Assembly: GCF_013744875.1 (NCBI RefSeq)
Contig: NZ_CP059399.1
Span: forward strand, 992,001 to 1,056,000
DNA length: 64,000 nucleotides
Direction of reading: 5' to 3'
DNA from: Nocardia huaxiensis
Lineage (GTDB): Bacteria > Actinomycetota > Actinomycetes > Mycobacteriales > Mycobacteriaceae
Part shown: positions 1 to 64,000 of the stretch, one piece after another
Position numbering within the stretch: position 1 is the stretch's first letter
How the letters are laid out: each line of letters opens with the position of its first letter
Made by a program: the position numbers and the translations under genes
The notes under the pieces: model-generated
What the model saw: the letters and a program-made list of their open reading frames with translations, nothing else
Database searches by the model: none
Told to the model about the DNA's origin: nothing

Positions 1-2
1 CG

Positions 3-401
3 GGTCCGCTGGCGACCGGGGAGAACCTCTTCTCCATGCAGGACGCGCGCAATCTGATCCGCTATGGCGGTATGCGGCCGGATCGCGATTACCTGCAGTT
101 CGATCCGGTGCTGGGCTACGGGCTGGTGGAGTACCTCCGCATTCAGGACATGCTGCGGCAGCACGGCTGGTCCTCGCGGCGGTGCATACCGCACGGCGGG
201 CATCAGTTCGCGCTGCATATCGCGGCGGCGTTGCGGCTGGGCGGGAACGAGTCCTATCCGGGCGAGTTCCAGCCGACCGGCGGGTTCGCGGATGCCGCCG
301 TGATCGTGAACAGTCATCTGCGGCTGGGTTCGAGTCCGGGTATCGGGTTCGAGGACAAGGCGGAGCTCTACCGGGTTTTCCGGGCGCTGCACACTCGCTG
401 A
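3..401 (+). CDS. tarD: D-(-)-tartrate dehydratase-like enolase superfamily protein, C-terminal part
   Basis: This is the last 132 codons of a gene that begins before the window; the frame is open from base 3 and reads GPLATGENLFS before the internal ATG at 36. The GENLFS, ARNLIRYGGMRPDRDYLQFD and CIPHGGHQ segments match, from memory, D-tartrate dehydratases of the mandelate racemase/enolase superfamily, which dehydrate tartrate to oxaloacetate by Mg-dependent proton abstraction. The His in GGHQ is expected to be the catalytic acid/base. The C-terminal GIGFEDKAELYRVFR is also typical. The metal-binding residues lie upstream, outside the window, so exact substrate specificity cannot be judged. 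The N-terminus and promoter are not visible. Confidence 0.82.
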   Translation, partial: GPLATGENLFSMQDARNLIRYGGMRPDRDYLQFDPVLGYGLVEYLRIQDMLRQHGWSSRRCIPHGGHQFALHIAAALRLGGNESYPGEFQPTGGFADAAVIVNSHLRLGSSPGIGFEDKAELYRVFRALHTR

Positions 402-522
402 GCAGGTGTCCGATCGTCCCCGGCCCGGGTGGCCGGGGACGATTTGGTGTGTCCCGCGTCATAGCGCTTTCCTACCAGGGGAGGATTGTCTGCAACCTGC
501 GGTCACAGTTAGCCTGAGTCGG

Positions 523-538
523 TAAACCGATCGGTCTA
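523..538. promoter_or_regulatory. TetR-type operator palindrome upstream of the MFS exporter
   Basis: ACCGATCGGT (526-535) is a perfect 10-bp palindrome, and the 16-bp frame 523-538 matches its own reverse complement at 14 of 16 positions. It resembles the TAGACCGATCGGTCTA form seen at operators of TetR repressors of drug pumps. It lies 16 bp before the exporter start and probably overlaps the core promoter. No TetR gene is adjacent inside the window. Confidence 0.5.
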
Positions 539-553
539 GTTGGGAGGTGTCGG

Positions 554-2164
554 ATGACGGTGTCAATGGCGAGCCGGAGTTCCGGACGAACCGTGGCGGG
601 CTTGAGCAAGCAGGGGCGGATCGCCGCGCTGATTGCCATCTGCCTCGCGGAACTGCTTGTAGTGCTGGACAACACGCTCGTGAACGTGGCGCTGCCATCC
701 ATGGCGGTGCAGCTGCAGGCCGATATGAGCGGCCTGCAGTGGATCGTCGACGCCTTCACCCTGGCGTTCTCCGGACTCCTGCTGGCCATGGGCCACCTCG
801 GGGACCGGTACGGGCGGCGCAAATTCATGATCATCGGCCTGGCCGGCGTGGCGGTCATGTCGCTGGCGGGGGCGCTGTCCTCCGGACTCGGTCAGGTCAT
901 CGCGGCACGGGCGGGCATGGGCGTGTTCGCCGCCGTGGTCTTCCCGGCCACCCTCGCCCTGCTGACGAACATCTTCACCGAGGCGCGGGAGCGGGCCGCC
1001 GCCATCGCGCTGTGGACCGCCATGGCCGGCATCGCGATCGCCGTCGGGCCGACCGTCGGCGGCTGGCTGCTGCAGTACTTCTCGTGGCATTCGGTGTTCT
1101 GGATCAATGTTCCGGTGGCGCTCGTCGCCATCGCGGCGGTGCTGGCCACCACGCCGGAATCCCGTGCGGAGCATGTGGATCGGCTGGACCGGGTCGGCAT
1201 CGTGCTGTCGCTGGCGGGCATCACCACACTGGTGTGGTCGATCATCGAAGCGCCCAAGCACGGCTGGCTGGCCACCCAGAGCCTGATCGGCTACCTGCTG
1301 TCGGCGGTCCTGCTGGCGGCCTTCGTGGCGTGGGAACTGCGCGTGAAAACGCCTGTGCTGAACATGAATCTGTTCCGCATCCGCCGATTCGCGGTGCCCG
1401 CCCTGGCAATCACCGTGTCGTACTTCTGCGCCTTCGGATTCCTGTTCCTCATCACCCAGTACTTCCAGGGCGTGAAGGAGCTGACCCCGCTCCAATTCGG
1501 CATCCACTCATTGCCTTTCGCGGTGGCGGTGGGTGTCGGCGCACCGCTGGCGACGCTGCTGGCGCAGCGGGTGGGGACGACGGTGATGATCGTGTCCGGC
1601 ATGCTCATCCTGGCGGTGGCCATGTACATCGCGGGGCAGACCACGGTCGAGACGCCCTACCTCGGCCCGGTCGTGATCTCCATGGTGCTCATGGGTTTCG
1701 GCTTCGCGGTCGTGCAGGGTCCGGCGACCGAATCCATCATGGGCTCAGTGCCTTTGGAGGAGGCGGGTGCGGGCTCGGCGGTCAACGACACCACCCGCGA
1801 GGTCGGCGGCGCGCTCGGCGTGGCACTGCTGGGCTCCATCATGACCTCGATCTACGCCGATCGGGTCAGCGGCCGCATCGCGGGGATTCCGAACCAGATC
1901 ATGAACGACCAGCAGAAGGAATTGGCGAGCAATACGCCGATCAGCGTGCTGGAGATCGTGAAGGCGCCGGTGAATCCGCTGCTGGCGCAGGCGAAGACGG
2001 ACCTCATTTACGCCATGAAGGTCGCGGCCATGGAGGGCGCTCAGGCGGCTTCCCATGTGGCGGTGGGCACTTTGCTGGTGGCGGCGCTCGTCGTGGCCGT
2101 GAGCCTGCCCTGGAAGCCCGAACGCAACCGTTCCATCCTGCTGTCCTGGCGCGACAAGGACTGA
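554..2164 (+). CDS. MFS drug exporter, DHA2 (EmrB/QacA) family, 14 TM
   Basis: This 536-residue protein is a proton-coupled multidrug exporter of the inner membrane. The conserved LDNTLVNVALPSM segment (residues 38-50) in TM1, motif A MGHLGDRYGRRK (79-90) and the AVGPTVGGWLL antiporter motif C in TM5 identify the DHA2 family, whose members have 14 membrane segments; length and hydrophobicity fit. The ATG at 554 is supported by GGGAGG six bases upstream. A perfect palindrome sits just before the gene, so repression by a TetR protein relieved by the transported compound is likely. A strong hairpin follows the stop, so the gene looks monocistronic. Substrate is unknown. Confidence 0.9.
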   Translation: MTVSMASRSSGRTVAGLSKQGRIAALIAICLAELLVVLDNTLVNVALPSMAVQLQADMSGLQWIVDAFTLAFSGLLLAMGHLGDRYGRRKFMIIGLAGVAVMSLAGALSSGLGQVIAARAGMGVFAAVVFPATLALLTNIFTEARERAAAIALWTAMAGIAIAVGPTVGGWLLQYFSWHSVFWINVPVALVAIAAVLATTPESRAEHVDRLDRVGIVLSLAGITTLVWSIIEAPKHGWLATQSLIGYLLSAVLLAAFVAWELRVKTPVLNMNLFRIRRFAVPALAITVSYFCAFGFLFLITQYFQGVKELTPLQFGIHSLPFAVAVGVGAPLATLLAQRVGTTVMIVSGMLILAVAMYIAGQTTVETPYLGPVVISMVLMGFGFAVVQGPATESIMGSVPLEEAGAGSAVNDTTREVGGALGVALLGSIMTSIYADRVSGRIAGIPNQIMNDQQKELASNTPISVLEIVKAPVNPLLAQAKTDLIYAMKVAAMEGAQAASHVAVGTLLVAALVVAVSLPWKPERNRSILLSWRDKD

Positions 2165-2187
2165 GCCGGCCCACGGACATGAAAAGG

Positions 2188-2220
2188 ATTCGGCCCCCGC
2201 ACCGAGTGCGGGGGCCGAAT
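2188..2220. terminator. bidirectional terminator hairpin
   Basis: A perfect 15-bp stem (2188-2202 with 2206-2220) closes a 3-base loop, between the exporter and the convergent phoU gene. GC-rich hairpins without a long U tract are the usual terminator form in this group. Confidence 0.75.
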
Positions 2221-2261
2221 GCGTCCAAGGGGCTATGGGGCGAGGTCCCATGCGGCTCTTG

Positions 2262-2284
2262 GGGTTTCAGGGGTGAAACCCCTG
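2262..2284. repeat. palindromic GGGTTTCA/TGAAACCC element
   Basis: GGGTTTCA (2262-2269) and TGAAACCC (2274-2281) form an inverted repeat with an overlapping alternative stem, 17 bases past the phoU stop. It appears to be a diverged relative of the elements at 6821 and 61091, which also lie 3' of leftward genes. Confidence 0.45.
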
Positions 2285-2300
2285 ACGGGCTTCTGGAGAG

Positions 2301-2972
2301 TCAGATGGACTCTTTCTCGGAGTCCGGGTCCGGGGGCAGCACGCCGGTGACGAGGAAGACGACGCGGCGGCCGATCTCCACCGCGTGATCGGCGAACCGC
2401 TCGTAGTAGCGGCCCAGCAGCGCCACGTCGACGGCCGACGGCACGCCGTGCTGCCAGTCCCGGTCCATGATGAGCGTGAACAGATGCTTGCGCAGGTCGT
2501 CCATCGCCTCGTCGTCGTCATTGAGCTTGGCGGCGCGCTCGGGATCCCGGGTCTCCAGGACCTCCTTGGCGGCCGCGCCCATCTTGACCGCGATGCGGCC
2601 CATCTCGGCGAAGTAGCTGTTGACGGCCTCCGGGACGGCGTGCGCCGGGAAGCGGCGGCGGGTCATCTTGGCGACGTGCAGGGCCAGCACACCCATCCGG
2701 TTCACGTCGGACACGATCTGGATGGCGCTGACCACCTGCCGCAGATCGCCGGCGACCGGGGCCTGCAGCGCCAGCAGTGCGAACGCCTTCTCCTCGGCGA
2801 GCTGGATCATTTCCGCGATCCGGTCGTACTCGGTGATCACCTGCTCCGCGAGCTCGAGGTCGGCGTTCAGCAGCGAGTTGGTTGCCCGCTCCATCGCCGA
2901 CCCGGCGAGCCCGGCCATGCCACCGAGCAGGTCGGCGAGCTCGGCCATTTGTTCGTTGTAGATGACACGCAT
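2301..2972 (-). CDS. phoU: phosphate signalling complex protein PhoU
   Basis: This 223-residue all-helical protein has two PhoU repeats (about residues 15-105 and 118-210), the usual length for the family. The opening [19 protein letters not shown] and the acidic metal-binding helices ([39 protein letters not shown]) are characteristic. PhoU couples the PstSCAB phosphate transporter to the PhoR/SenX3-type sensor kinase and keeps the Pho regulon off when phosphate is plentiful. No pst or two-component genes are adjacent, which is common in mycolic actinobacteria. It is transcribed leftward, downstream of and in the same direction as the LCP gene but 88 bp away. Confidence 0.95.
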
Positions 2973-3060
2973 GAGTCAAGACATTAGTAGTAGCTGCTGA
3001 CCAAGTCACCAACGGCAGGTAAAACCTGAGTGCTGGTATGTCCCGGCTGCTCCGCAGCGC

Positions 3061-5316
3061 CTACTTGCAGGTGTCGTCGGCGGCGTTCACGTGTTCCAGG
3101 TCGGAGGGCAGTGTGACCGGCGCCGCACTGACCGAGTCGGTCGGCGCGTCGGGCAGGGTCGAACCGAAAGCCGTGGGCGCCTTGATCGTTCCGGCGAAGT
3201 CGCTGCCGATCACCACCTCCACGATGCTGCCCATGCCGCTGGTGGCCTCCAGGGTCGAGCCCGGGATGGCGCTGGCGACGGTGGCCGCCGCGGCTTCCTG
3301 TCCGGCGGAGTAGCGGACCTTGGTCTTGGTGGAGGTGCCTTCGGCGTAGTTGCCGGTGCTGTAGATCTGGAAGCCCTGATTGGAGAGCTTGGTCGCGGTG
3401 GTGGAGGCCACGCCGCCAATGCCGGAACCATTGGAGACCTGCAGCGACACCGTGCTCGGGTCGACGGCCAGCAGTTTGGGTTTGCTGGTCGGCGCGGCGC
3501 TGGTGGTCTCTTCGGGGTCGTCCTGCTTCTTCTCGCCGGGCAGCGGCTGGTCGTCGATGATGGCGCGGAAGATGGCCTTGATATCGGATTCGCGCGGAAT
3601 CTCGTTGCCGTAGGACGTGGTTCCCGCGGTGGGCACGGTCAGGAAGGTGATGGCGCCGGCGTCCACCTTCTTCAGCGACTGGCCGAGCATGAGCAGGTCC
3701 TTCACGTTCACGTTGTCCATGAAGGTGTGCTTGGTGAAGGCGTCGATGAAGCCGTTGAGCTTGCCCGGGTCGAACAGCACCCGGCTGGAGAGCGCGCTGC
3801 GCAGCAGTGAGGACAGGAAGCGCTGCTGCCGGTTGATGCGGTCGTAGTCGCTGCGTTCCTCGCCGACGACGTGGCGGGCGCGCACGTAGTCGAGGGCGGT
3901 CGCGCCGCTGACCATCTGCTTGCCCGGGTTGGTGAGGATGGTGCCGAGGGTGTCGTCGACGAGCGGTTTGGCGCTGCACACCTCGACGCCGCCGATGGTG
4001 TCGACCATGGTCTCGAAACCGGCGAAGTCGATGCCGACGAAGTGGTTGATCTTGAGGCCGGACATGCGCTGGATGACATTGGTCAGGCATTTGGGCCCGC
4101 CGAGCGCGTAGACGGCATTGAGTTTGTCGCCGGGGGCCGACGAGAAGCTCTCGCCGGTGTACTTGCCCTTGTCGTTGTCCCAGCCTTCGCAGACGGGCCG
4201 GGTGACGTCGAGGTCGCGCGGGAAGGACACGGCCACCACGCGGTCGCGGCTCTTGGGGATGTTGACCAGCATGACGGTGTCGGCGCGCGCGCCCTCGGCG
4301 TCCTCGGTGGTGCCCGCGCCGAGGCTGGAGTTCACGCCCGCGCGGGTGTCGGTGCCGATGATGAGGAAGTTCTCGTCGCCGTACTGGGCGTCGGCGTCGA
4401 CGATGTCGGGGGAGTCCTGCTGCAGCGCGCTGATGTTGTTGAAGTTGTTGTCCTTGGCCTTCAGGTAGCTCCAGCCGCCGCCGGTGATCAGGATGGCGAT
4501 CACCGAGAAGACGATGGCGCTGCTGCGTGCGGCGAGCTTCATGCGCTTGTTGCGGCGCTTGCGTCCGGCGGCCAAGCGGGACAACGGCTTTGCGCCGACG
4601 GCGGCGGGCAGCGCGGTGGTCGGATAGTCGGCGGGCGAGGACACCGGCGCCGGCGCCGGAGCCTTGGCGCGTTCGCGCGGGGCCTCGGGGGCGACCACGG
4701 GTAGTTCCTCGGTGACCGGATCGGCCGGGGCCGCCGGATGCTGAGAACCGTTGGTGGCGGCCGGTTCCGGCGCGGGCGTGCGCCGCGCACCGTTGACGGC
4801 GGCCGGGTCGGCCGGGACGGTGCGCCGCGAACCCGTGGTGTGCACCGGGTCGGCGGGGACGGTGCGGCGGGATCCCGTGGTGTGCACCGGGTCCGCGGGG
4901 ACGGTGCGTCGCGAGCCGGTGGTGTGCACCGCGTCGCCGTTGGGGGCGCGGCGAGAACCGTTGGCGGCGGGCTGTTCCGGGGGTGCCGCGCGACGGGCGC
5001 CGGTTTCCGGCCAGCCGGCGGAGTTGCCGGGGGCGGGGCGGTGGGTGCGGCCGGAGCCGGTGGCCTCGTAGTCGTCGGGGGCCGCGGTGGCCTCGTCGTG
5101 GTCGTCGGCGCGGCGCCGGCGGCGGGTCTTGCGTTCGCTGTCGACGCGTTCGACCAAGTCCTGCACCGAGATCGGGGCCGAGCCGGGGGCGGCGCTGTCC
5201 GTGTGGCGGCTGCGCCGGCCCGTGCGGGATTGAGTTTCGTCGTCCGCGGGGTAGCGCTCCCACGGGGCGAGACCTCCGGGCCGTGGCGTACGCCCGTACC
5301 GATCGTCACCCACCAA
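3061..5316 (-). CDS. LCP (LytR-CpsA-Psr) family protein with LytR_C domain
   Basis: This 751-residue type II membrane protein is a probable phosphotransferase that attaches arabinogalactan or another glycopolymer to peptidoglycan. About 260 cytoplasmic residues are disordered, rich in Pro, Ala and Arg, and contain three 14-residue repeats. A single TM segment follows at about 264-285. The LCP catalytic domain comes next (about 320-530): FLIIGTDTRAG, DTVMLVNI, VSFPRDLDV, LDYVRARH and DYDRINRQQRFL carry the conserved Asp/Arg residues that bind Mg and polyprenyl pyrophosphate. A LytR_C domain (about 620-710; VSNGSGIGGVASTTATKL) and a short tail ending DDTCK close the protein. The cytoplasmic tail is longer than in most LCP proteins. 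Confidence 0.93.
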   Translation of the reverse strand: MVGDDRYGRTPRPGGLAPWERYPADDETQSRTGRRSRHTDSAAPGSAPISVQDLVERVDSERKTRRRRRADDHDEATAAPDDYEATGSGRTHRPAPGNSAGWPETGARRAAPPEQPAANGSRRAPNGDAVHTTGSRRTVPADPVHTTGSRRTVPADPVHTTGSRRTVPADPAAVNGARRTPAPEPAATNGSQHPAAPADPVTEELPVVAPEAPRERAKAPAPAPVSSPADYPTTALPAAVGAKPLSRLAAGRKRRNKRMKLAARSSAIVFSVIAILITGGGWSYLKAKDNNFNNISALQQDSPDIVDADAQYGDENFLIIGTDTRAGVNSSLGAGTTEDAEGARADTVMLVNIPKSRDRVVAVSFPRDLDVTRPVCEGWDNDKGKYTGESFSSAPGDKLNAVYALGGPKCLTNVIQRMSGLKINHFVGIDFAGFETMVDTIGGVEVCSAKPLVDDTLGTILTNPGKQMVSGATALDYVRARHVVGEERSDYDRINRQQRFLSSLLRSALSSRVLFDPGKLNGFIDAFTKHTFMDNVNVKDLLMLGQSLKKVDAGAITFLTVPTAGTTSYGNEIPRESDIKAIFRAIIDDQPLPGEKKQDDPEETTSAAPTSKPKLLAVDPSTVSLQVSNGSGIGGVASTTATKLSNQGFQIYSTGNYAEGTSTKTKVRYSAGQEAAAATVASAIPGSTLEATSGMGSIVEVVIGSDFAGTIKAPTAFGSTLPDAPTDSVSAAPVTLPSDLEHVNAADDTCK
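4801..4926 (-). repeat. three 42-bp in-frame coding repeats
   Basis: Residues 131-172 of the LCP protein are three near-identical copies of the 14-residue unit HTTGSRRTVPADPV. The DNA copies differ at a few third positions, so the array is not brand new but could still vary in copy number. Degenerate NGSRRAP and NGARRTP units flank it. Confidence 0.85.
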
Positions 5317-5551
5317 CGAACCTCACTTTGCTATTCGATGCCGACCGCCATGATAACGATTCCGCCACGATGGACCACTCGAACCGAAATCGGTTCGCGC
5401 GCCCGCCCTGAAGATTCTGATCCGAACTGGGACTTCAGCGGGTGAGCGGAAGCCGATTTGTGGATTGCATCTCGATGTCGAACTCGCGACGCGCACGCTC
5501 GTTTATTCGAACAAATGTGCGGTCGGGTCGAATTCGATTCGGTCGCAGCGG

Positions 5552-6703
5552 TTATCCGCCGCTGTGCATGACGTCGGCCGCCGCGGGCACGGTGTCGTCT
5601 TCCGGATCGTCCAGCCAGCCGTCCGGCAGAGCCACCTTGACCTGCGGCGATCCCTGTCTGCCGCGCGGTCCGGTGGCCTCGTCCACGGGGAACGGAATGC
5701 TCGGATCGAGTTGCCCGACAAGGTCTTCGATTTCGGTCAGGCTGGAGACGGTGGCGAATTTTCGCCGCAGTTCCGAACCGATCGGGAAGCCCATGTAGTA
5801 CCAGGCCATGTGCTTGCGAATATCGCGCATGGCTTTGTCCTCGCCGTCGTGCTCGACGAGCAGTGCGGCATGCCGGATGAGGATTTCGCCGACGCGGCCC
5901 AGGGTGGGTCCCTCGGGAATGGGTTCGCCGCGCAGTGCGGCGGACAGTTCCGCGAACAGCCACGGCCGGCCGAGGCAGCCGCGTCCGACGACGACTCCGT
6001 CGCAACCGGTTTCGGCCATCATGCGCAGCCCGTCCTGGGCGGTGAAGATATCGCCGTTGCCGAGCACCGGAATGGTGGTGACGGCTTCCTTGAGCCGCGC
6101 GATGTGACTCCAGTCGGCCTGGCCCGAGTACAGCTGGGCGGCGGTACGGGCGTGCAGCGCGACTCCGGCCGCGCCCTCGGCCTCGGCGATGCGCCCGGTG
6201 TCGAGGTAGGTGTGGTGGTCGTCGTCGATGCCGATGCGGAATTTGAAGGTGACCGGGACATCCCCGGCGGCCTTCACCATCTCCTGCACGATGTTCGCGA
6301 ACAACCGCCGCTTGTACGGCAGCGCGGACCCGCCGCCGAGTCGCGTCACCTTCTTGACCGGGCAGCCGAGATTCATGTCGATGTGGTCGGCCCAGCCCTC
6401 GCCGACGACGATCCGCACGGCCTCGCCCAGCGTCTTCGGATCGACCCCGTACAGCTGCATGGACCGCGGGCTCTCGTCGGGCCCGAACGACATCATGTGC
6501 AGCGTCTTCTCATTGCGCTCCACCACGGCGCGCGCGGTGATCATCTCGCACACGTACAGCGAAGTGGCGCTGCCGAATTCCCGGCACAGCGTCCGGAAGG
6601 CCACATTGGTGATGCCCGCCATCGGAGCCAGCACAACCGGCGGATCGACCTGGTAGGGGCCGATCCGCAGCGCGGTCTTCGGGGCTTCGAGCGACACGGT
6701 CAC
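5552..6703 (-). CDS. dusB: tRNA-dihydrouridine synthase, DusB family
   Basis: This FMN-dependent TIM-barrel enzyme reduces uridine to dihydrouridine in the tRNA D-loop. LAPMAGITNVAFRTLCREFG (FMN pocket), the NLGCPVKKV loop with its catalytic Cys, GGSALPYK, FKFRIGIDDDHHTYLD, LHARTAAQLYSGQADWSHI and NGDIF are all family signatures, and length (383 residues from the GTG at 6703) is normal. The open frame extends to a TTG at 6727; the GTG at 6703 is preferred because GAGAG lies upstream, but neither start has a strong ribosome-binding site. The 235 bp between this gene and the LCP start contain no convincing feature. Confidence 0.94.
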   Translation of the reverse strand: MTVSLEAPKTALRIGPYQVDPPVVLAPMAGITNVAFRTLCREFGSATSLYVCEMITARAVVERNEKTLHMMSFGPDESPRSMQLYGVDPKTLGEAVRIVVGEGWADHIDMNLGCPVKKVTRLGGGSALPYKRRLFANIVQEMVKAAGDVPVTFKFRIGIDDDHHTYLDTGRIAEAEGAAGVALHARTAAQLYSGQADWSHIARLKEAVTTIPVLGNGDIFTAQDGLRMMAETGCDGVVVGRGCLGRPWLFAELSAALRGEPIPEGPTLGRVGEILIRHAALLVEHDGEDKAMRDIRKHMAWYYMGFPIGSELRRKFATVSSLTEIEDLVGQLDPSIPFPVDEATGPRGRQGSPQVKVALPDGWLDDPEDDTVPAAADVMHSGG

Positions 6704-6779
6704 GAGGTCAAGTCTCTCATCCGGCAACCAGTGGCCCGGACCACATCCCCGGGTTTGTGCACCCGGTCACCATGGAGAG

Positions 6780-6810
6780 CGGCCCCCGTGACCGATGGTC
6801 ACGGGGGCCG
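6780..6810. terminator. terminator hairpin
   Basis: CGGCCCCCGTGACC (6780-6793) pairs perfectly with 6797-6810 around a 3-base loop. It probably ends the leftward desaturase transcript before the dusB promoter. Confidence 0.7.
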
Positions 6811-6820
6811 CCAGGTTCCT

Positions 6821-6845
6821 GGGGGTTCGGGGGCGAAGCCCCCTG
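6821..6845 (+). repeat. GGGGGTTCGGGGGCGAAGCCCCCTG dispersed element, copy 1
   Basis: The 25-bp element contains the inverted repeat GGGGGC/GCCCCC with a GAA loop. The reverse complement, with one G fewer, occurs at 61091-61114. Both copies lie just downstream of leftward genes. Confidence 0.6.
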
Positions 6846-6864
6846 CGGGTCCCGGGGGTGGGTG

Positions 6865-7830
6865 CTACGCGTTGGCGAGCTCTTTTTCGCGCTTGGCGGC
6901 CTCGCGGGCCAGCATGCGGTCGCGCTGTTCCTCGAACTTCACGACGTCCTTGGACAGCTTCTCGAGGAAATTGCCCAGGCGCTCGCGGGTCTCCTCACCG
7001 CGGGCGGTGAAGTCGTCGCGCTCGAAGATCTTCCACTTCTTGAGCACCGGGTTGACGACCTCTTCCAGGTGCTGGCGTAGGTCGTAGATGCCGTGCTTGG
7101 CCATGAGCACGCCATTGCGCCGGAAGTTGGGCATGCCCGCGCCCGGCATCTGGAAGTTCTCCAGAATGAGGGTGATGGCGTCCAGCGCCTGGTCGGGTGA
7201 GAGGTCCAGGGCCGCGCCGCACATGTTCCGGTAGAAGATCATGTGCAGGTTCTCGTCGGCGGCGATGCGCTGCAGCATGCGGTCGGCGATGGGGTCGTCG
7301 CAGACCTTGCCGGTGTTGCGGTGGCTGACGCGGGTGGCCAGCTCCTGGAAGGTGACGTAGGCGACCGAGTGCAGGAAGCCGGCCTCGAGTTCGTCGGTGG
7401 GAGAAGCGAATCCGTTGGTCATGTGGATCATGCGCGCCTGTTCGAGGGCGACCGGATCCACGCCGCGGGTGACGACGAGGTAGTCGCGCATGACGATGCC
7501 GTGCCGGTTCTCCTCGGCGGTCCAGCGACCGACCCAGGTGCCCCAGGCGCCGTCCTGGGAGAAGTTCTCGGCGATCTCGCGGTGGTAGGAGGGCAGATTG
7601 TCCTCGGTGAGCAGGTTGGTGATCATGGCCGCCTTGGCCAGTTCACTCAGTTTCGACTGCGAGGGGTCCCAGTCGATGCCGCCCATGGCGGCGAAGTTGC
7701 GGCCCTCGTCCCACGGCACGTAGTCGTGCGGGTGCCATTCCTTGGCCAGTGACAGGTGGCGGTTGACGTTCTCCTCGGCAACCGGCTCCAACTCCGTCAG
7801 TAGTTCGAGTTGAGTCAGATCCCTTGCCAT
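6865..7830 (-). CDS. acyl-[ACP] desaturase, soluble di-iron (DesA type)
   Basis: This 321-residue protein is a ferritin-fold di-iron enzyme that introduces a double bond into acyl-ACP and supplies oleate-type or meromycolate precursors. The iron ligands lie in EDNLPSYH (residues 76-83), EENRHG (106-111), the FQELATRVSH helix (about 161-170) and DENLHMIF (192-199), giving the paired ExxH pattern. From memory, sequence and order resemble mycobacterial DesA1 and DesA2, with a shorter middle loop and tail. The ATG at 7830 is chosen over an upstream in-frame codon at 7890 because GAAGGG precedes it and family N-termini begin LTQLELLTELEP. The first iron ligand is expected in the ELEPVAEENVNRHL helix. 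It is probably cytosolic and monocistronic. Confidence 0.93.
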   Translation of the reverse strand: MARDLTQLELLTELEPVAEENVNRHLSLAKEWHPHDYVPWDEGRNFAAMGGIDWDPSQSKLSELAKAAMITNLLTEDNLPSYHREIAENFSQDGAWGTWVGRWTAEENRHGIVMRDYLVVTRGVDPVALEQARMIHMTNGFASPTDELEAGFLHSVAYVTFQELATRVSHRNTGKVCDDPIADRMLQRIAADENLHMIFYRNMCGAALDLSPDQALDAITLILENFQMPGAGMPNFRRNGVLMAKHGIYDLRQHLEEVVNPVLKKWKIFERDDFTARGEETRERLGNFLEKLSKDVVKFEEQRDRMLAREAAKREKELANA

Positions 7831-7988
7831 ACATACGCCCTTCGTGTGTTGCGAACTCTGTGTCCCTCGCTGGCCTGCCGCCGCGCCCATACCTTACGAC
7901 ACCGTAGGGTGATGTGAAACTCATGCGGTCCCCATTGCGGCGCCAGTGAGCGATGTCATATGGCGGCGGCTTCGCTGCCGAACGACGA

Positions 7989-8022
7989 CGGCCCGCAGCG
8001 ATGTCTCTATCGCTGCGGGCCG
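7989..8022. terminator. terminator hairpin
   Basis: A perfect 14-bp stem (7989-8002 with 8009-8022) with a 6-base loop sits 36 bases past the DUF937 stop on the leftward strand. Confidence 0.75.
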
Positions 8023-8058
8023 TTGATCGTTAGCCGCACACCGGATTTCGGTGCACCA

Positions 8059-8658
8059 TCACTTCTTGCCGCCGAGCAGCCCACCCAGCACATTGCCGAG
8101 TACGCCGCCGGCGTTCTGTCCTACTGCCTTGCCCAGCACATCGGCGAGACCGCCACCGCCCTTGTTACCACCGGTGGCGCCGCTGAGCAGTCCGCCGAGA
8201 ATGTCGCCGAGACCGCCGCTGCTCGCCGCTTGGGTGCCACCGCCGGCGGCGGCGCCGCCACCGAGGGCCTTCTTGCCGAGGTAGGCGAGCACGATCGGGG
8301 CGAGCATGGGCAACAGCTTGGCCATCAGATCCTGGGCATTGCCGCCGCCGACATTGCCGAGCGCGCTGATGACGGTGTTCTTCTCGGCGCCGAAGGTCTG
8401 ATCGACGATCTGGCTGCCCGCGGCGGTGTCCACCTGTTCTATATCGACGCCGCCGTCGAGGAGGGTGGCCGGCTGATTGGCCACTTCGCCTTCCAGATTC
8501 AGCCCGACATCGGGGTTGCCGGCCTGTGCCTGGAAACCGCCGAGCAGAACCGGAATGGCCGCATTGATCGCGGTGGTCGCGGTTGCTTCGTCAACTCCGA
8601 GCTTGTTGGCGATCTGTGCGACCGGCACGTTGGAGAGCAGGTCATCGAAGGAAGTCAT
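8059..8658 (-). CDS. DUF937 domain protein
   Basis: This 199-residue protein begins with the DUF937 helical repeat (MTSFDDLLSNVPVAQIANKLGVDEATATTAINAAIPVLLGG, about residues 1-40). A second helical block follows (TVISALGNVGGGNAQDLMAKLLPMLAPIVLAYLGKKAL). The tail is Gly-rich and low-complexity, made of GGLGDILGGLLSG-like repeats and ending GGLLGGKK. DUF937 proteins have no established biochemical role; some members carry a YidB-like fold. No signal peptide or clear membrane span is seen. It is flanked by terminators on both sides and has no operon partner. Confidence 0.85.
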   Translation of the reverse strand: MTSFDDLLSNVPVAQIANKLGVDEATATTAINAAIPVLLGGFQAQAGNPDVGLNLEGEVANQPATLLDGGVDIEQVDTAAGSQIVDQTFGAEKNTVISALGNVGGGNAQDLMAKLLPMLAPIVLAYLGKKALGGGAAAGGGTQAASSGGLGDILGGLLSGATGGNKGGGGLADVLGKAVGQNAGGVLGNVLGGLLGGKK

Positions 8659-8751
8659 GAACTCCGCCTGAGGTGAGGGGATCCCGGAAAAGCCCTAACG
8701 AAGCCACGGTAGGGGAAAACCGGACAGATTGCCACAGATTCGCGGATGTGG

Positions 8752-8784
8752 CGAGGGGCCCGGATGTAGCATCCGGGCCCCTCG
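8752..8784 (-). terminator. terminator of tRNA-Lys
   Basis: CGAGGGGCCCGGATG (8752-8766) and CATCCGGGCCCCTCG (8770-8784) form a perfect 15-bp stem with a 3-base loop, eight bases past the tRNA 3' end on the minus strand. Confidence 0.8.
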
Positions 8785-8791
8785 GCGTGTG

Positions 8792-8864
8792 TGCCCCCAC
8801 CAGGGCTCGAACCTGGGACCTGCGGATTAAAAGTCCGTAGCTCTACCAACTGAGCTATAGGGGC
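8792..8864 (-). tRNA. tRNA-Lys (TTT)
   Basis: The 73-nt cloverleaf has acceptor stem GCCCCTA/TGGGGGC, D-loop AGCTCAGTTGGTAGAGC, anticodon loop CTTTTAA with anticodon TTT, T-arm GGTTCGAGCC and discriminator A. CCA is not encoded. Confidence 0.97.
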
Positions 8865-9221
8865 GCGGGCCACAGTGTAGTGTGCCGACCCCGCAAGTGT
8901 TAAACGAGTATCCGATTGTGTTCGGTGCGTGGACATTTGCGCAGGTCATCACGGTTCGTCCGGATGTTGGGGCGGCTGGTTCCGGGCGCGGCGCGGGGGA
9001 ACGGCGGGGGAGTGGCCGATGGATTTCCGGCGGGTGCGTAGGGGGGACCGGTCGGTGTCTGCGGGGACGGCTAGGGGGTACTGACCGGTCCTCTGGGTGG
9101 CGCGCGGCAATCCGACTCGGGGTTCTCGCGGGATCGGCCGGGGGTGTCGCGGGCGTGAACGGCCGACGCGGCGAGTCGCGGTCCGGACTCGGGTGGGTGC
9201 GGGGTGGGAAGACCGTGGGCA

Positions 9222-9320
9222 GGGCATGGGAATGCCCCCGGGCAATCGCGTTGCCACACAGTTTGTTTCATTCCTACCAGGTGGGAATATCATCCAATGG
9301 TGATGTGTGGCAACCTTTTT
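9222..9320 (+). ncRNA. candidate structured RNA or attenuator with U-run
   Basis: GTTGCCACACA (9250-9260) pairs perfectly with TGTGTGGCAAC (9304-9314), followed by CTTTTT. Inside are two small hairpins: ATTCCT/GGGAAT (9270-9275 with 9283-9288) and ATCATC/GGTGAT (9289-9294 with 9299-9304), which gives a three-way junction. The 5' arm can instead pair with GGCAA at 9241-9245, a mutually exclusive fold. A further hairpin GGGCAT/ATGCCC (9222-9237) precedes it. No known family is recognised. Confidence 0.35.
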
Positions 9321-9766
9321 GGTGCGGCAGCCGGGAACGGCCGAAAGTCCGCGCGCCGGCGCGGGTGTCGGCTCGAGGGTGATGCCGTGCGGGCGGGGGC
9401 GGCCCGGGCGGGAGGGGTGCGCGTGCCGAACATCGATGGGATAGGGGCGAATTCGCCTATTCGGACCAATCGCCCAGTGGGTAACTGGGGAATTGCGGTA
9501 TCCGCTAGGGGGCAGTCTGGCTAACTGACTTTCCGGTACACCTCACGCAGGGAGGACTTTCCGGGTACGGTGACCGACTGGTGAATTCCCGAAGAACCGG
9601 GATTGCCCCGGCGGCACGGGATTCGGCTTATCGTTGATGTGCCCGAACGTGTCGCGACCGGTCTGGCCGATCGCGGCTCCAACAGATTGAAGCTGCGGGA
9701 GGCGGATCCAGACGACGAGAACGCCCGGATGCGCACCCCCTGCGGCGCACCCGGGCGGGAAAAACT

Positions 9767-9780
9767 ATACCAGTTGGTGT
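9767..9780. promoter_or_regulatory. candidate operator (distal) of the GBL-receptor-like TetR
   Basis: ATACCA-GT-TGGTGT is an 11-of-12 matched inverted repeat in the AT-rich zone upstream of the TetR gene. The ATACCA/TGGT half-sites resemble the autoregulatory elements bound by ArpA/ScbR-type receptors. Confidence 0.4.
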
Positions 9781-9805
9781 GTTTCAAGTTTTTCGCGCTT
9801 TTTCG

Positions 9806-9821
9806 TACCAAAAGTTTGGTA
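9806..9821. promoter_or_regulatory. candidate operator (proximal) of the GBL-receptor-like TetR
   Basis: TACCAAA-AG-TTTGGTA is a perfect 7+2+7 palindrome 106 bp before the start codon. It shares its TACCA/TGGTA half-sites with the site 39 bp further upstream, consistent with paired autoregulatory sites. Confidence 0.5.
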
Positions 9822-9927
9822 ATTCGGGCGTCAGCCCGTCTGAAGTATTTGAAAGACACGTAACTTTGCGTCGCCGGTAGCCCGGAAAGGGTCCGCGACG
9901 GTAGCTAGCTTCGGAGGCGTTTCGAGC

Positions 9928-10593
9928 ATGGCACGGCAGCAAGAGCGGGCCCGCCGGACACGCGCGGCGATCATACGGTCCGCCGCCGTTGAGTTCGGGA
10001 AGAGCGGCTATGCCGCTGCATCGCTCAACCGCATATTGGAAGGTTCACGCGCCACCAAGGGCGCCATGTACTTTCACTTCGATTCCAAGGAGGATCTGGC
10101 ACGGGCAGTTCTGGAAGCGGCAGTCGACCGCTACCGCGCCTCCACCGAAAGATGGCTCGGCAGAGGCGATCTCGGTCCCCTGGACGTTCTGCACGGCATG
10201 ATCGACGAGATCGCGCTGCGGCTGGAGAACGACATCATCATCCAGGCCGAGTTCCGGCTCATCATCGAACCGGAGTTCTACCGCGACATCCAGGCCGGCG
10301 GCGGCCGCATCCTCGGGCGGTCCATCCGGCTGCTCGCGGTGCGCGCCATCGAGCACAAGCAGTTGCGCTCCGACGCCGATCCGGACCGCTTCACCCGCAC
10401 CCTGGCCGCTGCGCTCGCGGGCCAGCGCTATATCTCGGACGTGCTCGGCGGTCCGGCGGATCTGCGCTCCCGTTTCGCCGAGGCGCTCGAGGTGATCGTG
10501 GATGCCACCGCGACGCCGGAGTGGGCCGAGGAGTTCAAGCGCACCGGCTGGAAGGTGTCCGCACGCTTGGAAGATCTCAATTTGGCGCTGTGA
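9928..10593 (+). CDS. TetR regulator of the ScbR/ArpA gamma-butyrolactone-receptor type
   Basis: This 221-residue repressor has an N-terminal helix-turn-helix (about residues 10-55). The segments RARRTRAAIIRSAAVEFGKS, GYAAASLNRILEGS and TKGAMYFHFDSKEDLARAVL closely follow gamma-butyrolactone receptors, where TKGALYFHF is diagnostic. The C-terminal ligand domain is more divergent, and no AfsA/ScbA butyrolactone synthase is in the window, so the ligand may differ. GGAGG precedes the ATG by ten bases. The two TACCA-type palindromes upstream suggest autoregulation. The nearest downstream genes are tRNAs, so its other targets are probably remote or divergent. Confidence 0.87.
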   Translation: MARQQERARRTRAAIIRSAAVEFGKSGYAAASLNRILEGSRATKGAMYFHFDSKEDLARAVLEAAVDRYRASTERWLGRGDLGPLDVLHGMIDEIALRLENDIIIQAEFRLIIEPEFYRDIQAGGGRILGRSIRLLAVRAIEHKQLRSDADPDRFTRTLAAALAGQRYISDVLGGPADLRSRFAEALEVIVDATATPEWAEEFKRTGWKVSARLEDLNLAL

Positions 10594-10685
10594 CCAGTGG
10601 ATTTGGGATTAGAGCGGTGGCTGTCATAAGCTATCTCCGCTCCCAACGGAAGCCGTTGAGCAAACGGTCCAGAGAAATCTGGCGG

Positions 10686-10761
10686 GCCCCCTTCGTCTAG
10701 CGGCCTAGGACGCCGCCCTTTCAAGGCGGTAGCGCGGGTTCGAATCCCGTAGGGGGTACCA
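10686..10761 (+). tRNA. tRNA-Glu (TTC)
   Basis: Acceptor GCCCCCT/AGGGGGT, anticodon loop CTTTCAA with anticodon TTC, T-arm GGTTCGAATCC, discriminator A and an encoded CCA end (10759-10761). Confidence 0.97.
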
Positions 10762-10780
10762 GCAGTGGCAACACTGCTGG
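10759..10780 (+). terminator. hairpin abutting the tRNA-Glu CCA end
   Basis: CCAGCAGTG (10759-10767) pairs perfectly with CACTGCTGG (10772-10780) around a GCAA tetraloop. Its 5' arm starts with the encoded CCA of tRNA-Glu. It may stabilise the precursor or mark the RNase cleavage site; there is no U-run, so termination is uncertain. Confidence 0.5.
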
Positions 10781-10794
10781 CGCGGAGCAAGCAA

Positions 10795-10868
10795 GGCCCT
10801 GTGGCGCAGTTGGTTAGCGCGCCGCCCTGTCACGGCGGAGGTCGCGGGTTCGAGTCCCGTCAGGGTCG
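10795..10868 (+). tRNA. tRNA-Asp (GTC)
   Basis: The 74-nt cloverleaf has acceptor GGCCCTG/CAGGGTC, anticodon loop CTGTCAC with anticodon GTC, T-arm GGTTCGAGTCC and discriminator G. CCA is not encoded. Confidence 0.97.
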
Positions 10869-10904
10869 CAAGTCTGAAGTTTGGCATTCGAATGGGTGCC
10901 TTTC

Positions 10905-10981
10905 GGCCAGGTAGCTCAGTTGGTACGAGCGTCCGCCTGAAAAGCGGAAGGTCGCCGGTTCGATCCCGGCCTTGGCCACCA
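10905..10981 (+). tRNA. tRNA-Phe (GAA)
   Basis: Acceptor GGCCAGG/CTTGGCC, anticodon loop CTGAAAA with anticodon GAA, T-arm GGTTCGATCC, discriminator A and encoded CCA (10979-10981). Confidence 0.97.
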
Positions 10982-10987
10982 GTTCAC

Positions 10988-11015
10988 AAAGGCCGCACCT
11001 CCGGGTGCGGCCTTT
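10988..11015 (+). terminator. Rho-independent terminator of the tRNA cluster
   Basis: AAAGGCCGCACC (10988-10999) pairs with GGTGCGGCCTTT (11004-11015) around a TCCG loop and runs into a five-T tract. Confidence 0.9.
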
Positions 11016-11062
11016 TTGCGTGTTCGCGAGCCTCGCACTGATCTTGGTGCCATCCTGGAAGC

Positions 11063-11239
11063 ATGGCTGATTCCGACGACCAGGCGTGGTACTACGACCT
11101 GTCCACGCATCAGGCGGTGCAGGGCAAGCAGGGCTGGGTGAACGACCGGATGGGTCCGTATCCCGACAAGGCAACGGCCGAAAGGGCTTTGGAGATCGCG
11201 CGAGCGCGTAACAAGGCCGCCGACGCCGAGGATGACTGA
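11063..11239 (+). CDS. small conserved acidic protein, SPOR-like
   Basis: This 58-residue ORF starts at ATG 11063. It contains WYYDLSTHQAVQG and WVNDRMGPYPDKATAERALEIARARNKA, a pattern of one beta-strand hairpin followed by a helix. From memory this matches small SPOR-domain-like proteins that are common in actinobacteria, where GPY(P)xxxEA is conserved. No function is established and no membrane segment is present. It lies between the tRNA cluster terminator and ppm1, about 100 bp before the latter and in the same direction. GGAAGC precedes the ATG weakly. Confidence 0.75.
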   Translation: MADSDDQAWYYDLSTHQAVQGKQGWVNDRMGPYPDKATAERALEIARARNKAADAEDD

Positions 11240-11342
11240 TTCGGTGTGATCCGCGACGCGACCGGCCGAGGCGCTCACGCTGCACTCAGACGAACCAAGT
11301 AGTGTTTCGTGAGCACATTTGACCGGAGCGGGAGGGCGAGTC

Positions 11343-12062
11343 TTGAAGGTTACCGTGGTGGTGCCGACCTATAACGAGCGGGAGAACCTGCCCGTGGCGG
11401 TGGAGCGTCTGACCGCGCTACCGGTGGCGGACCTGCATGTGCTGGTCGTGGACGACAATTCGCCGGACGGCACCGGCGAGGTGGCCGACAAGCTGGCCGC
11501 CGATCTGCCCAACACCGTCAGCGTGCTGCACCGCACCGAGAAGGACGGCCTGGGCCGCGCCTACATCGCGGGCATCACCAAGGCGCTGGACGAGGGCGCC
11601 GACGTGGTGATCCAGATGGACGCCGACCTCTCGCATCCGGCCGAGGTGATTCCGGCCATGCTGGAGAAGCTCGAGACCACCGACGCCGGCGTCGTGCTCG
11701 GATCCCGTTATGTCCCCGGCGGTTCCACCGCCGCGGAGTGGAAGTGGTACCGCAAGGCGCTGTCGGCGTGGGCCAACTTCTACGTGAACATGATCCTGCG
11801 CCTGGGCGTCAAGGACGCCACCGCCGGCTTCAAGGCGTGGAAGGCGGATACGCTGCGCGCCATCGACGTGGCCTCCATCAAGTCGAACGGCTACTCGTTC
11901 CAGGTGGAGATGAACTACCGCACGGTCAAGAAGGGCATCGCCATCGCCGAGGTGCCGATCCGCTTCGAGGAGCGCACCCTGGGCGCCTCCAAGATGAGCC
12001 TGAAGGTGCAGCTGGAGTCCGCGGCCATGCCGTGGAAGCTGCTGTTCGGCAAGCAGGTCTAG
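11343..12062 (+). CDS. ppm1: polyprenol-phosphate mannose synthase (GT2), Ppm1 catalytic domain
   Basis: This 239-residue glycosyltransferase transfers mannose from GDP-mannose to polyprenyl phosphate, which gives the donor for lipomannan, lipoarabinomannan and protein O-mannosylation. KVTVVVPTYNERENLPV, VVDDNSPDGTGEVAD, MDADLSHPAEVIPAML (metal-binding DAD-like motif), GSRYVPGG and FQVEMNYRTVKKG are signatures of DPM1-type GT2 enzymes. The TTG at 11343 is preferred, with GGAGGG seven bases upstream, although the frame is open to another TTG at 11319. There is no apolipoprotein N-acyltransferase domain, so it is the stand-alone form. Its stop overlaps the stop of the convergent plsC gene. Confidence 0.94.
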   Translation: MKVTVVVPTYNERENLPVAVERLTALPVADLHVLVVDDNSPDGTGEVADKLAADLPNTVSVLHRTEKDGLGRAYIAGITKALDEGADVVIQMDADLSHPAEVIPAMLEKLETTDAGVVLGSRYVPGGSTAAEWKWYRKALSAWANFYVNMILRLGVKDATAGFKAWKADTLRAIDVASIKSNGYSFQVEMNYRTVKKGIAIAEVPIRFEERTLGASKMSLKVQLESAAMPWKLLFGKQV

Positions 12063-13579
12063 TCTTTCGGCCAGTGCAGCAGGGTGTCGGTGAACAACTG
12101 CCGCACCCGTTCGACGTCGGCGTCCATATCGGCCGGATCCCAGCCGCTCACATCGATGGGCGGTAGGACGGCCACGTCCACGACGCCTTTGCGCACGATT
12201 GCCGAATTGCGCCAGGCGATTTCGCCCGCATTCCGGATGACGACCGGGATGATCGGCACGCCGGCCTGGATGGCGATGTGGAACGCGCCCTTCTTGAAGG
12301 GGCCGATGCGCGGGGTGAGCGAGCGGGTGCCCTCGGGCGCGATCACGACCGACAGTCCGCCCCTGAGGGTTTCGACCACGGGCGCGAGCGCCGCCTTGGC
12401 GGCCTTGGTGTCGGCGCGGTCGATGAAGGTCACTTCGACGAAGCGCATGAGGGGTCCGAAGACCGGATTCTTGGTGACCTCCTTCTTGGCGATGCCGGTG
12501 AAGCCGGCGCCGAGCACCTCGGCCAGCACCACGATGTCGAACTGGCTCTGGTGGTTGAAGATGAACACGGCCGGCCGTGGGGCGCGGGTGTGTTCGGCCC
12601 CCACCACCCGCACCTGGACGCCGCTGCCGCGCAGGGTGGAGTCGGCGGCGTGGGTCATCATCGAATCTGCCATGCGGCGGCGCTCTTTGGTGTGCGCCTT
12701 GGCGGCGACGCCGAACAGCGCGCCGCCCAGCAGCCCGCCGAATCCGGCTGCGGTGCGCGCGTAGTCGATGGCCTTCGGGTCCTGCCGGGGCCGGAAATGC
12801 AGGACAGGCCAATCCTTTTCGGCGGCCTCGAGCACCACGCGCGGGTCGGGGTTGACGGCCACCGGATGTCCGGCGAGCTGGAGCAGCGGCAGGTCGGCGG
12901 CGCTGTCGGCGTACACCCGCACGTCCGGCAGTTCGATGCCGCGGCCGGTGCAGAATCGGCGCACGGCCTCCGCTTTCCCGTTGCGCCACAGTGGTTTCCC
13001 GTCCACATGCCCGGTGAGGACGCCGTCGGCGACGCTCATGGTGGTGCACAGCACGTTCGGGATGCCGAGTTCGGCGGCCACCGGCTGCACCTGGTACCGG
13101 GTGAGCGAGCTGACCAGCAGCAGGGTGTGCCCGGCGGCCTCGTGTTCGCGGACCAGCCGCCAGGCTTCCGGGTACAGGTGCCCGTACACCGAGCGCTGGA
13201 ACAGTTGCGACCCCAGCTCTTCCAGTTCGGTCTCGGGGACGCCCGCCCAGGTGTGCATGGCGAATTGCAGGAAGCGTTCGTACTCGCCTTCGCTGCGCGC
13301 GCCGCGGATGCTGCCCAGCATGGTGGCGGTGAGGACGCGACTGCTGGTGCGCCGCCCCAGGATTCGGTTCAGCAGCGGTGGCGGATTGAATCCGGCCACC
13401 ACGGTGCCGCCGAAATCGAAGACGGCGGCGATGTGCGGTCCGCGCGGTCCGGAGCGGATGGCCGCGATGGCATCGTCGAGTTCGGTTGCGCCGATGGGTT
13501 GTTGGGTGATGCCGACCCCGGGCCGCAGTCGGCGGCGGGGCCGGGCTCCGTCCACGATGCCGGAGGCCCGATGGCTCAT
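12059..13579 (-). CDS. plsC: HAD-IB phosphatase / 1-acylglycerol-3-phosphate acyltransferase fusion
   Basis: This 506-residue two-domain enzyme has an N-terminal HAD-IB domain (about residues 45-265; AAVFDFGGTVV, LVSSLTRYQVQP, VYADSAADLPLLQLAG) like a SerB phosphatase, then a PlsC acyltransferase (about 290-500; NHQSQFDIVVL with HxxxxD, FIDRADTKAAK, IAPEGTRSLTP, PIIPVVIRNAG). PlsC acylates lysophosphatidate to phosphatidate. In the HAD motif DFGGT the second Asp (usually DxDGT) is Gly, so phosphatase activity is doubtful. The ATG at 13579 shares an ATGA overlap with the plsB2 stop, indicating translational coupling. From memory this matches M. tuberculosis Rv2483c, next to plsB2. Confidence 0.92.
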   Translation of the reverse strand: MSHRASGIVDGARPRRRLRPGVGITQQPIGATELDDAIAAIRSGPRGPHIAAVFDFGGTVVAGFNPPPLLNRILGRRTSSRVLTATMLGSIRGARSEGEYERFLQFAMHTWAGVPETELEELGSQLFQRSVYGHLYPEAWRLVREHEAAGHTLLLVSSLTRYQVQPVAAELGIPNVLCTTMSVADGVLTGHVDGKPLWRNGKAEAVRRFCTGRGIELPDVRVYADSAADLPLLQLAGHPVAVNPDPRVVLEAAEKDWPVLHFRPRQDPKAIDYARTAAGFGGLLGGALFGVAAKAHTKERRRMADSMMTHAADSTLRGSGVQVRVVGAEHTRAPRPAVFIFNHQSQFDIVVLAEVLGAGFTGIAKKEVTKNPVFGPLMRFVEVTFIDRADTKAAKAALAPVVETLRGGLSVVIAPEGTRSLTPRIGPFKKGAFHIAIQAGVPIIPVVIRNAGEIAWRNSAIVRKGVVDVAVLPPIDVSGWDPADMDADVERVRQLFTDTLLHWPKD

Positions 13580-15939
13580 AGCGCGTCCAGCCGGTTGGAC
13601 GGATCGAGTACGGCCGCACGGGATATGCGCGCGCTGATGGCCCGCAGTTCCGCCCCGAAGCGAATCCGCCGGGCGGTGAGCTCGTCGGGGTCGTCGCCGC
13701 CGAGCAGTCCGTGATTGTCGGCGAGTTTCCAGGCGCTGCCGAACAATTCGGAGGACACCGATTCCGGGCTGTGCAGGCGCTGCTGGAGCAGCATCTGTTT
13801 GCCGACGGTGAGGCATTCGTCGATGAAGGTCTTCTTGTCGAGGGTCTCGGTGGGATCGTGTGCGGCGAGCCGCTCGGCCACCACCAGTTGCGCGTCGAAG
13901 AACGACCGCAGGACCCGGTGCGCCATCATGAATCCGGATTCTGCCAGCTTGGCCAGGATTTCGGCGCCGACGGTGCCCGCGGCGGTGCGGCGATGCCATT
14001 CCTGGTCCACCAGCAGCATTTCCGCGGTGAGCTGGCTGGTGAACTCGGTGCGTTCCGGGAAGAAGAACTCGAATTTGAGCAGATCCCGCAGCCGGTAGGC
14101 GGCTTCCCAGCCGGCCCGCAGCTGATCGCCCTCGGGTGCTTCGACGGCGGTGAGGATGGCCAGTTCCAGGATGGCGCGATTGACGAACCAGTGCACCGCG
14201 CTGTTGCGGTAGAACGCGGCCTCCAGGTGCGCCCCGGCGTTGATGGAGTACACCGGTTCCAGCCCGCCCCGGTACACGGTGACGACCTTGGCGACGGTGA
14301 GCTGTTCCAGCACCACCGCGAGCCCGTGATCGTCACGCAGCGTGGCGAGTTCGCCGCGCGGCAGGTCCCGGCCTTCGATGTAGCCGAGTACCGGTGCGAT
14401 GGCGTAGCGCAGTTCGTCGCGGGTGAGCGCGCGTTCGTGCACGCCCAGCAGCACCAGTGTGGTGAGGGCGTTGACGGTGATGGGCGTGACGTCGTTGATG
14501 CCGACCGCGACCTCGAAGGCGAGCCGCTGCACGGCGCGGTGCTCGCTCTCCTCGATCTCCTCCGGCGCGGAGATGCCGTGCGCCTGCAGTGGATCCCCGT
14601 GTACGGCAAGCCGTTCCCGCGCCGAGAGCGGTGATCCGAAGCGCACGTACACGTGCCCGGCCGAATGCTGTTGATTGCGCACGTAGCGCGCCAGCCAGGT
14701 GAGCCCCTCGGCTTTCTTGCTGCCGCCGGTCTGTTCGTCGGCGATGGCGCCGATTTCATTGAGCCGTTCGTAGGTGATCGACACCGGAATGAGCATGACA
14801 TCGTCGATGCGTTTCGAACGCAGCGCCGCCGCAAGATAATTCAGCAGTCCGTAGCGCGGCGGCCGGAGTTTCCCGGTGCGGGTGCGCCCGCCTTCGAAAT
14901 ACCATTCCAGGTTGAATCGTTTGGCCAGCAGATATGCGAAATACTCTTCGACGACGGCCTTGTACACCTCGTCGTCGCCGAAACTGCGGCGGATGAACAC
15001 GGTTCCGGTGCGCCGCGCTATGGGCCCGATCGGCCAGAAACTCAGATTCGCCCCGCCGACCACATGATTGGGCGGAAAGTCGTTGCGCGCCAGAATGTCT
15101 CCGAGCACGAACGCGTCCACGTAGGAGCGGTGCGAGGGCAGGAACACCAGCGGATAGCGCCGGTTGAGTGCGCGCAGCCGATCCAGTCCGTGTTCTTCGG
15201 AGTCGACCTTCCAGGTGGAGGCGTGGATGGGCCGCATGGCCTGGGTGAACAGGTCGGACACCAAACGGCTCTGGGCCGCGACGAGTTCGCGCAGGGCCTT
15301 CTCCGCGCGCCGGTGCACCTCCCGTTCGGAGGCGCCGGTCTGCTCGGCGATGGCGTCGAGGCGGCGCAGGAATTCGCGGGAGTCGAGGATCTCCTCGGCC
15401 ACCAGCCGGGGCACCTTGTAGCGGTCGCCGATGACGGCGCGTTCGGCGCGTTCCAGCGCCACGATGCCGGCGCGAACTATGGCCCGCGCGAAGGCTTCCG
15501 GGGCCGGGGCCACGTCCGGATTGTTGGCGCGCAGCTCGCTCAGTCGCGCGGGCTGGCCGGTGAGGACGAGGTGCCGGTCGGGGGCCTTCTTCACCAGTCG
15601 TCGCTGTAGCAGTTTGTTGGGCTTGCGCGGATTGGAGAGCGTGGCCAGATCGGTGAAGGTGGTGCGCCGCACGCCGTCTCGTTCCGGCGGCAGCCACAGC
15701 ACCCGCACGGGGACGACGAGCGGATCGTCGCGCCGCCCGACCAGCCGGGTGGCCACGGCCTCGGCGTCGAGGTCGAGCTGGGTGACGGGGGCGCTGGTGC
15801 CGAATTCCTGGGCGATGCCGCCTTCGATGAGCCAGTTGCCGACGAGTTCACGTTCGACGCGGCTGGCGGCGTCGACGAGGGCGACCACCGATCCGGGGCT
15901 GGTGGCGGCTTCCGGGAGCCGACTGTCGTGATCGAGCAT
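13576..15939 (-). CDS. plsB: glycerol-3-phosphate 1-O-acyltransferase PlsB2
   Basis: This 787-residue membrane-associated enzyme makes lysophosphatidate from glycerol-3-phosphate and acyl-CoA or acyl-ACP. The acyltransferase core shows LPSHRSYVDAFVLGD (HxxxxD catalytic pair), GTVFIRRSFGDDEVYK, WYFEGGRTRTGKLRPPRYG and VMLIPVSITYERL, in the order and spacing of the PlsB family. The ATG at 15939 (MLDHDSR) has GGAGGAG upstream and is preferred to an open-frame codon at 15978. It is the first gene of the two-gene plsB2-plsC operon and is divergent from the salicylate synthase gene. Confidence 0.94.
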   Translation of the reverse strand: MLDHDSRLPEAATSPGSVVALVDAASRVERELVGNWLIEGGIAQEFGTSAPVTQLDLDAEAVATRLVGRRDDPLVVPVRVLWLPPERDGVRRTTFTDLATLSNPRKPNKLLQRRLVKKAPDRHLVLTGQPARLSELRANNPDVAPAPEAFARAIVRAGIVALERAERAVIGDRYKVPRLVAEEILDSREFLRRLDAIAEQTGASEREVHRRAEKALRELVAAQSRLVSDLFTQAMRPIHASTWKVDSEEHGLDRLRALNRRYPLVFLPSHRSYVDAFVLGDILARNDFPPNHVVGGANLSFWPIGPIARRTGTVFIRRSFGDDEVYKAVVEEYFAYLLAKRFNLEWYFEGGRTRTGKLRPPRYGLLNYLAAALRSKRIDDVMLIPVSITYERLNEIGAIADEQTGGSKKAEGLTWLARYVRNQQHSAGHVYVRFGSPLSARERLAVHGDPLQAHGISAPEEIEESEHRAVQRLAFEVAVGINDVTPITVNALTTLVLLGVHERALTRDELRYAIAPVLGYIEGRDLPRGELATLRDDHGLAVVLEQLTVAKVVTVYRGGLEPVYSINAGAHLEAAFYRNSAVHWFVNRAILELAILTAVEAPEGDQLRAGWEAAYRLRDLLKFEFFFPERTEFTSQLTAEMLLVDQEWHRRTAAGTVGAEILAKLAESGFMMAHRVLRSFFDAQLVVAERLAAHDPTETLDKKTFIDECLTVGKQMLLQQRLHSPESVSSELFGSAWKLADNHGLLGGDDPDELTARRIRFGAELRAISARISRAAVLDPSNRLDAL

Positions 15940-16077
15940 GGTCGCACTCCTCCGCACGCACGTGGTGGCGATCTCCATTCAAGCCGAAAAGCGGTGTGGT
16001 GCGGGGCGGAACATAGCGGGTATTTCCGGGCGGGTCTTCGTGATGTATTCGGCTGTCACCTGCTGCGGCATGTAGGG

Positions 16078-16096
16078 CAAGGTAATGCTAACCTCA
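16078..16096. promoter_or_regulatory. IdeR/DmdR-type iron box 1
   Basis: The 19-mer containing AAGGTAATGCTAACCTC matches 14 of 19 positions of the TTAGGTTAGGCTAACCTAA consensus. It lies in the plsB2/salicylate synthase divergent region. Confidence 0.65.
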
Positions 16097-16105
16097 CTCG
16101 AGAAG

Positions 16106-16124
16106 TAAGGTAAGCATAACCTTG
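16106..16124. promoter_or_regulatory. IdeR/DmdR-type iron box 2
   Basis: AGGTAAGCATAACCT (16108-16122) matches 12 of the central 15 consensus positions and ends at the ribosome-binding site. Fe-IdeR bound here would block initiation of the salicylate synthase gene. Confidence 0.7.
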
Positions 16125-16133
16125 GAGGACCTG

Positions 16134-17486
16134 GTGTCGGCTACGGACGAGCGAGTGCGGCTGGAGTTTGCGAACAGTCCGGCGGCACTGTCCCCAGCAC
16201 GGGTCACCGACCCTATCGCGGCCATGACCGCACTGGCCGCGTCGGATCGCTTCGGCGAGTACGTGGTCTACGAGAAGCCCGGCGAATGGGTGTTCGCCGC
16301 CGACCCCGTCGGCAGTGTCGAACTCGACGCCGACGAACTGCGCGTCACCTGGGGCGGCGACACCACGCGCGGCCCCTGGACCGGCCGTCCGGCGCAGGTC
16401 ATCGATACCGCGCTGGCCGGACTGCCGATCGGCCGCCGCAACGGTTACGGCTGGATCGGTTTCGAGTTCTGCGCGTGGGCGCTGAACGCCACCGAGCACG
16501 TGCATCCGCGAGCGGCTGTGGCGCAGATCATGATTCCGCGCATCGAGGTGCGCATGGACGCCAGCGGCATCCAAATCTCCGGCGCGAGCACCGACGAGGC
16601 CGGTGACATCCTGGCCCTCATCGGTGCGGCACAGGGGACTTCGCTGCCCACCGCGCACCCGGTGGACATCGGCCTCGACCCGACCGGCTATCAGGATCGG
16701 GTGGCCACCGCGGTGGCGGAGATCAACTCCGGCAAGTATCAGAAGGTCATCCTGTCCCGGAAGGTGGATCTGCCCTTCGCCGTGGACATTCCGAGCAGCT
16801 ACCGGCTGGGCCGCATGCACAACACGCCCGCGCGCTCGTTCCTGCTGCGCCTGGGCGGCCTGGAAGCGGCCGGCTTCAGCCCGGAACTGGTGGCCTCGGT
16901 GGACCGCGACCGCGTGGTCACCACCGAGCCCCTCGCGGGCACCCGCGCCTTCGGCCGCGGCTCCGAGGTCGATATGGCGGCGCGCGCCGATCTGATCAGC
17001 GACCCCAAGGAGATTGTCGAGCACGCGATTTCGGTGCAGCTGTCCTTCGCCGAGATCGCCACCGTCGCCGAACCCGACACCACCGCCGTCTCGGATTTCA
17101 TGGCGGTGCGCGAGCGCGGCAGCGTGCAGCACCTGGCCTCCACCGTGCGCGGGCGGCTGGCCGCCGACCGCAGCCCGTGGGACGCGCTGGAGGTGCTGTT
17201 CCCGTCGGTGACGGCCTCCGGCATTCCGAAGACGGGCGGCGTGGACGCGGTCTTCCGTCTCGACCACGATCAGCGCGGCCTGTATTCCGGTGCGGTGGTG
17301 ACGGTTTCGCCGGACGGTGAACTCGAGGCCACCCTGGTGCTGCGCGCGGTCTACCAGACCAGCACGGGCGCCTGGCTGCGGGCCGGCGCGGGTGTGGTCG
17401 GACAGTCGAAGCCGGAGCGCGAGTTCGAGGAGACCTGCGAGAAGCTGGGCAGCGTCGCGCCGTACGTGGTGCGCGCCGCGCACTGA
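16134..17486 (+). CDS. mbtI: salicylate synthase (MbtI type)
   Basis: This 450-residue chorismate-using enzyme converts chorismate through isochorismate to salicylate plus pyruvate, the first step of mycobactin/nocobactin siderophores. SGKYQKVILSRKV, VQHLASTVRG (about 329), FPSVTASGIPK (about 356-367), LYSGAVV (about 382) and EFEETCEKLG (about 429) are MST-family motifs, and the last carries the Mg-binding Glu residues. The length equals, from memory, that of M. tuberculosis MbtI. The GTG at 16134 sits five bases after GGAGG; the frame is open to a TTG at 16122 that lies inside the iron box. Two IdeR-type boxes predict strong iron repression. In N. farcinica an orthologous gene is known as nbtS (from memory). 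Confidence 0.94.
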   Translation: MSATDERVRLEFANSPAALSPARVTDPIAAMTALAASDRFGEYVVYEKPGEWVFAADPVGSVELDADELRVTWGGDTTRGPWTGRPAQVIDTALAGLPIGRRNGYGWIGFEFCAWALNATEHVHPRAAVAQIMIPRIEVRMDASGIQISGASTDEAGDILALIGAAQGTSLPTAHPVDIGLDPTGYQDRVATAVAEINSGKYQKVILSRKVDLPFAVDIPSSYRLGRMHNTPARSFLLRLGGLEAAGFSPELVASVDRDRVVTTEPLAGTRAFGRGSEVDMAARADLISDPKEIVEHAISVQLSFAEIATVAEPDTTAVSDFMAVRERGSVQHLASTVRGRLAADRSPWDALEVLFPSVTASGIPKTGGVDAVFRLDHDQRGLYSGAVVTVSPDGELEATLVLRAVYQTSTGAWLRAGAGVVGQSKPEREFEETCEKLGSVAPYVVRAAH

Positions 17487-17500
17487 GCGCGCCCCTGGTC

Positions 17501-17585
17501 ATCCCGGCGCCGAGCGTAACCTTCGTGATCCCGGCGCCGAGCGTAACCTTCGTCATCCCGGCGTGCTTTTGGCCGGGATCCACGC
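17501..17585 (+). repeat. 27-bp tandem pair plus one arm of a dispersed inverted repeat
   Basis: Two direct copies of ATCCCGGCGCCGAGCGTAAC plus CTTCGT (17501-17527, 17528-17554) are followed by ATCCCGGCGTGCTTTTGGCC plus GGGATCCACGC (17555-17585). The last segment matches the left arm of the large inverted repeat at 56389-56426, so both belong to one family. It fills the gap between convergent genes. Confidence 0.75.
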
Positions 17586-17595
17586 CGAGAGTGGT

Positions 17596-18468
17596 TCACC
17601 CGACCGGGAATTCGACGCCGGTCAGCTCCTCGGCCTGCTTCCACAGCAGGCGCATGGTCTTCTCGTCGTGGGCGGCGGCACTGGATCGGTTGCGGGCCGG
17701 TGCGCCGCGCCAGTCGAAATGCTCGGGGCCGTAGTAGCCGCCCGGCTCCACTGCGGCGGTGGCGGCGTACAGCGTTGGCAGCGCGCCCATCTCGGAGCTC
17801 TGCGCGACGAATCGATTGCCCAGGTTGATGATCGACTCCAGCAGGTTCCCGGCCTTGGAATTGATGCCGGTGGCCGCGTATCCCGGATGCGCGGCCACCG
17901 CCAGCTTCCGTGATCCCGCGGCCAGCAGGCGCCGCTGGAGTTCGTTGGTGAATTGCAGCGCAGCGAGTTTCGACTGCGCGTACGCGCCGAAGCGGGAGTA
18001 GGCGCGCCGCTCCCAGTTCAGGTCGTCGAGGTCGATGCGGCCGATGTAGTGGGTGAGGCTGGACAGGTTCACCACGCGATCGGAGATCCGGTCCAGCAGC
18101 AGTGCGGTGAGCGCGAAGTGGCCGAGAAAGTTTGTGCCGATCTGCATTTCGAAGCCGTCGGCGGTGTGGCTCTTCGGCACCGCCATCACACCGGCATTGT
18201 TGACGAGGACGTCCGCGCCCTCGACCGTGCCGGCGAAGCGGCGGATGGAGGCGAGGTCGGCGAGATCGAGGGCCCGGATGTGCACCTTGCCGTCGCTGGT
18301 CTTGGCCACCGCCTGCGCCTTGATCTCGTTGCGGCAGGCCATGATCACCTCGGCGCCGGCCTCGGCCAGGGCGCGCGCGGTGGCCGCGCCCAGGCCGCTG
18401 GTGGCTCCCGTGACGATATGTGTCCGTCCGGCTTGATCAGGGATATCCGCTGTTGTCCACCCGCCCAT
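17596..18468 (-). CDS. short-chain dehydrogenase/reductase, copy A
   Basis: This 290-residue Rossmann-fold oxidoreductase resembles retinol-dehydrogenase/WW-domain-oxidoreductase-like SDRs. TGATSGLGAATARAL is the TGxxxGxG cofactor site, followed by LDLADLASIR and NNAGVMAVP. The catalytic residues appear as Ser in VVNLSS and Tyr-x-x-x-Lys in YAQSKLAAL. Arg in ACRNEIKA suggests NADP use. It reads in the same direction as the salicyl-AMP ligase 56 bp upstream and may be co-transcribed with it. A close paralogue lies at 25652-26533. Substrate unknown; no mycobactin-pathway role is established for such an SDR. Confidence 0.88.
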   Translation of the reverse strand: MGGWTTADIPDQAGRTHIVTGATSGLGAATARALAEAGAEVIMACRNEIKAQAVAKTSDGKVHIRALDLADLASIRRFAGTVEGADVLVNNAGVMAVPKSHTADGFEMQIGTNFLGHFALTALLLDRISDRVVNLSSLTHYIGRIDLDDLNWERRAYSRFGAYAQSKLAALQFTNELQRRLLAAGSRKLAVAAHPGYAATGINSKAGNLLESIINLGNRFVAQSSEMGALPTLYAATAAVEPGGYYGPEHFDWRGAPARNRSSAAAHDEKTMRLLWKQAEELTGVEFPVG

Positions 18469-18524
18469 ACCTGAACTCTAGGACGTGTGACCAACAACGG
18501 CACGGCGAACGGGACGCCGCGAAA

Positions 18525-20165
18525 TCAGGCTCCCCGCAAGGCTTTCTTGTCGATTTTGCCGACGGCGGTGATGGGCAGGATGTCGGCCTGGCGCAGCACA
18601 TCGGGCAGCTTGTAGGTGGCCAGGCCGCGATCGGTCAGGAACTTCTTGATCTCCGCCAGCGACGGCATGTCACCGTCCACCACCAGTACGGCGCACGCCT
18701 TTTCGCCGAGCGCGGCATCGGGCAGGCCGACCGCGGCGGCGTGCCGCACGGCCGGATGGGCGAGCAGGTGCTCCTCGAGCTCGTCGCAGGAGATGTTCTC
18801 GCCGCCGCGATTGATCACATCCTTGATGCGGCCGGACACCACCAGGTGGCCCGAGGGCAGGCGGCGCACCAGATCACCGCTGCGGTAGAAGCCGTCCGGG
18901 GTGAAGGCGCGCGAATTATGCTCGGGCGCACGGTAGTAGCCGCGCAGCGTGTACGGGCCGCGGGTGAGCAGTTCGCCCTCCTCGCCGTCGGGCACGTCAT
19001 TGCCCTCGCCGTCCACGACGCGGACCTCGTCGGCGGGGGAGAGCGGGCGGCCCTGCGTGGTGGTGATCAGTTCCTCGGAGTCGTCCAGGCGCGTGTAGTT
19101 GAGCAGGCCCTCCGCCATGCCGAACACCTGTTGCAGGCGCGCGCCCAGCGCCGGGGTGACCTCGACCGCGTTCACCTCCGCCAGTCGCGCGCCGCCCACC
19201 TGGAGCAGGCGCAGCGAGGACAGGTCGGCGTCCTCCCATTCGGTTGCCGCGCACCAGAGTTGGGCCAGCGGCGGCACCACCGCGGTGACCGTCACGCCGT
19301 GCCGTTCGATGGCGGCGAAGGCGCTCTCCGGGCTCGGGTCGAGGGTGAGGGCGACCGCGCCGCCGGTGGCCACGGTGCCGAGGATGCCGGGGCAGGCGAG
19401 CGGGAAGTTGTGTGCGGCGGGCAGCGTCGCGAGATACACGTCCTCCGGGCCGAGGGCGCACACCGCGGCGCTGGCCTTGGCGTTGTAGGCGTAGTCGTCG
19501 TGGGTGCGGGCGATGAGCTTGGGCAGGCCGGTGGTGCCGCCGGAGACCAGCATGAGCGCGATCTCGCTCGCGTCGACCGTGGGCAGTGAATCACCTTCGG
19601 CGGTCACGGAATTCAGATCGGTGAAGGTGCCGGGGTCGCCGAGGATCAGCACGTGCTCGAGACTCGGCACGGCGGCGGTGACCTCGGCGGCCAGTCCGCG
19701 GTAGTCGAAATCGCCCAGCCGGTCGGCGGCGATGTAGGCGACCGCGCCCGAAAGCCTGGTCAGGTGCTCGATTTCGGCGCGCCGGTGGGCGGGCAGGGTG
19801 AGCACCGGAATGATCCCGGCGCGCAGCAGGCCGAACAGCACGCGCGGGAACTCCGGCACATTCGGCAGCTGCACCACGACCCGATCGCCGGGCGCGAGCC
19901 CGAGCGCCAGAAAGCCGTGCGCCGCGCGATCCGCGGCGGCGTCGAGTTCCGCGTAGGTGAGAGCGCCGGATTCGCTCAGCAGTGCGGGGCGCTGCGGCCA
20001 CTGCCGGGCCGCGTCGCGCAGCAGCTCACCGAGCGGCTGCCCGGCCCAGTATCCGGCCGCCCGGTACTGCTCGGCCAGTTCTGCGGGGAAGGGGACGAAG
20101 CCGTCACGATGATCCCCGGTGGCATTGGAGGGGGATGTCCCGGCGGCGGTGGAGGGGGAAGTCAC
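18525..20165 (-). CDS. mbtA: salicyl-AMP ligase (MbtA/DhbE family)
   Basis: This 546-residue stand-alone adenylation enzyme activates salicylate (or 2,3-dihydroxybenzoate) as acyl-AMP and loads it onto an aryl carrier protein. LVSGGTTGLPK (about 196-206) is the A3 phosphate loop, AHNFPLACPG (241-250) is the aryl-acid pocket helix with the Asn of DhbE/MbtA enzymes, and the GRIKDVINRGGENI hinge and the C-terminal catalytic Lys in VGKIDKKAL (about 537-545) are present. Salicylate as substrate is inferred from the nearby salicylate synthase. Start is GTG at 20165. The gene is divergent from the synthetase across a 133-bp region with iron boxes. Confidence 0.93.
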   Translation of the reverse strand: MTSPSTAAGTSPSNATGDHRDGFVPFPAELAEQYRAAGYWAGQPLGELLRDAARQWPQRPALLSESGALTYAELDAAADRAAHGFLALGLAPGDRVVVQLPNVPEFPRVLFGLLRAGIIPVLTLPAHRRAEIEHLTRLSGAVAYIAADRLGDFDYRGLAAEVTAAVPSLEHVLILGDPGTFTDLNSVTAEGDSLPTVDASEIALMLVSGGTTGLPKLIARTHDDYAYNAKASAAVCALGPEDVYLATLPAAHNFPLACPGILGTVATGGAVALTLDPSPESAFAAIERHGVTVTAVVPPLAQLWCAATEWEDADLSSLRLLQVGGARLAEVNAVEVTPALGARLQQVFGMAEGLLNYTRLDDSEELITTTQGRPLSPADEVRVVDGEGNDVPDGEEGELLTRGPYTLRGYYRAPEHNSRAFTPDGFYRSGDLVRRLPSGHLVVSGRIKDVINRGGENISCDELEEHLLAHPAVRHAAAVGLPDAALGEKACAVLVVDGDMPSLAEIKKFLTDRGLATYKLPDVLRQADILPITAVGKIDKKALRGA

Positions 20166-20210
20166 GGTCTGGCCTCACGCTTCGAGCAAAGTTGATAAGG
20201 GTCTCATTAC

Positions 20211-20229
20211 ATAGGTTAGGCAACCCTAT
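20211..20229. promoter_or_regulatory. IdeR/DmdR-type iron box in the mbtA-mbtB divergent promoter
   Basis: ATAGGTTAGGCAACCCTAT matches 15 of 19 consensus positions. A weaker second GGTTAGGCT half lies at 20237-20245. The site can control both divergent genes. Confidence 0.75.
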
Positions 20230-20298
20230 CTCAATCGGTTAGGCTGCTCGACGAGACGTGTCCGGAGAGCGGGCCGGAGGACAAGGAGTGCAGCGGAA

Positions 20299-23200
20299 AT
20301 GGAGTCAGCGCAGCGGGCTGGTAACGAGGCCGGCGCATCCGACGAGGTCATCGCCCGCGACGAAATCCGCGCCGCCATCGCGGGCCACCTCGGCCTCGAC
20401 CCCGCGGACGTCACCGACCACGACGACCTCATCCAGCTCGGCCTGGACTCCATCCGCACCATGAAACTCGCGGGCGCCTGGCGCAAACGCGGCCTGTCCA
20501 TCAACTTCGCCCAGCTCGTCGCCGAGCCCACCGTCGCCGACTGGCACCGCCTGCTCGGCGGCGGCGACGCGGCGGACAGCGCAGCACCCGCGGCGGCGCC
20601 GCAGGCGGCTACCGCTGAAACCACCGCCGCGGCGCGACCACCGGCCGCTGCTGTGAGCTCCGCCGTGGAACCGCGGGCAGCATCCGCGGACGTCGCCGAT
20701 CCGGAAACCGTTGGGGCAGTTGACGACGGCACTCCTTTCGCTCTCGCGCCCATGCAGCACGCCTACTGGATCGGCCGGTCCGAGGGCCAGGAACTCGGCG
20801 CGGTCGCCGCTCACCTGTACGTCGAATTCGACGGCAGCGGAGTCGATTCCGAGCGCCTGGAGCGCGCCGTCGAACAGCTCGTCCAGCGGCACCCCATGCT
20901 GCGCACCCGCTTCCTGCCGGACGGCACCCAGCAGACCCTGGACCGTCCGGGCCGCTCGGTGTGGACCATCACCGACCTCCGCGATCGCGATGCCGCCGAA
21001 GCCGAACGCGCCCTGGAAGAACTGCGCGACCGCAAGACCCACCAGCTCATGGCCGTCGAGGACGGCCAGGTCATCGACATCGCCCTCACCCTGCTCCCCG
21101 ACGGCCGCACCCGCCTCCACCTCGACGTGGACATGCTGGCCGCGGACGCCCAGAGCTACCGCATCCTGATCAGCGACCTGGCACGGCTCTACCACGGCGA
21201 AGACCTGCCCGCGCAGACCTACACCTTCCGTGACTACCTGACTGCCTACAGCGGTCCGGATGCCGACCGCGAGCGCGCTCGGGAATGGTGGCAGCAGCGT
21301 CTCCCCGAACTCCCCGGCGCACCCGAACTGCCTCGCGCACAGGAGATCACGCGCCGAGCCGACTCCTCGCCGGTCGGCGAGGTCCTCGCCGAGGCCCGGT
21401 CCGGGACCGCCGCGGTCGGCGTCGGCGGAACGGTCGCGTCTGTCGGCGGTGCTGTCGAGCCCGGCGGTGCTGTGCGCGGGGGCAAGCCGATCGGTGGTCC
21501 GCGCACCGGCGCGACGTCGACGGCCGCGCCCGAAATGCGCACGGTGCGTTTCCATCGCTGGCTGTCGCCCGAGGCGAAGGCGCGCACCTTCGCCGCCGCG
21601 CATGCGCGTGGCGTCACGCCCGCCATGGCGCTGGCATCGGTCTTCGCCGAGACGATCGGCGGTTGGTCCGCGCAGCGCCGCTTCCTGCTGAATCTGCCCC
21701 TGTTCCACCGCGAACCGGTGCACCCGCAGGTGGACGGCGTGGTCGGCGACTTCACCTCCTCGGTGCTGCTCGAGGTCGACGTGACCACTCCTGCGACGGT
21801 GACCGAGCGGGCGCAGGCCCTGCAGCGCGAATTGCACGCCGCCGGAGCCCATTCCGCGTACTCCGGCCTCGAGGTGCTCCGCGACCTCGGCCGCCACCGC
21901 GGCGAGCCGGTCCTCGCCCCGATCGTCTACACCAGCGCCATCAACCTCGGCGAACTCTTCTCCGATCAGGTCACCGACACCTTCGGCGACCCGGTGTGGA
22001 TCATCTCCCAGGGCCCGCAGGTTCTGCTGGACGCCCAGGTGACCGAGGTCCGCGGCGGCCTCCTGCTCAACTGGGACGTCCGCGAGAACGCTTTCCCCAC
22101 AGGCATGGTCGAAACCATGTTCGCCCGCTACATCGCCGCCATCCTGCGCCTGTCCGGCCTGCCCGCCGACGCGGCTCGCGAGCTCGCCGCAGGCGGTGTG
22201 GTCGTCGCGCAGTCGCCGGGCGATACCGCTGCTGAGGCGACTTCTCCCGGGCCGCAGGGTGATTCGAGCGCGGACGCGCCGACATCCGCCGAGCCGTCGG
22301 GCCATCCGGATCCGACCAGGATGCCGGCCGGTGCCGCCGGGGAACTCGGCGGCCCGGTCGAGACGGCGGTCGGCGATTCGGTGGGTGACACCGGCGCGGC
22401 GATCTCCGCCGGGCTGATGCGCGACCACACCGCGAGAATGACGGCCGTCGTCGCGCCGGTGTGCGGTCTCGATGCCGATTCCGCGACTTCCTTTGCGCCG
22501 GTGCGGGATACCGGGGTGGCCCGACCTGCGCGGGGTGTGGACCCCGAGCCGGTCCCGGCGGCCGTGCTCGCCGATGCGGCGGCCGAACTGTCCGCCGAGG
22601 CGGTGGCATTGGTGCTGCCCGCGGCGGAGCGCCGCGCGGTCCCGGCCGAGAGCGCGGGCTGGGACGCGGAAGCCACGGTGCGAATCCCGGTGGAGCAGGC
22701 GGTGATCCGGGCGCAGGTGAATGCCACGTCCGGGCCGGTCAGCGGGCGAACCCTGCACGAGGGGTTTTTCGCGCACGCGACGGCGAATCCGGATGCGGCG
22801 GCGGTGATCTGGGAGCGCGACGGGGCGGCCGGAGCCGAGCCGGTCGTGCAGACCTACCGGGAACTGGCGGCCGAGGCGCTGGCGGTGGCCGGGGTGCTGC
22901 GGGCCGAGGGTGTGAAACCCGGTGATGCGGTGGCGGTGCAGCTGCCGAAGGGGCCGGATCAGGTGGTGGCCACGCTGGGTGTGCTGGCGGCCGGTGCGGT
23001 GTATGTGCCGATCGGGTTCGATCAGCCTGCCGCGCGGCGGTCGGAGATTCTGCGTACGGGTGGCGTGGTCGCCGCCGTCACCACGGGGGATCGGGTGCCG
23101 GAGGTGCCGACCATCGTGCTCGGGGCGGCGCGCGGGTACGCGGAACCGTTGGCGGAGCCGGTGTTTCCCGATCCGGAGGCCATTGCCTATGTGCTGTTCA

Positions 23201-24591
23201 CGTCGGGGTCGACCGGCAAGCCCAAGGGTGTGGAGGTGCCGCATCGGGCGGCCATGAACACCATCGACGATCTGAACGAGCGGTTCGAGATCGGGGCGGG
23301 GGATCGGGCATTGGCCTTGTCCGCCTTGGAGTTCGACCTGTCGGTGTATGACATCTTCGGTCTGCTCAGTGTGGGCGGCGCGGTCGTGACCGTGGACGAC
23401 GCGCAGCGTGGTGAACCGGCCCGCTGGGTGGAATTGATTCGGCGGCATCGCATTTCGGTGCTCAACTGTGTGCCGAGCCTGCTCGACATGCTGCTGACCG
23501 CTGCGGCCGCGCAGCGCCTGGACAGCCTGCGCATGGTGATCCTGGGCGGCGACTGGGTGGATGTGGCGCTGCCGTCGCGGCTCGCCGCCATCGCCCCCGC
23601 CTGCCGGTTCGCGGGTCTGGGCGGCGCCACCGAGACCGCCATCCACTCCACCATCTGCGAGGTCGTGGACGCGCGCGTGCCCGCCGAATGGTCGGCCGTG
23701 CCCTATGGCACGCCGCTGCGGAATGTGCGCTGCCGGGTGGTCGGTCCCGCCGGGCACGACTGCCCGGACTGGGTGACCGGCGAACTGTGGATCGGCGGCG
23801 ACGGCGTCGCGGCCGGCTACCGCAATGACCCGGAGCGCACCGCCGACCGCTTCGTCACGCACGAGGGCCTGCGCTGGTACCGCACCGGCGATCTGGCCCG
23901 CTACCTGCCCGACGGCACCCTGGAATTCCTGGGCCGCGCCGACCACCAGGTCAAGATCCGCGGCTACCGGGTGGAACTCGGCGAGGTGGAGAGCGCCCTG
24001 CGCGCCCTGCCCGGGGTCCGGCACGCGATCGCCGCCGTGATCGGTTCGGCCGCACCGAAACTCGCCGCCGTGGTGGTCGGCGTCGACGGCGTCCGGCTGG
24101 AGGTGGAGGCGCTGCTGACCGCCGCCGCAGACCTGCTCCCCGGCTACATGATCCCCACCCGGATCGAACTGCTCGCCGAGCTCCCGTTCACCTCGAACGG
24201 CAAGCCGGACCGCAAGGCCATCGTCACCCTGCTGTCCGTCGAGGACAGTGCGACCGAATTCGTGGCCCCGCGAACCGATCTGGAGCACGCCCTCGCGGAT
24301 ATCGTTGCCGCCGTGCTGGATCGCGAGCAGGTCGGCGTCACCGACGACTTCTTCGCGCTCGGTGGCGATTCCGTCCTCGCCACCGCAGTGGTGGCCCGCG
24401 TCCGCGAATGGCTGGATTCCCCCGACACCGTGGTCTCGGACTTCTTCGCCGCCCGCACCGTCGCCGGTCTGGCCGCGCGTCTGCTGAAGCGTGAGCAGCG
24501 CAATGGAACTCCGGGCCGCCTGGACGCGGTCGCTCGGATGTACCTGGAGGTCGCCGCCATGTCCGACGACGAGGTTCTCGCCCAGTCCTGA
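20299..24591 (+). CDS. mbtB: NRPS, ArCP-Cy-A-PCP (phenyloxazoline/thiazoline synthetase)
   Basis: This 1430-residue MbtB-like enzyme accepts salicylate from the ligase, condenses it with Ser, Thr or Cys and cyclises the product to an aryl oxazoline or thiazoline. An aryl carrier protein comes first (LIQLGLDS, Ser51). A Cy domain follows at about 145-620 with DMLAADAQS near 277, which is the DxxxxDxxS motif. The adenylation domain spans about 815-1310 (FTSGSTGKPKG near 966; LEFDLSVYDIFG near 1012; GRADHQVKIRGYRVELGEVE near 1212; NGKPDRK near 1299), and a PCP ends the chain (LGGDS, Ser near 1358). Low-complexity inserts sit at about 353-415 and 620-770. DLYN-like pocket residues suit Cys or Ser/Thr. 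Later assembly-line genes are not in the window. AAGGAG precedes the ATG. Confidence 0.93.
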   Translation: MESAQRAGNEAGASDEVIARDEIRAAIAGHLGLDPADVTDHDDLIQLGLDSIRTMKLAGAWRKRGLSINFAQLVAEPTVADWHRLLGGGDAADSAAPAAAPQAATAETTAAARPPAAAVSSAVEPRAASADVADPETVGAVDDGTPFALAPMQHAYWIGRSEGQELGAVAAHLYVEFDGSGVDSERLERAVEQLVQRHPMLRTRFLPDGTQQTLDRPGRSVWTITDLRDRDAAEAERALEELRDRKTHQLMAVEDGQVIDIALTLLPDGRTRLHLDVDMLAADAQSYRILISDLARLYHGEDLPAQTYTFRDYLTAYSGPDADRERAREWWQQRLPELPGAPELPRAQEITRRADSSPVGEVLAEARSGTAAVGVGGTVASVGGAVEPGGAVRGGKPIGGPRTGATSTAAPEMRTVRFHRWLSPEAKARTFAAAHARGVTPAMALASVFAETIGGWSAQRRFLLNLPLFHREPVHPQVDGVVGDFTSSVLLEVDVTTPATVTERAQALQRELHAAGAHSAYSGLEVLRDLGRHRGEPVLAPIVYTSAINLGELFSDQVTDTFGDPVWIISQGPQVLLDAQVTEVRGGLLLNWDVRENAFPTGMVETMFARYIAAILRLSGLPADAARELAAGGVVVAQSPGDTAAEATSPGPQGDSSADAPTSAEPSGHPDPTRMPAGAAGELGGPVETAVGDSVGDTGAAISAGLMRDHTARMTAVVAPVCGLDADSATSFAPVRDTGVARPARGVDPEPVPAAVLADAAAELSAEAVALVLPAAERRAVPAESAGWDAEATVRIPVEQAVIRAQVNATSGPVSGRTLHEGFFAHATANPDAAAVIWERDGAAGAEPVVQTYRELAAEALAVAGVLRAEGVKPGDAVAVQLPKGPDQVVATLGVLAAGAVYVPIGFDQPAARRSEILRTGGVVAAVTTGDRVPEVPTIVLGAARGYAEPLAEPVFPDPEAIAYVLFTSGSTGKPKGVEVPHRAAMNTIDDLNERFEIGAGDRALALSALEFDLSVYDIFGLLSVGGAVVTVDDAQRGEPARWVELIRRHRISVLNCVPSLLDMLLTAAAAQRLDSLRMVILGGDWVDVALPSRLAAIAPACRFAGLGGATETAIHSTICEVVDARVPAEWSAVPYGTPLRNVRCRVVGPAGHDCPDWVTGELWIGGDGVAAGYRNDPERTADRFVTHEGLRWYRTGDLARYLPDGTLEFLGRADHQVKIRGYRVELGEVESALRALPGVRHAIAAVIGSAAPKLAAVVVGVDGVRLEVEALLTAAADLLPGYMIPTRIELLAELPFTSNGKPDRKAIVTLLSVEDSATEFVAPRTDLEHALADIVAAVLDREQVGVTDDFFALGGDSVLATAVVARVREWLDSPDTVVSDFFAARTVAGLAARLLKREQRNGTPGRLDAVARMYLEVAAMSDDEVLAQS

Positions 24592-24598
24592 CGACAGA

Positions 24599-24626
24599 GG
24601 CCCCGCACCTGAGCAGGTGCGGGGCC
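24599..24626. terminator. bidirectional terminator
   Basis: GGCCCCGCACCTG (24599-24611) and CAGGTGCGGGGCC (24614-24626) form 13-bp arms between convergent genes. Confidence 0.8.
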
Positions 24627-24646
24627 ACTGTCGGTGCGAGGGAACG

Positions 24647-25300
24647 CTACTCGATGACCGGGCAGTCGCCGTCGATGATGCCCAGGTCGTGGAACAGCTG
24701 ATAGCAGGACGGATTGTCCGGCAGGTACCAGTGGAAGCCCGCCAGGCAGAACACCGCCACCAGGTTGATCACGATGACCAGCCCGAGGAACCACAGCGCC
24801 AGCTTGCCGATCAGCTCGTGCGCGCCGCCGGTGGGGATCCGGGTGGCCGCGGTCTCGTCCGCGAAGGCGAGCACCACGCCGATGGTGGCGATGGCGGCTA
24901 CGAACAGAATCAGCGCCCACACGTACAGGTGCAGGCCGAGTACCGCGCCGCCGTAGCCGGGGTCGCCGGGCAGGATGTGCAGCATGGTCTGCCGCCAGGA
25001 GGTGAACCCGCCGCCGAAGCAGCCGACGATGCACAGACCCCAGCCGGTCATGTAGTGCAGCCGGGAGATGCTGCCGGTCATGGCTTTTCGCACAATGTAT
25101 GCGCCGCCGAGCGCCGCCAGGATCATGAAATTGCGCTGCACCATGCACAGCGGGCACGGATAGTCCCAGGGGCCGAACTGCACGGCCAGGCCGCCGCAGA
25201 CGACGCCGGTCCAGCCGACGATGAAGATGACGGCCAGCCAGTACTGCACCTGGCCGAGGGCGCCGGTGCGCGGCGTGGTGGTCGCGGTGTCGTTCGTCAT
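24647..25300 (-). CDS. DsbB-like disulfide bond formation membrane protein
   Basis: This 217-residue protein has about five hydrophobic segments. YPCPLCMVQR (about residues 37-46) is the CxxC-plus-Gln-Arg motif of DsbB, a quinone-linked oxidase that reoxidises a periplasmic thiol oxidase. A second possible redox site is the Cys pair near GWGLCIVGCFGGG (about 83-95). The C-terminal extracytoplasmic part has further Cys (CLAGFHWYLPDNPSC, DCPVIE). Classical DsbB is rare in actinobacteria, where VKOR usually does this job. The ATG at 25300 is preferred, because a 54-residue ORF ends five bases before it. It probably forms a two-gene operon with that small membrane protein. Confidence 0.82.
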   Translation of the reverse strand: MTNDTATTTPRTGALGQVQYWLAVIFIVGWTGVVCGGLAVQFGPWDYPCPLCMVQRNFMILAALGGAYIVRKAMTGSISRLHYMTGWGLCIVGCFGGGFTSWRQTMLHILPGDPGYGGAVLGLHLYVWALILFVAAIATIGVVLAFADETAATRIPTGGAHELIGKLALWFLGLVIVINLVAVFCLAGFHWYLPDNPSCYQLFHDLGIIDGDCPVIE

Positions 25301-25305
25301 GGCGG

Positions 25306-25470
25306 TCACCAGGTGAGTCCCAGGCCGAGGCCGCTGGTGATGTGGTGTTTCAGCAGCAGTGCGGTCACGATGAATCCGACCCACCACGCCGCCAGCACGG
25401 TACGGCGAGAGCTTTGTCGATAGATCAACACCAGCACCGCCAGCAAAATAGCCCAAAGGATGGTGTCCAT
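25306..25470 (-). CDS. 54-residue membrane protein, DUF5993-like
   Basis: The small ORF begins at ATG 25470 (MDTILWAILLAVLVLIYRQ) and has two short hydrophobic stretches separated by an Arg/Ser turn. It ends with KHHITSGLGLGLTW before TGA at 25306-25308. From memory it resembles the DUF5993 family, characterised by a hydrophobic hairpin and a conserved HH motif near the C-terminus. Its stop is five bases before the DsbB-like start, so the two are very likely co-translated and may form a complex. No biochemical role is known. Confidence 0.75.
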   Translation of the reverse strand: MDTILWAILLAVLVLIYRQSSRRTVLAAWWVGFIVTALLLKHHITSGLGLGLTW

Positions 25471-25651
25471 GGTCGCGGACGCTACCGCTTTCGCAGGTCA
25501 TAGGTGTTTAACGCGGTTCGGACACGCCGCGCTCCGACGACCTGGTGCGGCGGATGGCAACTTTTCAGCATTCGAGGGTGGGGTGGTCCGGAGCGTGCGG
25601 GTTCCCGGCTAGACCACCCGGTCCCGCGCCCGCGCCCCTAGACTCGGTCGG

Positions 25652-26533
25652 GTGAGTGGTTGGGACATCGCCGACATCCCGGATCAGAGTGGCCGGACGT
25701 TCATCGTCACCGGCGCCAACAGCGGATTGGGCGCGGTGACCGCTCGGGCGCTCGCGGGCGCCGGCGCGCAGGTGATCATGGCCTGCCGCAATGAATTGAA
25801 GGGTCATGCGGTCGCGAACCAGATCGGGGCGGGCGCGCAGGTCCGCCGGCTGGATCTGGCCGACCTGTCCTCGGTGCGCGAGTTCGCCGACGGCATCGAC
25901 TCGGCCGATGTGCTGATCAACAATGCGGGCGTCATGGCCGTCCCGCTCGAGCGCACTGCCGACGGTTTCGAAATGCAGGTCGGCACAAACCATCTCGGTC
26001 ATTTCGCGCTGACCGGGCTGCTGCTGGACAAGATCCGGGACCGGGTGGTGACGCTGTCCAGCGGCGCGCACGCCATGGGCCGCATCGATCTGGAGGATCT
26101 GAACTGGGAGCGCCGCTCCTATCAGCGCTGGGCCGCCTACGGGCAGTCGAAGCTGGCCAACCTCATGTTCGCCTACGAGCTGCAGCGCCGGCTCACCGCA
26201 GCAGGTTCGGCCAAGCTGTCGGTGGCCGCGCATCCAGGTTATGCCGCGACGGAATTGCAGTCGCACACCGAATCGATTCAGGACCGGTTCATGGCGATCG
26301 GCAATCGCCTGTTCGCGCAGAGCGCCGAAATGGGCGCGCTGCCAACCCTGTTCGCCGCCACCACCGAGGTGGAGCCGGGGGCGTACTACGGCCCCACCGG
26401 ATTCCGTGGCCTGCGCGGGTATCCCGGCCGCAGTGGTTCCACCGCCGCGTCCCGCGACGAGATGACGGCCCGCCGCCTGTGGGAACTGTCCGAGCAGCTG
26501 ACCAAGGTCACCTATCCGTTCACTCGAAAATAG
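25652..26533 (+). CDS. short-chain dehydrogenase/reductase, copy B
   Basis: This 293-residue SDR is clearly paralogous to the one at 17596-18468. The two share GW-IADIPDQ-GRT at the start, TGANSGLGAVTARALAGAG, MACRNELK, NNAGVMAVPLERTADGFEMQ and LNWERRSYQRW throughout. The nucleotide-binding TGxxxGxG motif and the YGQSKLANL active-site motif are intact. Start is GTG at 25652. It stands alone, with a PH-domain gene 50 bp downstream in the same direction. Substrate is unknown; together the two copies flank the siderophore synthetase. Confidence 0.88.
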   Translation: MSGWDIADIPDQSGRTFIVTGANSGLGAVTARALAGAGAQVIMACRNELKGHAVANQIGAGAQVRRLDLADLSSVREFADGIDSADVLINNAGVMAVPLERTADGFEMQVGTNHLGHFALTGLLLDKIRDRVVTLSSGAHAMGRIDLEDLNWERRSYQRWAAYGQSKLANLMFAYELQRRLTAAGSAKLSVAAHPGYAATELQSHTESIQDRFMAIGNRLFAQSAEMGALPTLFAATTEVEPGAYYGPTGFRGLRGYPGRSGSTAASRDEMTARRLWELSEQLTKVTYPFTRK

Positions 26534-26583
26534 CTGCTGAAGAGCAGAATCCGGCACCCGGGAATCCGAATAGGCTGGGCCGC

Positions 26584-26946
26584 ATGAACATTCCGCACGA
26601 CCGCCGCGACCAGCTCGACAAGATCCAGTCGGGCCTGCTGCAGGGTGAACAGATTCTGGCGGTCTACGACGCGATCGGCGTGGGCACCGGCTTCCTCGGG
26701 CTCACCGACCGCCGCGTCATCATCCAGGACAATTCCTTCGTCGGTAAGAAAGTCGCCGTCACCAGCATTCCCTATTCGCGGATCAGCAGTGTGAGCGTCA
26801 TCGCCAACAAATCCATCGCGGGCCAGTTCTTCTCGTCGGGCCATATCGCGATCAGCACCGGCCACAACACCTACGAGGTGGAGTTTCGCGGCGATCAGAA
26901 GGCCCGCCACGTACACGACGTGATCCTGCATTACATCGCGCGATAG
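26584..26946 (+). CDS. bacterial PH domain protein
   Basis: This 120-residue protein is predicted to be all-beta with a C-terminal helix. LTDRRVIIQDNSFVGKKVAVTSIPYSRISSV and GHNTYEVEFRGDQKARHVHDVILHYI fit bacterial PH (YokE/SHOCT-associated) domains. There is no signal peptide or membrane span. PH domains of this kind are scaffolds or membrane-associated binders with unknown ligands in bacteria. The ATG at 26584 is chosen because upstream codons of the open frame overlap the SDR gene. It lies just before the aro leader region but ends before its promoter. Confidence 0.75.
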   Translation: MNIPHDRRDQLDKIQSGLLQGEQILAVYDAIGVGTGFLGLTDRRVIIQDNSFVGKKVAVTSIPYSRISSVSVIANKSIAGQFFSSGHIAISTGHNTYEVEFRGDQKARHVHDVILHYIAR

Positions 26947-26987
26947 TTGCCGGAGTGTCGCACGCCACACGCAATATCTTTCAGTTC

Positions 26988-26996
26988 TGGTACAGT
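26988..26996 (+). promoter_or_regulatory. extended -10 promoter of the aro leader
   Basis: TGG-TACAGT is an extended -10 box. Its predicted transcription start falls at about 27003-27004, on or next to the leader ATG, which would make the leader mRNA leaderless. No clear -35 is visible. Confidence 0.5.
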
Positions 26997-27003
26997 CCGG
27001 GAC

Positions 27004-27072
27004 ATGCAGCGCGTGTATTTCTGGTTTAGCCAGCCGGCCCCGGGTGGGCCGAGCGGCGTGAACCTGCGCTGA
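27004..27072 (+). CDS. aroR: aromatic leader peptide (AroR-like)
   Basis: A 22-codon ORF starts at ATG 27004 with consecutive Tyr-Phe-Trp-Phe codons at positions 5-8 and ends with TGA at 27070-27072, 96 bp before the DAHP synthase. It has no ribosome-binding site; a -10 box ends eight bases upstream, so it is probably translated from a leaderless transcript. From memory, a comparable leader (aroR) precedes aroF in Corynebacterium glutamicum. Ribosome stalling at the aromatic codons when charged tRNAs are scarce would favour the antiterminator. Confidence 0.72.
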   Translation: MQRVYFWFSQPAPGGPSGVNLR

Positions 27073-27116
27073 CCTCCTCCACCCCGAGCCGGATGTAACA
27101 CAGACCGGCTCCGGGG
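27034..27116 (+). promoter_or_regulatory. transcription attenuator of the DAHP synthase gene
   Basis: Terminator form: CCCCGAGCCGG (27082-27092) pairs with CCGGCTCCGGGG (27105-27116) with one bulged base and a 12-base loop. Antiterminator form: CCGGCCCCGGGT (27034-27045), inside the leader ORF, pairs with ACCCCGAGCCGG (27081-27092) at 10 of 12 positions. The two are mutually exclusive. There is no long U tract after the hairpin. Confidence 0.6.
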
Positions 27117-27168
27117 TTCTCGAAACCCGAATCACCGTGGGCCGGCCTGAGAAAAGGAACCCACGATC

Positions 27169-28254
27169 ATGACTCTCGCCGCCGATCTCGACAGGCATGC
27201 CGACCTCGACGACCAGCGCACGCTCAGTGTGAGCCCGCTCCGTTCCCCCGCCGATATTCGCGGCATGCACCCGATCGACGACGCGCTCGCCGATGTCGTG
27301 CGCGCCGGGCGCAAGGCCACCGTCGATGTGCTCAATGGCGACGACGACCGCCTGATGGTCGTCGTCGGCCCGTGTTCGGTGCACGATCCCGAGGCCGCCA
27401 TGGACTACGCCCGCCGCCTGGCCGCCAAGGCCGCCGAGCTCGGGGACCGGCTGCACATCGTCATGCGCGTCTACTTCGAGAAGCCGCGCACCACGCTGGG
27501 CTGGAAGGGCCTGATCAACGATCCGCACCTGGACGGATCCTTCGACATCAACACCGGTCTGGATCTGGGCCGGCGTCTACTGGTCGACATCACCGGACTC
27601 GGGCTGCCGGTGGCCTGTGAGTTCCTCGATCCCATTACGCCGCAGTACATCTCGGATCTGGTCTCGTACGGCGCGATCGGCGCGCGCACGGCCGCCAGCC
27701 AGGTGCACCGGCAGCTGTCGAGCGCGCTGTCCATGCCGGTCGGCATCAAGAACGGCACCGACGGTGACGTGCAGGTCGCGGTCGACGGCGTGCGCGCCGC
27801 GGCGGCCAGCCACGTCTTCCCCGGCACCGACCTCGACGGGCGTTCGGCGCTCATCCGCACCGCGGGCAACCCGGACTGCCATGTGATCCTGCGCGGCGGC
27901 AGCAACGGCACCAACTTCGACGCCGCCTCCTGCGCGGAAGCGCTGCTGCGCCTGGAGAAGTCGTCGCTGGCGCAGCGCCTGGTGGTGGACGCCTCGCACG
28001 GCAACAGCAACAAGGACCACAACAAGCAGGTCGACGTGGTCACCGATATCGCCGGACGCATCGCCGAGGGCGAGCGCACCGTCGTGGGCCTGATGATGGA
28101 GAGCTTCCTGGTGGCGGGCCGTCAGGACCTGACCCTCGGGCAGGCCGACGACCTCACCTACGGGCAGTCCATCACCGACGCCTGCCTCGACTGGGAGGTC
28201 ACCGCCGCCCAGCTCGACCGGCTGGCCGAGGCTGTCGCCGCGCGTCGCGGCTGA
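27169..28254 (+). CDS. aroG: DAHP synthase, class I (AroG/AroF type)
   Basis: This 361-residue enzyme condenses phosphoenolpyruvate and erythrose-4-phosphate, the first step of the shikimate pathway. VVGPCSVHD (about 65-73), KPRTTLGWKGLINDPHLDG (105-123), ASQVHRQLSSALSMPVGIKNGTDG, RGGSNGTNFD and DASHGNSNKDH carry the PEP, sugar-phosphate and metal ligands of class I alpha enzymes. The RTLSVSPLRSP N-terminus resembles the allosteric arm of E. coli AroF/AroG, so feedback inhibition by an aromatic amino acid is likely. The upstream leader predicts additional control by aromatic tRNA charging. The ATG at 27169 follows AAAAGGAA. It feeds chorismate to the salicylate synthase encoded 11 kb away. 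Confidence 0.95.
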   Translation: MTLAADLDRHADLDDQRTLSVSPLRSPADIRGMHPIDDALADVVRAGRKATVDVLNGDDDRLMVVVGPCSVHDPEAAMDYARRLAAKAAELGDRLHIVMRVYFEKPRTTLGWKGLINDPHLDGSFDINTGLDLGRRLLVDITGLGLPVACEFLDPITPQYISDLVSYGAIGARTAASQVHRQLSSALSMPVGIKNGTDGDVQVAVDGVRAAAASHVFPGTDLDGRSALIRTAGNPDCHVILRGGSNGTNFDAASCAEALLRLEKSSLAQRLVVDASHGNSNKDHNKQVDVVTDIAGRIAEGERTVVGLMMESFLVAGRQDLTLGQADDLTYGQSITDACLDWEVTAAQLDRLAEAVAARRG

Positions 28255-28279
28255 GGAATGTGCTGCCGGACACGGGGTT

Positions 28280-28810
28280 TCATTCGTCCGGCGTGGCGAT
28301 CACGCACAGCAGATCGCCGGAGGATTCGACTCGGGTGGTGAAGCCCGCCGCGGCCAGGTTCGCATCGAGCTCGGCGGCGGCGGGCTTCGGGCTCTCCGAC
28401 GGGTCGCCGTCGGCGGCGCCGTAGCCGTAGGCGAGATAGAGCCGGCCGCCGGGCGCGAGCAGATTCCGGATCAGCGCGAGTTCGGTTGCCGCGCGGCGGG
28501 TCCAGAACAGATTCACATTGACCGCGAGGATCTTCGTGAAGGGGTCGTCCGGAAGTTCTTCCGGCAGCAGCTCTTCCACCTCGGCCACCCGCAATTCGAC
28601 CTTGCCCGAATCGACCAGGGCGGCATGCTTTTTCGCGGACCGCGTGATGGCGGTGGCGGACCGGTCGATGGCCAGCACCCAGCCGGAGGTCAGCCCGGCG
28701 GCCAGATAGGCCACCGAGGGGCTGGATCCGGCCCCGATCTCCAGAATGCGGTCGTCCGGGCGGATCCGCATGAGCTCGGCGATCCATTCGAAGCGGGAAT
28801 CACTCGGCAC
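28280..28810 (-). CDS. class I SAM-dependent methyltransferase
   Basis: This 176-residue protein has ILEIGAGSSPSVAYLA (motif I, SAM-binding Gly-rich loop), VLAIDRSATAI (acidic end of beta 2), DPFTKILAVNVNLFW (motif IV region) and LLAPGGRLYLAYG (motif post-I/VI), the order of the UbiE/Methyltransf_25 fold. Substrate cannot be inferred. The GTG at 28810 is preferred, with AGGAG five bases upstream; the open frame extends to a TTG at 28837 that overlaps the preceding gene. Its start is eight bases after the GNAT stop, so the two are probably co-transcribed. Confidence 0.82.
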   Translation of the reverse strand: MPSDSRFEWIAELMRIRPDDRILEIGAGSSPSVAYLAAGLTSGWVLAIDRSATAITRSAKKHAALVDSGKVELRVAEVEELLPEELPDDPFTKILAVNVNLFWTRRAATELALIRNLLAPGGRLYLAYGYGAADGDPSESPKPAAAELDANLAAAGFTTRVESSGDLLCVIATPDE

Positions 28811-28818
28811 GGGTACTC

Positions 28819-29403
28819 CTAGACGCTGTCGGGCCAATCGGGGGCGGGGTCCGCGGCATCGGTGGCGAGCCGGCCCGCCACCCAGCTGTCGCGGCGCACG
28901 CCGCGCTGGACCGCGCCGCCGCGTAGCAGGCCCTCATAGCGGAAACCCGCGCGGCGGACCACGGCGGCGGAGCCGTGATTGCCGGTGAACGCGCGCCATT
29001 CGATGCGCTGGAAGGCGAACAGCAGCGGATCGAATCCGGCGGTGCAGACCATGCGCACGGCCTGGGTCATGAGGCCGCGGCCGCGCTGCGCGCCGGACAG
29101 CCAGTAGCCGATCTCGGCGGCGTCGCTGTCGCGGTGCAGATCGGGGGTGCCGAGGCCGATCATGCCGATCACCGGGCCGTGCTCGGCAAGACGCAAAGCC
29201 CAGGTGGGGCGGCGGCTCGCCCAGCCCGGCGTGACGATGTCGTAGACGAACTTCTCGGCGTCGGCGCGGTGATAGGGCACCGGCATGGTGGTCCATTCGC
29301 CGATGGACGGTTCCTGACAGCGGGCGGTGATGGCGTCGATGTCGTGCACCGTGGGCGGTGACAACCAGAGGGTTCCGTTGGACAGGGTCTGCGCGTCCTC
29401 CAT
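28819..29403 (-). CDS. GNAT acetyltransferase (RimJ/RimL type)
   Basis: This 194-residue protein has the acetyl-CoA-binding core GYWLSGAQRGRGLMTQAVRMV, matching the Q/RxxGxG/A loop, preceded by PVIGMIGLGTPDLHRDSDAAEIG and followed by RIEWRAFTGNHGSAAVVRRAGFRYEGLLRG, the N-S/A-V-x-K/R-xGF-xEG helix of the RimJ subgroup. Such enzymes acetylate N-terminal Ala/Ser of ribosomal proteins or small amines; the substrate is unknown here. It is the first gene of a two-gene leftward unit with the methyltransferase and is divergent from sigJ. Confidence 0.85.
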   Translation of the reverse strand: MEDAQTLSNGTLWLSPPTVHDIDAITARCQEPSIGEWTTMPVPYHRADAEKFVYDIVTPGWASRRPTWALRLAEHGPVIGMIGLGTPDLHRDSDAAEIGYWLSGAQRGRGLMTQAVRMVCTAGFDPLLFAFQRIEWRAFTGNHGSAAVVRRAGFRYEGLLRGGAVQRGVRRDSWVAGRLATDAADPAPDWPDSV

Positions 29404-29495
29404 CGAGCCATGCTGTCACGGAATCGTGCGCGAGCGCAGCCGGATTCCGGGGTGCGGTGGCGGGCGTGTCGCCGGGCCGCCGTAGGATCGGCTCG

Positions 29496-30422
29496 ATGGT
29501 TGCCGCTCTTCTCGCCGACTTGTTCGAATCCCATCGGCCGCATCTGCTCTCGGTGGGCTATCGGCTGACGGGAAGCGTCACCGATGCCGAGGACGCGGTG
29601 CAGGAGAGCTGGTTACGGCTCGCCGTCGCCAGGCAGCACGAGATCGAGGATCTGCGCGCCTGGCTGACCACCGTGGTGAGCCGCATCTGCCTGGACCGGC
29701 TGCGCAGCGCCGCCACCCGGCGCGAACGCTATGTGGGGCAATGGCTTCCGGAGCCCGTCGTCACCTCACCGCTGCCCTCCAGCACGCCTGACCCGCTGGC
29801 GGCCGTGGTGCGCAAGCAGGACGCGCGGCTGGCCGCCCTGGTGGTGCTGGACACGCTGACGCCGCCGCAGCGGGTGGCCTTCGTGCTGCACGACGGATTC
29901 TCGGTGCCGTTCGACGAGATCGGCGACATTCTCGGCGTATCCACCGACGCCGCACGGCAATTGGCGGTGCGGGCCCGCAAAGCCGCCGCGCGAGCGCCCG
30001 AACCGGTCACCGACGACGAGCACAATGCGGCCGTGCAGGCGCTGCTGGAGGCGCTGTACCGCGGTGACGTGGATGCCGTTGTGGCGGCGCTGCATCCGGA
30101 GATCCACACGGTCGGCGACGCGGGCGGCACCACCGCCACCGCCATCAATGTGGTTGCGGGCGTGGAGAAGAACGCGCGCCTGTGGCTGGGGCTGCGGCGC
30201 AAGTACGGCCTGGACGATGTCTCGCAGATCGGCGCGGGCGAATTCGAATTCGTGCTCGTCAACGGGCAATTGGGGATGCTCATCCACGAACGCGCCCCGC
30301 GCGACGGCATTCCGGGCAGCCCGCTGCGCGTCTACGCCTTCACCGTGCGCGACGGCAAGATCTGGAGCATCTACGACCTGGTGAATCCGGCCAAGCTCAC
30401 CGGTATCCGGCTACCGCGCTGA
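29496..30422 (+). CDS. sigJ: ECF sigma factor SigJ (ECF41-like, SnoaL-type C-terminal domain)
   Basis: This 308-residue sigma factor has region 2 (LLSVGYRLTGSVTDAEDAVQESWLRL, about 16-42, then LTTVVSRICLDRL) and region 4 (LDTLTPPQRVAFVLHDGFSVPFDEIGDILGVSTDAARQLAVRARKA, about 109-155). An extra C-terminal SnoaL-like domain (about 175-300) replaces a separate anti-sigma factor and regulates activity in ECF41/SigJ proteins. The ATG at 29496 is chosen because upstream codons of the open frame overlap the divergent GNAT gene. In mycobacteria SigJ is linked to peroxide survival. No target is visible nearby. Confidence 0.9.
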   Translation: MVAALLADLFESHRPHLLSVGYRLTGSVTDAEDAVQESWLRLAVARQHEIEDLRAWLTTVVSRICLDRLRSAATRRERYVGQWLPEPVVTSPLPSSTPDPLAAVVRKQDARLAALVVLDTLTPPQRVAFVLHDGFSVPFDEIGDILGVSTDAARQLAVRARKAAARAPEPVTDDEHNAAVQALLEALYRGDVDAVVAALHPEIHTVGDAGGTTATAINVVAGVEKNARLWLGLRRKYGLDDVSQIGAGEFEFVLVNGQLGMLIHERAPRDGIPGSPLRVYAFTVRDGKIWSIYDLVNPAKLTGIRLPR

Positions 30423-30476
30423 TGCGTGGGGGATGGGCGGCACACCCCCGACGAACCTGCCGCCCAGCCCTTTTCG

Positions 30477-30737
30477 TCAGTTGGGTGTGACCACGCCGCT
30501 ACCCGAGGTGCAGCTCGGGCCGCCGGAGATGCTCACCGAGCCGGTGGGCAGGCAGTTGCCGATGCCGGAACCGGTGCCGGAGCCGCTGCTGTTGCCGGAA
30601 CCGGAGGGCGGGAAGCTGGAGCCGACGTTCCAGTCGGGCGTGGTCCAGCCCCAGCCGGAGACGAACTGGTGGGTGGTCTGTTGCAGGAAATCGATGGCGA
30701 GTGCCGGATTGAGCAGAAATTCTATGTAGGAGGCCAT
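30477..30737 (-). CDS. small unknown protein with Gly/Ser-rich tail
   Basis: This 86-residue ORF begins at ATG 30737 (MASYIEFLLNPALAIDFLQQT) with GAAAGGGG upstream. The N-terminal half is hydrophobic to amphipathic with three Trp residues (GWGWTTPDW). The C-terminal half is low-complexity Gly/Ser with two Cys (GNCLPTGSVSISGGPSC). It has no classical signal peptide, although the first 20 residues could associate with membrane. No family is recognised. It is flanked by sigJ (convergent) and the aminotransferase gene (divergent). Confidence 0.6.
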   Translation of the reverse strand: MASYIEFLLNPALAIDFLQQTTHQFVSGWGWTTPDWNVGSSFPPSGSGNSSGSGTGSGIGNCLPTGSVSISGGPSCTSGSGVVTPN

Positions 30738-30911
30738 GTTTCGCCCCTTTCGAGAAGCCGCCGGGTGTGGCGGTGTGAGATGAAGCACGGGCAGGCTAGC
30801 TCTCGCTGGGAAATTGCACAACGACGCAGGTAGAAGCCTTGATCAAAAAGTGAAATATGCGTGTTCGCTATCGCCTCGCAACGATTTGCGCAGGTGGACT
30901 ATCCTCCGGAC

Positions 30912-32087
30912 ATGCCCCACACACCGACCGTCGCCCGGTTGCGGCCCTTCGCGTCGACGATCTTCGCCGAGATGACCGAGCTCGCCGTCAAGCACGGCGC
31001 CGTCAATCTCGGCCAGGGGTTCCCGGACTCCGACGGGCCCGCGGGCATGCTCGAGGTCGCGCGCCAGGCCATCGCCGACGGCTTCAACCAGTACCCGCCC
31101 GGCCGCGGCGTTCCCGCGCTGCGGCAGGCCGTCGCCGTCGACCGGGCGCGCCGCTACGGCACCCACTACGACCCGGACAGCCAGGTGCTGGTCACCGTCG
31201 GCGCGACCGAGGCCATCGCGGCCACCATCCTCGGGCTGGTCGAACCCGGCGACGAGGTGGTGCTCATCGAGCCCTACTACGACTCCTACGCGGCCGCCGT
31301 CGCCCTGGCCGGAGCCACCCGGCGCACCGCGCGCCTCGTCCCCGACGGCGACGGTTTCGCCCTCGACCTGGACAGCCTGCGCGCCGCCATCACCCCGAAA
31401 ACCCGCATGCTGCTGGTCAATTCACCGCACAACCCCACCGGCACGGTGCTGTCGCGCGCCGATCTGACGGCCATCGCCGAACTCGCCATCGAACACGACC
31501 TCTACGTCATGTCCGACGAAGCCTACGAGCATCTGGCCTTCGACGGCCACGAGCACATCAGCATCGCCACCCTGCCCGGCATGTTCGAGCGCACCGTCGT
31601 GATCTCCAGTGCCGCCAAGACTTTCAGCGTCACCGGCTGGAAGATCGGCTGGGCCTGCGCTCCCGCCCCACTGCTCGACGCCGTGCTCGCCGCCAAACAG
31701 TTCCTCACCTTCGTCGGCGGCGGCCCCTTCCAGCCCGCCGTCGCCCACGCCCTCCAGCACGAACAGCACTGGGTGACGGCCCTGCGAGACACCCTCGCGG
31801 ACAAGCGCCTTCGCCTCTCCTCGGCCCTCTCCGACGCCGGCTTCGGTGTGAAGCGCAGCGACGGAACCTATTTCGTCTGCGCCGACATCACCCCCCTCGG
31901 CGCCACCGACGCCTACGCCTTCTGCCGCGAACTCCCCGAACGCCTCGGCGTCGCCGCCGTCCCGGTGAGCGTCTTCGCCGACGACAAACCTTCCTGGAAC
32001 CACCTGGTGCGCTTCACCTTCTGCAAGAAGGAGGAAACCATCGCCGAGGGCGTCCGCCGCCTCCGCGCCGGCGTCCGCGTCGGCTAG
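30912..32087 (+). CDS. dapC: PLP aminotransferase, DapC/KAT-like (N-succinyl-DAP aminotransferase)
   Basis: This 391-residue fold-type I aminotransferase has VNLGQGFPDSDGP, YPPGRGVPALRQAVA, TVGATEAIAATILGL, NSPHNPTGTVLS, VMSDEAYEHL (PLP Asp/Tyr pair), ISSAAKTFSVTGWKIGWACAP (Schiff-base Lys) and a C-terminal substrate-carboxylate Arg in VRFTFCK. From memory it resembles M. tuberculosis Rv0858c (DapC) of the lysine/meso-DAP pathway, but KAT and methionine-transaminase relatives share these motifs. The ATG at 30912 follows CCTCCGGAC; the open frame starts earlier at 30861. Confidence 0.87.
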   Translation: MPHTPTVARLRPFASTIFAEMTELAVKHGAVNLGQGFPDSDGPAGMLEVARQAIADGFNQYPPGRGVPALRQAVAVDRARRYGTHYDPDSQVLVTVGATEAIAATILGLVEPGDEVVLIEPYYDSYAAAVALAGATRRTARLVPDGDGFALDLDSLRAAITPKTRMLLVNSPHNPTGTVLSRADLTAIAELAIEHDLYVMSDEAYEHLAFDGHEHISIATLPGMFERTVVISSAAKTFSVTGWKIGWACAPAPLLDAVLAAKQFLTFVGGGPFQPAVAHALQHEQHWVTALRDTLADKRLRLSSALSDAGFGVKRSDGTYFVCADITPLGATDAYAFCRELPERLGVAAVPVSVFADDKPSWNHLVRFTFCKKEETIAEGVRRLRAGVRVG

Positions 32088-32160
32088 TCCAGGGTGAGCG
32101 GGCCAGCGGCTGCCGACTGGCCCGCGACAGGACACCGGTCGGTCGCGCAGCATCGAAGAC

Positions 32161-32805
32161 ATGATCGAGGCGACGGCGGTGGTGGGGGTGGCGGTCGCGG
32201 CGCTGGGGTTGGTGCTCACGCCGGGGCCGAACATGATGTATCTGGTGTCGCGCACGGTCTCACAGGGACGCCGCGCCGGGATGGTGTCACTGCTCGGGGT
32301 GGTGGCGGGGTTCCTGGTCTATCTGGTGGCCGCCGCCGCGGGCATTACGGCGGTGTTCGCCATGGTGCCCGCGCTGTATCTGACGCTGAAGCTGGCGGGC
32401 GCCGCCTATCTGCTGTGGCTGGCGTGGAAAACGCTTCGGCCGGGCGGTATTTCGCCGTTCGCGCCGCAGGAGCTGCCCGTCGACAACACGCGCCGGCTGT
32501 TCACGATGGGCTTCGTGACCAACCTGCTCAACCCCAAGATCGCAGTCATGTACATGGCGCTGATCCCGCAGTTCGTGGTGCCCGCGCACGGCCGGGTCTG
32601 GCTGCAGAGCCTGAGCCTGGGTGCGGTTCAGATCGTCATCGCTGTGAGCGTGAACGCGCTCATCGTGTTCAGCGCGGGCGCGGTGGCCGCCTTCCTGTCC
32701 GGCCGTCCGCTGTGGCTGCGGGCGCAGCGGGCCGTCACCGGCGGCATGCTGGGCGCTATGGCCGCGATGGTCGCCACCGACCGCGCCCGGCCCGTTCCGG
32801 CGTGA
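32161..32805 (+). CDS. LysE/RhtB family amino acid exporter
   Basis: This 214-residue membrane protein has about six TM segments. LGLVLTPGPNMMYLVSRTVSQGRRAG (TPGPN loop), GVVAGFLVYLVAAAAG, LKLAGAAYLLWLAWKTL and MGFVTNLLNPKIAVMYMALIPQFV (NPK motif) are RhtB hallmarks. It exports an amino acid or a homoserine-like compound by proton exchange. It starts 73 bp after the aminotransferase in the same direction; a substrate linked to amino acid turnover is possible but not shown. Confidence 0.9.
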   Translation: MIEATAVVGVAVAALGLVLTPGPNMMYLVSRTVSQGRRAGMVSLLGVVAGFLVYLVAAAAGITAVFAMVPALYLTLKLAGAAYLLWLAWKTLRPGGISPFAPQELPVDNTRRLFTMGFVTNLLNPKIAVMYMALIPQFVVPAHGRVWLQSLSLGAVQIVIAVSVNALIVFSAGAVAAFLSGRPLWLRAQRAVTGGMLGAMAAMVATDRARPVPA

Positions 32806-32806
32806 T

Positions 32807-34231
32807 CTAGGTGTGCAGCGAGCCCGGGTAGAGGTATTCGTCGGCCGGGGGTTCCTCGGTGTCCAGCCAGGCGGTGAAGAAGCCGGTCAGGTCCTGGGTT
32901 GTCTTGGTCTGCATGAACTTCCGGAATTCCGGCATGGAGGCATTGCCGTAGGCGTGGGCGTTCACGAATTCGTGGATGCCGGAGAAGAACGCCTCGTCGC
33001 CGATGGTGCGGCGCAGAGCGTGCAGGAACAGCGGGCCGCGGTAGTAGACGGAGGTGAATTCCTTGCCGACGCCGGGATCTTGCAGGCGGTTCCGCCAGAA
33101 CTTGGGGTTGCCGAGGAATTCGTTCAGCGTCTCGTGGTACTCGGCGTCCACGTCCAGGCCCTCTTTGCGTTCCGGCCACAGGTAGTCGGCGGTGTAGCTG
33201 GCGAAGCACTCGTTCAGGCAGATATCGGACCACTGCTTGATGGACATGGAGTCGCCCCACCACTGGTGGGCGATCTCGTGCACCACCGTCTGCAGGTCCG
33301 TCCACGGCGCGTAGATGGGCCGCGACTGGGTTTCGAGGGAGAACTCCAGTTCGGTGTCGACGTAGATGCCGCCCGCCACGTCGAACCGGTACGGCCCGTA
33401 CAGCTCCTCGGTGAAGTCCAGGATTTCCGGCAGCCGGGCTTCCATCTCCTTGGCGTCCACGGCATTCGGCGCGAAGGCGCTCAGCAGCGGAGTTCCATTG
33501 GCGCGCCGCTGTTCCAGGAATTCGAACCTGTCGATGGCAATGGTGGTGAGATACCCGATGACCGGCTGCCGCATCTCCCAATCGGTGACCCGGTGGGCTC
33601 CCTGCACCACATCGCGCACCTTCAGCCCGTTCGACATCACCTCCCACTCCTGCGGAACGGTGGCGTGCAGCGTGAAAGTTGCCTTGTCCAAAGGGGTGTC
33701 GTTGAGCGGATACCAGCTGGTGGCCGAATGCGGTTCGCCCGCAACGAAAGCGCCGCCGGTGGGGGACAGCACCCAGCCTTCGCCGTCGGTGCCGGTCACC
33801 TCGCCCGCGTACTCCACCTGCACCGCGAACGGCAGACCGGGCAGCAGCGGGATGAGCGGGGTGATCACCAGTTCGTGCTCGTCGGTGCGGTCGAACCAGG
33901 CGGGCATATTGTTCACCGACACCTTGGACACCTGCGGGCCGCTGTAATCCAGATTGAAGGTGCGCAGCAGCTGGGTCGCGGTCGCGTCGACCCGGGTGGA
34001 TCCGGTGAGCTGCCGGGTCGGCGGGTCGTAGCCGATGGTGACGTCGTAGTGCCTGGCGTCGTAGCCGCCATTGCCGTCGAGCGGATAGTAGGGGTCTTCG
34101 AGTCCGGGCGCGCCGACCGTCGGATCTGCCGGATCGGCCTGGGCCGGTGCCACGCCCACTCCCGCGAGCACGGCCGCGCTCGCCGCCGCGTACCGCCACC
34201 AGCCGCGCCGCCCTGTCCGTGCCCCGTACAA
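32807..34231 (-). CDS. secreted M1 family zinc metallopeptidase
   Basis: This 474-residue aminopeptidase N-like enzyme has a signal peptide (about 1-32; WWRYAAASAAVLAGVGVAPAQA), an N-terminal beta-saddle domain (about 50-240) and a catalytic domain. The zinc site HEIAHQWWGDSM followed 18 residues later by Glu in LNECFA fits HExxH-x18-E. The usual GxMEN exopeptidase motif is not evident; VAGGIYVDTELEF occupies that place, so aminopeptidase specificity may be altered. It is shorter than full M1 enzymes because the C-terminal helical domain is missing. The TTG at 34231 has GGAAAGGGG upstream. It is convergent with the LysE gene, stop to stop. Confidence 0.88.
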   Translation of the reverse strand: MYGARTGRRGWWRYAAASAAVLAGVGVAPAQADPADPTVGAPGLEDPYYPLDGNGGYDARHYDVTIGYDPPTRQLTGSTRVDATATQLLRTFNLDYSGPQVSKVSVNNMPAWFDRTDEHELVITPLIPLLPGLPFAVQVEYAGEVTGTDGEGWVLSPTGGAFVAGEPHSATSWYPLNDTPLDKATFTLHATVPQEWEVMSNGLKVRDVVQGAHRVTDWEMRQPVIGYLTTIAIDRFEFLEQRRANGTPLLSAFAPNAVDAKEMEARLPEILDFTEELYGPYRFDVAGGIYVDTELEFSLETQSRPIYAPWTDLQTVVHEIAHQWWGDSMSIKQWSDICLNECFASYTADYLWPERKEGLDVDAEYHETLNEFLGNPKFWRNRLQDPGVGKEFTSVYYRGPLFLHALRRTIGDEAFFSGIHEFVNAHAYGNASMPEFRKFMQTKTTQDLTGFFTAWLDTEEPPADEYLYPGSLHT

Positions 34232-34287
34232 GAAATCCGCCCCTTTCCGACAAACCGCCGATCAGCCGATGCTAGTCGCCCCCCGGC

Positions 34288-34926
34288 TCAGTGCGCGTTG
34301 CCCGACACGGCCACGCTCGCACCCAGGCCGATGATCATGACCCCGCCCGCACCCCCGACCGCATCCATCCGCTTCGGAGACTTGGCGAACCAGTCTCGCG
34401 CCGACCCCGCCACCAGCGCCCACGCGCTGTCGGACACCAGGGCGATGGCGAGGAAGAGGAAACCCAGGATCAGCATCTGCACCGGCAGCGGCCCGCTCGC
34501 CGGATCGACGAACTGCGGCAGCACCGCCGAGAAGAAGATGATGGCCTTGGGATTGGTGACGCCGACGATCACCGACTGCCGGAACACCCGGCGACGGTGC
34601 GCGGTCTGCGCCTGGGTGCCCAGCGCCGCACGCAGCGACCGCCGCTCCCGGATGGCCTGGATGCCGATGTAGATCAGATACAGCGCACCGGCCAGCTTCA
34701 CGATGGTGAGCAGGATGGCCGAGGCCTGGAGCACCGCGCCGAGCCCCACGGCGACGAGCAGCAGCACGCCGAGCACGCCGAGCGAGTGCCCGAGCACCGA
34801 CACCAGGGCGGCTCGCCGGCCCTCGGTGAGCGCCCGGCCGATCACGAAGAGCACACCCGGACCCGGAACGACAATGAGAACGAAGGCTGCGACGAGGAAC
34901 GCCAGCAGGTTTGCGGCGGGGATCAT
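34288..34926 (-). CDS. LysE family transporter
   Basis: This 212-residue six-TM exporter has AAFVLIVVPGPGVLFVIGRALTEGRRAALVSVLGHSLG (the PGPG loop), LVKLAGALYLIYIGIQAIR-like TM3 and SVIVGVTNPKAIIFFSAVLPQFVDP (the NPK motif). It is only distantly similar to the other LysE gene at 32161, so the two are probably not a recent tandem duplication. The signal-like N-terminus is the first TM. It is leftward and co-directional with the M1 peptidase, 56 bp upstream of it. Confidence 0.9.
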   Translation of the reverse strand: MIPAANLLAFLVAAFVLIVVPGPGVLFVIGRALTEGRRAALVSVLGHSLGVLGVLLLVAVGLGAVLQASAILLTIVKLAGALYLIYIGIQAIRERRSLRAALGTQAQTAHRRRVFRQSVIVGVTNPKAIIFFSAVLPQFVDPASGPLPVQMLILGFLFLAIALVSDSAWALVAGSARDWFAKSPKRMDAVGGAGGVMIIGLGASVAVSGNAH

Positions 34927-34977
34927 CGGATCAGTCTACGGAAGCGGCGCAAGCCATTTCGGGTTCCGGCGATCCGG

Positions 34978-35646
34978 TCAGCGCTGTAGTTCCTCGGGTA
35001 GCTGCTGCGGATCCAGCAGCAGCCGTTTGGCGTCCACGCGCCGCACCTTGGCCGCCAGATCCAGATTGTCGGTGAGCAGCTTCCACTCGACCTCGCGAAT
35101 GGACCGGCGAGCGTCCTCGATGATGTTGAGATCGCGGGTGCCCCAGGCGATCGGCATGGTGCTCACCGACTGCCACAGCTCCCCGACCTTGGCGGGTGCG
35201 CGGTCGATGCGGACCGTCACCGCCGGGACCCGCTCCCCGGTCTGCGGGCGATGGCCGGGCAGGGTGCGCACGGTGCGGGTGATGAGCGCGTAGCGCGGGC
35301 CGTCGGCGCTCGGCTTGGCTAGATTCACCAGGGCCAGCAGCGTGGTGCCCCTACCCGTGGATTCGGAGACCACCGCCGGCACGAGTTCGCCTGCGGCATA
35401 GAGCTTGTCGACACGGCCGCGGTGCGGCGTCCACAGTCCGATGAACAGCGAGGTGGCCGCGCCCAGCGCGAAGGCCACGGCCAGCAGGTACGACCACGGG
35501 TGGTTGAGCCAGATCAGGAAGGCGGTGCCCAGCCACAGCACCACCGCGACCGTCATCGCCGCCACCCGCAACCGTCGCAGATCGGCGACGACTTCGTTGA
35601 CCGCTCGGGCGTGCTCCCGGTCCACCGCGAATTCGAAGCGTCGCAC
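34978..35646 (-). CDS. DUF3239-like membrane protein
   Basis: This 222-residue protein has two adjacent TM segments (about residues 30-48 and 50-72; VAAMTVAVVLWLGTAFLIWL and YLLAVAFALGAATSLFIGLW) followed by a soluble domain with LVPAVVSESTGRGTTLLALVNLAKPS and RYALITRTVRTLPGH. From memory the layout fits DUF3239, an actinobacterial family of unknown function. Start is GTG at 35646 with GGGAGGG upstream. It sits immediately downstream of the XPB helicase gene in the same direction, 39 bp away, and a GTGGAGG/CCTCCAC palindrome (35665-35683) lies in the gap. Confidence 0.75.
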   Translation of the reverse strand: MRRFEFAVDREHARAVNEVVADLRRLRVAAMTVAVVLWLGTAFLIWLNHPWSYLLAVAFALGAATSLFIGLWTPHRGRVDKLYAAGELVPAVVSESTGRGTTLLALVNLAKPSADGPRYALITRTVRTLPGHRPQTGERVPAVTVRIDRAPAKVGELWQSVSTMPIAWGTRDLNIIEDARRSIREVEWKLLTDNLDLAAKVRRVDAKRLLLDPQQLPEELQR

Positions 35647-35685
35647 GTGCGTCCCTCCCGCCTTGTGGAGGCAAATCCTCCACTT

Positions 35686-37344
35686 CTATCCTATCGTCGG
35701 CCCCAGGAGGTCGTCCGCATCGGTGATGCGATACGCATACCCCTGTTCGGCAAGGAAACGCTGCCGATGCGCGGCATATTCGGCGTCCAGCGTGTCACGT
35801 GCGACGACCGAATAGAAGTGAGCCTGGCCGCCATCCTGTTTCGGCCGCAGCAGCCGGCCCAGGCGCTGCGCCTCCTCCTGCCGCGACCCGAAGGTGCCCG
35901 AAACCTGCACGGCAACAGACGCTTCCGGTAGGTCGATACTGAAGTTAGCGACTTTGGAGACGACCAGCACCGGAATTTCCCCGCGCCGGAACGCGTCGAA
36001 CAGCTCCTCGCGCTCCTTGGTGCGGGTGGAGCCCTGGATGACCGGGGCGTTCAAATGCTCGCCCAGCTCCTCCAGTTGATCCAGGTACGCGCCGATCACC
36101 AGGCTCGGCGCGTCCTTGTGCTGGGCCAGAATCGATTCCACCACAGGCAGTTTCGTGCGCGCGGTGGAGCACAGCTTGTAGCGCTCCTCGGGTTCGGCGG
36201 TGGCGTAGGCCATGCGCTCGGCATCGGTGAGCGTCACTCGCACCTCGACGCAGTCGGCCGGGGCGATCCAGCCCTGCGCCTCGATGTCCTTCCACGGCGC
36301 GTCGTAGCGCTTGGGGCCGATGAGGGAGAAGACATCGCCCTCGCGGCCGTCCTCGCGCACCAGCGTGGCCGTCAATCCCAGGCGGCGGCGGGACTGGAGA
36401 TCGGCCGTCATGCGGAAGACCGGCGCGGGCAGCAGGTGCACCTCGTCGTAGATGACCAGACCCCAGTCGCGGCTGTCGAACAGCTCGAGATGCCGGTACT
36501 CGCCCTTGGTCTTGCGCGTGATCACCTGATAGGTGGCGATGGTGACCGGCCGGATCTCCTTGCGCTCACCCGAGTATTCGCCGATCTCGTCCTCGGTGAG
36601 CGAGGTGCGCGCCAGCAGCTCGCGCCGCCACTGCCGCCCCGCCACGGTATTGGTGACCAGGATCAGCGTGGTCGCCTTGGCCTTGGCCATGGCCGCCGCG
36701 CCCACCATGGTCTTGCCCGCGCCGCAGGGCAGCACCACCACGCCCGAGCCGCCGGCCCAGAACGAATCGGCCGCCATCTCCTGGTAGTCGCGCAGATGCC
36801 ACTGCCCGCCGGTGTAATCCAGATCGATGGGATGCGCCTCGCCGTCCACATATCCCGCGAGGTCCTCGGCCGGCCAGCCGATCTTCAACAGCATCTGCTT
36901 GATCCGCCCGCGCTCGGACGGATGCACGATGACCGTGTCGTCGTCGATGCGCGCGCCCAGCATCGGCGCGATCTTCTTGTGCCGCAACACTTCTTCCAGC
37001 ACCGCGCGATCCAGGCTGACCAGGGTCAGCCCCTGCGCCGGATGCTTCACCAGCTGCAGCCGCCCGTACCGCGCCATGGTGTCCACGATGTCCACCAGCA
37101 GCGGCTGCGGCACCGCGTACCGCGAGTACTTGACCAGCGCGTCCACGACCTGTTCGGCATCGTGCCCCGCCGCCCGCGCGTTCCACAGCGCGAGCGGCGT
37201 GATCCGATACGTGTGCACATGCTCCGGCGCCCGCTCCAGCTCCGCGAACGGCGCGATGGCCTGCCGCGCCGCGTCCGCCGACTCGTGGTCGACCTCCAGC
37301 AGCAGCGTCTTGTCACTCTGAACGATCAGCGGACCGTCGGTCAT
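35686..37344 (-). CDS. XPB/ERCC3-type DNA helicase
   Basis: This 552-residue superfamily 2 helicase has an N-terminal damage-recognition-like domain (about 1-170). The helicase core shows LPCGAGKTMVG (Walker A, about 200), IYDEVHLLP (DEVH, about 300), LGLTATLVREDGREGDVF (motif III and the RED motif), APSLVIGAYLDQLEELGEHL (motif IV) and QEEAQRLGRLLRPKQDG (motif VI). From memory this matches mycobacterial XPB (Rv0861c), a 3'-to-5' helicase with possible nucleotide excision repair roles. The ATG at 37344 has GGAGGTGTG directly upstream. Its partner helicase-associated protein is encoded at 40025-42394, with the GH5 gene and two small genes inserted between. Confidence 0.95.
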   Translation of the reverse strand: MTDGPLIVQSDKTLLLEVDHESADAARQAIAPFAELERAPEHVHTYRITPLALWNARAAGHDAEQVVDALVKYSRYAVPQPLLVDIVDTMARYGRLQLVKHPAQGLTLVSLDRAVLEEVLRHKKIAPMLGARIDDDTVIVHPSERGRIKQMLLKIGWPAEDLAGYVDGEAHPIDLDYTGGQWHLRDYQEMAADSFWAGGSGVVVLPCGAGKTMVGAAAMAKAKATTLILVTNTVAGRQWRRELLARTSLTEDEIGEYSGERKEIRPVTIATYQVITRKTKGEYRHLELFDSRDWGLVIYDEVHLLPAPVFRMTADLQSRRRLGLTATLVREDGREGDVFSLIGPKRYDAPWKDIEAQGWIAPADCVEVRVTLTDAERMAYATAEPEERYKLCSTARTKLPVVESILAQHKDAPSLVIGAYLDQLEELGEHLNAPVIQGSTRTKEREELFDAFRRGEIPVLVVSKVANFSIDLPEASVAVQVSGTFGSRQEEAQRLGRLLRPKQDGGQAHFYSVVARDTLDAEYAAHRQRFLAEQGYAYRITDADDLLGPTIG

Positions 37345-37572
37345 CACACCTCCAGGCTTGTCCGGGCCCGGCTGCGGGCCGTCGTCCATTCTTCCTGATG
37401 GGACCGACAGGTGGTGGTGGGCTCCGCCACGGCGCGGGCCGCCCACACCGGTGGTATCGAAGGCTGTCCCGCCGGACGGGCGCCGAATTCGGCGAAAACG
37501 GTCAAGACCCGAGTTTCCGTGGCTACGATCACTCGGCAACTGGACGGTTGACCATAACTGCAGAGGTGGCCG

Positions 37573-39138
37573 ATGCGCGGGAAACGATGGCTGGCCGGGC
37601 TTGCGGCGTCGGGGTGTGTCCTGGTGGCGGCCCCGGGGGCGATGGCCGAGGCCGCACCCGGGGATCCGGTGGCCGGCGACATTCGGGTCGCGGGCTCCCG
37701 GTTCGTGGACGAGTTCGGGCGGGTCGTGCTGCTGCACGGGGTCAACAATGTCGACAAGGAAGCGCCCTACATCGAGCCCGGAGACGGGTTCACGCTCACC
37801 GAGGACGATGCGGCGCTGCTGGCTCGGCACGGCTTCAATACGGTCCGGCTCGGGGTGAGCTTCGACGGGCTCATGCCCACGCGGGGTGTGGTCGACACCG
37901 CGTACCTGGATCGGGTCGCCGCCGTGGTGGACATCCTGGCGCGCCACGGGATTCACACGCTGCTCGACAATCATCAGGATGGGTTGTCGAAACCGTGGCA
38001 GGGCAATGGATTTCCGGCCTGGGCGCTGACCTCGCGGCCCGGTGCGCTCGAACCCAATCCGGGATTCCCGCTCTATTACCTGATGCCCAGCATGAATCTC
38101 GCCTGGGACGAGGTGTGGGACAACCACAATGGCGTGCTCGACCATCTCGGGCAGGCGCTCGGCGCGCTGGCGGCCAAGATGGACGGGCGCGCCGGAGTGC
38201 TCGGCATCGAGCTCATGAACGAGCCGTGGCCGGGCACGGCGTTCCTGTCCTGTTTCCCCGACGGCTGTCCGGGCTTCGACGCGAAATATCAAGCGGCCAT
38301 GCAGAAATTGACCGATGCGGTGCGGGCGCGCAATGCCGGCATCACGGTGTTCTGGGAGCCGAATGTGACCTGGAACGAGACCATGCCCTCGAATCTGGGC
38401 AAGAACCCGCCGATCACCGCGCCCGGCATCGCCTTCGCACCGCACGACTACTGCATTCCGAGTCAGCTGGCCATCTATCTGGGCCTGCCCGCGTTCCTGC
38501 GCGGCCTGTGCTCGCCGCAGCAGGGCAAGACCTGGGGCAATATCGACTCCTTCACCGCGCGGACCGGGATACCCGCGCTGGTCACCGAATTCGGTGACGG
38601 GGATGCCAGTGTCCTGGGTCAGACGCTGAGCCGGGCTGACGAGCGGTTCATCGGCTGGCAGTACTGGCACTACTCGTCGCGCTTCGGCGCGGGCGGTCCG
38701 CGGCCGGATCCGTTCCTGGGCGACGCCGGCCGCGAACTCGTGCGCACCTACCCGCGGGCCACCGCGGGCACGCCCGGTCGCATGATCTTCGATTCGGGCA
38801 CCGGGGATTTCGCCTACCGCTTCACGCCGTCGGCCGCGGCGCGGCCCACCGAGATCTATGTGTCGGATCTGCACTATCCGGACGGGTACGAGGTGCGGGC
38901 CGAGGGCGGGGTCGTGACCTCGCCGCCCGGCGCGTCGCTGGTGACGGTCGAGGCGCGGGGGTCGCAGCCGGTGACCGTCTACCTCCAGCGGCCCGGGTCG
39001 AAGGGCGCGACGCTGCCCGGTGGCTCCATCGGAACCGGTTCTGCGGGAACGGGTTCCGGTGGATCGGGGTCCGCGGGAGCGGGATCGTCGGGGCTGTCTT
39101 CGGACTCCGGTTCGTCCGGTAACGGATCGGCGGGCTGA
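37573..39138 (+). CDS. secreted GH5 glycosidase, endoglycoceramidase-like
   Basis: This 521-residue protein has a signal peptide (about 1-27, cleavage near AMA-EA). The GH5 TIM barrel (about 35-400) contains LHGVNNVDKEAPY, TVRLGVSFDGLMP, HTLLDNHQDGLSKPWQG, the acid/base Glu in LMNEPWPG (about 217) and the nucleophile Glu in TEFGDGD (about 339). This pattern is closest, from memory, to rhodococcal endoglycoceramidases, which release the glycan from glycosphingolipids. A beta-sandwich (about 400-470) and a Gly/Ser-rich disordered tail follow. GAGGTGG precedes the ATG. It is divergent from the XPB gene. A neutral ceramidase gene 17 kb away could act on the ceramide it releases. Confidence 0.88.
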   Translation: MRGKRWLAGLAASGCVLVAAPGAMAEAAPGDPVAGDIRVAGSRFVDEFGRVVLLHGVNNVDKEAPYIEPGDGFTLTEDDAALLARHGFNTVRLGVSFDGLMPTRGVVDTAYLDRVAAVVDILARHGIHTLLDNHQDGLSKPWQGNGFPAWALTSRPGALEPNPGFPLYYLMPSMNLAWDEVWDNHNGVLDHLGQALGALAAKMDGRAGVLGIELMNEPWPGTAFLSCFPDGCPGFDAKYQAAMQKLTDAVRARNAGITVFWEPNVTWNETMPSNLGKNPPITAPGIAFAPHDYCIPSQLAIYLGLPAFLRGLCSPQQGKTWGNIDSFTARTGIPALVTEFGDGDASVLGQTLSRADERFIGWQYWHYSSRFGAGGPRPDPFLGDAGRELVRTYPRATAGTPGRMIFDSGTGDFAYRFTPSAAARPTEIYVSDLHYPDGYEVRAEGGVVTSPPGASLVTVEARGSQPVTVYLQRPGSKGATLPGGSIGTGSAGTGSGGSGSAGAGSSGLSSDSGSSGNGSAG

Positions 39139-39246
39139 TCCGACAAGCAGTTGATTCGCACGTGTAACGATCAGTCGGTACGGTGCGACAAAGTGTGGGC
39201 CGCCACAGTTGGTCGGTTGCCCAGATAGATTCGAGAGGGAATATCC

Positions 39247-39345
39247 GTGAACACCAGCCTGATTCTGCTCAACCTCCTGCTCTCCAACCTGGGCCGGCTG
39301 TCCCTCGCCGGGTTCAACAGCATGTACACCTACAACCACCTCTGA
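39247..39345 (+). CDS. 32-residue hydrophobic peptide of unknown function
   Basis: A short ORF starts at GTG 39247, with GAGAGGGA about six bases upstream, and ends at TGA 39343-39345. The N-terminal half is strongly hydrophobic (TSLILLNLLLSNLG) and the tail is aromatic and polar (NSMYTYNHL). It lies in the 300-bp gap between the GH5 gene and a lipoprotein gene. It could be a small membrane peptide, a toxin-like peptide or a chance ORF; the clean Shine-Dalgarno favours translation. Confidence 0.4.
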   Translation: MNTSLILLNLLLSNLGRLSLAGFNSMYTYNHL

Positions 39346-39443
39346 GCAACGTTTTCGGCGCTGATGCGGTCGGTGCTGGTCGGAAGGTATTCTCACCGCG
39401 TTCACGGCAGCCGTGAATTGTTCGGTGAGAAAGGTTTTCGCTA

Positions 39444-39962
39444 GTGAAGTTCGCAGGAACGAGGCTGATCACTCGCCTCGTGCTCGCCCTCGTGGCGGTG
39501 GCCGCGCTGGCCGTGACCGGGTGTTCCATGATCAAGGACGCCAGCAAGTCCGATACCGCCAAGGCGGCCGTCGGCGACTGCATCAATGTCCTCGAGGGCG
39601 CCTCGGCCAAGACCGAACCGGTCGACTGCTCCTCGGAGAAGGCCGTGTACAAGGTCATGCAGGTCTTCGACAAGTCGACCACCTGCAAGGACGAGTACAC
39701 CTCCTATGAGGAGACGCTGAACGGCGGCACCACGGCGTTCCTGTGCCTCGCGCCCAACTTCAAGGAAGGCGCCTGCTACAACGAGAACCAGAGCACCGGG
39801 TACAAGTACGTCGCCTGCACCGCGCCGGACGCCTCCTTCAAGGTGACCAAGCGCATCGACGGTCAGGCCGACGAATTCCTGTGCGACGCCACCAGCGCCC
39901 TCGGGTTCCGCATGATCCCGGACCCGGCCACCACCTTCTGCCTGGGCAAGCCCACGGCGTGA
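39444..39962 (+). CDS. secreted lipoprotein, LppU-like, Cys-rich
   Basis: This 172-residue protein has a type II signal peptide with lipobox LAVTGC (Cys27 predicted to be lipidated). The mature part has six or more further Cys (GDCINV, PVDCSS, TTCKDE, AFLCLAP, GACYNEN, YVACTAP, EFLCDAT, TFCLGK) spaced for disulfides. From memory it resembles actinobacterial LppU/SCO0607-type lipoproteins of unknown function. The GTG at 39444 follows GAGAAAGG. A perfect hairpin right after the stop separates it from the convergent helicase-associated gene. Confidence 0.83.
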   Translation: MKFAGTRLITRLVLALVAVAALAVTGCSMIKDASKSDTAKAAVGDCINVLEGASAKTEPVDCSSEKAVYKVMQVFDKSTTCKDEYTSYEETLNGGTTAFLCLAPNFKEGACYNENQSTGYKYVACTAPDASFKVTKRIDGQADEFLCDATSALGFRMIPDPATTFCLGKPTA

Positions 39963-39992
39963 TCTCCACTCCCTGGAGGCGGTAGCACCATC

Positions 39993-40021
39993 GGGCGGCG
40001 TGGGAATTTCCCACGCCGCCC
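39993..40021. terminator. bidirectional terminator palindrome
   Basis: GGGCGGCGTGGGAA (39993-40006) and TTCCCACGCCGCCC (40008-40021) form an almost uninterrupted palindrome between convergent genes. Confidence 0.8.
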
Positions 40022-40024
40022 GAG

Positions 40025-42394
40025 CTATTCGACGAGGGACACCGACGCGATGCGGTGCAGCGTGAAATGGCGGATCGAATTCGTCACCGGGTCCAGGGCG
40101 TCGAGCTGGCCGCCGCCGACCTTGACCGGTTCGACCACACGCTGGCTGGCCACGCCCTGGGCGTCCACATAGCCGATGCGCACCTGGCGGCGGGTGCGGG
40201 TGGCCAGCTGCAGCAGATTCAGGGTGGCCGCGGTATTGGTGCGGGTGCCGTCGGCGCGAATTGTCTGGCCGCCCCGGGCATTCGCGGCGCGCTCCCCGGC
40301 GCGCAGTTCGGCCACCAGCGACTGAAGCTGTTCCGGCGTAGGCGGATTGGGCCGCCATGCCGGTCTCTGATTGGAACGGCCCGGGATTCGCGCACCACGC
40401 GGGCGCAGGTCGACGATCGCACCGGAGGAGTCCTCACCGGCCGGGCTGAAGCCGGCCGCGCGCAGCTGCTCCAGGACTTCGCCCAGGGGAGCCTGGGAGA
40501 TCGCGACCGTGGGCGCGACCACCCGCAGGGCCAGCTGACTCGCCACGGGCGCGGCCAGCACTTCGGCGAGCAGCGCGGGATCCTCACTGCGCACGAAGGA
40601 TTGGGCCATGCCCGCGCGCAGCCGCCCGTGCCGGCGGGCCACATCGTCGATGAGATAGGTCAGCGACTGCGGAACCGGCGTGCGCGAGTGCGTGGTGAAC
40701 AGGTTGTGCAGTTCGGCGGCGGTCGCACCGGCATCCAGAGCCCGCCGCACCGACTGTTCGGATATCCGGTAAACCGTTGCCGCACCGGCCGATTCGACAT
40801 CCGCGACCAGTGCGACGCGATCCTGCAACTCCGGTGTGAGCGGTCCGGGCGCGATCACCGTCAGATCCGCCTGCACCAGTACGTGATCCACCGGTTCCGG
40901 CAGCGCGTTGGCCATCTCCGATTCGGCGTCCTCCTGGCTGCCGTGCAGCAGCGCCCGGCCCGCCGAGGTGACCGCGCCCCGCGCCACCAGTCCGAGCGTC
41001 TCGGCCTCGGCCAGTGTGCGTTCCACCGCCTCCAGCCGGTAGTGCCGTCGCCAGCGCGGCTGCCGCCACGCCAGCACCCGCGCCAGATCGGCGGCGGAAA
41101 CCTCGGTGCCGGAAGGGTATTCGGCCAGCAGTCGCAGGATCGCCCGCCGGTCGCGCACGGCGTGCACATTGCGTAGCTCACCCGACAGCGCCGCCAGCGG
41201 CTTGTCATTGGCGTCGCGCATACCGATCATCCACGGGAAGCGTTCCAGCTCCAGCCAGGCCCACGCCAGCACCACCCAGCGGCGCGGCGGCACCACCGCC
41301 AGCCAGGCATCGGCCGTCGTGGTGGGGGCCCAGTAGTCGTCGGCGCTGTCCACATCCGGCGCGGGTTCGGGTCCACCCTTGTCGATCAGCCTTGCGGCGG
41401 AAAGGATTTCGGCCAGCAGTCCGAGCCGGTTCTCGTCGATGCCGGTCTGTTTGGCGACACGGCGCAGCTCCCGCACCCCCAGCCCGCCGGAGCGCAGGGC
41501 CGGTGCGGGCCCCTGCCCGAGCGACTCCAGCACGGAAGCGCTGTGCCGCAACAGTTCTCCCACCTCGCCTGCGGCGGCCGCGTTCACGTCGGCGGGGGAG
41601 TGCTTGGTGATGTCGGTGTGCGGCGGCGTCAGCGCGTGCGGATCGGTGACCGGTTCGCGCCGCAGCACCTGCCCCACCGAGACCGGCAACTCCACGGTCT
41701 CCTCGTCGATCCAGTTCAACAGTCGCCGCGACAGCAGGCGCTGCACCGGACGCTCCTCCGGCGTCCCCGGTGCCGCATCCCGCGTCCGCCCGCGCGGCCC
41801 GGTCGTCGCCAGCTTCTCCAGCAGCCCGCGCTCCTGCGGCGTGCACTGCGCCAGCGCGGCCTCGATCTCCGGTTCGGTGAGCGAGTCCGGCAGTTCGGTG
41901 GTGCTGCCCAGCGGCCATGGCAGCGCCTCCTGCGCGGCCGGCGTCACCCGCAGCGCCTTGTCCGGCCCCCACACGAGGGCCCGCGCCCGCAGCCGCCCCA
42001 CCGAGGCGTCGACGGCGGCCTTCGAAACTCGATCCCCCAGCAGCTTCCGCAGCTTCGTCAAGGCCAGCGGCTCGGGCGTGCGCGGATCCCCGCCCTGCAC
42101 CACCAGCGTTTCGATGACAGCGAAATCGAGCGTGTCCAACTCGTCGGTGGCCCGTAGTACCGAAGCGCGCTGCTCCACCCGCCCCGCCAGCACGGTCATG
42201 GAACTCGGCAGCGGCACAGCCAGATCCGGCCGCAACTGCAGCAGCGTCACCAGCTCGTCGTCGTCGCGCGCCGACAACCACTCGGCCAGTGTCGGTTCGA
42301 CCACGGTCCTGCGGTTCTTGGGGCGTGCTGCGGCAGCACCGGACTCGGACTCGTCCGGTCCTGCGGAGGTGACGGTTTCGGTCACGTCAGGCAC
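40025..42394 (-). CDS. helicase-associated (XPB/Ssl2-like N-terminal) domain protein
   Basis: This 789-residue protein starts with LAEWLSARDDDELVTLLQLRPDLAVPLP, a winged-helix-type motif of actinobacterial helicase-associated proteins. Winged-helix repeats follow, and the C-terminal half (VDHVLVQADLTVIAPGPLTPELQDRVALVADVESAGAATVYRISEQSVRRALDAG) is the helicase_C_3/XPB-associated domain. The C-terminus resembles a WYL-like module (RVRIGYVDAQGVASQRVVEPVKVGGG; ALDPVTNSIRHFTLHRI). There is no Walker A or DEAD box, so it is not itself a helicase. From memory this is Rv0862c, encoded beside the XPB helicase. Start is GTG at 42394. Confidence 0.88.
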   Translation of the reverse strand: MPDVTETVTSAGPDESESGAAAARPKNRRTVVEPTLAEWLSARDDDELVTLLQLRPDLAVPLPSSMTVLAGRVEQRASVLRATDELDTLDFAVIETLVVQGGDPRTPEPLALTKLRKLLGDRVSKAAVDASVGRLRARALVWGPDKALRVTPAAQEALPWPLGSTTELPDSLTEPEIEAALAQCTPQERGLLEKLATTGPRGRTRDAAPGTPEERPVQRLLSRRLLNWIDEETVELPVSVGQVLRREPVTDPHALTPPHTDITKHSPADVNAAAAGEVGELLRHSASVLESLGQGPAPALRSGGLGVRELRRVAKQTGIDENRLGLLAEILSAARLIDKGGPEPAPDVDSADDYWAPTTTADAWLAVVPPRRWVVLAWAWLELERFPWMIGMRDANDKPLAALSGELRNVHAVRDRRAILRLLAEYPSGTEVSAADLARVLAWRQPRWRRHYRLEAVERTLAEAETLGLVARGAVTSAGRALLHGSQEDAESEMANALPEPVDHVLVQADLTVIAPGPLTPELQDRVALVADVESAGAATVYRISEQSVRRALDAGATAAELHNLFTTHSRTPVPQSLTYLIDDVARRHGRLRAGMAQSFVRSEDPALLAEVLAAPVASQLALRVVAPTVAISQAPLGEVLEQLRAAGFSPAGEDSSGAIVDLRPRGARIPGRSNQRPAWRPNPPTPEQLQSLVAELRAGERAANARGGQTIRADGTRTNTAATLNLLQLATRTRRQVRIGYVDAQGVASQRVVEPVKVGGGQLDALDPVTNSIRHFTLHRIASVSLVE

Positions 42395-42750
42395 CTTGCC
42401 CCTGGGGTTTCACGATCCGGCGTCCCCGGACCCTATCGGCCGCACCGGTGCTCGCGGCCGCGCTCACGTGGTACCACGCGGCCCGGACCCCGAAATCATG
42501 GCGCGAATGCGCGGATGTGAACCCTCCGGAGTGCGGCAATGCCGGCCGGCCGACCGGCGCGCATCGCATCTGCTCGAACCCCATCACGCCAGGCTATGCC
42601 TCGAGCCGCGCGAGGGTGTCGGGGAGGGGTGAAACGGCACAGCTCAACGGCCGCCGCTCGAGCCGGGCTCGCCAAGTGGAGCCGGGCGATTGCGCGGCGG
42701 CCGTCGGAAAGAGAGCCGCACCTTCGACCGCATAGGAAGGCCGAAGCCTG
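42395..42750. other. 356-bp gap without a gene
   Basis: Open frames here are short, Arg/Pro/Ala-rich and inconsistent with neighbouring codon use. I see no tRNA, clear terminator or operator. It should contain the promoter of the helicase-associated gene. Confidence 0.5.
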
Positions 42751-42948
42751 CTATCGGTTGATGACGGTGTGCGGGTGCACGTACGGCAGCTGCTCCACCG
42801 GCAGCGGGAACTCGGTGTCCTCCCCGTACGGGGACAGGTTGCCGGAGCGCGTCGAGGAAAGCTCGGTGACGGCGTGCTCACCGTCGGCCACCGCGGGCCA
42901 GCCATTGTCGACGTAGGGTTTCTTCGATTTGTTCACCACGCCGCTCAT
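42751..42948 (-). CDS. 65-residue hypothetical protein
   Basis: The ORF begins at ATG 42948 ([20 protein letters not shown]) and continues with [43 protein letters not shown] in segments. It is soluble, Pro- and acid-rich in its second half and lacks Cys. Third-position GC and a non-repetitive, ordered-looking sequence suggest a real gene. A related small gene may sit beside the rpfA locus in relatives, but I cannot confirm the family. No Shine-Dalgarno is obvious. Confidence 0.6.
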
Positions 42949-43049
42949 TCTGGCATGCGAGCCCCGCAACCGCCGTGCCCGGCACCCGGAAGTTTGCCCG
43001 GCGCAGGATGATCCACGACCATCGTGGCCCGATATCGCCCGCAAATACA

Positions 43050-43085
43050 CAAACGCCCCGCATCGACATTGATGCGGGGCGTTTG
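43050..43085 (-). terminator. rpfA terminator
   Basis: A perfect 15-bp stem (43050-43064 with 43071-43085) with a 6-base loop begins 22 bases past the rpfA stop on the minus strand. Confidence 0.85.
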
Positions 43086-43106
43086 CGTGATGCGAACTGC
43101 AGGGGT

Positions 43107-43727
43107 CTAGCTGGGCAGCAGGCCCTTGTTCGCCTGGTAGAAGTTCACGATGTTCGGGTCGAGCTGGCCACCGGCCTTGGTGGCATTGATGAAGTCGAGC
43201 ACCGGCTGCGGCAGGTTGACGCCGGCCTGCTGGGCGACCTCGACGGCGCGATCGACGGCCTGGAAGACTTCCTGGGTCTGGTCGGCGGCCTGGGTCGCGC
43301 CCGGGTTGGGGTTCCACTTCGGGGTTTCCACGACGGACGGCGCGGTGCGCTCGGTCGGGCCGCTGGTGAGGCCGAGGGCCGACGAGCAGGAGGGCCAGGC
43401 GCCCCAGCCCTGCGAGGCGAGCACCTTCTCGGCGATCACGATCTGCTGTTCCCGGCTGGCCTGATTGGCGGTGGGGGCGAATTCGCCGCCGCCGTGGGCC
43501 TTCCAGGTGCTGGGCGAGAACTGCAGGCCGCCCTGGTATCCGTTGCCGGTGTTGATCTGCCAGTTGCCACCGGCTTCGCACTGTGCGAGGCGATCCCAGT
43601 CGGAGTCGGGTGCCGCGCTGGCGTTTCCGGCCAGGGCCACTCCGGCTCCACCGATGATCGCGCCCGTCAGGGCGACCTTGGCGGCGGTACGACCGGTGTT
43701 ACTCGGCTTGCGATGGCGTCCACTCAT
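43107..43727 (-). CDS. rpfA: resuscitation-promoting factor (RpfA-type), transglycosylase-like
   Basis: This 206-residue secreted muralytic enzyme has a signal peptide (about 1-38, ending NASA-AP) and the Rpf domain at about 40-117. [32 protein letters not shown] contains catalytic Glu51 next to Cys50, which pairs with the Cys in WPSCSSALG near 114. The lysozyme-like fold cleaves peptidoglycan and promotes regrowth from dormancy. The C-terminal 90 residues are unlike the long Ala/Pro repeats of M. tuberculosis RpfA but occupy the same locus. AGGAACGA lies upstream of the ATG at 43727. A CRP-type site about 350 bp upstream and a long leader suggest control by cAMP and possibly RNA structure. 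Confidence 0.93.
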
Positions 43728-44188
43728 GTTCGGGTCGTTCCTCTCGTACGCGTCTACGAGGCCGACTACCGGGGTCGAACTGAGAGGTCGTCCGGCCCGG
43801 CGCACCAGGTGCGCTGTTCCTCGTCCTCGCCCCTGGATCCAGTTGGGGGTCCGTACCCGCGGGGCGAGGCTCGATGCGGCGGGCCGGTGGCGCCGGGCTG
43901 ACCCGGCTGGTGAGAGACATTACGACGACCGCCGCGAAAAATCACCATTTGGTAACCGTCGTGTCTGTCCGAGTCACTAACCGGTGCAAGGGGTTCCGCT
44001 TCGCGTCTTCGCAGGTGGTCACGGCGAGTCCCGTCCGATAGGCCCCTGACACCGCGCCGTGACCTTCTCGTTATGTGACGAAGGTCACAGGCATGACGGG
44101 GTAACGAACGGGGCAATCAGTGTGTCGCGCCGGGCGCGGCGAAGCGGTGCGGCAGTGAGCCGGATCCTCGGTCAGCGCCCCGGAGGGA
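43728..44188 (-). other. long rpfA upstream/leader region
   Basis: The 461 bp between rpfA and the next gene hold no ORF of conviction. They contain a consensus CRP site (44074-44089) and several inverted GC repeats. Actinobacterial rpf genes often carry a c-di-AMP (ydaO) riboswitch here; I could not find the conserved core by eye, so its presence is undecided. Confidence 0.45.
44074..44089. promoter_or_regulatory. CRP (Rv3676-type) binding site
   Basis: The 16-mer reads TGTGACGAAGGTCACA, a perfect TGTGA-N6-TCACA match with inner symmetry. It lies about 350 bp before the rpfA start. In M. tuberculosis, CRP activates rpfA, which supports a true site. Confidence 0.8.
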
Positions 44189-44422
44189 TCACCGCGCCCG
44201 GCGACCAGACCACAGCGCGAACCCGATCGACCCCAGGAACCCGATCGACGTACCGGCCATCGCCACGAGATACAGCCACACCCCGGGCTTCGCGTCGGTG
44301 AACAGACCGATCACGAAAATCGCCACCACAGCCAGCAATCCGACTGCGAACAACGCGAGCGAGGCGTACAGCAGCGGGCTCCCGGACCTGCGGGGCGGCT
44401 GCGAAGAGGAAGTGTCGGACAC
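44189..44422 (-). CDS. 77-residue two-TM membrane protein
   Basis: The ORF begins at GTG 44422 (VSDTSSSQPPRRSGSPLLYA) and has two TM segments (about 17-40, LYASLALFAVGLLAVVAIFVIG, and 48-70, VWLYLVAMAGTSIGFLGSIGFAL), ending WSGRRAR. The pattern is common in actinobacterial DUF2530- or DUF2537-like small proteins, but I do not recognise the family. It is divergent from cspB. Confidence 0.72.
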   Translation of the reverse strand: MSDTSSSQPPRRSGSPLLYASLALFAVGLLAVVAIFVIGLFTDAKPGVWLYLVAMAGTSIGFLGSIGFALWSGRRAR

Positions 44423-44606
44423 CTTCAGACCGTAAAACTGATGTGCTCGCGCTATTCGCACCGGGGTAGACTCGATGGCATTCGCGTCCTGCATACCTGT
44501 GTGGGGCGCGTTCTTTTCGCAAGCAGAAAGGTTGCGGACGAACGGTCCGACAGCCACGACTGTGCCCGGCACCGCCCGGGCATCGAATGACGAACGGGTG
44601 AGCGCA

Positions 44607-45044
44607 GTGCCGACCGGCAAGGTGAAGTGGTACGACGTCGAAAAGGGCTTCGGCTTCCTTTCCCAGGATGAGGGTGAGGACGTCTACGTTCGATCGTCGG
44701 CGCTGCCCGAAGGTGTCGAGGCGCTCAAGCCCGGACAGCGCGTCGAATTCGGAATGGCGGCGGGACGCCGTGGGCCGCAGGCGCTCAGCCTCAAGCTGCT
44801 CGAAACCCCTTCCCTGCGAAACACTCCCGAGCGCGGAGAGCGCGGCGGTCGCGGCAAGGGCAATGACGGCGCGCCCATCCAGCGCAAGTCCGCCGACGAA
44901 CTGCACGGGCTCATCGGTGACCTGATCACTTTGCTGGAGACCAAGGTTCAGCCGGATCTGCGCCGCGGCAAGTACCCGGACCGCAAGACCTCGCAGCGCA
45001 TCGCCGAGGTCGTGCGCGGCGTCGCGCGCGAACTCGACCACTAG
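44607..45044 (+). CDS. cspB: cold-shock domain protein with C-terminal extension (CspB type)
   Basis: This 145-residue protein has a cold-shock OB-fold (about 1-65) with the RNP1-like KGFGFLS and RNP2-like VYVRSSAL motifs ([37 protein letters not shown]). A basic linker ([10 protein letters not shown]) and a helical tail ([30 protein letters not shown]) follow. From memory the long form is that of mycobacterial CspB (Rv0871), an RNA chaperone. The start is GTG at 44607, because homologues begin [16 protein letters not shown] -10-like box at 44467-44472 would give a 125-base leader, as in cold-shock genes. Confidence 0.92.
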
Positions 45045-45060
45045 GGTCGAGGCGCAGACA

Positions 45061-45102
45061 GCGGAAAGCCCCGGTGAGCATCGGCTCACCGGGGCTTTCC
45101 GC
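45061..45102 (+). terminator. cspB terminator
   Basis: A 19-bp perfect stem (45061-45079 with 45084-45102) with an ATCG loop follows the cspB stop by 16 bases. Confidence 0.9.
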
Positions 45103-45160
45103 TATGGGAGATGTTGTGGCCCCGCGACATTCGTGCGGGGCAGTCGGAGAGCGGCGCGGA

Positions 45161-45784
45161 TCAGGAGGCCACCCGCACCGACCACGCGGCATGCGGAATG
45201 TAGCCCTCTTCGCCGGTTGCCATGTCCCGCGCCAGAATCGGCAGATCCAGCTCGATGCCCACCAGCGGCAGTTCCTTCGCCGACGGGATGGTGATCGCGG
45301 TCGGCGACTTCTTCACCGTCTTGAAGCCGGTCCAGCTCAGCTCACGATGCTCGGTCTCGAAATCGGTCTTCATGAACTGCTGCTTCATCAGCCGCCCGTC
45401 GGGCAGCTGGTACACCGCCGTCAGCAGCCACGGCGCCTCCACGACCTGCCTGGGCAGCGACAGCTGCAGCGGGTATCCGGCGGGCACCGCCAGCTCCGCG
45501 AATGTGCCGGTGCGGCAGTCGGTTCCCGCGTTGCAGACAATGCCGTCGGGCAGTTCCTCGGCCTTGATGTCGGCCGGCAGCACCCGGCAGTCCTGCATCT
45601 TCGTATTGCAGAACATGTACGGCTCGACGGTGACCGACTCGCCGTGCGCGTACGCGGTGATCTCCGGCTTCGGCTCCGGCGCGTCCTTCACCGCCAGGGC
45701 GACGACAGCGGCGACTGCTGCCACGAAAACGAGCAGTGCCGCTCCCGCTAGCGCGGCGATGGTGCGGGCGTTGGGTTTGCTCAC
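45161..45784 (-). CDS. exported protein with N-terminal anchor (Rv0875c-like, DUF2771)
   Basis: This 207-residue protein has an uncleaved signal or anchor (about 5-32; RTIAALAGAALLVFVAAVAAVVALAV) and an extracytoplasmic beta-rich domain with two Cys pairs (YMFCNTKMQDCRVLP; VCNAGTDCRTGTF). From memory the sequence fits DUF2771, represented by Rv0875c in M. tuberculosis. The GTG at 45784 follows AAGGAAC. It ends the operon begun by the MFS gene, whose stop is 20 bases upstream. Function is unknown. Confidence 0.82.
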   Translation of the reverse strand: MSKPNARTIAALAGAALLVFVAAVAAVVALAVKDAPEPKPEITAYAHGESVTVEPYMFCNTKMQDCRVLPADIKAEELPDGIVCNAGTDCRTGTFAELAVPAGYPLQLSLPRQVVEAPWLLTAVYQLPDGRLMKQQFMKTDFETEHRELSWTGFKTVKKSPTAITIPSAKELPLVGIELDLPILARDMATGEEGYIPHAAWSVRVAS

Positions 45785-45804
45785 CGGTAGAGGTTCCTTG
45801 TCCG

Positions 45805-47805
45805 TCAGGGGGTGGCTTCCCCGAGCCCGTGGGCGCCGGGGATCTCCTGCTTCGCATGCTGTGGTCGGTTGCCGCCCAAACCGGGCAGCAGCGAATGACC
45901 ACGGTAGCTGACCACGGTCTGGATCAATCCGAGCGCCATGACCCCCGCGACGATCGCGAACCCCTTCCACCACACCGTGGGCAGCAGCACGCCCATGGCC
46001 CCGCCGAGCACCCACGACAGCTGCAAAACCGTCTCCGACCTGCCGAAACCGGAGGCGATGGACTCCGGCGGGAGATCGTCCTGAATGGACGCGTCCAGCG
46101 ACACCTTGGCCAGCGCGCTGCCGCCCGCCGCGACCAGGGTGGCCACGGCCGCGCCGATCAGATTGCCGAAGACCGCGGCGAGCACGGCGATGGCCACGCA
46201 GGCGATGGTGCACAGCAGCACGATCAGCGTCGGCCGGCCGAGCTTCATGCGGGCGCCGGTGGCATTGCCCGCGAAATTGCCGATGGCCGCGGCCGCGCCG
46301 ACCACGCCGAGCATGGCGGCCTGCTGCACCGGGCGATGCTCGGTGGCCTTGGCGACGAAGGCCACATAGAAGGTGAGGAAGCCGGTGAGCACGCGAATGG
46401 TGCCGTTGCCCCACAGCCCGGTCACCACCGACCGGCCCAGTGGCTGACGGCGCTTCTTGGGGGGCACGTCGGTGAGCTCGCTCGAATCCAGCAGTTCGGT
46501 GCGGGCTTCGGAGCCGTGATAGCCGAGGGTCGCGGGCACCTCGCCCTCGGTGACCTCCACCCACTGCGGAATCCGCAGGCTCAGATACGCGCCCGCGGCC
46601 GCCAGCATCGCGGCGAACAGCAGCGCACCCGTCGACCCCGCGATGAAAGCGATGAGCCCCGCCACGCCGCCCGCACCCAGCGTGCCGCCGACCAGACCGA
46701 ACACGGTGAGCCGGGAGTTGGTGCGCACCAGGTCGATTCCCGACGGCAGCACCCTGGGCGTGACCGCGCTCTTCAACACCGAGAACGACTTGCTGAGGAT
46801 CATCATGCACAGGGCCAGCGGATACAGCGCCCAGTTGTCGATATTGAAGATGAGCAGCAGCGCGATGAACACGCGTAGCCCGAACGAGCCCGCCAGCGCC
46901 AGCCTGCGACCCCGCTGCAGCCGATCCAGCATCGGCCCCACGAACGGCGCGATCACCGCGAACGGCGCGATCGTGATCAGCAGATACAGCGCGACCTTCG
47001 TCTTCGACTCCGCGGTGGCGCTGGCGAAGAACAACGTATTCGCCAGCGCCACCGCAATAGCCGCGTCCGTCGCGAAATTCGCCATGGTGGCGTACACGAG
47101 CGAGGTGAGCCCCGACTCCTCCGCCCCATCGGCCTTCGCGGCCCGCTGAAAGGTCGCGAACCCCCGCTCGGTCAACTCGATACTCCGCCGCGCCGCCACC
47201 CGGGTCACGGTCAGTTTCCGCGGCGGCTTGTGCAGCCCGGGATTCGACGGCGTGCCCACACTGGCCTGTGGATCACCTTGCGGAGCTGTGCCTTCCGCAT
47301 CGCTGATCGGCCACGGCTTCGTCGCATCCGGTGCTGCGCCCCGTAGTTCTTCCGGCGCTCGCGAACCCCGGGGATCCGGGCCCGATTCCAGGTATCGCGC
47401 GGTGCGCGGGTCGGGAGTCTGCGGCGCGTTCGGATTGCGGCGACCGTCCGCCGACGCGGGCTCCGCCGCGAAGCGCCTTGTCGGTGGGGCGGACTGCGGC
47501 GGCCCCGATGCGAACGGCCGGGTGGCCGGGTTCTCCGGCCCGGCCTCGGCCTGGTGCTTGCGCCGCGACCACCACGATCCGGTCGCCTGCGTGGCCTGGT
47601 TGTCGGCAGGCGGTTGCGGACTCGCGGGCCGGGCGGGGGTGCGGCGGGTAAGGAACTCCGGCACATCCGGTTCGTCCGGGGCGGGCCTGCGGGCGGGCCG
47701 GTTCGCGGGCGGGTATCGGTCGTAGCCGGGATGGCGTTCGATGAGGGGAGACTCCTCGTCGCCCCACCGACCGGGGTCGGCGCCTGGGTCACGGGGAGCT
47801 GTCAC
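45805..47805 (-). CDS. MFS transporter with long disordered N-terminal extension (Rv0876c-like)
   Basis: This 666-residue protein has about 210 Pro/Arg/Ala-rich cytoplasmic residues before a 12-TM MFS domain. LTSLVYATMANFATDAAIAVALANTLFF, FVGPMLDRLQRGRRLALAGSFGLR (motif A-like GPMLDRxxRGRR) and TGLWGNGTIRVLTGFLTFYVAF mark the MFS core. A cytoplasmic loop between the halves contains PPKKRRQPLG. The GTG at 47805 is a plausible start with weak Shine-Dalgarno; the open frame extends to 47970. The substrate is unknown. From memory the gene order with the DUF2771 protein matches Rv0876c-Rv0875c. Confidence 0.87.
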   Translation of the reverse strand: MTAPRDPGADPGRWGDEESPLIERHPGYDRYPPANRPARRPAPDEPDVPEFLTRRTPARPASPQPPADNQATQATGSWWSRRKHQAEAGPENPATRPFASGPPQSAPPTRRFAAEPASADGRRNPNAPQTPDPRTARYLESGPDPRGSRAPEELRGAAPDATKPWPISDAEGTAPQGDPQASVGTPSNPGLHKPPRKLTVTRVAARRSIELTERGFATFQRAAKADGAEESGLTSLVYATMANFATDAAIAVALANTLFFASATAESKTKVALYLLITIAPFAVIAPFVGPMLDRLQRGRRLALAGSFGLRVFIALLLIFNIDNWALYPLALCMMILSKSFSVLKSAVTPRVLPSGIDLVRTNSRLTVFGLVGGTLGAGGVAGLIAFIAGSTGALLFAAMLAAAGAYLSLRIPQWVEVTEGEVPATLGYHGSEARTELLDSSELTDVPPKKRRQPLGRSVVTGLWGNGTIRVLTGFLTFYVAFVAKATEHRPVQQAAMLGVVGAAAAIGNFAGNATGARMKLGRPTLIVLLCTIACVAIAVLAAVFGNLIGAAVATLVAAGGSALAKVSLDASIQDDLPPESIASGFGRSETVLQLSWVLGGAMGVLLPTVWWKGFAIVAGVMALGLIQTVVSYRGHSLLPGLGGNRPQHAKQEIPGAHGLGEATP

Positions 47806-47997
47806 GCACCCAATTCTTGCAGTGCCGAACGACTGCGGTGCGACTACCGCCGGTGTGGCCCGCCACAACTGCCGAGAATGCCCTTCCCGCACCCGAATTC
47901 CGCGCCGTGTGCCGTCGCGCACAGGATCAGCGGGACCTGGTGGCGGCATTGTGCGAGTAGTCCCCGCCATCAGGTCCCGCTCGATGACGGGGCCGCG

Positions 47998-48795
47998 CTA
48001 GTTCGGGACGAATCGGACTTCGTAGGTGGTGGGCCAGTTCTTGCCGGACAGCAGGAATCGGTCGGTGCCGGGGATCGAGGCGATGCCGTTGAGGACGTCG
48101 ACGCCGGAGGGTCGGGGGTCGGTGGGGAGCAGGCCGGAGGCGTCGATGATCGCCAGGACGGCGCCCGTCGAGGGGTCTATGCGGAGGATGTCGTCGGTGG
48201 GCCAGGCGTTCGCGTAGACGGAACCGTCGGGGGCGCAATCGAGTTCGTTGAGGCGGGTGCGATTGTGCGAGGTGAGGGTCACCGTGCCGGTGGGGGCGAA
48301 GGTTTCCGGGTCGCGGAAGGTGAGGGTGTCGGTGCCGTTGCTCATGACGACCCGGTTGTCGCGGGTGCACAGGCCCCAGCCCTCACCCTCGTAGGTGGTG
48401 CGGCGCAGTTCGGCGAGGGTGCCCGGATCGCGGGCGATGGCGATGCCGTCCTTGTAGGTGAGCTGCCACAGGATGTTCCCGGTGTCGGTGATGCCCTCAC
48501 CGAACAGGGGCGCGTCGAGGTCGGCGCGGGCGACCGTCGCACCGGTGGTGGTGTCGGTGGCCCGCACCCATGAGCGGCCGGACAGTCCGGTGCTTTCGTA
48601 GAGCACGCTGCCCCGTATTTCGAGACCTTCGGTGAAGGCGGAAGTGTCGTGCGGACGCTCGCCGACCACCTCGACACGCATGCGCGGCGTGTCGTCGGCG
48701 GGTTCCCCGCATCCGGCCGTGGCGGCGGTCAGACACAGGGCTGTGGTCAGCAGTATCGGTACGTTCGCTACCGGTGCACGACGTTTGCGCTCCAT
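47998..48795 (-). CDS. glutaminyl-peptide cyclotransferase-like lipoprotein
   Basis: This 265-residue protein carries a type II signal peptide with Cys in ATAGC (about residue 28) and a five-bladed beta-propeller fold (about 40-265). HDTSAFTEGLEIRGSVLYESTGLSGRS, EGEGWGLCTRDNRVVMSNGTDTLTFRD, LNELDCAPDGSVYANAW and PSGVDVLNGIASIPGTDRFLLSGKNWP are hallmarks of the plant-type glutaminyl cyclase family (PF05096). Such enzymes cyclise N-terminal Gln to pyroglutamate. The catalytic Glu in FTEG is retained. Divergent from the DUF3027 gene, with a gap of only 17 bp between the two starts, so the promoters must overlap. Confidence 0.87.
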   Translation of the reverse strand: MERKRRAPVANVPILLTTALCLTAATAGCGEPADDTPRMRVEVVGERPHDTSAFTEGLEIRGSVLYESTGLSGRSWVRATDTTTGATVARADLDAPLFGEGITDTGNILWQLTYKDGIAIARDPGTLAELRRTTYEGEGWGLCTRDNRVVMSNGTDTLTFRDPETFAPTGTVTLTSHNRTRLNELDCAPDGSVYANAWPTDDILRIDPSTGAVLAIIDASGLLPTDPRPSGVDVLNGIASIPGTDRFLLSGKNWPTTYEVRFVPN

Positions 48796-48812
48796 ACGGC
48801 AAAATGTAGGGC

Positions 48813-49859
48813 GTGAGCGCGGTTGGAGTTTCGGAGTCCGGTGTGCGGCCCATCCTGGCGGAGGCTGTGGAGCAGGCTCGCCGTGCACTCCTGGAGCTGG
48901 AACCGGTGGGTGTGGGCGTGCATCTCGGCGTGACCGCCGAGGGTGATACGGCCGCCACCCACCATTTCGAGGCCACCCTGCCCGGCTATCGCGGCTGGCA
49001 GTGGGCGGTCGTCGTGGCGGCCCCGCCCGAGGCCACCCATGCGACGGTCTCCGAGTCGGCCCTGCTGCCCGGCCCCGACGCCCTTGTCGCCCCCGACTTC
49101 CTGCCCTGGGATCAGCGCATCCGCCCCGGCGACCTCGCCCCCGGCGACCTGCTGGCCCCGCCCGCCGACGACCCCCGGCTGGTCCCCGGCTACCTGGTCT
49201 CCGGCGACCCCATCGTCGACGAGACGGCCACCGAGCTCGGTCTCGGCCGCCCCCAGGTCCTCTCCCGCGAGGGCCGCGAGGAAGCTGCCGACCGCTGGTT
49301 CTCCGAATTCGGCCCCGACACCGACATGGCCCGCTCCGCCCCCTCCACCTGTGGCGTCTGCGGCTTCTTCGTCCCCCTCGCCGGCTCCCTCCAGGCCGCC
49401 TTCGGCGTCTGCGCCAACGCCATGGGCGCCGACGGCCGCGTGGTCCACGTCGCCTACGGCTGCGGCGCCCACTCCGACACCACGGTCCCCACCGGCAACG
49501 GCTCCCCCCTCTACGAGGCCTACGACGACGCCGCCGTGGAACTGATCCCCGCCGAAGACCTCCGCAAACCGGAACCGCCTGCCGCCGAATCGGATACCGC
49601 CGGCGAGATCGAACCGGCCACCGCCGAGACCTCCGATGCGGCTCCCGAGCCCGCCGCCACCGCTGCGGCCGAGGTTGCCGTGGCGGATTCCATTGTGGCC
49701 GAGGCAGAGTCCGGGCCCGCGGCCGAAGCGGCTGCCGCGCACACCTTGTTCGACCTCGACGACGCCGACGCCCGCAATACCGACGCGTGGACCGCCTCCG
49801 CGGTCGACGTCGAGGCCGAGGCGCGCTCGAACGAATCCGGAGCGCCGGAAGCCAACTGA
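48813..49859 (+). CDS. DUF3027 family protein
   Basis: This 348-residue soluble protein has a conserved actinobacterial domain (about 1-255) including HHFEATLPGYRGWQWAVVVA, LLAPPADDPRLVPGY and a CGVCGFF...C...YGCGAHSD segment (Cys pairs near 173-176 and 194-214), which could bind zinc. The C-terminal 90 residues are acidic, Ala/Glu-rich and disordered (PPAAESDTAGEIEPATAETS). The start is GTG at 48813. The family is restricted to actinobacteria and has no known role. Divergent from the lipoprotein gene. Confidence 0.82.
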   Translation: MSAVGVSESGVRPILAEAVEQARRALLELEPVGVGVHLGVTAEGDTAATHHFEATLPGYRGWQWAVVVAAPPEATHATVSESALLPGPDALVAPDFLPWDQRIRPGDLAPGDLLAPPADDPRLVPGYLVSGDPIVDETATELGLGRPQVLSREGREEAADRWFSEFGPDTDMARSAPSTCGVCGFFVPLAGSLQAAFGVCANAMGADGRVVHVAYGCGAHSDTTVPTGNGSPLYEAYDDAAVELIPAEDLRKPEPPAAESDTAGEIEPATAETSDAAPEPAATAAAEVAVADSIVAEAESGPAAEAAAAHTLFDLDDADARNTDAWTASAVDVEAEARSNESGAPEAN

Positions 49860-50348
49860 GTCACGGGCCGTTCCCGGCTCGGCGCGCTCGCGGGACTCTC
49901 GGCTCACGGAAACGGCACGCTGGACCAGGCGCCCGTTTGGAAATGCTCCGCGATATGAAGGCCGATCCCGAGCAGAGTTTCGCGCGCAACGTCCGATCAG
50001 GCTCTTGGTACCCGGCCTCAGCGCACACAGATCGCCGATCTTCGGCCGAAATGGCGGAGCTCGGTGCGGTGGTATGGGCTCGGGCCGGTTCCGGCCCGAG
50101 CCCGCGGCGACGTGCGCGGCGGACTGGGATCAATGAAGCCCCCGGCTTCGCGAGGCCGCGTGGTTCGGTGCGCCTCCAGTGCGGGCGGCGGGCTCACGAT
50201 ACCGGGGCAGACGGGTGGGACCTCGCCGCATCGTTCCAGGGTCGCGGTGGGGCGATTCCGGGCGGGAGGGGCCGGTGATGATGGGTGGTGTGCGGGGAGG
50301 GGCTACGGTCACGGGCGACTAGTGGCGTTGTGACGGGAAAGGTTGGGT
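49860..50348. other. 489-bp gap without a gene
   Basis: The region has no convincing coding frame. It contains the 28-bp palindrome at 50076-50103 and is GC-rich like its surroundings. The promoter of the ATPase gene should lie near its end. Confidence 0.5.
50076..50103. repeat. 28-bp palindrome
   Basis: GGGCTCGGGCCGG (50076-50088) and CCGGCCCGAGCCC (50091-50103) flank two Ts. It may be a terminator for the DUF3027 transcript, although it is 217 bases past the stop. Confidence 0.5.
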
Positions 50349-53300
50349 GTGAGCGTGGAGGATACGTTCGGCACTGCCGGGCTGCGGGTGGGAGTGGTTG
50401 CGGCTTGGCGGGACTCGCCTACCCGGTTGCGGGAGGACGCGGCTACCGAAGCGGATCTGGTGCGGGCGGGGTATCGGGATCGGGTGCTCACCGAGTTGGC
50501 GCAGAACGCCGCTGACGCAGCGGCCAAGGCGGGGGTCGAGGGTCGGGTCGCGGTGTGGCTCGATGGGCGCGAGCTGCATGTGGCGAATACGGGGGTGGGG
50601 CTGGATGTTTCAGGGGTGCACGCGCTCACCGCGCTGCGTGCCTCCAGCAAGAGCGGGGGATCGGCGGAGGAGTCCGGCGGGAACGCGTCGGTGGGGCGGT
50701 TCGGTGTGGGGTTCACCGCTGTGCTCAGCGTCGCGGACGAGGCCGAATTCCGCTCTGTGGGTGGGTCGGTGGTGTTCTCGCGGGCGCGTACGTGGGACCT
50801 GATCCGCTCCGAAGGCGTCGGGATCCCTGAGGGGGTCGAAGGATTCGCGCCGCCCGCACTGCGCTTGGCCTGGCCGCTCGATGCTCGCCCGGCGAACGGC
50901 TTCGATACTGAAATCGTCCTGCGACTGCGTGACGACATCGATGCGGCCGAGCTGCTGGCAGGTATGCGGGCGGAGGCGGTGGATCTGCTGCTGGAACTGC
51001 CCGCGCTACAGCGCATTCGGATCGGTGACGACGAACTCGTCAGCACGGTGACCGATCTCGGCGTGGATGCTCGGGTCACACAGCCTGTCGTCGAGAATCC
51101 CGCTGTCGCGGAGACGCGGCCCACGAGTGCGGAGCCGGACGACGGCCAGCTGGCCCTGGATATCACTGGCGGACAATCCGATTCGGATCAGATCACACTC
51201 GATCTCGGTGTCGGGCCGGCCGATGCGGCTGGGCGGGCGCCGAGTTCCGTCGATGATGCGGCAGGTTCTCGGCTGCAGGAGTTGCGGATTACGGGTGGGG
51301 AAGAGGGGGAGTGGGTGTGGTGGCAGTTCCGGACCGGGCGGGTGCGGTGGCTGGTACCGGTGCGGGATGGGCGGGCGGTGGCGGCGCGGCCGGATGTGTT
51401 GCGGGCGCCTACGCGGTCGGATGAGGAACTGTCGTTGCCGGCGTTGATGATCGCGGATATTGCGATGCAGCCGGATCGGCGGCGGCTGCTGCCCGGGGCG
51501 CGGGTTGCCGAATTGGCTTCGGGGTATGCGGATTTCGCGCGGGCGCTGCCGCCTCGGGATCGGCTGGTGCTGGTTCCGGTGCCGGGGTTCGCACGCAGTG
51601 AGGCGGATGGGCTGCTGCGGGAGGCGCTGGTCGAGGAGTTGCGGCGCGGGGAGTGGCTGCCGGTGCTCGGCCGCCGGGATGATGGGTATCCCACTCCGGC
51701 AGATGCTTTCGGTCTGGACGCCGATCCCGGGTCGGCGGGAGGCAGCGGGGGAGGTCACGACGCCCTCCAGGTGCCACCGGGGGGATATTCCGGCGCGAAT
51801 GCCGCGCCTGCGCGGGCGAGTGTGTTCACCGGGGTGACACCGGAATTGGCGCCGCTGCTGGCGGAGATGGTTGGGCCGCTGGTGATTCCGGAGCTGTCGG
51901 GGCGGATGCAGGCGGATGCGCTGGCGGTGCTGGATGTGCATCGGATCGGGTTGGCGCGGATCGCGGAGTTGTCGGCGAGTCTGGAGCGGGAACCGCAGTG
52001 GTGGTATTCGCTGTATGACGCGTTGGAGCCGTTCGTGGGTGATCCGCTGGCGGTGGAGGAGCTCGGGGCGCTGGCGGTGCCGCTGACGGATGGGCGGCTG
52101 GTGACGGGGCCGCGGACCGCGATTCTGGATGAGCATCTGGAGTCGGCTATTCCGGTGCACTGGGCGCGGCTGGTGCATCCGGAGGCGGCGCACGAGCTGC
52201 TGGGGCGACTGGGGGCGCGCCAGGCCACGGCGGAGGATCTGTTGAATGATCCTGCGCTGCAAGCGTATTTGGAGGACGAGCCGGGGGATCCGGACACCGT
52301 GGACGCGGTGTTGGGGTTGGCCGCACATGTCGGTCCGGCTGCCGGGGTGCTGCCGACCTGGCTCGGGTTGATCGAATTGGCCTCTGATACCGGTGAATTG
52401 CTGCCTGCCGATGAACTGCTGCTGCCGGGTGCGCCGCTGGCCCGGGTGCTGGTGGCCGATTCGCCGTTCGCGACCGTGTCCGAAGAAGTCGTGGAGCGCC
52501 ATGGCGCGCAGGCTTTGCGGGCCGTCGGCGTCGGCTGGAGCTTCACGCTGGTGGCGGAGACGGATCCGACCGGACCGGACCATCACCTCGATGACGAGGA
52601 ATCCTGGTGGGAGTCGCTGGCGGAGGATCCGGCGGAACTCGTCGCCGTGCGCGACCTGGATCTGGTGGACGACGCCGAATGGCCGGAAGCCTTGCGGCTC
52701 TTGCTCTCCGATGAATCCACCCGCCCCCTGCTGGCGGATCGCGACGGCTACACGGCGTGGTGGCTGCGGCAGCACGCGCATATCGACGGTATTCCGCTGG
52801 GCCTCATGCGGCACCCGGACGACAAGATCTTCGCCGGTCTGCTCCCGCTGCTGCCGGGCTTCGAATCCCATGATCTGGCGGTGCTGCGCGGAGTGCTCGC
52901 CGCGCCGCAGGTGCTGACCGCGCAGCTGGCCGAGGAGCTTCTCGACGCGCTCGCCGATCCGGCGAGAATCCCTACGCCGGAGGCGATCTCGGAGACCTAC
53001 CGCCTGCTCGCGGAGACTCTCGCCGAGGGCCGCCTGGACACCGAGGATCTGGTGCTCCCCGACCGGGTGCGCGCCATCTCCGGCGCGGTGATCCCCGCCG
53101 CGGACGCGCTGGTGCTGGATCTGCCGTGGTTCGGCCCGGCGCTGCCCGCGGATCGTCTCGTGGTCGGCGATATCGAATCCGCCACGGCGCTGGCCGATCT
53201 GCTGGATCTGCCGCTGGCCTCGCAGGCCGTCGTCGCGAAGGTGACGAGCGAGGGGCACCACACCACCTGGACCGCCGCACCGCTGGGCGTGCTGCTGCGC

Positions 53301-53450
53301 CTGCAGTTCGGTTTCCCGGCTCGCACAGGCGAACTCGTGGTGCACGAGGATCTGCGCGTGCACCTGTCGGGCGCGTACGAGGGCACGGTCGCGGTCTCCT
53401 GGTGGGAGGACGGCGACGTCACCCACGTGCAGGCGGCTTCCCGCAGCTGA
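50349..53450 (+). CDS. large HATPase protein, sacsin/Hsp90-like N-terminal ATPase
   Basis: This 1033-residue protein begins with a GHKL ATPase domain: LVRAGYRDRVLTELAQNAADAA (about 36-57; N-box with the ELxQNAxDA Asn), LHVANTGVGLDVSGVHALTALRASSKSG (D/N-x-G-x-G lid region) and SVGRFGVGFTAVLSVADEAEF (GxGxG/F motif). The rest has no recognised domain but contains further segments rich in Leu/Glu helices and low-complexity linkers. From memory the family is annotated as sacsin N-terminal ATPase-like in actinobacteria. Function unknown. The GTG at 50349 is preferred over TTG 50343. Codon GC skew is markedly G-rich between about 51300 and 52320 and more balanced elsewhere. A perfect 14-bp hairpin follows. 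Confidence 0.82.
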   Translation: MSVEDTFGTAGLRVGVVAAWRDSPTRLREDAATEADLVRAGYRDRVLTELAQNAADAAAKAGVEGRVAVWLDGRELHVANTGVGLDVSGVHALTALRASSKSGGSAEESGGNASVGRFGVGFTAVLSVADEAEFRSVGGSVVFSRARTWDLIRSEGVGIPEGVEGFAPPALRLAWPLDARPANGFDTEIVLRLRDDIDAAELLAGMRAEAVDLLLELPALQRIRIGDDELVSTVTDLGVDARVTQPVVENPAVAETRPTSAEPDDGQLALDITGGQSDSDQITLDLGVGPADAAGRAPSSVDDAAGSRLQELRITGGEEGEWVWWQFRTGRVRWLVPVRDGRAVAARPDVLRAPTRSDEELSLPALMIADIAMQPDRRRLLPGARVAELASGYADFARALPPRDRLVLVPVPGFARSEADGLLREALVEELRRGEWLPVLGRRDDGYPTPADAFGLDADPGSAGGSGGGHDALQVPPGGYSGANAAPARASVFTGVTPELAPLLAEMVGPLVIPELSGRMQADALAVLDVHRIGLARIAELSASLEREPQWWYSLYDALEPFVGDPLAVEELGALAVPLTDGRLVTGPRTAILDEHLESAIPVHWARLVHPEAAHELLGRLGARQATAEDLLNDPALQAYLEDEPGDPDTVDAVLGLAAHVGPAAGVLPTWLGLIELASDTGELLPADELLLPGAPLARVLVADSPFATVSEEVVERHGAQALRAVGVGWSFTLVAETDPTGPDHHLDDEESWWESLAEDPAELVAVRDLDLVDDAEWPEALRLLLSDESTRPLLADRDGYTAWWLRQHAHIDGIPLGLMRHPDDKIFAGLLPLLPGFESHDLAVLRGVLAAPQVLTAQLAEELLDALADPARIPTPEAISETYRLLAETLAEGRLDTEDLVLPDRVRAISGAVIPAADALVLDLPWFGPALPADRLVVGDIESATALADLLDLPLASQAVVAKVTSEGHHTTWTAAPLGVLLRLQFGFPARTGELVVHEDLRVHLSGAYEGTVAVSWWEDGDVTHVQAASRS

Positions 53451-53457
53451 CGAGCGC

Positions 53458-53488
53458 AACCGGGATCCGCACAGCGGATCCCGGTTGG
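53458..53488. terminator. bidirectional terminator
   Basis: CAACCGGGATCCGC (53458-53471) pairs perfectly with 53475-53488 around ACA, between convergent genes. Confidence 0.8.
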
Positions 53489-53501
53489 GGCGAATCGAAT
53501 G

Positions 53502-54128
53502 TCAGGCCGCGTGCGAGGACACCATGCCCGCGAGCACATCCAATTGCTCACGCACGGCGGCGCTGTCGTTGTCGACCAGCCACCGCAGCACGATGCCGTC
53601 GATGGTGGCGAGCATGAATCGGCTCAGGGTGCCGACGGAGGCCGTCCACTGGCAGCCGGTGGCTTCGCGCGCGTGCTCGATGATGTCGGCGACGGTGGAG
53701 TCGTTGAACGTGTACTGCTCGCGTGCGATGGCGAGTTTCGCCGGAGTTGTTTCACCTTCGCGGAGTGCGTAGGTGGTGGTTTCGTAGGTGAGCAGCTGCC
53801 GTTCCGGCGTGGCTTCGATGTTGAGCCACATGAGTTCCAGTCCGGCGCGCACCAATTTTTGAAGCGCTTCTTTTCCAGTTCCGACGTCCTGCCAAACCGC
53901 TTCGTTGGCATCGACGGAATCGCGCAATTCCATCGAGAGGGCCTTGACCAGCTCTGTCATGAGCTGATCCTTATTTTCGAAACAGTAATGCACCACACCG
54001 AGGGAAACACCGGCTGCCTGCGCGACATCGCGGGTGGTTACCCCTGCCACGCCCTTTTTTTCGGCAAGGCCGATGGCCGCCTCGATAAGGTGGGCCCGTC
54101 GTTCTTCGACGCTCAATCGGGAGGACAC
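53502..54128 (-). CDS. TetR family regulator, divergent to ceramidase
   Basis: This 208-residue repressor has an N-terminal HTH (RRAHLIEAAIGLAEKKGVAGVTTRDVAQAAGVSLGVVHYCFENKDQLMTEL, about residues 9-59) and a ligand domain with a C-terminal TetR_C-like fold (VRAGLELMWLNIEATPERQ; LSRFMLATIDGIVLRWLVDND). The open frame extends far upstream in the opposite gene; the GTG at 54128 is chosen because it begins right before the HTH. It is divergent from the ceramidase gene and a 16-bp palindrome lies between them, so it probably controls that gene. The inducer could be a sphingolipid or fatty acid. Confidence 0.85.
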   Translation of the reverse strand: MSSRLSVEERRAHLIEAAIGLAEKKGVAGVTTRDVAQAAGVSLGVVHYCFENKDQLMTELVKALSMELRDSVDANEAVWQDVGTGKEALQKLVRAGLELMWLNIEATPERQLLTYETTTYALREGETTPAKLAIAREQYTFNDSTVADIIEHAREATGCQWTASVGTLSRFMLATIDGIVLRWLVDNDSAAVREQLDVLAGMVSSHAA

Positions 54129-54187
54129 TCCGCAGAGTAAAGCTTCAAGGAAGCGCACAGTCAATTCGCACGCTCCGAAAATCTGGT

Positions 54188-54203
54188 CTGGACGAACGTC
54201 CAG
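54188..54203. promoter_or_regulatory. TetR operator between the regulator and ceramidase genes
   Basis: CTGGACG-AA-CGTCCAG is a perfect 7+2+7 inverted repeat 40 bp before the ceramidase start. The GGAC/GTCC half-sites are common for TetR operators of fatty-acid-responsive type. Confidence 0.6.
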
Positions 54204-54243
54204 TTGCATGGTTCGATCCCATCCAAGACGTGAGGAGGCGCGA

Positions 54244-56319
54244 ATGGTGCTGTCGGACAACGGAACGAACACCGCCGGCGGGAGCTCGGCGGTGTCGCGC
54301 CGGACGGTGCTCGCGGGCGCGGCGGCGGGCACGGCCGCGCTGGCCGTCGCGGGCACGCTCGCGCTACCCGAAGGGGAGGCGCGCGCCGAAAATGCCGATT
54401 TCCTCATTGGAGTAGGCATTTCCGACATCACCGGCCCCGCGGCCGAATGCGGCATGATGGGCTATTCGCAATTCGGGCAGGACACGGCCGGCATCCACCT
54501 GCGCCCCCGCGCCCGCGCCTACGTCTTCGCCACCGGCGACCGCCGCCTCGCCTACGTCGTCGCCGACAACGGCATGATCTTCCAGTCCGTGCATCGCGGC
54601 GTGTTGCAAGAACTGGCCCGGCGTTTCGGCGACCGCTACACCGAGCAGAACGTCCTGCTCACCTCCACGCACTCGCACGCCACCTGCGGCGGTTCGGCCC
54701 ACGACTACGCCTACAACCTCTCGATTCTCGGCTTCCAGCAGCAGGTTTACGACGCGGAGGTGAACGGCATCGTGGAGGCCGTCGTGGCCGCCGACGCCGA
54801 TCTCGCGCCCGGCACGCTCGCACTGGGCCGCGGTGAACTGCACGATGCCAGCGTCAATCGCTCGCGAATTGCCTTCGACCGCAACCCCGAAGCGGATAAA
54901 CAGCATTTTCCGAATGCCATCGATCCGGCCGTCACCGTGCTCTCGCTGCGCCGCGGCGGCCGGGAGATCGGCGCTGTCACCTGGTTCGCCACCCACAACA
55001 CTTCGATGAGCAACAAGAACCGGCTCATCAGCGGCGACAACAAGGGTTACGCCTCCTTCGCCTTCGAACACGGCGAGCACGGCGTGCGCTATCTCGACGG
55101 CGCGGACTTCGTGGCGTCCTTCGCGCAGACCAACTCCGGTGACATGTCGCCGAACCTGAATCTGCACCCCACCGACGGCCCGACGCAGGACGAATTCGAG
55201 AACACCCGGATCATCGGCGAACGCCAGTACCGTGCGGGCAAGGACGCCCTCGCCGCCGCGCGCCCGATGGGCGGCACCATCGACAGCCTTCTCTGTTATA
55301 TCGACATTTCCGACATCGCGGTCGACGGCCGATGGACGGATAGCGGACAGCCCCGCCGCACCGCACCGGCCTGCGCGGGCGTGGCCCTCATCGCCGGCAG
55401 CATCGAGGACGGCCCCGGCCTGCCCGGCGTCCCGATCCCGGAGGGCGTGCGAAACCCGTTCGTGGACGCCCTCGGCGGCGCGAACCAGCCCGTCCCCGAC
55501 TGGCTGGCCGACGCGCAGGCCCCCAAGGCCATCGTCGCCCCGCTGGGTCTCATGCCGCCCGCCGCCTGGGTGCCGAGTGTCGTTCCCCTGCAACTGGTTC
55601 GCATCGGCGACCTCTACCTGGCCTGTGGCGGAGCGGAATTCACCATCGTCGCCGGCCTGCGCATCCGCCGCGTGGTCGCCGAGGCGCTCGGCGTCCCGCT
55701 GGAGAACGTCCTCATGCAGGGCTACGCCAACTGCTATCACGAATACGTCGCCACCCCCGACGAATACGACGCCCAGCAGTACGAGGGCGGCTCAACCCTC
55801 TACGGCCGCTACACCCTCCCCGCCTATCAGCAGGAATTTCACCGCCTGGCAACAGCTTTAGCCGCCCGTCAGACCGTCCCGCGTGGCCCGGCCCCCCGCG
55901 ACATCTCCAACATGCAGCCGAATCTCGTCGCCGCCCCCGGCCCCGACGCCACCCTCCCCGGCCTGTCCTTCGGCGACGTCCTCACCCAGCCCGCCCCGTC
56001 CTACGCCCCCGGCACCCAGGTCGCAGTCGAGTTCCTCTCCGCCCACCCGAAACACAGCACCCGCCGCAACGGCACCTTCCTGGAAGTCCAGCGCGCCACC
56101 GGCAACACCTGGACCCGGGTGGCCAACGAGGGCGAATGGGCAGTCAAATACTTCTGGAGCCGCCGCGCGACAGATGTCTCCGCAGCCCGCTTCACCTGGG
56201 ACATCCCCGCCGACGCCACCCCCGGCCGCTACCGCTTCCAGCACTTCGCCGACCACCTGTCGGCAGACGGCGCCCTGCACCCCTTCACCGGCACCAGCGC
56301 GGAATTCGACATCCCCTGA
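54244..56319 (+). CDS. neutral/alkaline ceramidase, Tat-exported
   Basis: This 691-residue hydrolase cleaves ceramide to sphingosine and fatty acid. A Tat-type signal (SRRTVLAGAAAGTAALAVAGTL, about 19-40) precedes FLIGVGISDITGPAAECGMMGYSQFGQDTAGIHLRPRARAYVF, the ceramidase opening. THSHATCGG (about 143-151) carries zinc His residues and TNSGDMSPN (about 298) the catalytic Ser. The C-terminal beta-sandwich follows (about 560-691). From memory the nearest characterised relatives are Pseudomonas PaCD and M. tuberculosis Rv0669c. The ATG at 54244 follows GAGGAGG. It is under the probable control of the divergent TetR gene. Confidence 0.94.
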   Translation: MVLSDNGTNTAGGSSAVSRRTVLAGAAAGTAALAVAGTLALPEGEARAENADFLIGVGISDITGPAAECGMMGYSQFGQDTAGIHLRPRARAYVFATGDRRLAYVVADNGMIFQSVHRGVLQELARRFGDRYTEQNVLLTSTHSHATCGGSAHDYAYNLSILGFQQQVYDAEVNGIVEAVVAADADLAPGTLALGRGELHDASVNRSRIAFDRNPEADKQHFPNAIDPAVTVLSLRRGGREIGAVTWFATHNTSMSNKNRLISGDNKGYASFAFEHGEHGVRYLDGADFVASFAQTNSGDMSPNLNLHPTDGPTQDEFENTRIIGERQYRAGKDALAAARPMGGTIDSLLCYIDISDIAVDGRWTDSGQPRRTAPACAGVALIAGSIEDGPGLPGVPIPEGVRNPFVDALGGANQPVPDWLADAQAPKAIVAPLGLMPPAAWVPSVVPLQLVRIGDLYLACGGAEFTIVAGLRIRRVVAEALGVPLENVLMQGYANCYHEYVATPDEYDAQQYEGGSTLYGRYTLPAYQQEFHRLATALAARQTVPRGPAPRDISNMQPNLVAAPGPDATLPGLSFGDVLTQPAPSYAPGTQVAVEFLSAHPKHSTRRNGTFLEVQRATGNTWTRVANEGEWAVKYFWSRRATDVSAARFTWDIPADATPGRYRFQHFADHLSADGALHPFTGTSAEFDIP

Positions 56320-56399
56320 CCCGGGGCAAGCCCTTCGTCATCCCCTGACCCGGGGCAAGCCCTTCGTCATCCCCTGACCCGGGGCAAGCCCTTCGTCAT
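56313..56399 (+). repeat. three 29-bp direct repeats overlapping the ceramidase stop
   Basis: The 29-bp unit CCCCTGACCCGGGGCAAGCC plus CTTCGTCAT is repeated at 56313, 56342 and 56371 with perfect period. The first copy contains the TGA stop codon (56317-56319) of the ceramidase gene. A CCCC/GGGG inverted core lies inside each unit. Confidence 0.9.
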
Positions 56400-56488
56400 C
56401 CCGGCATGCTTTTGGCCGGGATCCACACGGGCAAGGCATGACTCGACTGCGTGGATCCCGGCCAAAAACGCGCCGGGATGACGAAGGG
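56389..56488. repeat. 100-bp imperfect inverted repeat
   Basis: CCCTTCGTCATCCCGGC (56389-56405) pairs with 56472-56488, and TTTTGGCCGGGATCCAC (56410-56426) pairs with 56451-56467, separated by a mismatched ATGC/ACGC step and a 24-base loop. The left arm is shared with 17546-17583. Confidence 0.9.
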
Positions 56489-56545
56489 CGGGGTTCGCCG
56501 GGATGACGAAGGCGGGGTTCGCCGGGATGACGAAGGTGGGCTCAG
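56472..56545 (+). repeat. three GCCGGGATGACGAAGG direct repeats
   Basis: Copies of the unit GCCGGGATGACGAAGG start at 56472, 56497 and 56521, spaced 25 and 24 bases. They reuse the right arm of the inverted repeat and run up to the DUF2530 stop. Confidence 0.8.
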
Positions 56546-56547
56546 GG

Positions 56548-56787
56548 CTACCGGAGGCCCAGTTGGGCGCCCTTGTCGCCGCGGCGGGCGGAGCGGCGTT
56601 GGAGGGCGAAGATGGTGTAGCCCAGGAGGCCCACGGCCAGGCCCATCAGGCAGATGGGGCGGTAGGTTGCCCAGTCGTCGTTGAGCCAGACCGCGATGGT
56701 GGCTATGAGCCAGGCGATGCTGCCGACGAGGAGCACCGGGCGGGGGTCGGTGAGGTGCGGCGGTATCTCCGGGACGGGGGGAGTCAC
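56548..56787 (-). CDS. DUF2530 membrane protein
   Basis: This 79-residue protein has two TM segments (about 17-34, VLLVGSIAWLIATIAVWL, and 42-62, RPICLMGLAVGLLGYTIFALQRR), separated by the polar turn NDDWATY. From memory it matches DUF2530 (Rv0879c), a conserved actinobacterial small membrane protein next to the MarR gene. Its function is unknown. Start is GTG at 56787. It is divergent from the MarR gene with a 190-bp gap. Confidence 0.82.
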   Translation of the reverse strand: MTPPVPEIPPHLTDPRPVLLVGSIAWLIATIAVWLNDDWATYRPICLMGLAVGLLGYTIFALQRRSARRGDKGAQLGLR

Positions 56788-56977
56788 GGGTTCAGACTAC
56801 TGAGACGCGCGCTGGGATGCGGGGGACGCGGGCGGGACCGGGGCACGTGTAGCGAGACTTGCGTACCGGTAGGTCCGCCACCTGCGAGGGGACCGCGATC
56901 TTGCGTGGTGGGACGGTGCGGGGCGGAGCGCGCGAACAGGTAACTCGTGCGCGAACGTTCCCGTATCGTTTGCCTCT

Positions 56978-57415
56978 GTGACAACGCCTTCCGACATTCG
57001 AGCGCTCGCTGGTGACCTCTCACTGGCGGTGGTGCGCTTGACGCGACATCTGCGAGGTAGGCGCGCCGATGCCCAGATTTCGCTGACTCAGCTGTCGGCG
57101 CTCGCGACCCTCAACCGGGACGGGGCCATTACGCCCGGCGCGCTGGCCGCCAAGGAGCGGGTGCAGCCGCCGTCCATGACCAGGGTGATCGCGTCGCTGT
57201 CCGATCTGGCGCTGGTGGAACGCAAACCGCACCCCACCGACGGGCGGCAGATCATCGTGTCGCTGTCGGAGGCCGGGCGCGCGCTCATCGCCGACGAGAC
57301 GCACGCGCGGGAGGCGTGGATGACCGAGCAGCTCGCCACCCTGCGGCCGGAGCAGCTGAAAACGCTGAACGAGGCCGTTTCGATCATGAAGCAGATCGTG
57401 GACGAATCGGAGTAG
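56978..57415 (+). CDS. MarR family transcriptional regulator (Rv0880-like)
   Basis: This 145-residue winged-helix protein has the MarR fold: DLSLAVVRLTRHLRGRRADAQISLTQLSALATLNRDGAITPGALAAKERVQPPSMTRVIASLSDLALVERKPHPTDGRQIIVSLSEAGRALI contains the recognition helix (QPPSMTRVIASL) and the wing (HPTDGRQIIVSL). The GTG at 56978 is the only plausible start. It probably represses its own or the adjacent DUF2530 operon and may respond to a small phenolic or efflux-related ligand. The gene is monocistronic. Confidence 0.9.
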   Translation: MTTPSDIRALAGDLSLAVVRLTRHLRGRRADAQISLTQLSALATLNRDGAITPGALAAKERVQPPSMTRVIASLSDLALVERKPHPTDGRQIIVSLSEAGRALIADETHAREAWMTEQLATLRPEQLKTLNEAVSIMKQIVDESE

Positions 57416-57457
57416 CGCTGCCGTCTCTCCGGACTTCACAGCGGGAAATCGGGGAAA

Positions 57458-57853
57458 CTACGCGAAAGCGTGGTCGCTGGGGACGATTTCGCGGCCCAGG
57501 GGGAACAGCGAGATCGGGATGAGCTTGAGATTCGCCCAGGCGAACGGGATTCCGACGATCGTGATGGCCAACGCGATGCTGGTGAACAGGTGCCCCAGCG
57601 CCAGCCACCAGCCGGCGACGATCACCCAGATGATGTTGCCCAGCATCGAGCCCGCGCCGGCGCTGGGCTTTTCGACGGCTTCGCGGCCGAAGGGCCAGAG
57701 CACGTACCCGGCGATGCGGAACGACGCGATCCCGAACGGGATGGTGATGATCAGGATGAAGCAGATGATTCCGGCGATCACATAGCCGACCGCCATCCAG
57801 AATCCGGCCAGGAAGAACCACAGGATGTTCAGGATCAGCCGGAGCACGCTCAT
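57458..57853 (-). CDS. YccF domain membrane protein
   Basis: This 131-residue protein has tandem YccF (DUF307) repeats: LRLILNILWFFLAGFWMAVGYVIAGIICFILIITIPFGIASFRIAGYVLWPFGREAV and a second IIWVIVAGWWLALGHLFTSIALAITIVGIPFAWANLKLIPISLFPLGREIV repeat, each with two TM spans and a PFG/PLGRE motif. The ATG at 57853 is chosen after a short untranslated upstream frame. The family is widespread but has no known function. Confidence 0.87.
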   Translation of the reverse strand: MSVLRLILNILWFFLAGFWMAVGYVIAGIICFILIITIPFGIASFRIAGYVLWPFGREAVEKPSAGAGSMLGNIIWVIVAGWWLALGHLFTSIALAITIVGIPFAWANLKLIPISLFPLGREIVPSDHAFA

Positions 57854-58054
57854 ATTTCCAGCATGCCAGCCGGACCGTGCGCCCACCACCGGCGGCGAGT
57901 GACCGGTCGGTGGGAATACTGACCAGGGCATGGGCCACCTGGTGAAACACCCGTTTCGGCGCCCCCCTGCGAATTCGATCACTGCTAACGTCTCGCTATC
58001 GCGGCTTCGAGCAGCTCATTCGGGATTCTCCAGCAGCAGAGAAGGTGGGAGCAC

Positions 58055-59710
58055 ATGGTGGGCAATGGGATGCGACTCCGGGCGAGCGCGGCCGCGCTGG
58101 CGGCGGCCGCGGGCCTGCTCACCGCCTGCGGTGACGACGATGGCTCCGGTTCCGCACCGACCAGCGTCGAGATAGCGCCCGGCATCGGCCCGGCCCGCAA
58201 CCCGTACCTGGCGGCCCCGCGCTACGCCATCACCCACATCTACCCGGGCAACTCCGACAGCTTCCCGGATCCCGTGCCGCGCGGCACTTTTCCCATCGAT
58301 CCCGCCCGGATGCCGCGCGTCCCGGGCGGTCCCGTGAACGTCATGACATTGGCTTCCACGTCACCCGACTACATGTGGGTGTCCTCCACGTCGGGGCCGC
58401 GCTACGTGAAGGTGTCCGATGGCGGCTTCGAACAGGTCGCCGCCCTGGATGCGCCTGGCGTGGAACCGATTTCGACACCCGAGCTGGACAAGGTGATCGA
58501 TCAGCAGTACACCGGCACCGACCAGATCGGTGCCGCCATCGCCCAGGATTGGGACGGCGTGGACTGGCAGCGCATCGGCAACGGCGTCTACAGCCTGGTG
58601 GACAAGGACAATCACCTCTACTACGTCACCCAGAAGGCCGAACTGTTCGTCTTCGGCCTGAAGGACGAGGACGATCCGGCCGCGGGCATCGAGATCCTGG
58701 CCCGCCGCGACTTCGTGCCACTGCTCAGCGATACGCCGACCACGCTCGGCATTCCGGAGATCATCGTCGGGGTCAACATGACCTACGACGGGCATCTGGC
58801 GGTCCTCGGCTCGCGCTCGCTGTATGTGCTGGAACGGGATCTGCGCGGCGATCCGGAACGCCTGCGCGTCGGCGACAACGAGACCATCTCGAATTCCATG
58901 GCCGTCGACCCGTACGGCGGCATCTACTTCGCCTCCGACAAGGTCATGCGCAAGGTGGTGTGGCGGGACGGCAAGCTCTCCACCGACGGCGCGGACGGGG
59001 CGTGGGCCTCGCCCTACGACTTCGGGCGTCAGCCGCCGACGGTGAAGTTCGGCATCGGCACCGGCTCCACCCCGACCCTCATGGGCTGGGGGCACGGGAA
59101 CGACGAACTGGTGGTCATCACCGACGGCGCCGATCGGATGAAGCTGGTCGCCTTCTGGCGCAACGGAATTCCCGCGGACGCGCAACCGGCGCCGGGTGCG
59201 AGGTCCCCGCGCATCGCCGGGCAGATCCCGGTGACGGCCGGGCTCGACCCGCAACCGGAGTTCATCCAGTCCGAGCAGTCGGTGGTGGTGACCGGATACG
59301 GCGCGTTCGTCGTGCAGGCCATTGTCGAGGGCGGGTCACCGGACCGGCTCGTCGACGTGATCGCCAACGGCCCGGTGACCCGGCCCGCGCACGGCGTGCA
59401 GCGCTTCGAATGGGACATCACGCTGAATCGCTGGAATTCGGTGTGGGAACGCGGTGACGTGGTGACCAATTCGATGGTGCCGGGCGTATCCACCACCGCC
59501 GGAATCGTTTTCGTGAACGGCTACTACGAGGCCGACGGCTGGGAGGTCACCGGCCTGGACTGGGCGACCGGAGAAACGGTGCACCGCACCGTCTTCGGCC
59601 GCTCCAATCGAGGCAACGGCGCCTATTCCCAGACCGAGGCGTTCCCGAACGGCGATCTGCTGTTCAACAGCATCTCCGGGCCGTTCCGGGTGAAGATCGC
59701 CGGAAACTAG
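58055..59710 (+). CDS. large secreted lipoprotein of unknown function
   Basis: This 551-residue protein has a type II signal with lipobox LLTAC (Cys25 approx.) and a Gly/Ser/Asp-rich linker (GDDDGSGSAPT). The remaining sequence is beta-propeller-like with recurring short YxxxxNGVYSLVDKDNHLYYV and MAVDPYGGIYFASDKVMRKVVW segments (NHL-type or PQQ-like blades). No active-site motif is recognised. The GTG/ATG choice is clear: ATG 58055 (MVGNGM) with GAAGGTGGGAGC upstream. It may bind or process an extracellular ligand; that remains speculative. Confidence 0.75.
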   Translation: MVGNGMRLRASAAALAAAAGLLTACGDDDGSGSAPTSVEIAPGIGPARNPYLAAPRYAITHIYPGNSDSFPDPVPRGTFPIDPARMPRVPGGPVNVMTLASTSPDYMWVSSTSGPRYVKVSDGGFEQVAALDAPGVEPISTPELDKVIDQQYTGTDQIGAAIAQDWDGVDWQRIGNGVYSLVDKDNHLYYVTQKAELFVFGLKDEDDPAAGIEILARRDFVPLLSDTPTTLGIPEIIVGVNMTYDGHLAVLGSRSLYVLERDLRGDPERLRVGDNETISNSMAVDPYGGIYFASDKVMRKVVWRDGKLSTDGADGAWASPYDFGRQPPTVKFGIGTGSTPTLMGWGHGNDELVVITDGADRMKLVAFWRNGIPADAQPAPGARSPRIAGQIPVTAGLDPQPEFIQSEQSVVVTGYGAFVVQAIVEGGSPDRLVDVIANGPVTRPAHGVQRFEWDITLNRWNSVWERGDVVTNSMVPGVSTTAGIVFVNGYYEADGWEVTGLDWATGETVHRTVFGRSNRGNGAYSQTEAFPNGDLLFNSISGPFRVKIAGN

Positions 59711-59716
59711 TGCGGC

Positions 59717-60919
59717 TCAGAAGAACCAGCCCAGCTCCGGGGTGCGCTCGGTGCTGAACGCCTCGTCGAACGCGCGCAGCACGGCGGCGTCCTTGACCTG
59801 AATCCGGTTGGCGGCGGCGAAGACTCGCGCGCGATGCCCGCCGAAGTAGAGCCCGCCGAGTACGTCGATGCCGAGTTCCAGGTCGGCGGCGCGGTCGGTG
59901 CGTTCGCATTCGGCCACCCCGTCGCGCACCCGCAGCGCGAAGGTGCCGCCGGCATCGCGGAACGGGTCCTCCACGGCCACAACCACATCCAGATCCTGGC
60001 GGTAGCTGCGGGCGGTGAGCGCGGCGGGGATGTCCATGAGCCGCACCCACAGGCTGTCGTAGCGGCGGACCAGCTTCACCAGGCGCGGGTCGGTGAGCAG
60101 GTAGGGGAGCGGATCCTCGTCGATGTAGTCCGCCTCCACCTTGTCCACCAGGTCCAGGCTCAGCAGCACCCGCCACAGCGCGATGTGGGCTTCCGGTGTG
60201 ACAGCGTGGATTTCGGAGATGGTCGCGACGGACTTGGTCTCGGTCCACTGCCTGCGATACAGCACGTAGCCGTCCGGGTGGGTCAGCGCGAACAGGGTGG
60301 ACGCGCCGTCGCGGTAGCGTTCCGGATCGGCGAAGGTGAGGTCCCAGTGGGCGTCCGGGCGGACCTGCGCGCCGGGGGTGAGCCGCTGCCAGCGAGCGTA
60401 GACCTCGCGGATGTGGTCCTTGGCCGCTTCCACGGTCGCGATCCGCACGCCGCCGGGATTCGGTGCGTCGGAACGGAATTCGACTCGGTGCCGGTCGATC
60501 TCGACCTCGTTGAGGTGGATGGCGGTGTGGTAGCCGAAGCGGCCGTAGATGGTGCCCTCGCTCGCGGTGAACATGGTGAGCGGCAGGCCCTCGGCCTCGG
60601 TCCGTTCGTGCAGCGCGGTGTACAGGGAGCGCAGGATGCCGCGGCGGCGATGGGTCGGGGAGACCACGACGCCGGAGACGCCGCAGGCTCGCACGGTGTT
60701 CTCGCCGGGCACGGTGACGGTCAGTTCGCGGTCCACGGTGTGGCCGACGATCTGGTCGCCGTCGATCGCCAGAAGTGCGCGTTCGACGGGGAAAATGTGG
60801 GGCATGTGGTCGATTTCGGCGCGGTCGTATCGCATGCCGAAAGCTGTTTCCACCAGGTTTTGTATCTGGGGCCAGTCTTCTTGGGTGGCCGAGCGCACGG
60901 TAATGCCAGTCATAGCCAT
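59717..60919 (-). CDS. eis: Eis-family N-acetyltransferase
   Basis: This 400-residue protein has two GNAT-like domains and a C-terminal sterol-carrier-like domain, as in M. tuberculosis Eis. VSGVVVSPTHRRRGILRSLY (acetyl-CoA loop), ASEGTIYGRFGYHTAIH (the YGRFGYG region with Tyr126) and the C-terminal Phe-Phe end (GWFF), whose carboxylate deprotonates the substrate, are present. Eis proteins acetylate aminoglycosides at several positions and lysine residues of host proteins. The ATG at 60919 (with a second at 60913) gives the usual length. It is convergent with the large lipoprotein, 6 bp from its stop, and upstream of a short repeat region. Confidence 0.9.
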   Translation of the reverse strand: MAMTGITVRSATQEDWPQIQNLVETAFGMRYDRAEIDHMPHIFPVERALLAIDGDQIVGHTVDRELTVTVPGENTVRACGVSGVVVSPTHRRRGILRSLYTALHERTEAEGLPLTMFTASEGTIYGRFGYHTAIHLNEVEIDRHRVEFRSDAPNPGGVRIATVEAAKDHIREVYARWQRLTPGAQVRPDAHWDLTFADPERYRDGASTLFALTHPDGYVLYRRQWTETKSVATISEIHAVTPEAHIALWRVLLSLDLVDKVEADYIDEDPLPYLLTDPRLVKLVRRYDSLWVRLMDIPAALTARSYRQDLDVVVAVEDPFRDAGGTFALRVRDGVAECERTDRAADLELGIDVLGGLYFGGHRARVFAAANRIQVKDAAVLRAFDEAFSTERTPELGWFF

Positions 60920-61090
60920 ACGTCGGACGATCCCACGGACCCGCCATCGTTCGCATCCGATTATTCGGCGAGTCGAGCCGGTGAAGGCCACCTGCCACCC
61001 CCTCCGAGGCAGGTGACCTTCACACCGGTAACTATGCCGAGGACCGCTGACGAAACTCTTGCAAAGTTCTAATCACTCTCATTGAGCTCT

Positions 61091-61114
61091 CAGGGGCTTC
61101 GCCCCCGAACCCCC
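61091..61114 (-). repeat. GGGGGTTCGGGGGC dispersed element, copy 2
   Basis: The reverse complement of the 6821-6845 element, one G shorter, lies between the citrate synthase terminator and Eis. Confidence 0.6.
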
Positions 61115-61154
61115 GAAGACGAAAGCGTGGCTTCCCCCGCCCACCCGAAGCGAC

Positions 61155-61188
61155 GAAACCCGCCTTCCCCCAAGGGAAGGCGGGTTTC
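61155..61188 (-). terminator. citrate synthase terminator
   Basis: GAAACCCGCCTTCCC (61155-61169) pairs perfectly with GGGAAGGCGGGTTTC (61174-61188) around a 4-base loop, 20 bases past the citrate synthase stop. Confidence 0.85.
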
Positions 61189-61208
61189 GACAGTTTTTCG
61201 CAGCTACC

Positions 61209-62522
<1,314 letters not shown>

Positions 62523-62738
62523 GGAAGGATCCCTCTCAGGCTTGAAACCGTAGGCACAGGACGCGGTCGGCGTACGGTGCGCTTGCCTGAAGGCTAGTCG
62601 CTGTCCGGTTGGCCCCACTAATGAGGGTCGTCGTTTGCTACCTCACAGTCACATGACAACGAGGTGAGGCGCGGCGCGGTTCTGTGCTAATGCCGTGAAC
62701 CGCGGCCGCGCCCCTGCTCCGAGAGCTTTTGGTAGCTG

Positions 62739-63101
62739 TCAGTACTCGTTGCAGACCGACTTCAGGATGACCGAGTCGTGGTGCACGCGAGCGTTGTCCT
62801 CGGCCTCCCAGCGGGTGTCGCCGTAGCGGCCGTTGTACTCGCGGGCGAACTTGGAGTGGCTGACCGCGCCGCAGCCGGTGAAGGACACGAGGACCTCGCA
62901 GTTGGGGCCGTGGCACTCGTTCATGGCGGCCTGCTTGGCCTCGTCCTTGGTCCGGTAGTTCCAGGCCGAGCCCATGGCGCCGTCGTCGGCGACCGCGATG
63001 GCGCCCCACAGGGTGGGCGAGGCGGAGGCGGTGGCCGGGACGAGGACCGGAGAGATGGCGAGGCCCGCGACGGCGAGCGTGGAGACGATGATCTTGCGCA
63101 T
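62739..63101 (-). CDS. secreted DUF4189 protein
   Basis: This 120-residue protein has a signal peptide (about 1-28; KIIVSTLAVAGLAISPVLVPATASA) and a small DUF4189 domain with WGAIAVADDGAMGSAWNYRTKDEAKQAAMNECHGPNCEVLVSFTGCGAVSHSK and DARVHHDSVILKSVCNEY-like segments carrying four Cys. In other bacteria such domains are secreted and bind peptidoglycan or another ligand; the role here is unknown. The ATG at 63101 is chosen over an upstream open-frame codon at 63128. Confidence 0.8.
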   Translation of the reverse strand: MRKIIVSTLAVAGLAISPVLVPATASASPTLWGAIAVADDGAMGSAWNYRTKDEAKQAAMNECHGPNCEVLVSFTGCGAVSHSKFAREYNGRYGDTRWEAEDNARVHHDSVILKSVCNEY

Positions 63102-63280
63102 GGTGATAATTCCCCCGTATGGAATCATTTGTCGGGTTTGACCGAGTTCAGGTCGCGTGGACTTTAGCGTCAGAACCCGGGACGTACCAGTTGTTTCGCG
63201 GGTCTGCTCCGTTTCCGGACAAGAGGAAAGCTAGCCCACGCTCCCTGTGAAAGATCTTGGAACTTCCTTAAAATCGCAGG

Positions 63281-64000
63281 TCAGGCCGCCTGAGGAACTG
63301 AGTGCGCGCGGGCCACGCGATACCGCACGAAGGCCGGGAAAGCCAAGGCCGACACCACCATTCCGAGCACCACCAGCACCCCGCCGCCCGCGGCCGCCGC
63401 CGCGGTGCCGACCGCCGCCGCCGCGAAACCGTGCGCCACATCGCCGATTCGGGGACCGCCCGCCACCACCACGATGAACGCGCCCTGCAGCCGCCCGCGC
63501 ATCTCGTCGGTGGCCACCGATTGCAGCATGGTGGTCCGCAGGGCCGCCGAGAACATGTCCACCGCCCCACCGAAAGCCAAGCAGCCCAACGCGATCCACA
63601 GCGCGAGGGTGACATTCAGCGCCTGTCCGGCCGCGCCGACGGCCAGGCCGAAGCCCACCATGCCCAGGCCCCACAGCACGATCAGCCACACCACCGCCAA
63701 GCCCTGCCGTCGCACCCGGGTCAGCCAGCCGGAGAAGACGCCGCCCGCCACCGCGCCCACCGACATGGCCGCGAACAGCAGGCCGAGGGCGTGCCCGGTG
63801 GTGGCGGTATCGCCGAAACTGTCCTGCGCGATCTGCGGGAACAGCGCGCGCGGCATGCCGAACACCATGGCCACCACGTCGACGGCGAAGGAGGCCAACA
63901 GGATTCGCTGCGTGGCCAGGTAGACGAAGCCGTCCGCGACCTCGCGCAGTCCGGCCCGGCGGGATTCGCCGGTGGGCGGAACGGGCGGGAGTTTCCAGAT
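63281..64000 (-). CDS. MFS transporter (EntS/YbdA-like), C-terminal part
   Basis: The frame is open to the window edge at 64000, so the N-terminal half lies outside. The visible 239 residues include IWKLPPVPPTGESRRAGLREVADGFVYLATQRILLASFAVDVVAMVFGMPRALFPQIAQ (the junction loop and TM7 of EntS-type MFS proteins), VFSGWLTRVRRQG (motif A second copy) and a C-terminal TM pair. From memory, this subfamily contains siderophore exporters such as EntS, and a mycobactin-type siderophore module is in the same window, but the substrate cannot be inferred. The end is AHSVPQAA at a TGA in 63281-63283. Confidence 0.8.
   Translation of the reverse strand: MWKLPPVPPTGESRRAGLREVADGFVYLATQRILLASFAVDVVAMVFGMPRALFPQIAQDSFGDTATTGHALGLLFAAMSVGAVAGGVFSGWLTRVRRQGLAVVWLIVLWGLGMVGFGLAVGAAGQALNVTLALWIALGCLAFGGAVDMFSAALRTTMLQSVATDEMRGRLQGAFIVVVAGGPRIGDVAHGFAAAAVGTAAAAAGGGVLVVLGMVVSALAFPAFVRYRVARAHSVPQAA

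Follow-up and report, generated by a model that had tools for sequence, protein, structure and literature searches.

The shikimate pathway begins with DAHP synthase. In the trpL and pheL attenuators of E. coli, a ribosome paused at regulatory codons selects one of two mutually exclusive helices, and the locus described here resembles them in that its regulatory codons are placed for such a choice. The aroR leader of Corynebacterium glutamicum was reportedly first described by Neshat et al. in 2014. As far as the accessible portions of text go, the aroR-aroF attenuator of this organism is treated in PMC11802643, PMC4046766 and PMC7356990; phenylalanine limitation is the only one reported to derepress it (PMC11802643), and its control is placed at transcription in one account (PMC11802643) and called 'translational' in another (PMC7356990).

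Other leaders of Actinobacteria share single features with the present locus. Actinobacterial trp attenuators, according to the available text of Seliverstov 2005 (PMC1262725), have GC-rich terminators with poly-U tracts, in which they differ from the locus studied here; the same text, covering N. farcinica as well, gives no conserved structures for Phe or Tyr operons. The LEU element of leuA, as described there, is similar in combining a leader ORF with an RNA structure that reaches the Shine-Dalgarno sequence and differs in being a pseudoknot in which leucine codons pair with that sequence. The mycobacterial leaderless polycysteine uORF attenuators (Canestrari 2020, as cited in the accessible part of PMC13236596) are also likened here by description: they are leaderless short ORFs with clustered regulatory codons and reported translation attenuation, but they sense cysteine and belong to other operons. 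No description of an aro leader from Nocardia or Rhodococcus was present among the open-access literature matches listed.

The window, which is the whole 64,000-nucleotide stretch of Nocardia huaxiensis DNA that was analyzed, carries at 27169-28254 (+ strand) a gene for a type I DAHP synthase of 361 aa, aroF (TIGR00034 match, E 4.6e-145), presumably the controlled gene. A sequence-only reading had placed a 22-codon ORF with Tyr-Phe-Trp-Phe codons 96 bp before this gene, and both the ORF list of the window and the TIGR00034 match confirmed it. The leader ORF, MQRVYFWFSQPAPGGPSGVNLR, runs from ATG to TGA at 27004-27072 (+, stop included) and is nested in a longer TTG-started ORF in the list; its codons 5-8 (TAT TTC TGG TTT, 27016-27027, +) form the aromatic cluster, and its stop lies 96 nt before the aroF ATG at 27169. 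The 166-nt leader RNA had a folding z of -3.45, with 1 of 200 shuffles equally good. Taken together, our analysis points with moderate confidence to an aroR-type attenuator that works by ribosome stalling on a leader peptide, has no terminator and probably acts on aroF translation.

Rfam covariance models, including T-box, riboswitch and named leader families, gave no match at 26900-27250 at E up to 5, and none near the leader at the gathering threshold; a riboswitch or T-box reading was rejected on this ground. Elsewhere in the window, Rfam placed an ASdes TB sRNA at 7445-7512 (76.5 bits against a gathering threshold of 40) as well as four tRNA genes within 8792-10978. A 1430-aa ORF at 20299-24591 resembles a non-ribosomal peptide synthetase, as judged by eye from its motifs.

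Conservation of the leader was assessed by an aroF protein scan with one genome per species, from which the 80 Nocardia loci fetched were the best 80 of 335 confirmed. The leader ORF was found at the same place in 80/80 of these loci (81/81 with the window), so that the comparison across Nocardia genomes favored the sequence-only reading. Start codons were ATG or GTG, and the cluster varied to YSWF in L072 and to YWF in L078. In the 81 sequences, the majority-base frequency was 0.92 over leader bases 1-51 as against 0.41 at -100 to -41. Of 59 Nocardia genomes, 56 had a single exact match to the leader core, and three sites with one mismatch came in addition; among the three genomes without an exact match, G003 has the YWF variant of L078. 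A DAHP synthase motif followed 3' of the core at 12/12 sites fetched.

The wider survey drew 298 genomes of the order, 170 of which matched DAHP synthase at E 1e-60, and examined 90 order-level loci (the 30 that were returned plus 60 selected from the list, L089 repeating the genome of L001). Leaders of the aroR kind, in diverged form, were present in 71/90 of these loci: 67 were called by a script that demanded three aromatic residues within five, and L120 as well as L127, L128 and L140, the last three by eye, were added. The 19 loci counted as lacking a leader (L146, L147, L152, L156 and L159-L173) all have at most 57% identity to the window protein, and some of their DAHP synthases are second copies; L160, L170 and L172 hold aromatic ORFs that are unrelated and were excluded from the count. 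Three of these second copies (L152, L172 and L173), read by eye, share a 5' stretch directly before the start codon, TTCACCCGAGACCGCCG ... GGTGCCGGCAGAAA ... CTGGATATCTG.

Phe, Trp and Tyr were all present in 147 of the 148 scripted leaders (81 and 67), the remaining one having Phe and Trp, and Trp was missing from the by-eye leaders L127, L128 and L140. Joint sensing of Tyr, Phe and Trp by one leader is plausible from this composition. The 148 leaders also favor U-ending, rare codons (TAT for 147 of 155 Tyr, TTT for 156 of 267 Phe), and the same codons are scarce in Nocardia aroF genes (TAT 3/476, TTT 0/423). Such codons may sharpen the sensitivity to tRNA charging or may keep the cluster unpaired.

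Upstream of the leader, an extended -10 box, TGGTACAGT, lies at 26988-26996 (+) and ends 7 nt before the leader ATG, at which it predicts the transcription start. The distance from the end of the TANNNT element to the leader start codon is 6-8 nt in 81/81 Nocardia-type loci including the window (7 nt in 79), compared with such a box at 73 of 13617 ATG or GTG codons elsewhere in 148 loci as a control, and the base directly before the start is C in 96% of the 81 loci. This constant spacing suggests that the leader mRNA is probably leaderless, as the sequence-only reading had deduced from the -10 box of the window. In the 67 scripted leaders of the wider survey, the choice of start favored the TANNNT box, for which reason their spacing cannot count as separate evidence. 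No conserved -35 box was found across the 81 Nocardia-type loci, and a generic sigma-70 scan requiring both hexamers found no promoter.

Within and behind the leader, segment A (27034-27047, +) can pair with segment b' (27079-27092, +) in a helix, P2, of 12/14 pairs as counted by hand. The pairing noted earlier, 10 of 12 between 27034-27045 and 27081-27092, is thus confirmed in a slightly longer form. Segment A is also the 5' arm of P1, a leader hairpin (CGGCCC/GGGCCG, 27035-27051, +) that competes with P2 and is seen in the MFE fold only, and b' is also the 5' arm of a second hairpin, P3.

Duplex energies of long segments (the leader remainder against 60 nt downstream) gave no clear signal: own pairing was better than the median swap in 25/30, with that of the window ranking 27 of 30. 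As this comparison is too permissive in GC-rich DNA, only the 9-nt variable arms were tested afterwards. In this swap test, confined to nine variable bases beside fixed cores in 130 of 135 distinct loci (L034, L052, L136, L174 and L175 were dropped for want of an exact core), the own arms of P2 had a mean energy of -8.44 kcal/mol as against -6.10 +- 0.37 kcal/mol for permuted arms, a value reached by 0/10000 permutations with 31 distinct leader arms. Within loci that had been sorted by eye into classes I and II, 6/10000 permutations (n=17 arms) and 0/10000 (n=14), respectively, reached the observed value. The leader arms GGGTGG, GGATGG, GAATGG and GAGTGG, for example, are matched downstream by CCACCC, CCATCC, CCATTC and CCACTT. 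The mutually exclusive helices that had been noted in the window alone are in this respect borne out, with compensatory changes, by the coevolution of P2.

In silico modeling was applied to the relation between ribosome position and P2. Transcripts of 99 loci were cut before the P3 3' arm, a ribosome footprint was placed at each codon, and P2 was scored as formed at no fewer than 7 expected pairs. P2 formed in 98-100% of loci as long as the ribosome had not reached the last aromatic codon and in 95% at that codon, fell to 13% one codon past it and to 0% two codons past it, and was possible again in 94% close to the stop, with the ribosome 13 or 14 codons beyond the last aromatic one. In the window, a pause at or before the last of the four regulatory codons accordingly permits P2 in the model, and a pause one codon further on mostly does not. 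In the truncated-transcript model P2 was present in 99/99 loci with the ribosome paused on aromatic codons, in 25/99 with it at the stop codon, and in 53/99 without any ribosome. Up to the aromatic cluster, the modeled geometry is that of a stalling attenuator; the released state appears less clean.

The choice between exclusive helices by ribosome position was seen in these truncated transcripts but not when the full leader was folded at equilibrium. A full-length ribosome-occlusion model was run on 103 loci, from which L097 (no start codon assigned) and L034 (no core) had been dropped and which include subsets of 99 loci with the P3 3' arm and 91 with the c' motif. In the stalled state the mean probability of P2 was 0.20 as against 0.74 for P3, and in the window 0.00 as against 0.91, so that equilibrium folding of the whole leader did not show the switch for most of the 103 loci. 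Since P3 dominates most equilibrium states, the switch must be kinetic. With the ribosome stalled rather than at the stop, the Shine-Dalgarno sequence was more open by >0.05 in 32/103 loci, less open in 3 and little changed in the rest, the mean openness of 0.40 as against 0.33 being a small difference.

P3 itself (27082-27092 with 27105-27116, spanning 27082-27116, +) had been taken for a terminator. The hairpin stands, being part of the MFE fold, but the terminator role is not supported: the sequence that follows it is TTCTCGAAACC, without a U tract, and a terminator scan did not list P3 on the + strand, where its sole site was 27002-27016, at the start of the leader. By the criterion of a stem of at least six pairs followed by TTT, an intrinsic terminator was found in 0/81 Nocardia-type loci, which had been chosen independently of this feature. 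The same search found 0/105 among distinct class I loci (71 of the Nocardia type plus 34 more) and 24/30 among class II loci, a contrast that is partly by construction because the terminator was among the features seen when the classes were assigned. Of two features that mark classical transcription attenuators, the locus thus shows the exclusive helices, in the model of truncated transcripts, and lacks the terminator with a U tract.

It is possible that the same attenuator acts on transcription, with P3 serving as a U-less terminator or strong pause and P2 as the antiterminator. The MFE fold contains P3 as a stable hairpin, its 5' arm is shared with P2, and the C. glutamicum relative has a T-rich terminator and is regulated at transcription according to the available text of the review PMC11802643. 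Such an output would have to be reconciled with the missing U tract, with 0/105 terminator-like sites in class I and on average 2.5 T among the 12 nt that follow the P3 arm, and with the report, in the accessible part of Czyz 2014, that mycobacterial RNA polymerase needs a U tract. The coevolution of a further hairpin, P4, would also need another reason. We consider output at transcription unlikely, and the aroF ribosome-binding site the more likely output in class I.

P4, which was absent from the sequence-only reading, spans 27136-27165 (+), pairs 27136-27141 with 27160-27165 and CCU at 27146-27148 with AGG at 27155-27157, and encloses the aroF ribosome-binding site with the Shine-Dalgarno sequence AAGGA (27154-27158, +). 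A hairpin around the target ribosome-binding site is the hallmark sought in a translation attenuator, and local folds placed the P4 3' arm between Shine-Dalgarno sequence and start codon in 99/99 testable class I loci. The own arms of P4 gave -9.72 as against -7.72 +- 0.29 for permuted arms, a value reached in 0/10000 permutations (30 distinct 5' arms, 91 loci); the local folding energy of P4 was near that of shuffles (z -3.1 to +0.5 in 11 loci). The coevolution of P4, together with the lack of a terminator in class I, makes the hairpin at the ribosome-binding site the candidate for the conserved output.

A further pairing, P5, was considered as a link between P2 and P4. In it, segment B (27101-27111, +) would pair with 27139-27149 as a candidate anti-sequestor. 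When the flanks were swapped, 37, 124 and 102 of 10000 permutations reached the observed value in three thinnings, and 2/10000 outside Nocardia, which suggests that the P5 flanks coevolve modestly. In the window, the modeled accessibility from the Shine-Dalgarno sequence to the start was 0.73 with P5 as against 0.40. With P2 assumed at equilibrium, this region was more open in 10/91 loci and less open in 18/91; at equilibrium most loci speak against P5 as a general anti-sequestor, and it is kept as no more than a candidate. The step from P2 to P4, on which the folding models disagree, would be the weak one of the scheme.

Output through Rho would be compatible with P4. Without stalling, the untranslated RNA, which begins with a run rich in pyrimidines (27073-27085), and the closed aroF ribosome-binding site would then admit Rho, and P2 with an open ribosome-binding site would prevent its action. 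Such a run of pyrimidines behind the leader stop is seen by eye in the window as in many loci, but the stretch is short for a Rho site. Control by a uORF with both Rho and a translational platform is reported for M. tuberculosis in the accessible part of PMC12810186. We rate an involvement of Rho in the output as rather improbable.

In the favored reading, attenuation acting on aroF translation, the leader would be translated from a leaderless mRNA. When charged Tyr-, Phe- and Trp-tRNA are ample, the ribosome would clear the YFWF codons, P1 and P3 would form, and the aroF ribosome-binding site would be held in P4 (OFF). With aromatic tRNAs in short supply, the ribosome would pause on YFWF and cover the RNA to about 27033-27036, upon which segment A (27034-27047) could pair with b' (27079-27092) as P2; P2 would block P3 and free segment B to compete for the P4 5' arm, so that aroF would be translated (ON). 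The leader, its predicted start, P2 and P4 are supported by the comparison among loci, and we infer the stalling itself and the link from P2 to P4.

Arrest of the ribosome by the nascent peptide itself would fit the strong conservation of the leader peptide within Nocardia. Beyond the cluster, however, the RNA is what is conserved: the P2-arm codons GCC, GGT and GGG are invariant in 81/81 Nocardia-type loci, GGT and GGG being minority Gly codons in aroF (16% and 12%), one codon varies between Pro, Leu, Gln and Ser, and P2 persists in other lineages whose peptides differ. PALGG and PAPGG are set apart from PARDG, PARNG and PARSG by changes in both arms that leave P2 intact although the amino acids are altered. 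With synonymous sites frozen and the peptide changing so as to keep P2, the constraint on this arm looks like one on RNA rather than on peptide. Because conservation past the aromatic cluster tracks the RNA and not the amino acids, an arrest peptide was rejected as very improbable. That the ORF is a chance one or encodes a small trans-acting protein, with the hairpins unrelated to it, is hardly credible and was rejected: GC-rich leaders do fold easily and the permissive long-segment test gave no clear signal, but the conservation, the leaderless spacing, the coevolving helices and the single exact core in 56/59 Nocardia genomes, followed by a DAHP synthase motif at 12/12 sites, contradict it.

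The locus of C. glutamicum was located for direct comparison by the published aroF primer, which matched 27/27 bases in G564, 1 of 242 Corynebacterium-like genomes. The aroF leader of this genome reads MFAARFYFMSG... and contains the reported Phe-Tyr-Phe; as this is the locus with the reported aroR, the family is already known there. Like the window, it has a cluster of aromatic codons upstream of a homologous gene for type I DAHP synthase, a -10 box (TAAGGT) 8 nt before the leader ATG, and a leader segment, GGCTCCGG, that pairs by eye with a post-stop segment, CCGGAGTC. Unlike the window with its YFWF, it has Phe-Tyr-Phe without Trp in the cluster, and it has a canonical terminator, AGCAGC..GCTGCTTTTTT, beside the pairing segment where the window has none; the window, in contrast, has the coevolving hairpin around the aroF ribosome-binding site. 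The kinship with aroR-aroF that had been suggested is therefore upheld at the primer-identified locus by the leader, the -10 spacing and the P2-like pairing, and the window leader is very probably homologous to C. glutamicum aroR. With an aromatic ORF before the DAHP synthase gene and P2 present and the terminator missing, the window is, as judged from these sequences, an aroR homologue by leader and P2 and not a copy of the aroR terminator design.

The placement of terminators in class II varies. In L138, L143, L191 and others, the U-tract terminator starts directly after the P2 3' arm without overlapping it, a layout that gives stalling no obvious way to avert termination. Several class II terminators lie between two arms like those of class I P3: by eye, in L130, L132, L133, L135, L136, L174 and L175 the hairpin is nested between the arms GAGCCGG ... 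CCGGCTC, which resemble the Nocardia-type P3. L125, a class I locus, has by eye an insertion without a U tract at the position of the nested terminator.

A tree of 53 DAHP synthases united 19 of 21 class I rows in one supported clade (99/98); L125 and L144 were not placed with support, and the class II rows lay in two other parts of the tree, with 20 and 5 rows. Because the tree is midpoint-rooted and its deep fork is open, the direction of change can be inferred only: the terminator would have been lost towards the Nocardia clade, provided that the state seen in both class II groups is ancestral. We tentatively put forward, as a scenario that falls somewhat short of being probable, that an ancient leaderless sensor of aromatic tRNAs, whose members mostly carry codons for all three amino acids, precedes type I DAHP synthase in most of the order, and that in Nocardia and its kin the terminator between the P3 arms was lost and control moved to translation through five alternating segments (A, a', b', B and c') ending at the aroF ribosome-binding site, which would be a swap of platforms under a conserved sensor.

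In conclusion, we regard a terminator-less leader of the aroR family in Nocardia-type genomes as new, the aroR kind itself being known. The Tyr-Phe-Trp cluster poses the question whether three amino acids are integrated or one is dominant, as Phe is in C. glutamicum according to the available text. If the favored reading is true, the same leader-peptide sensor would act on transcription termination in leaders of the Corynebacterium type and on translation in those of the Nocardia type, and the exchange of expression platforms would become testable.
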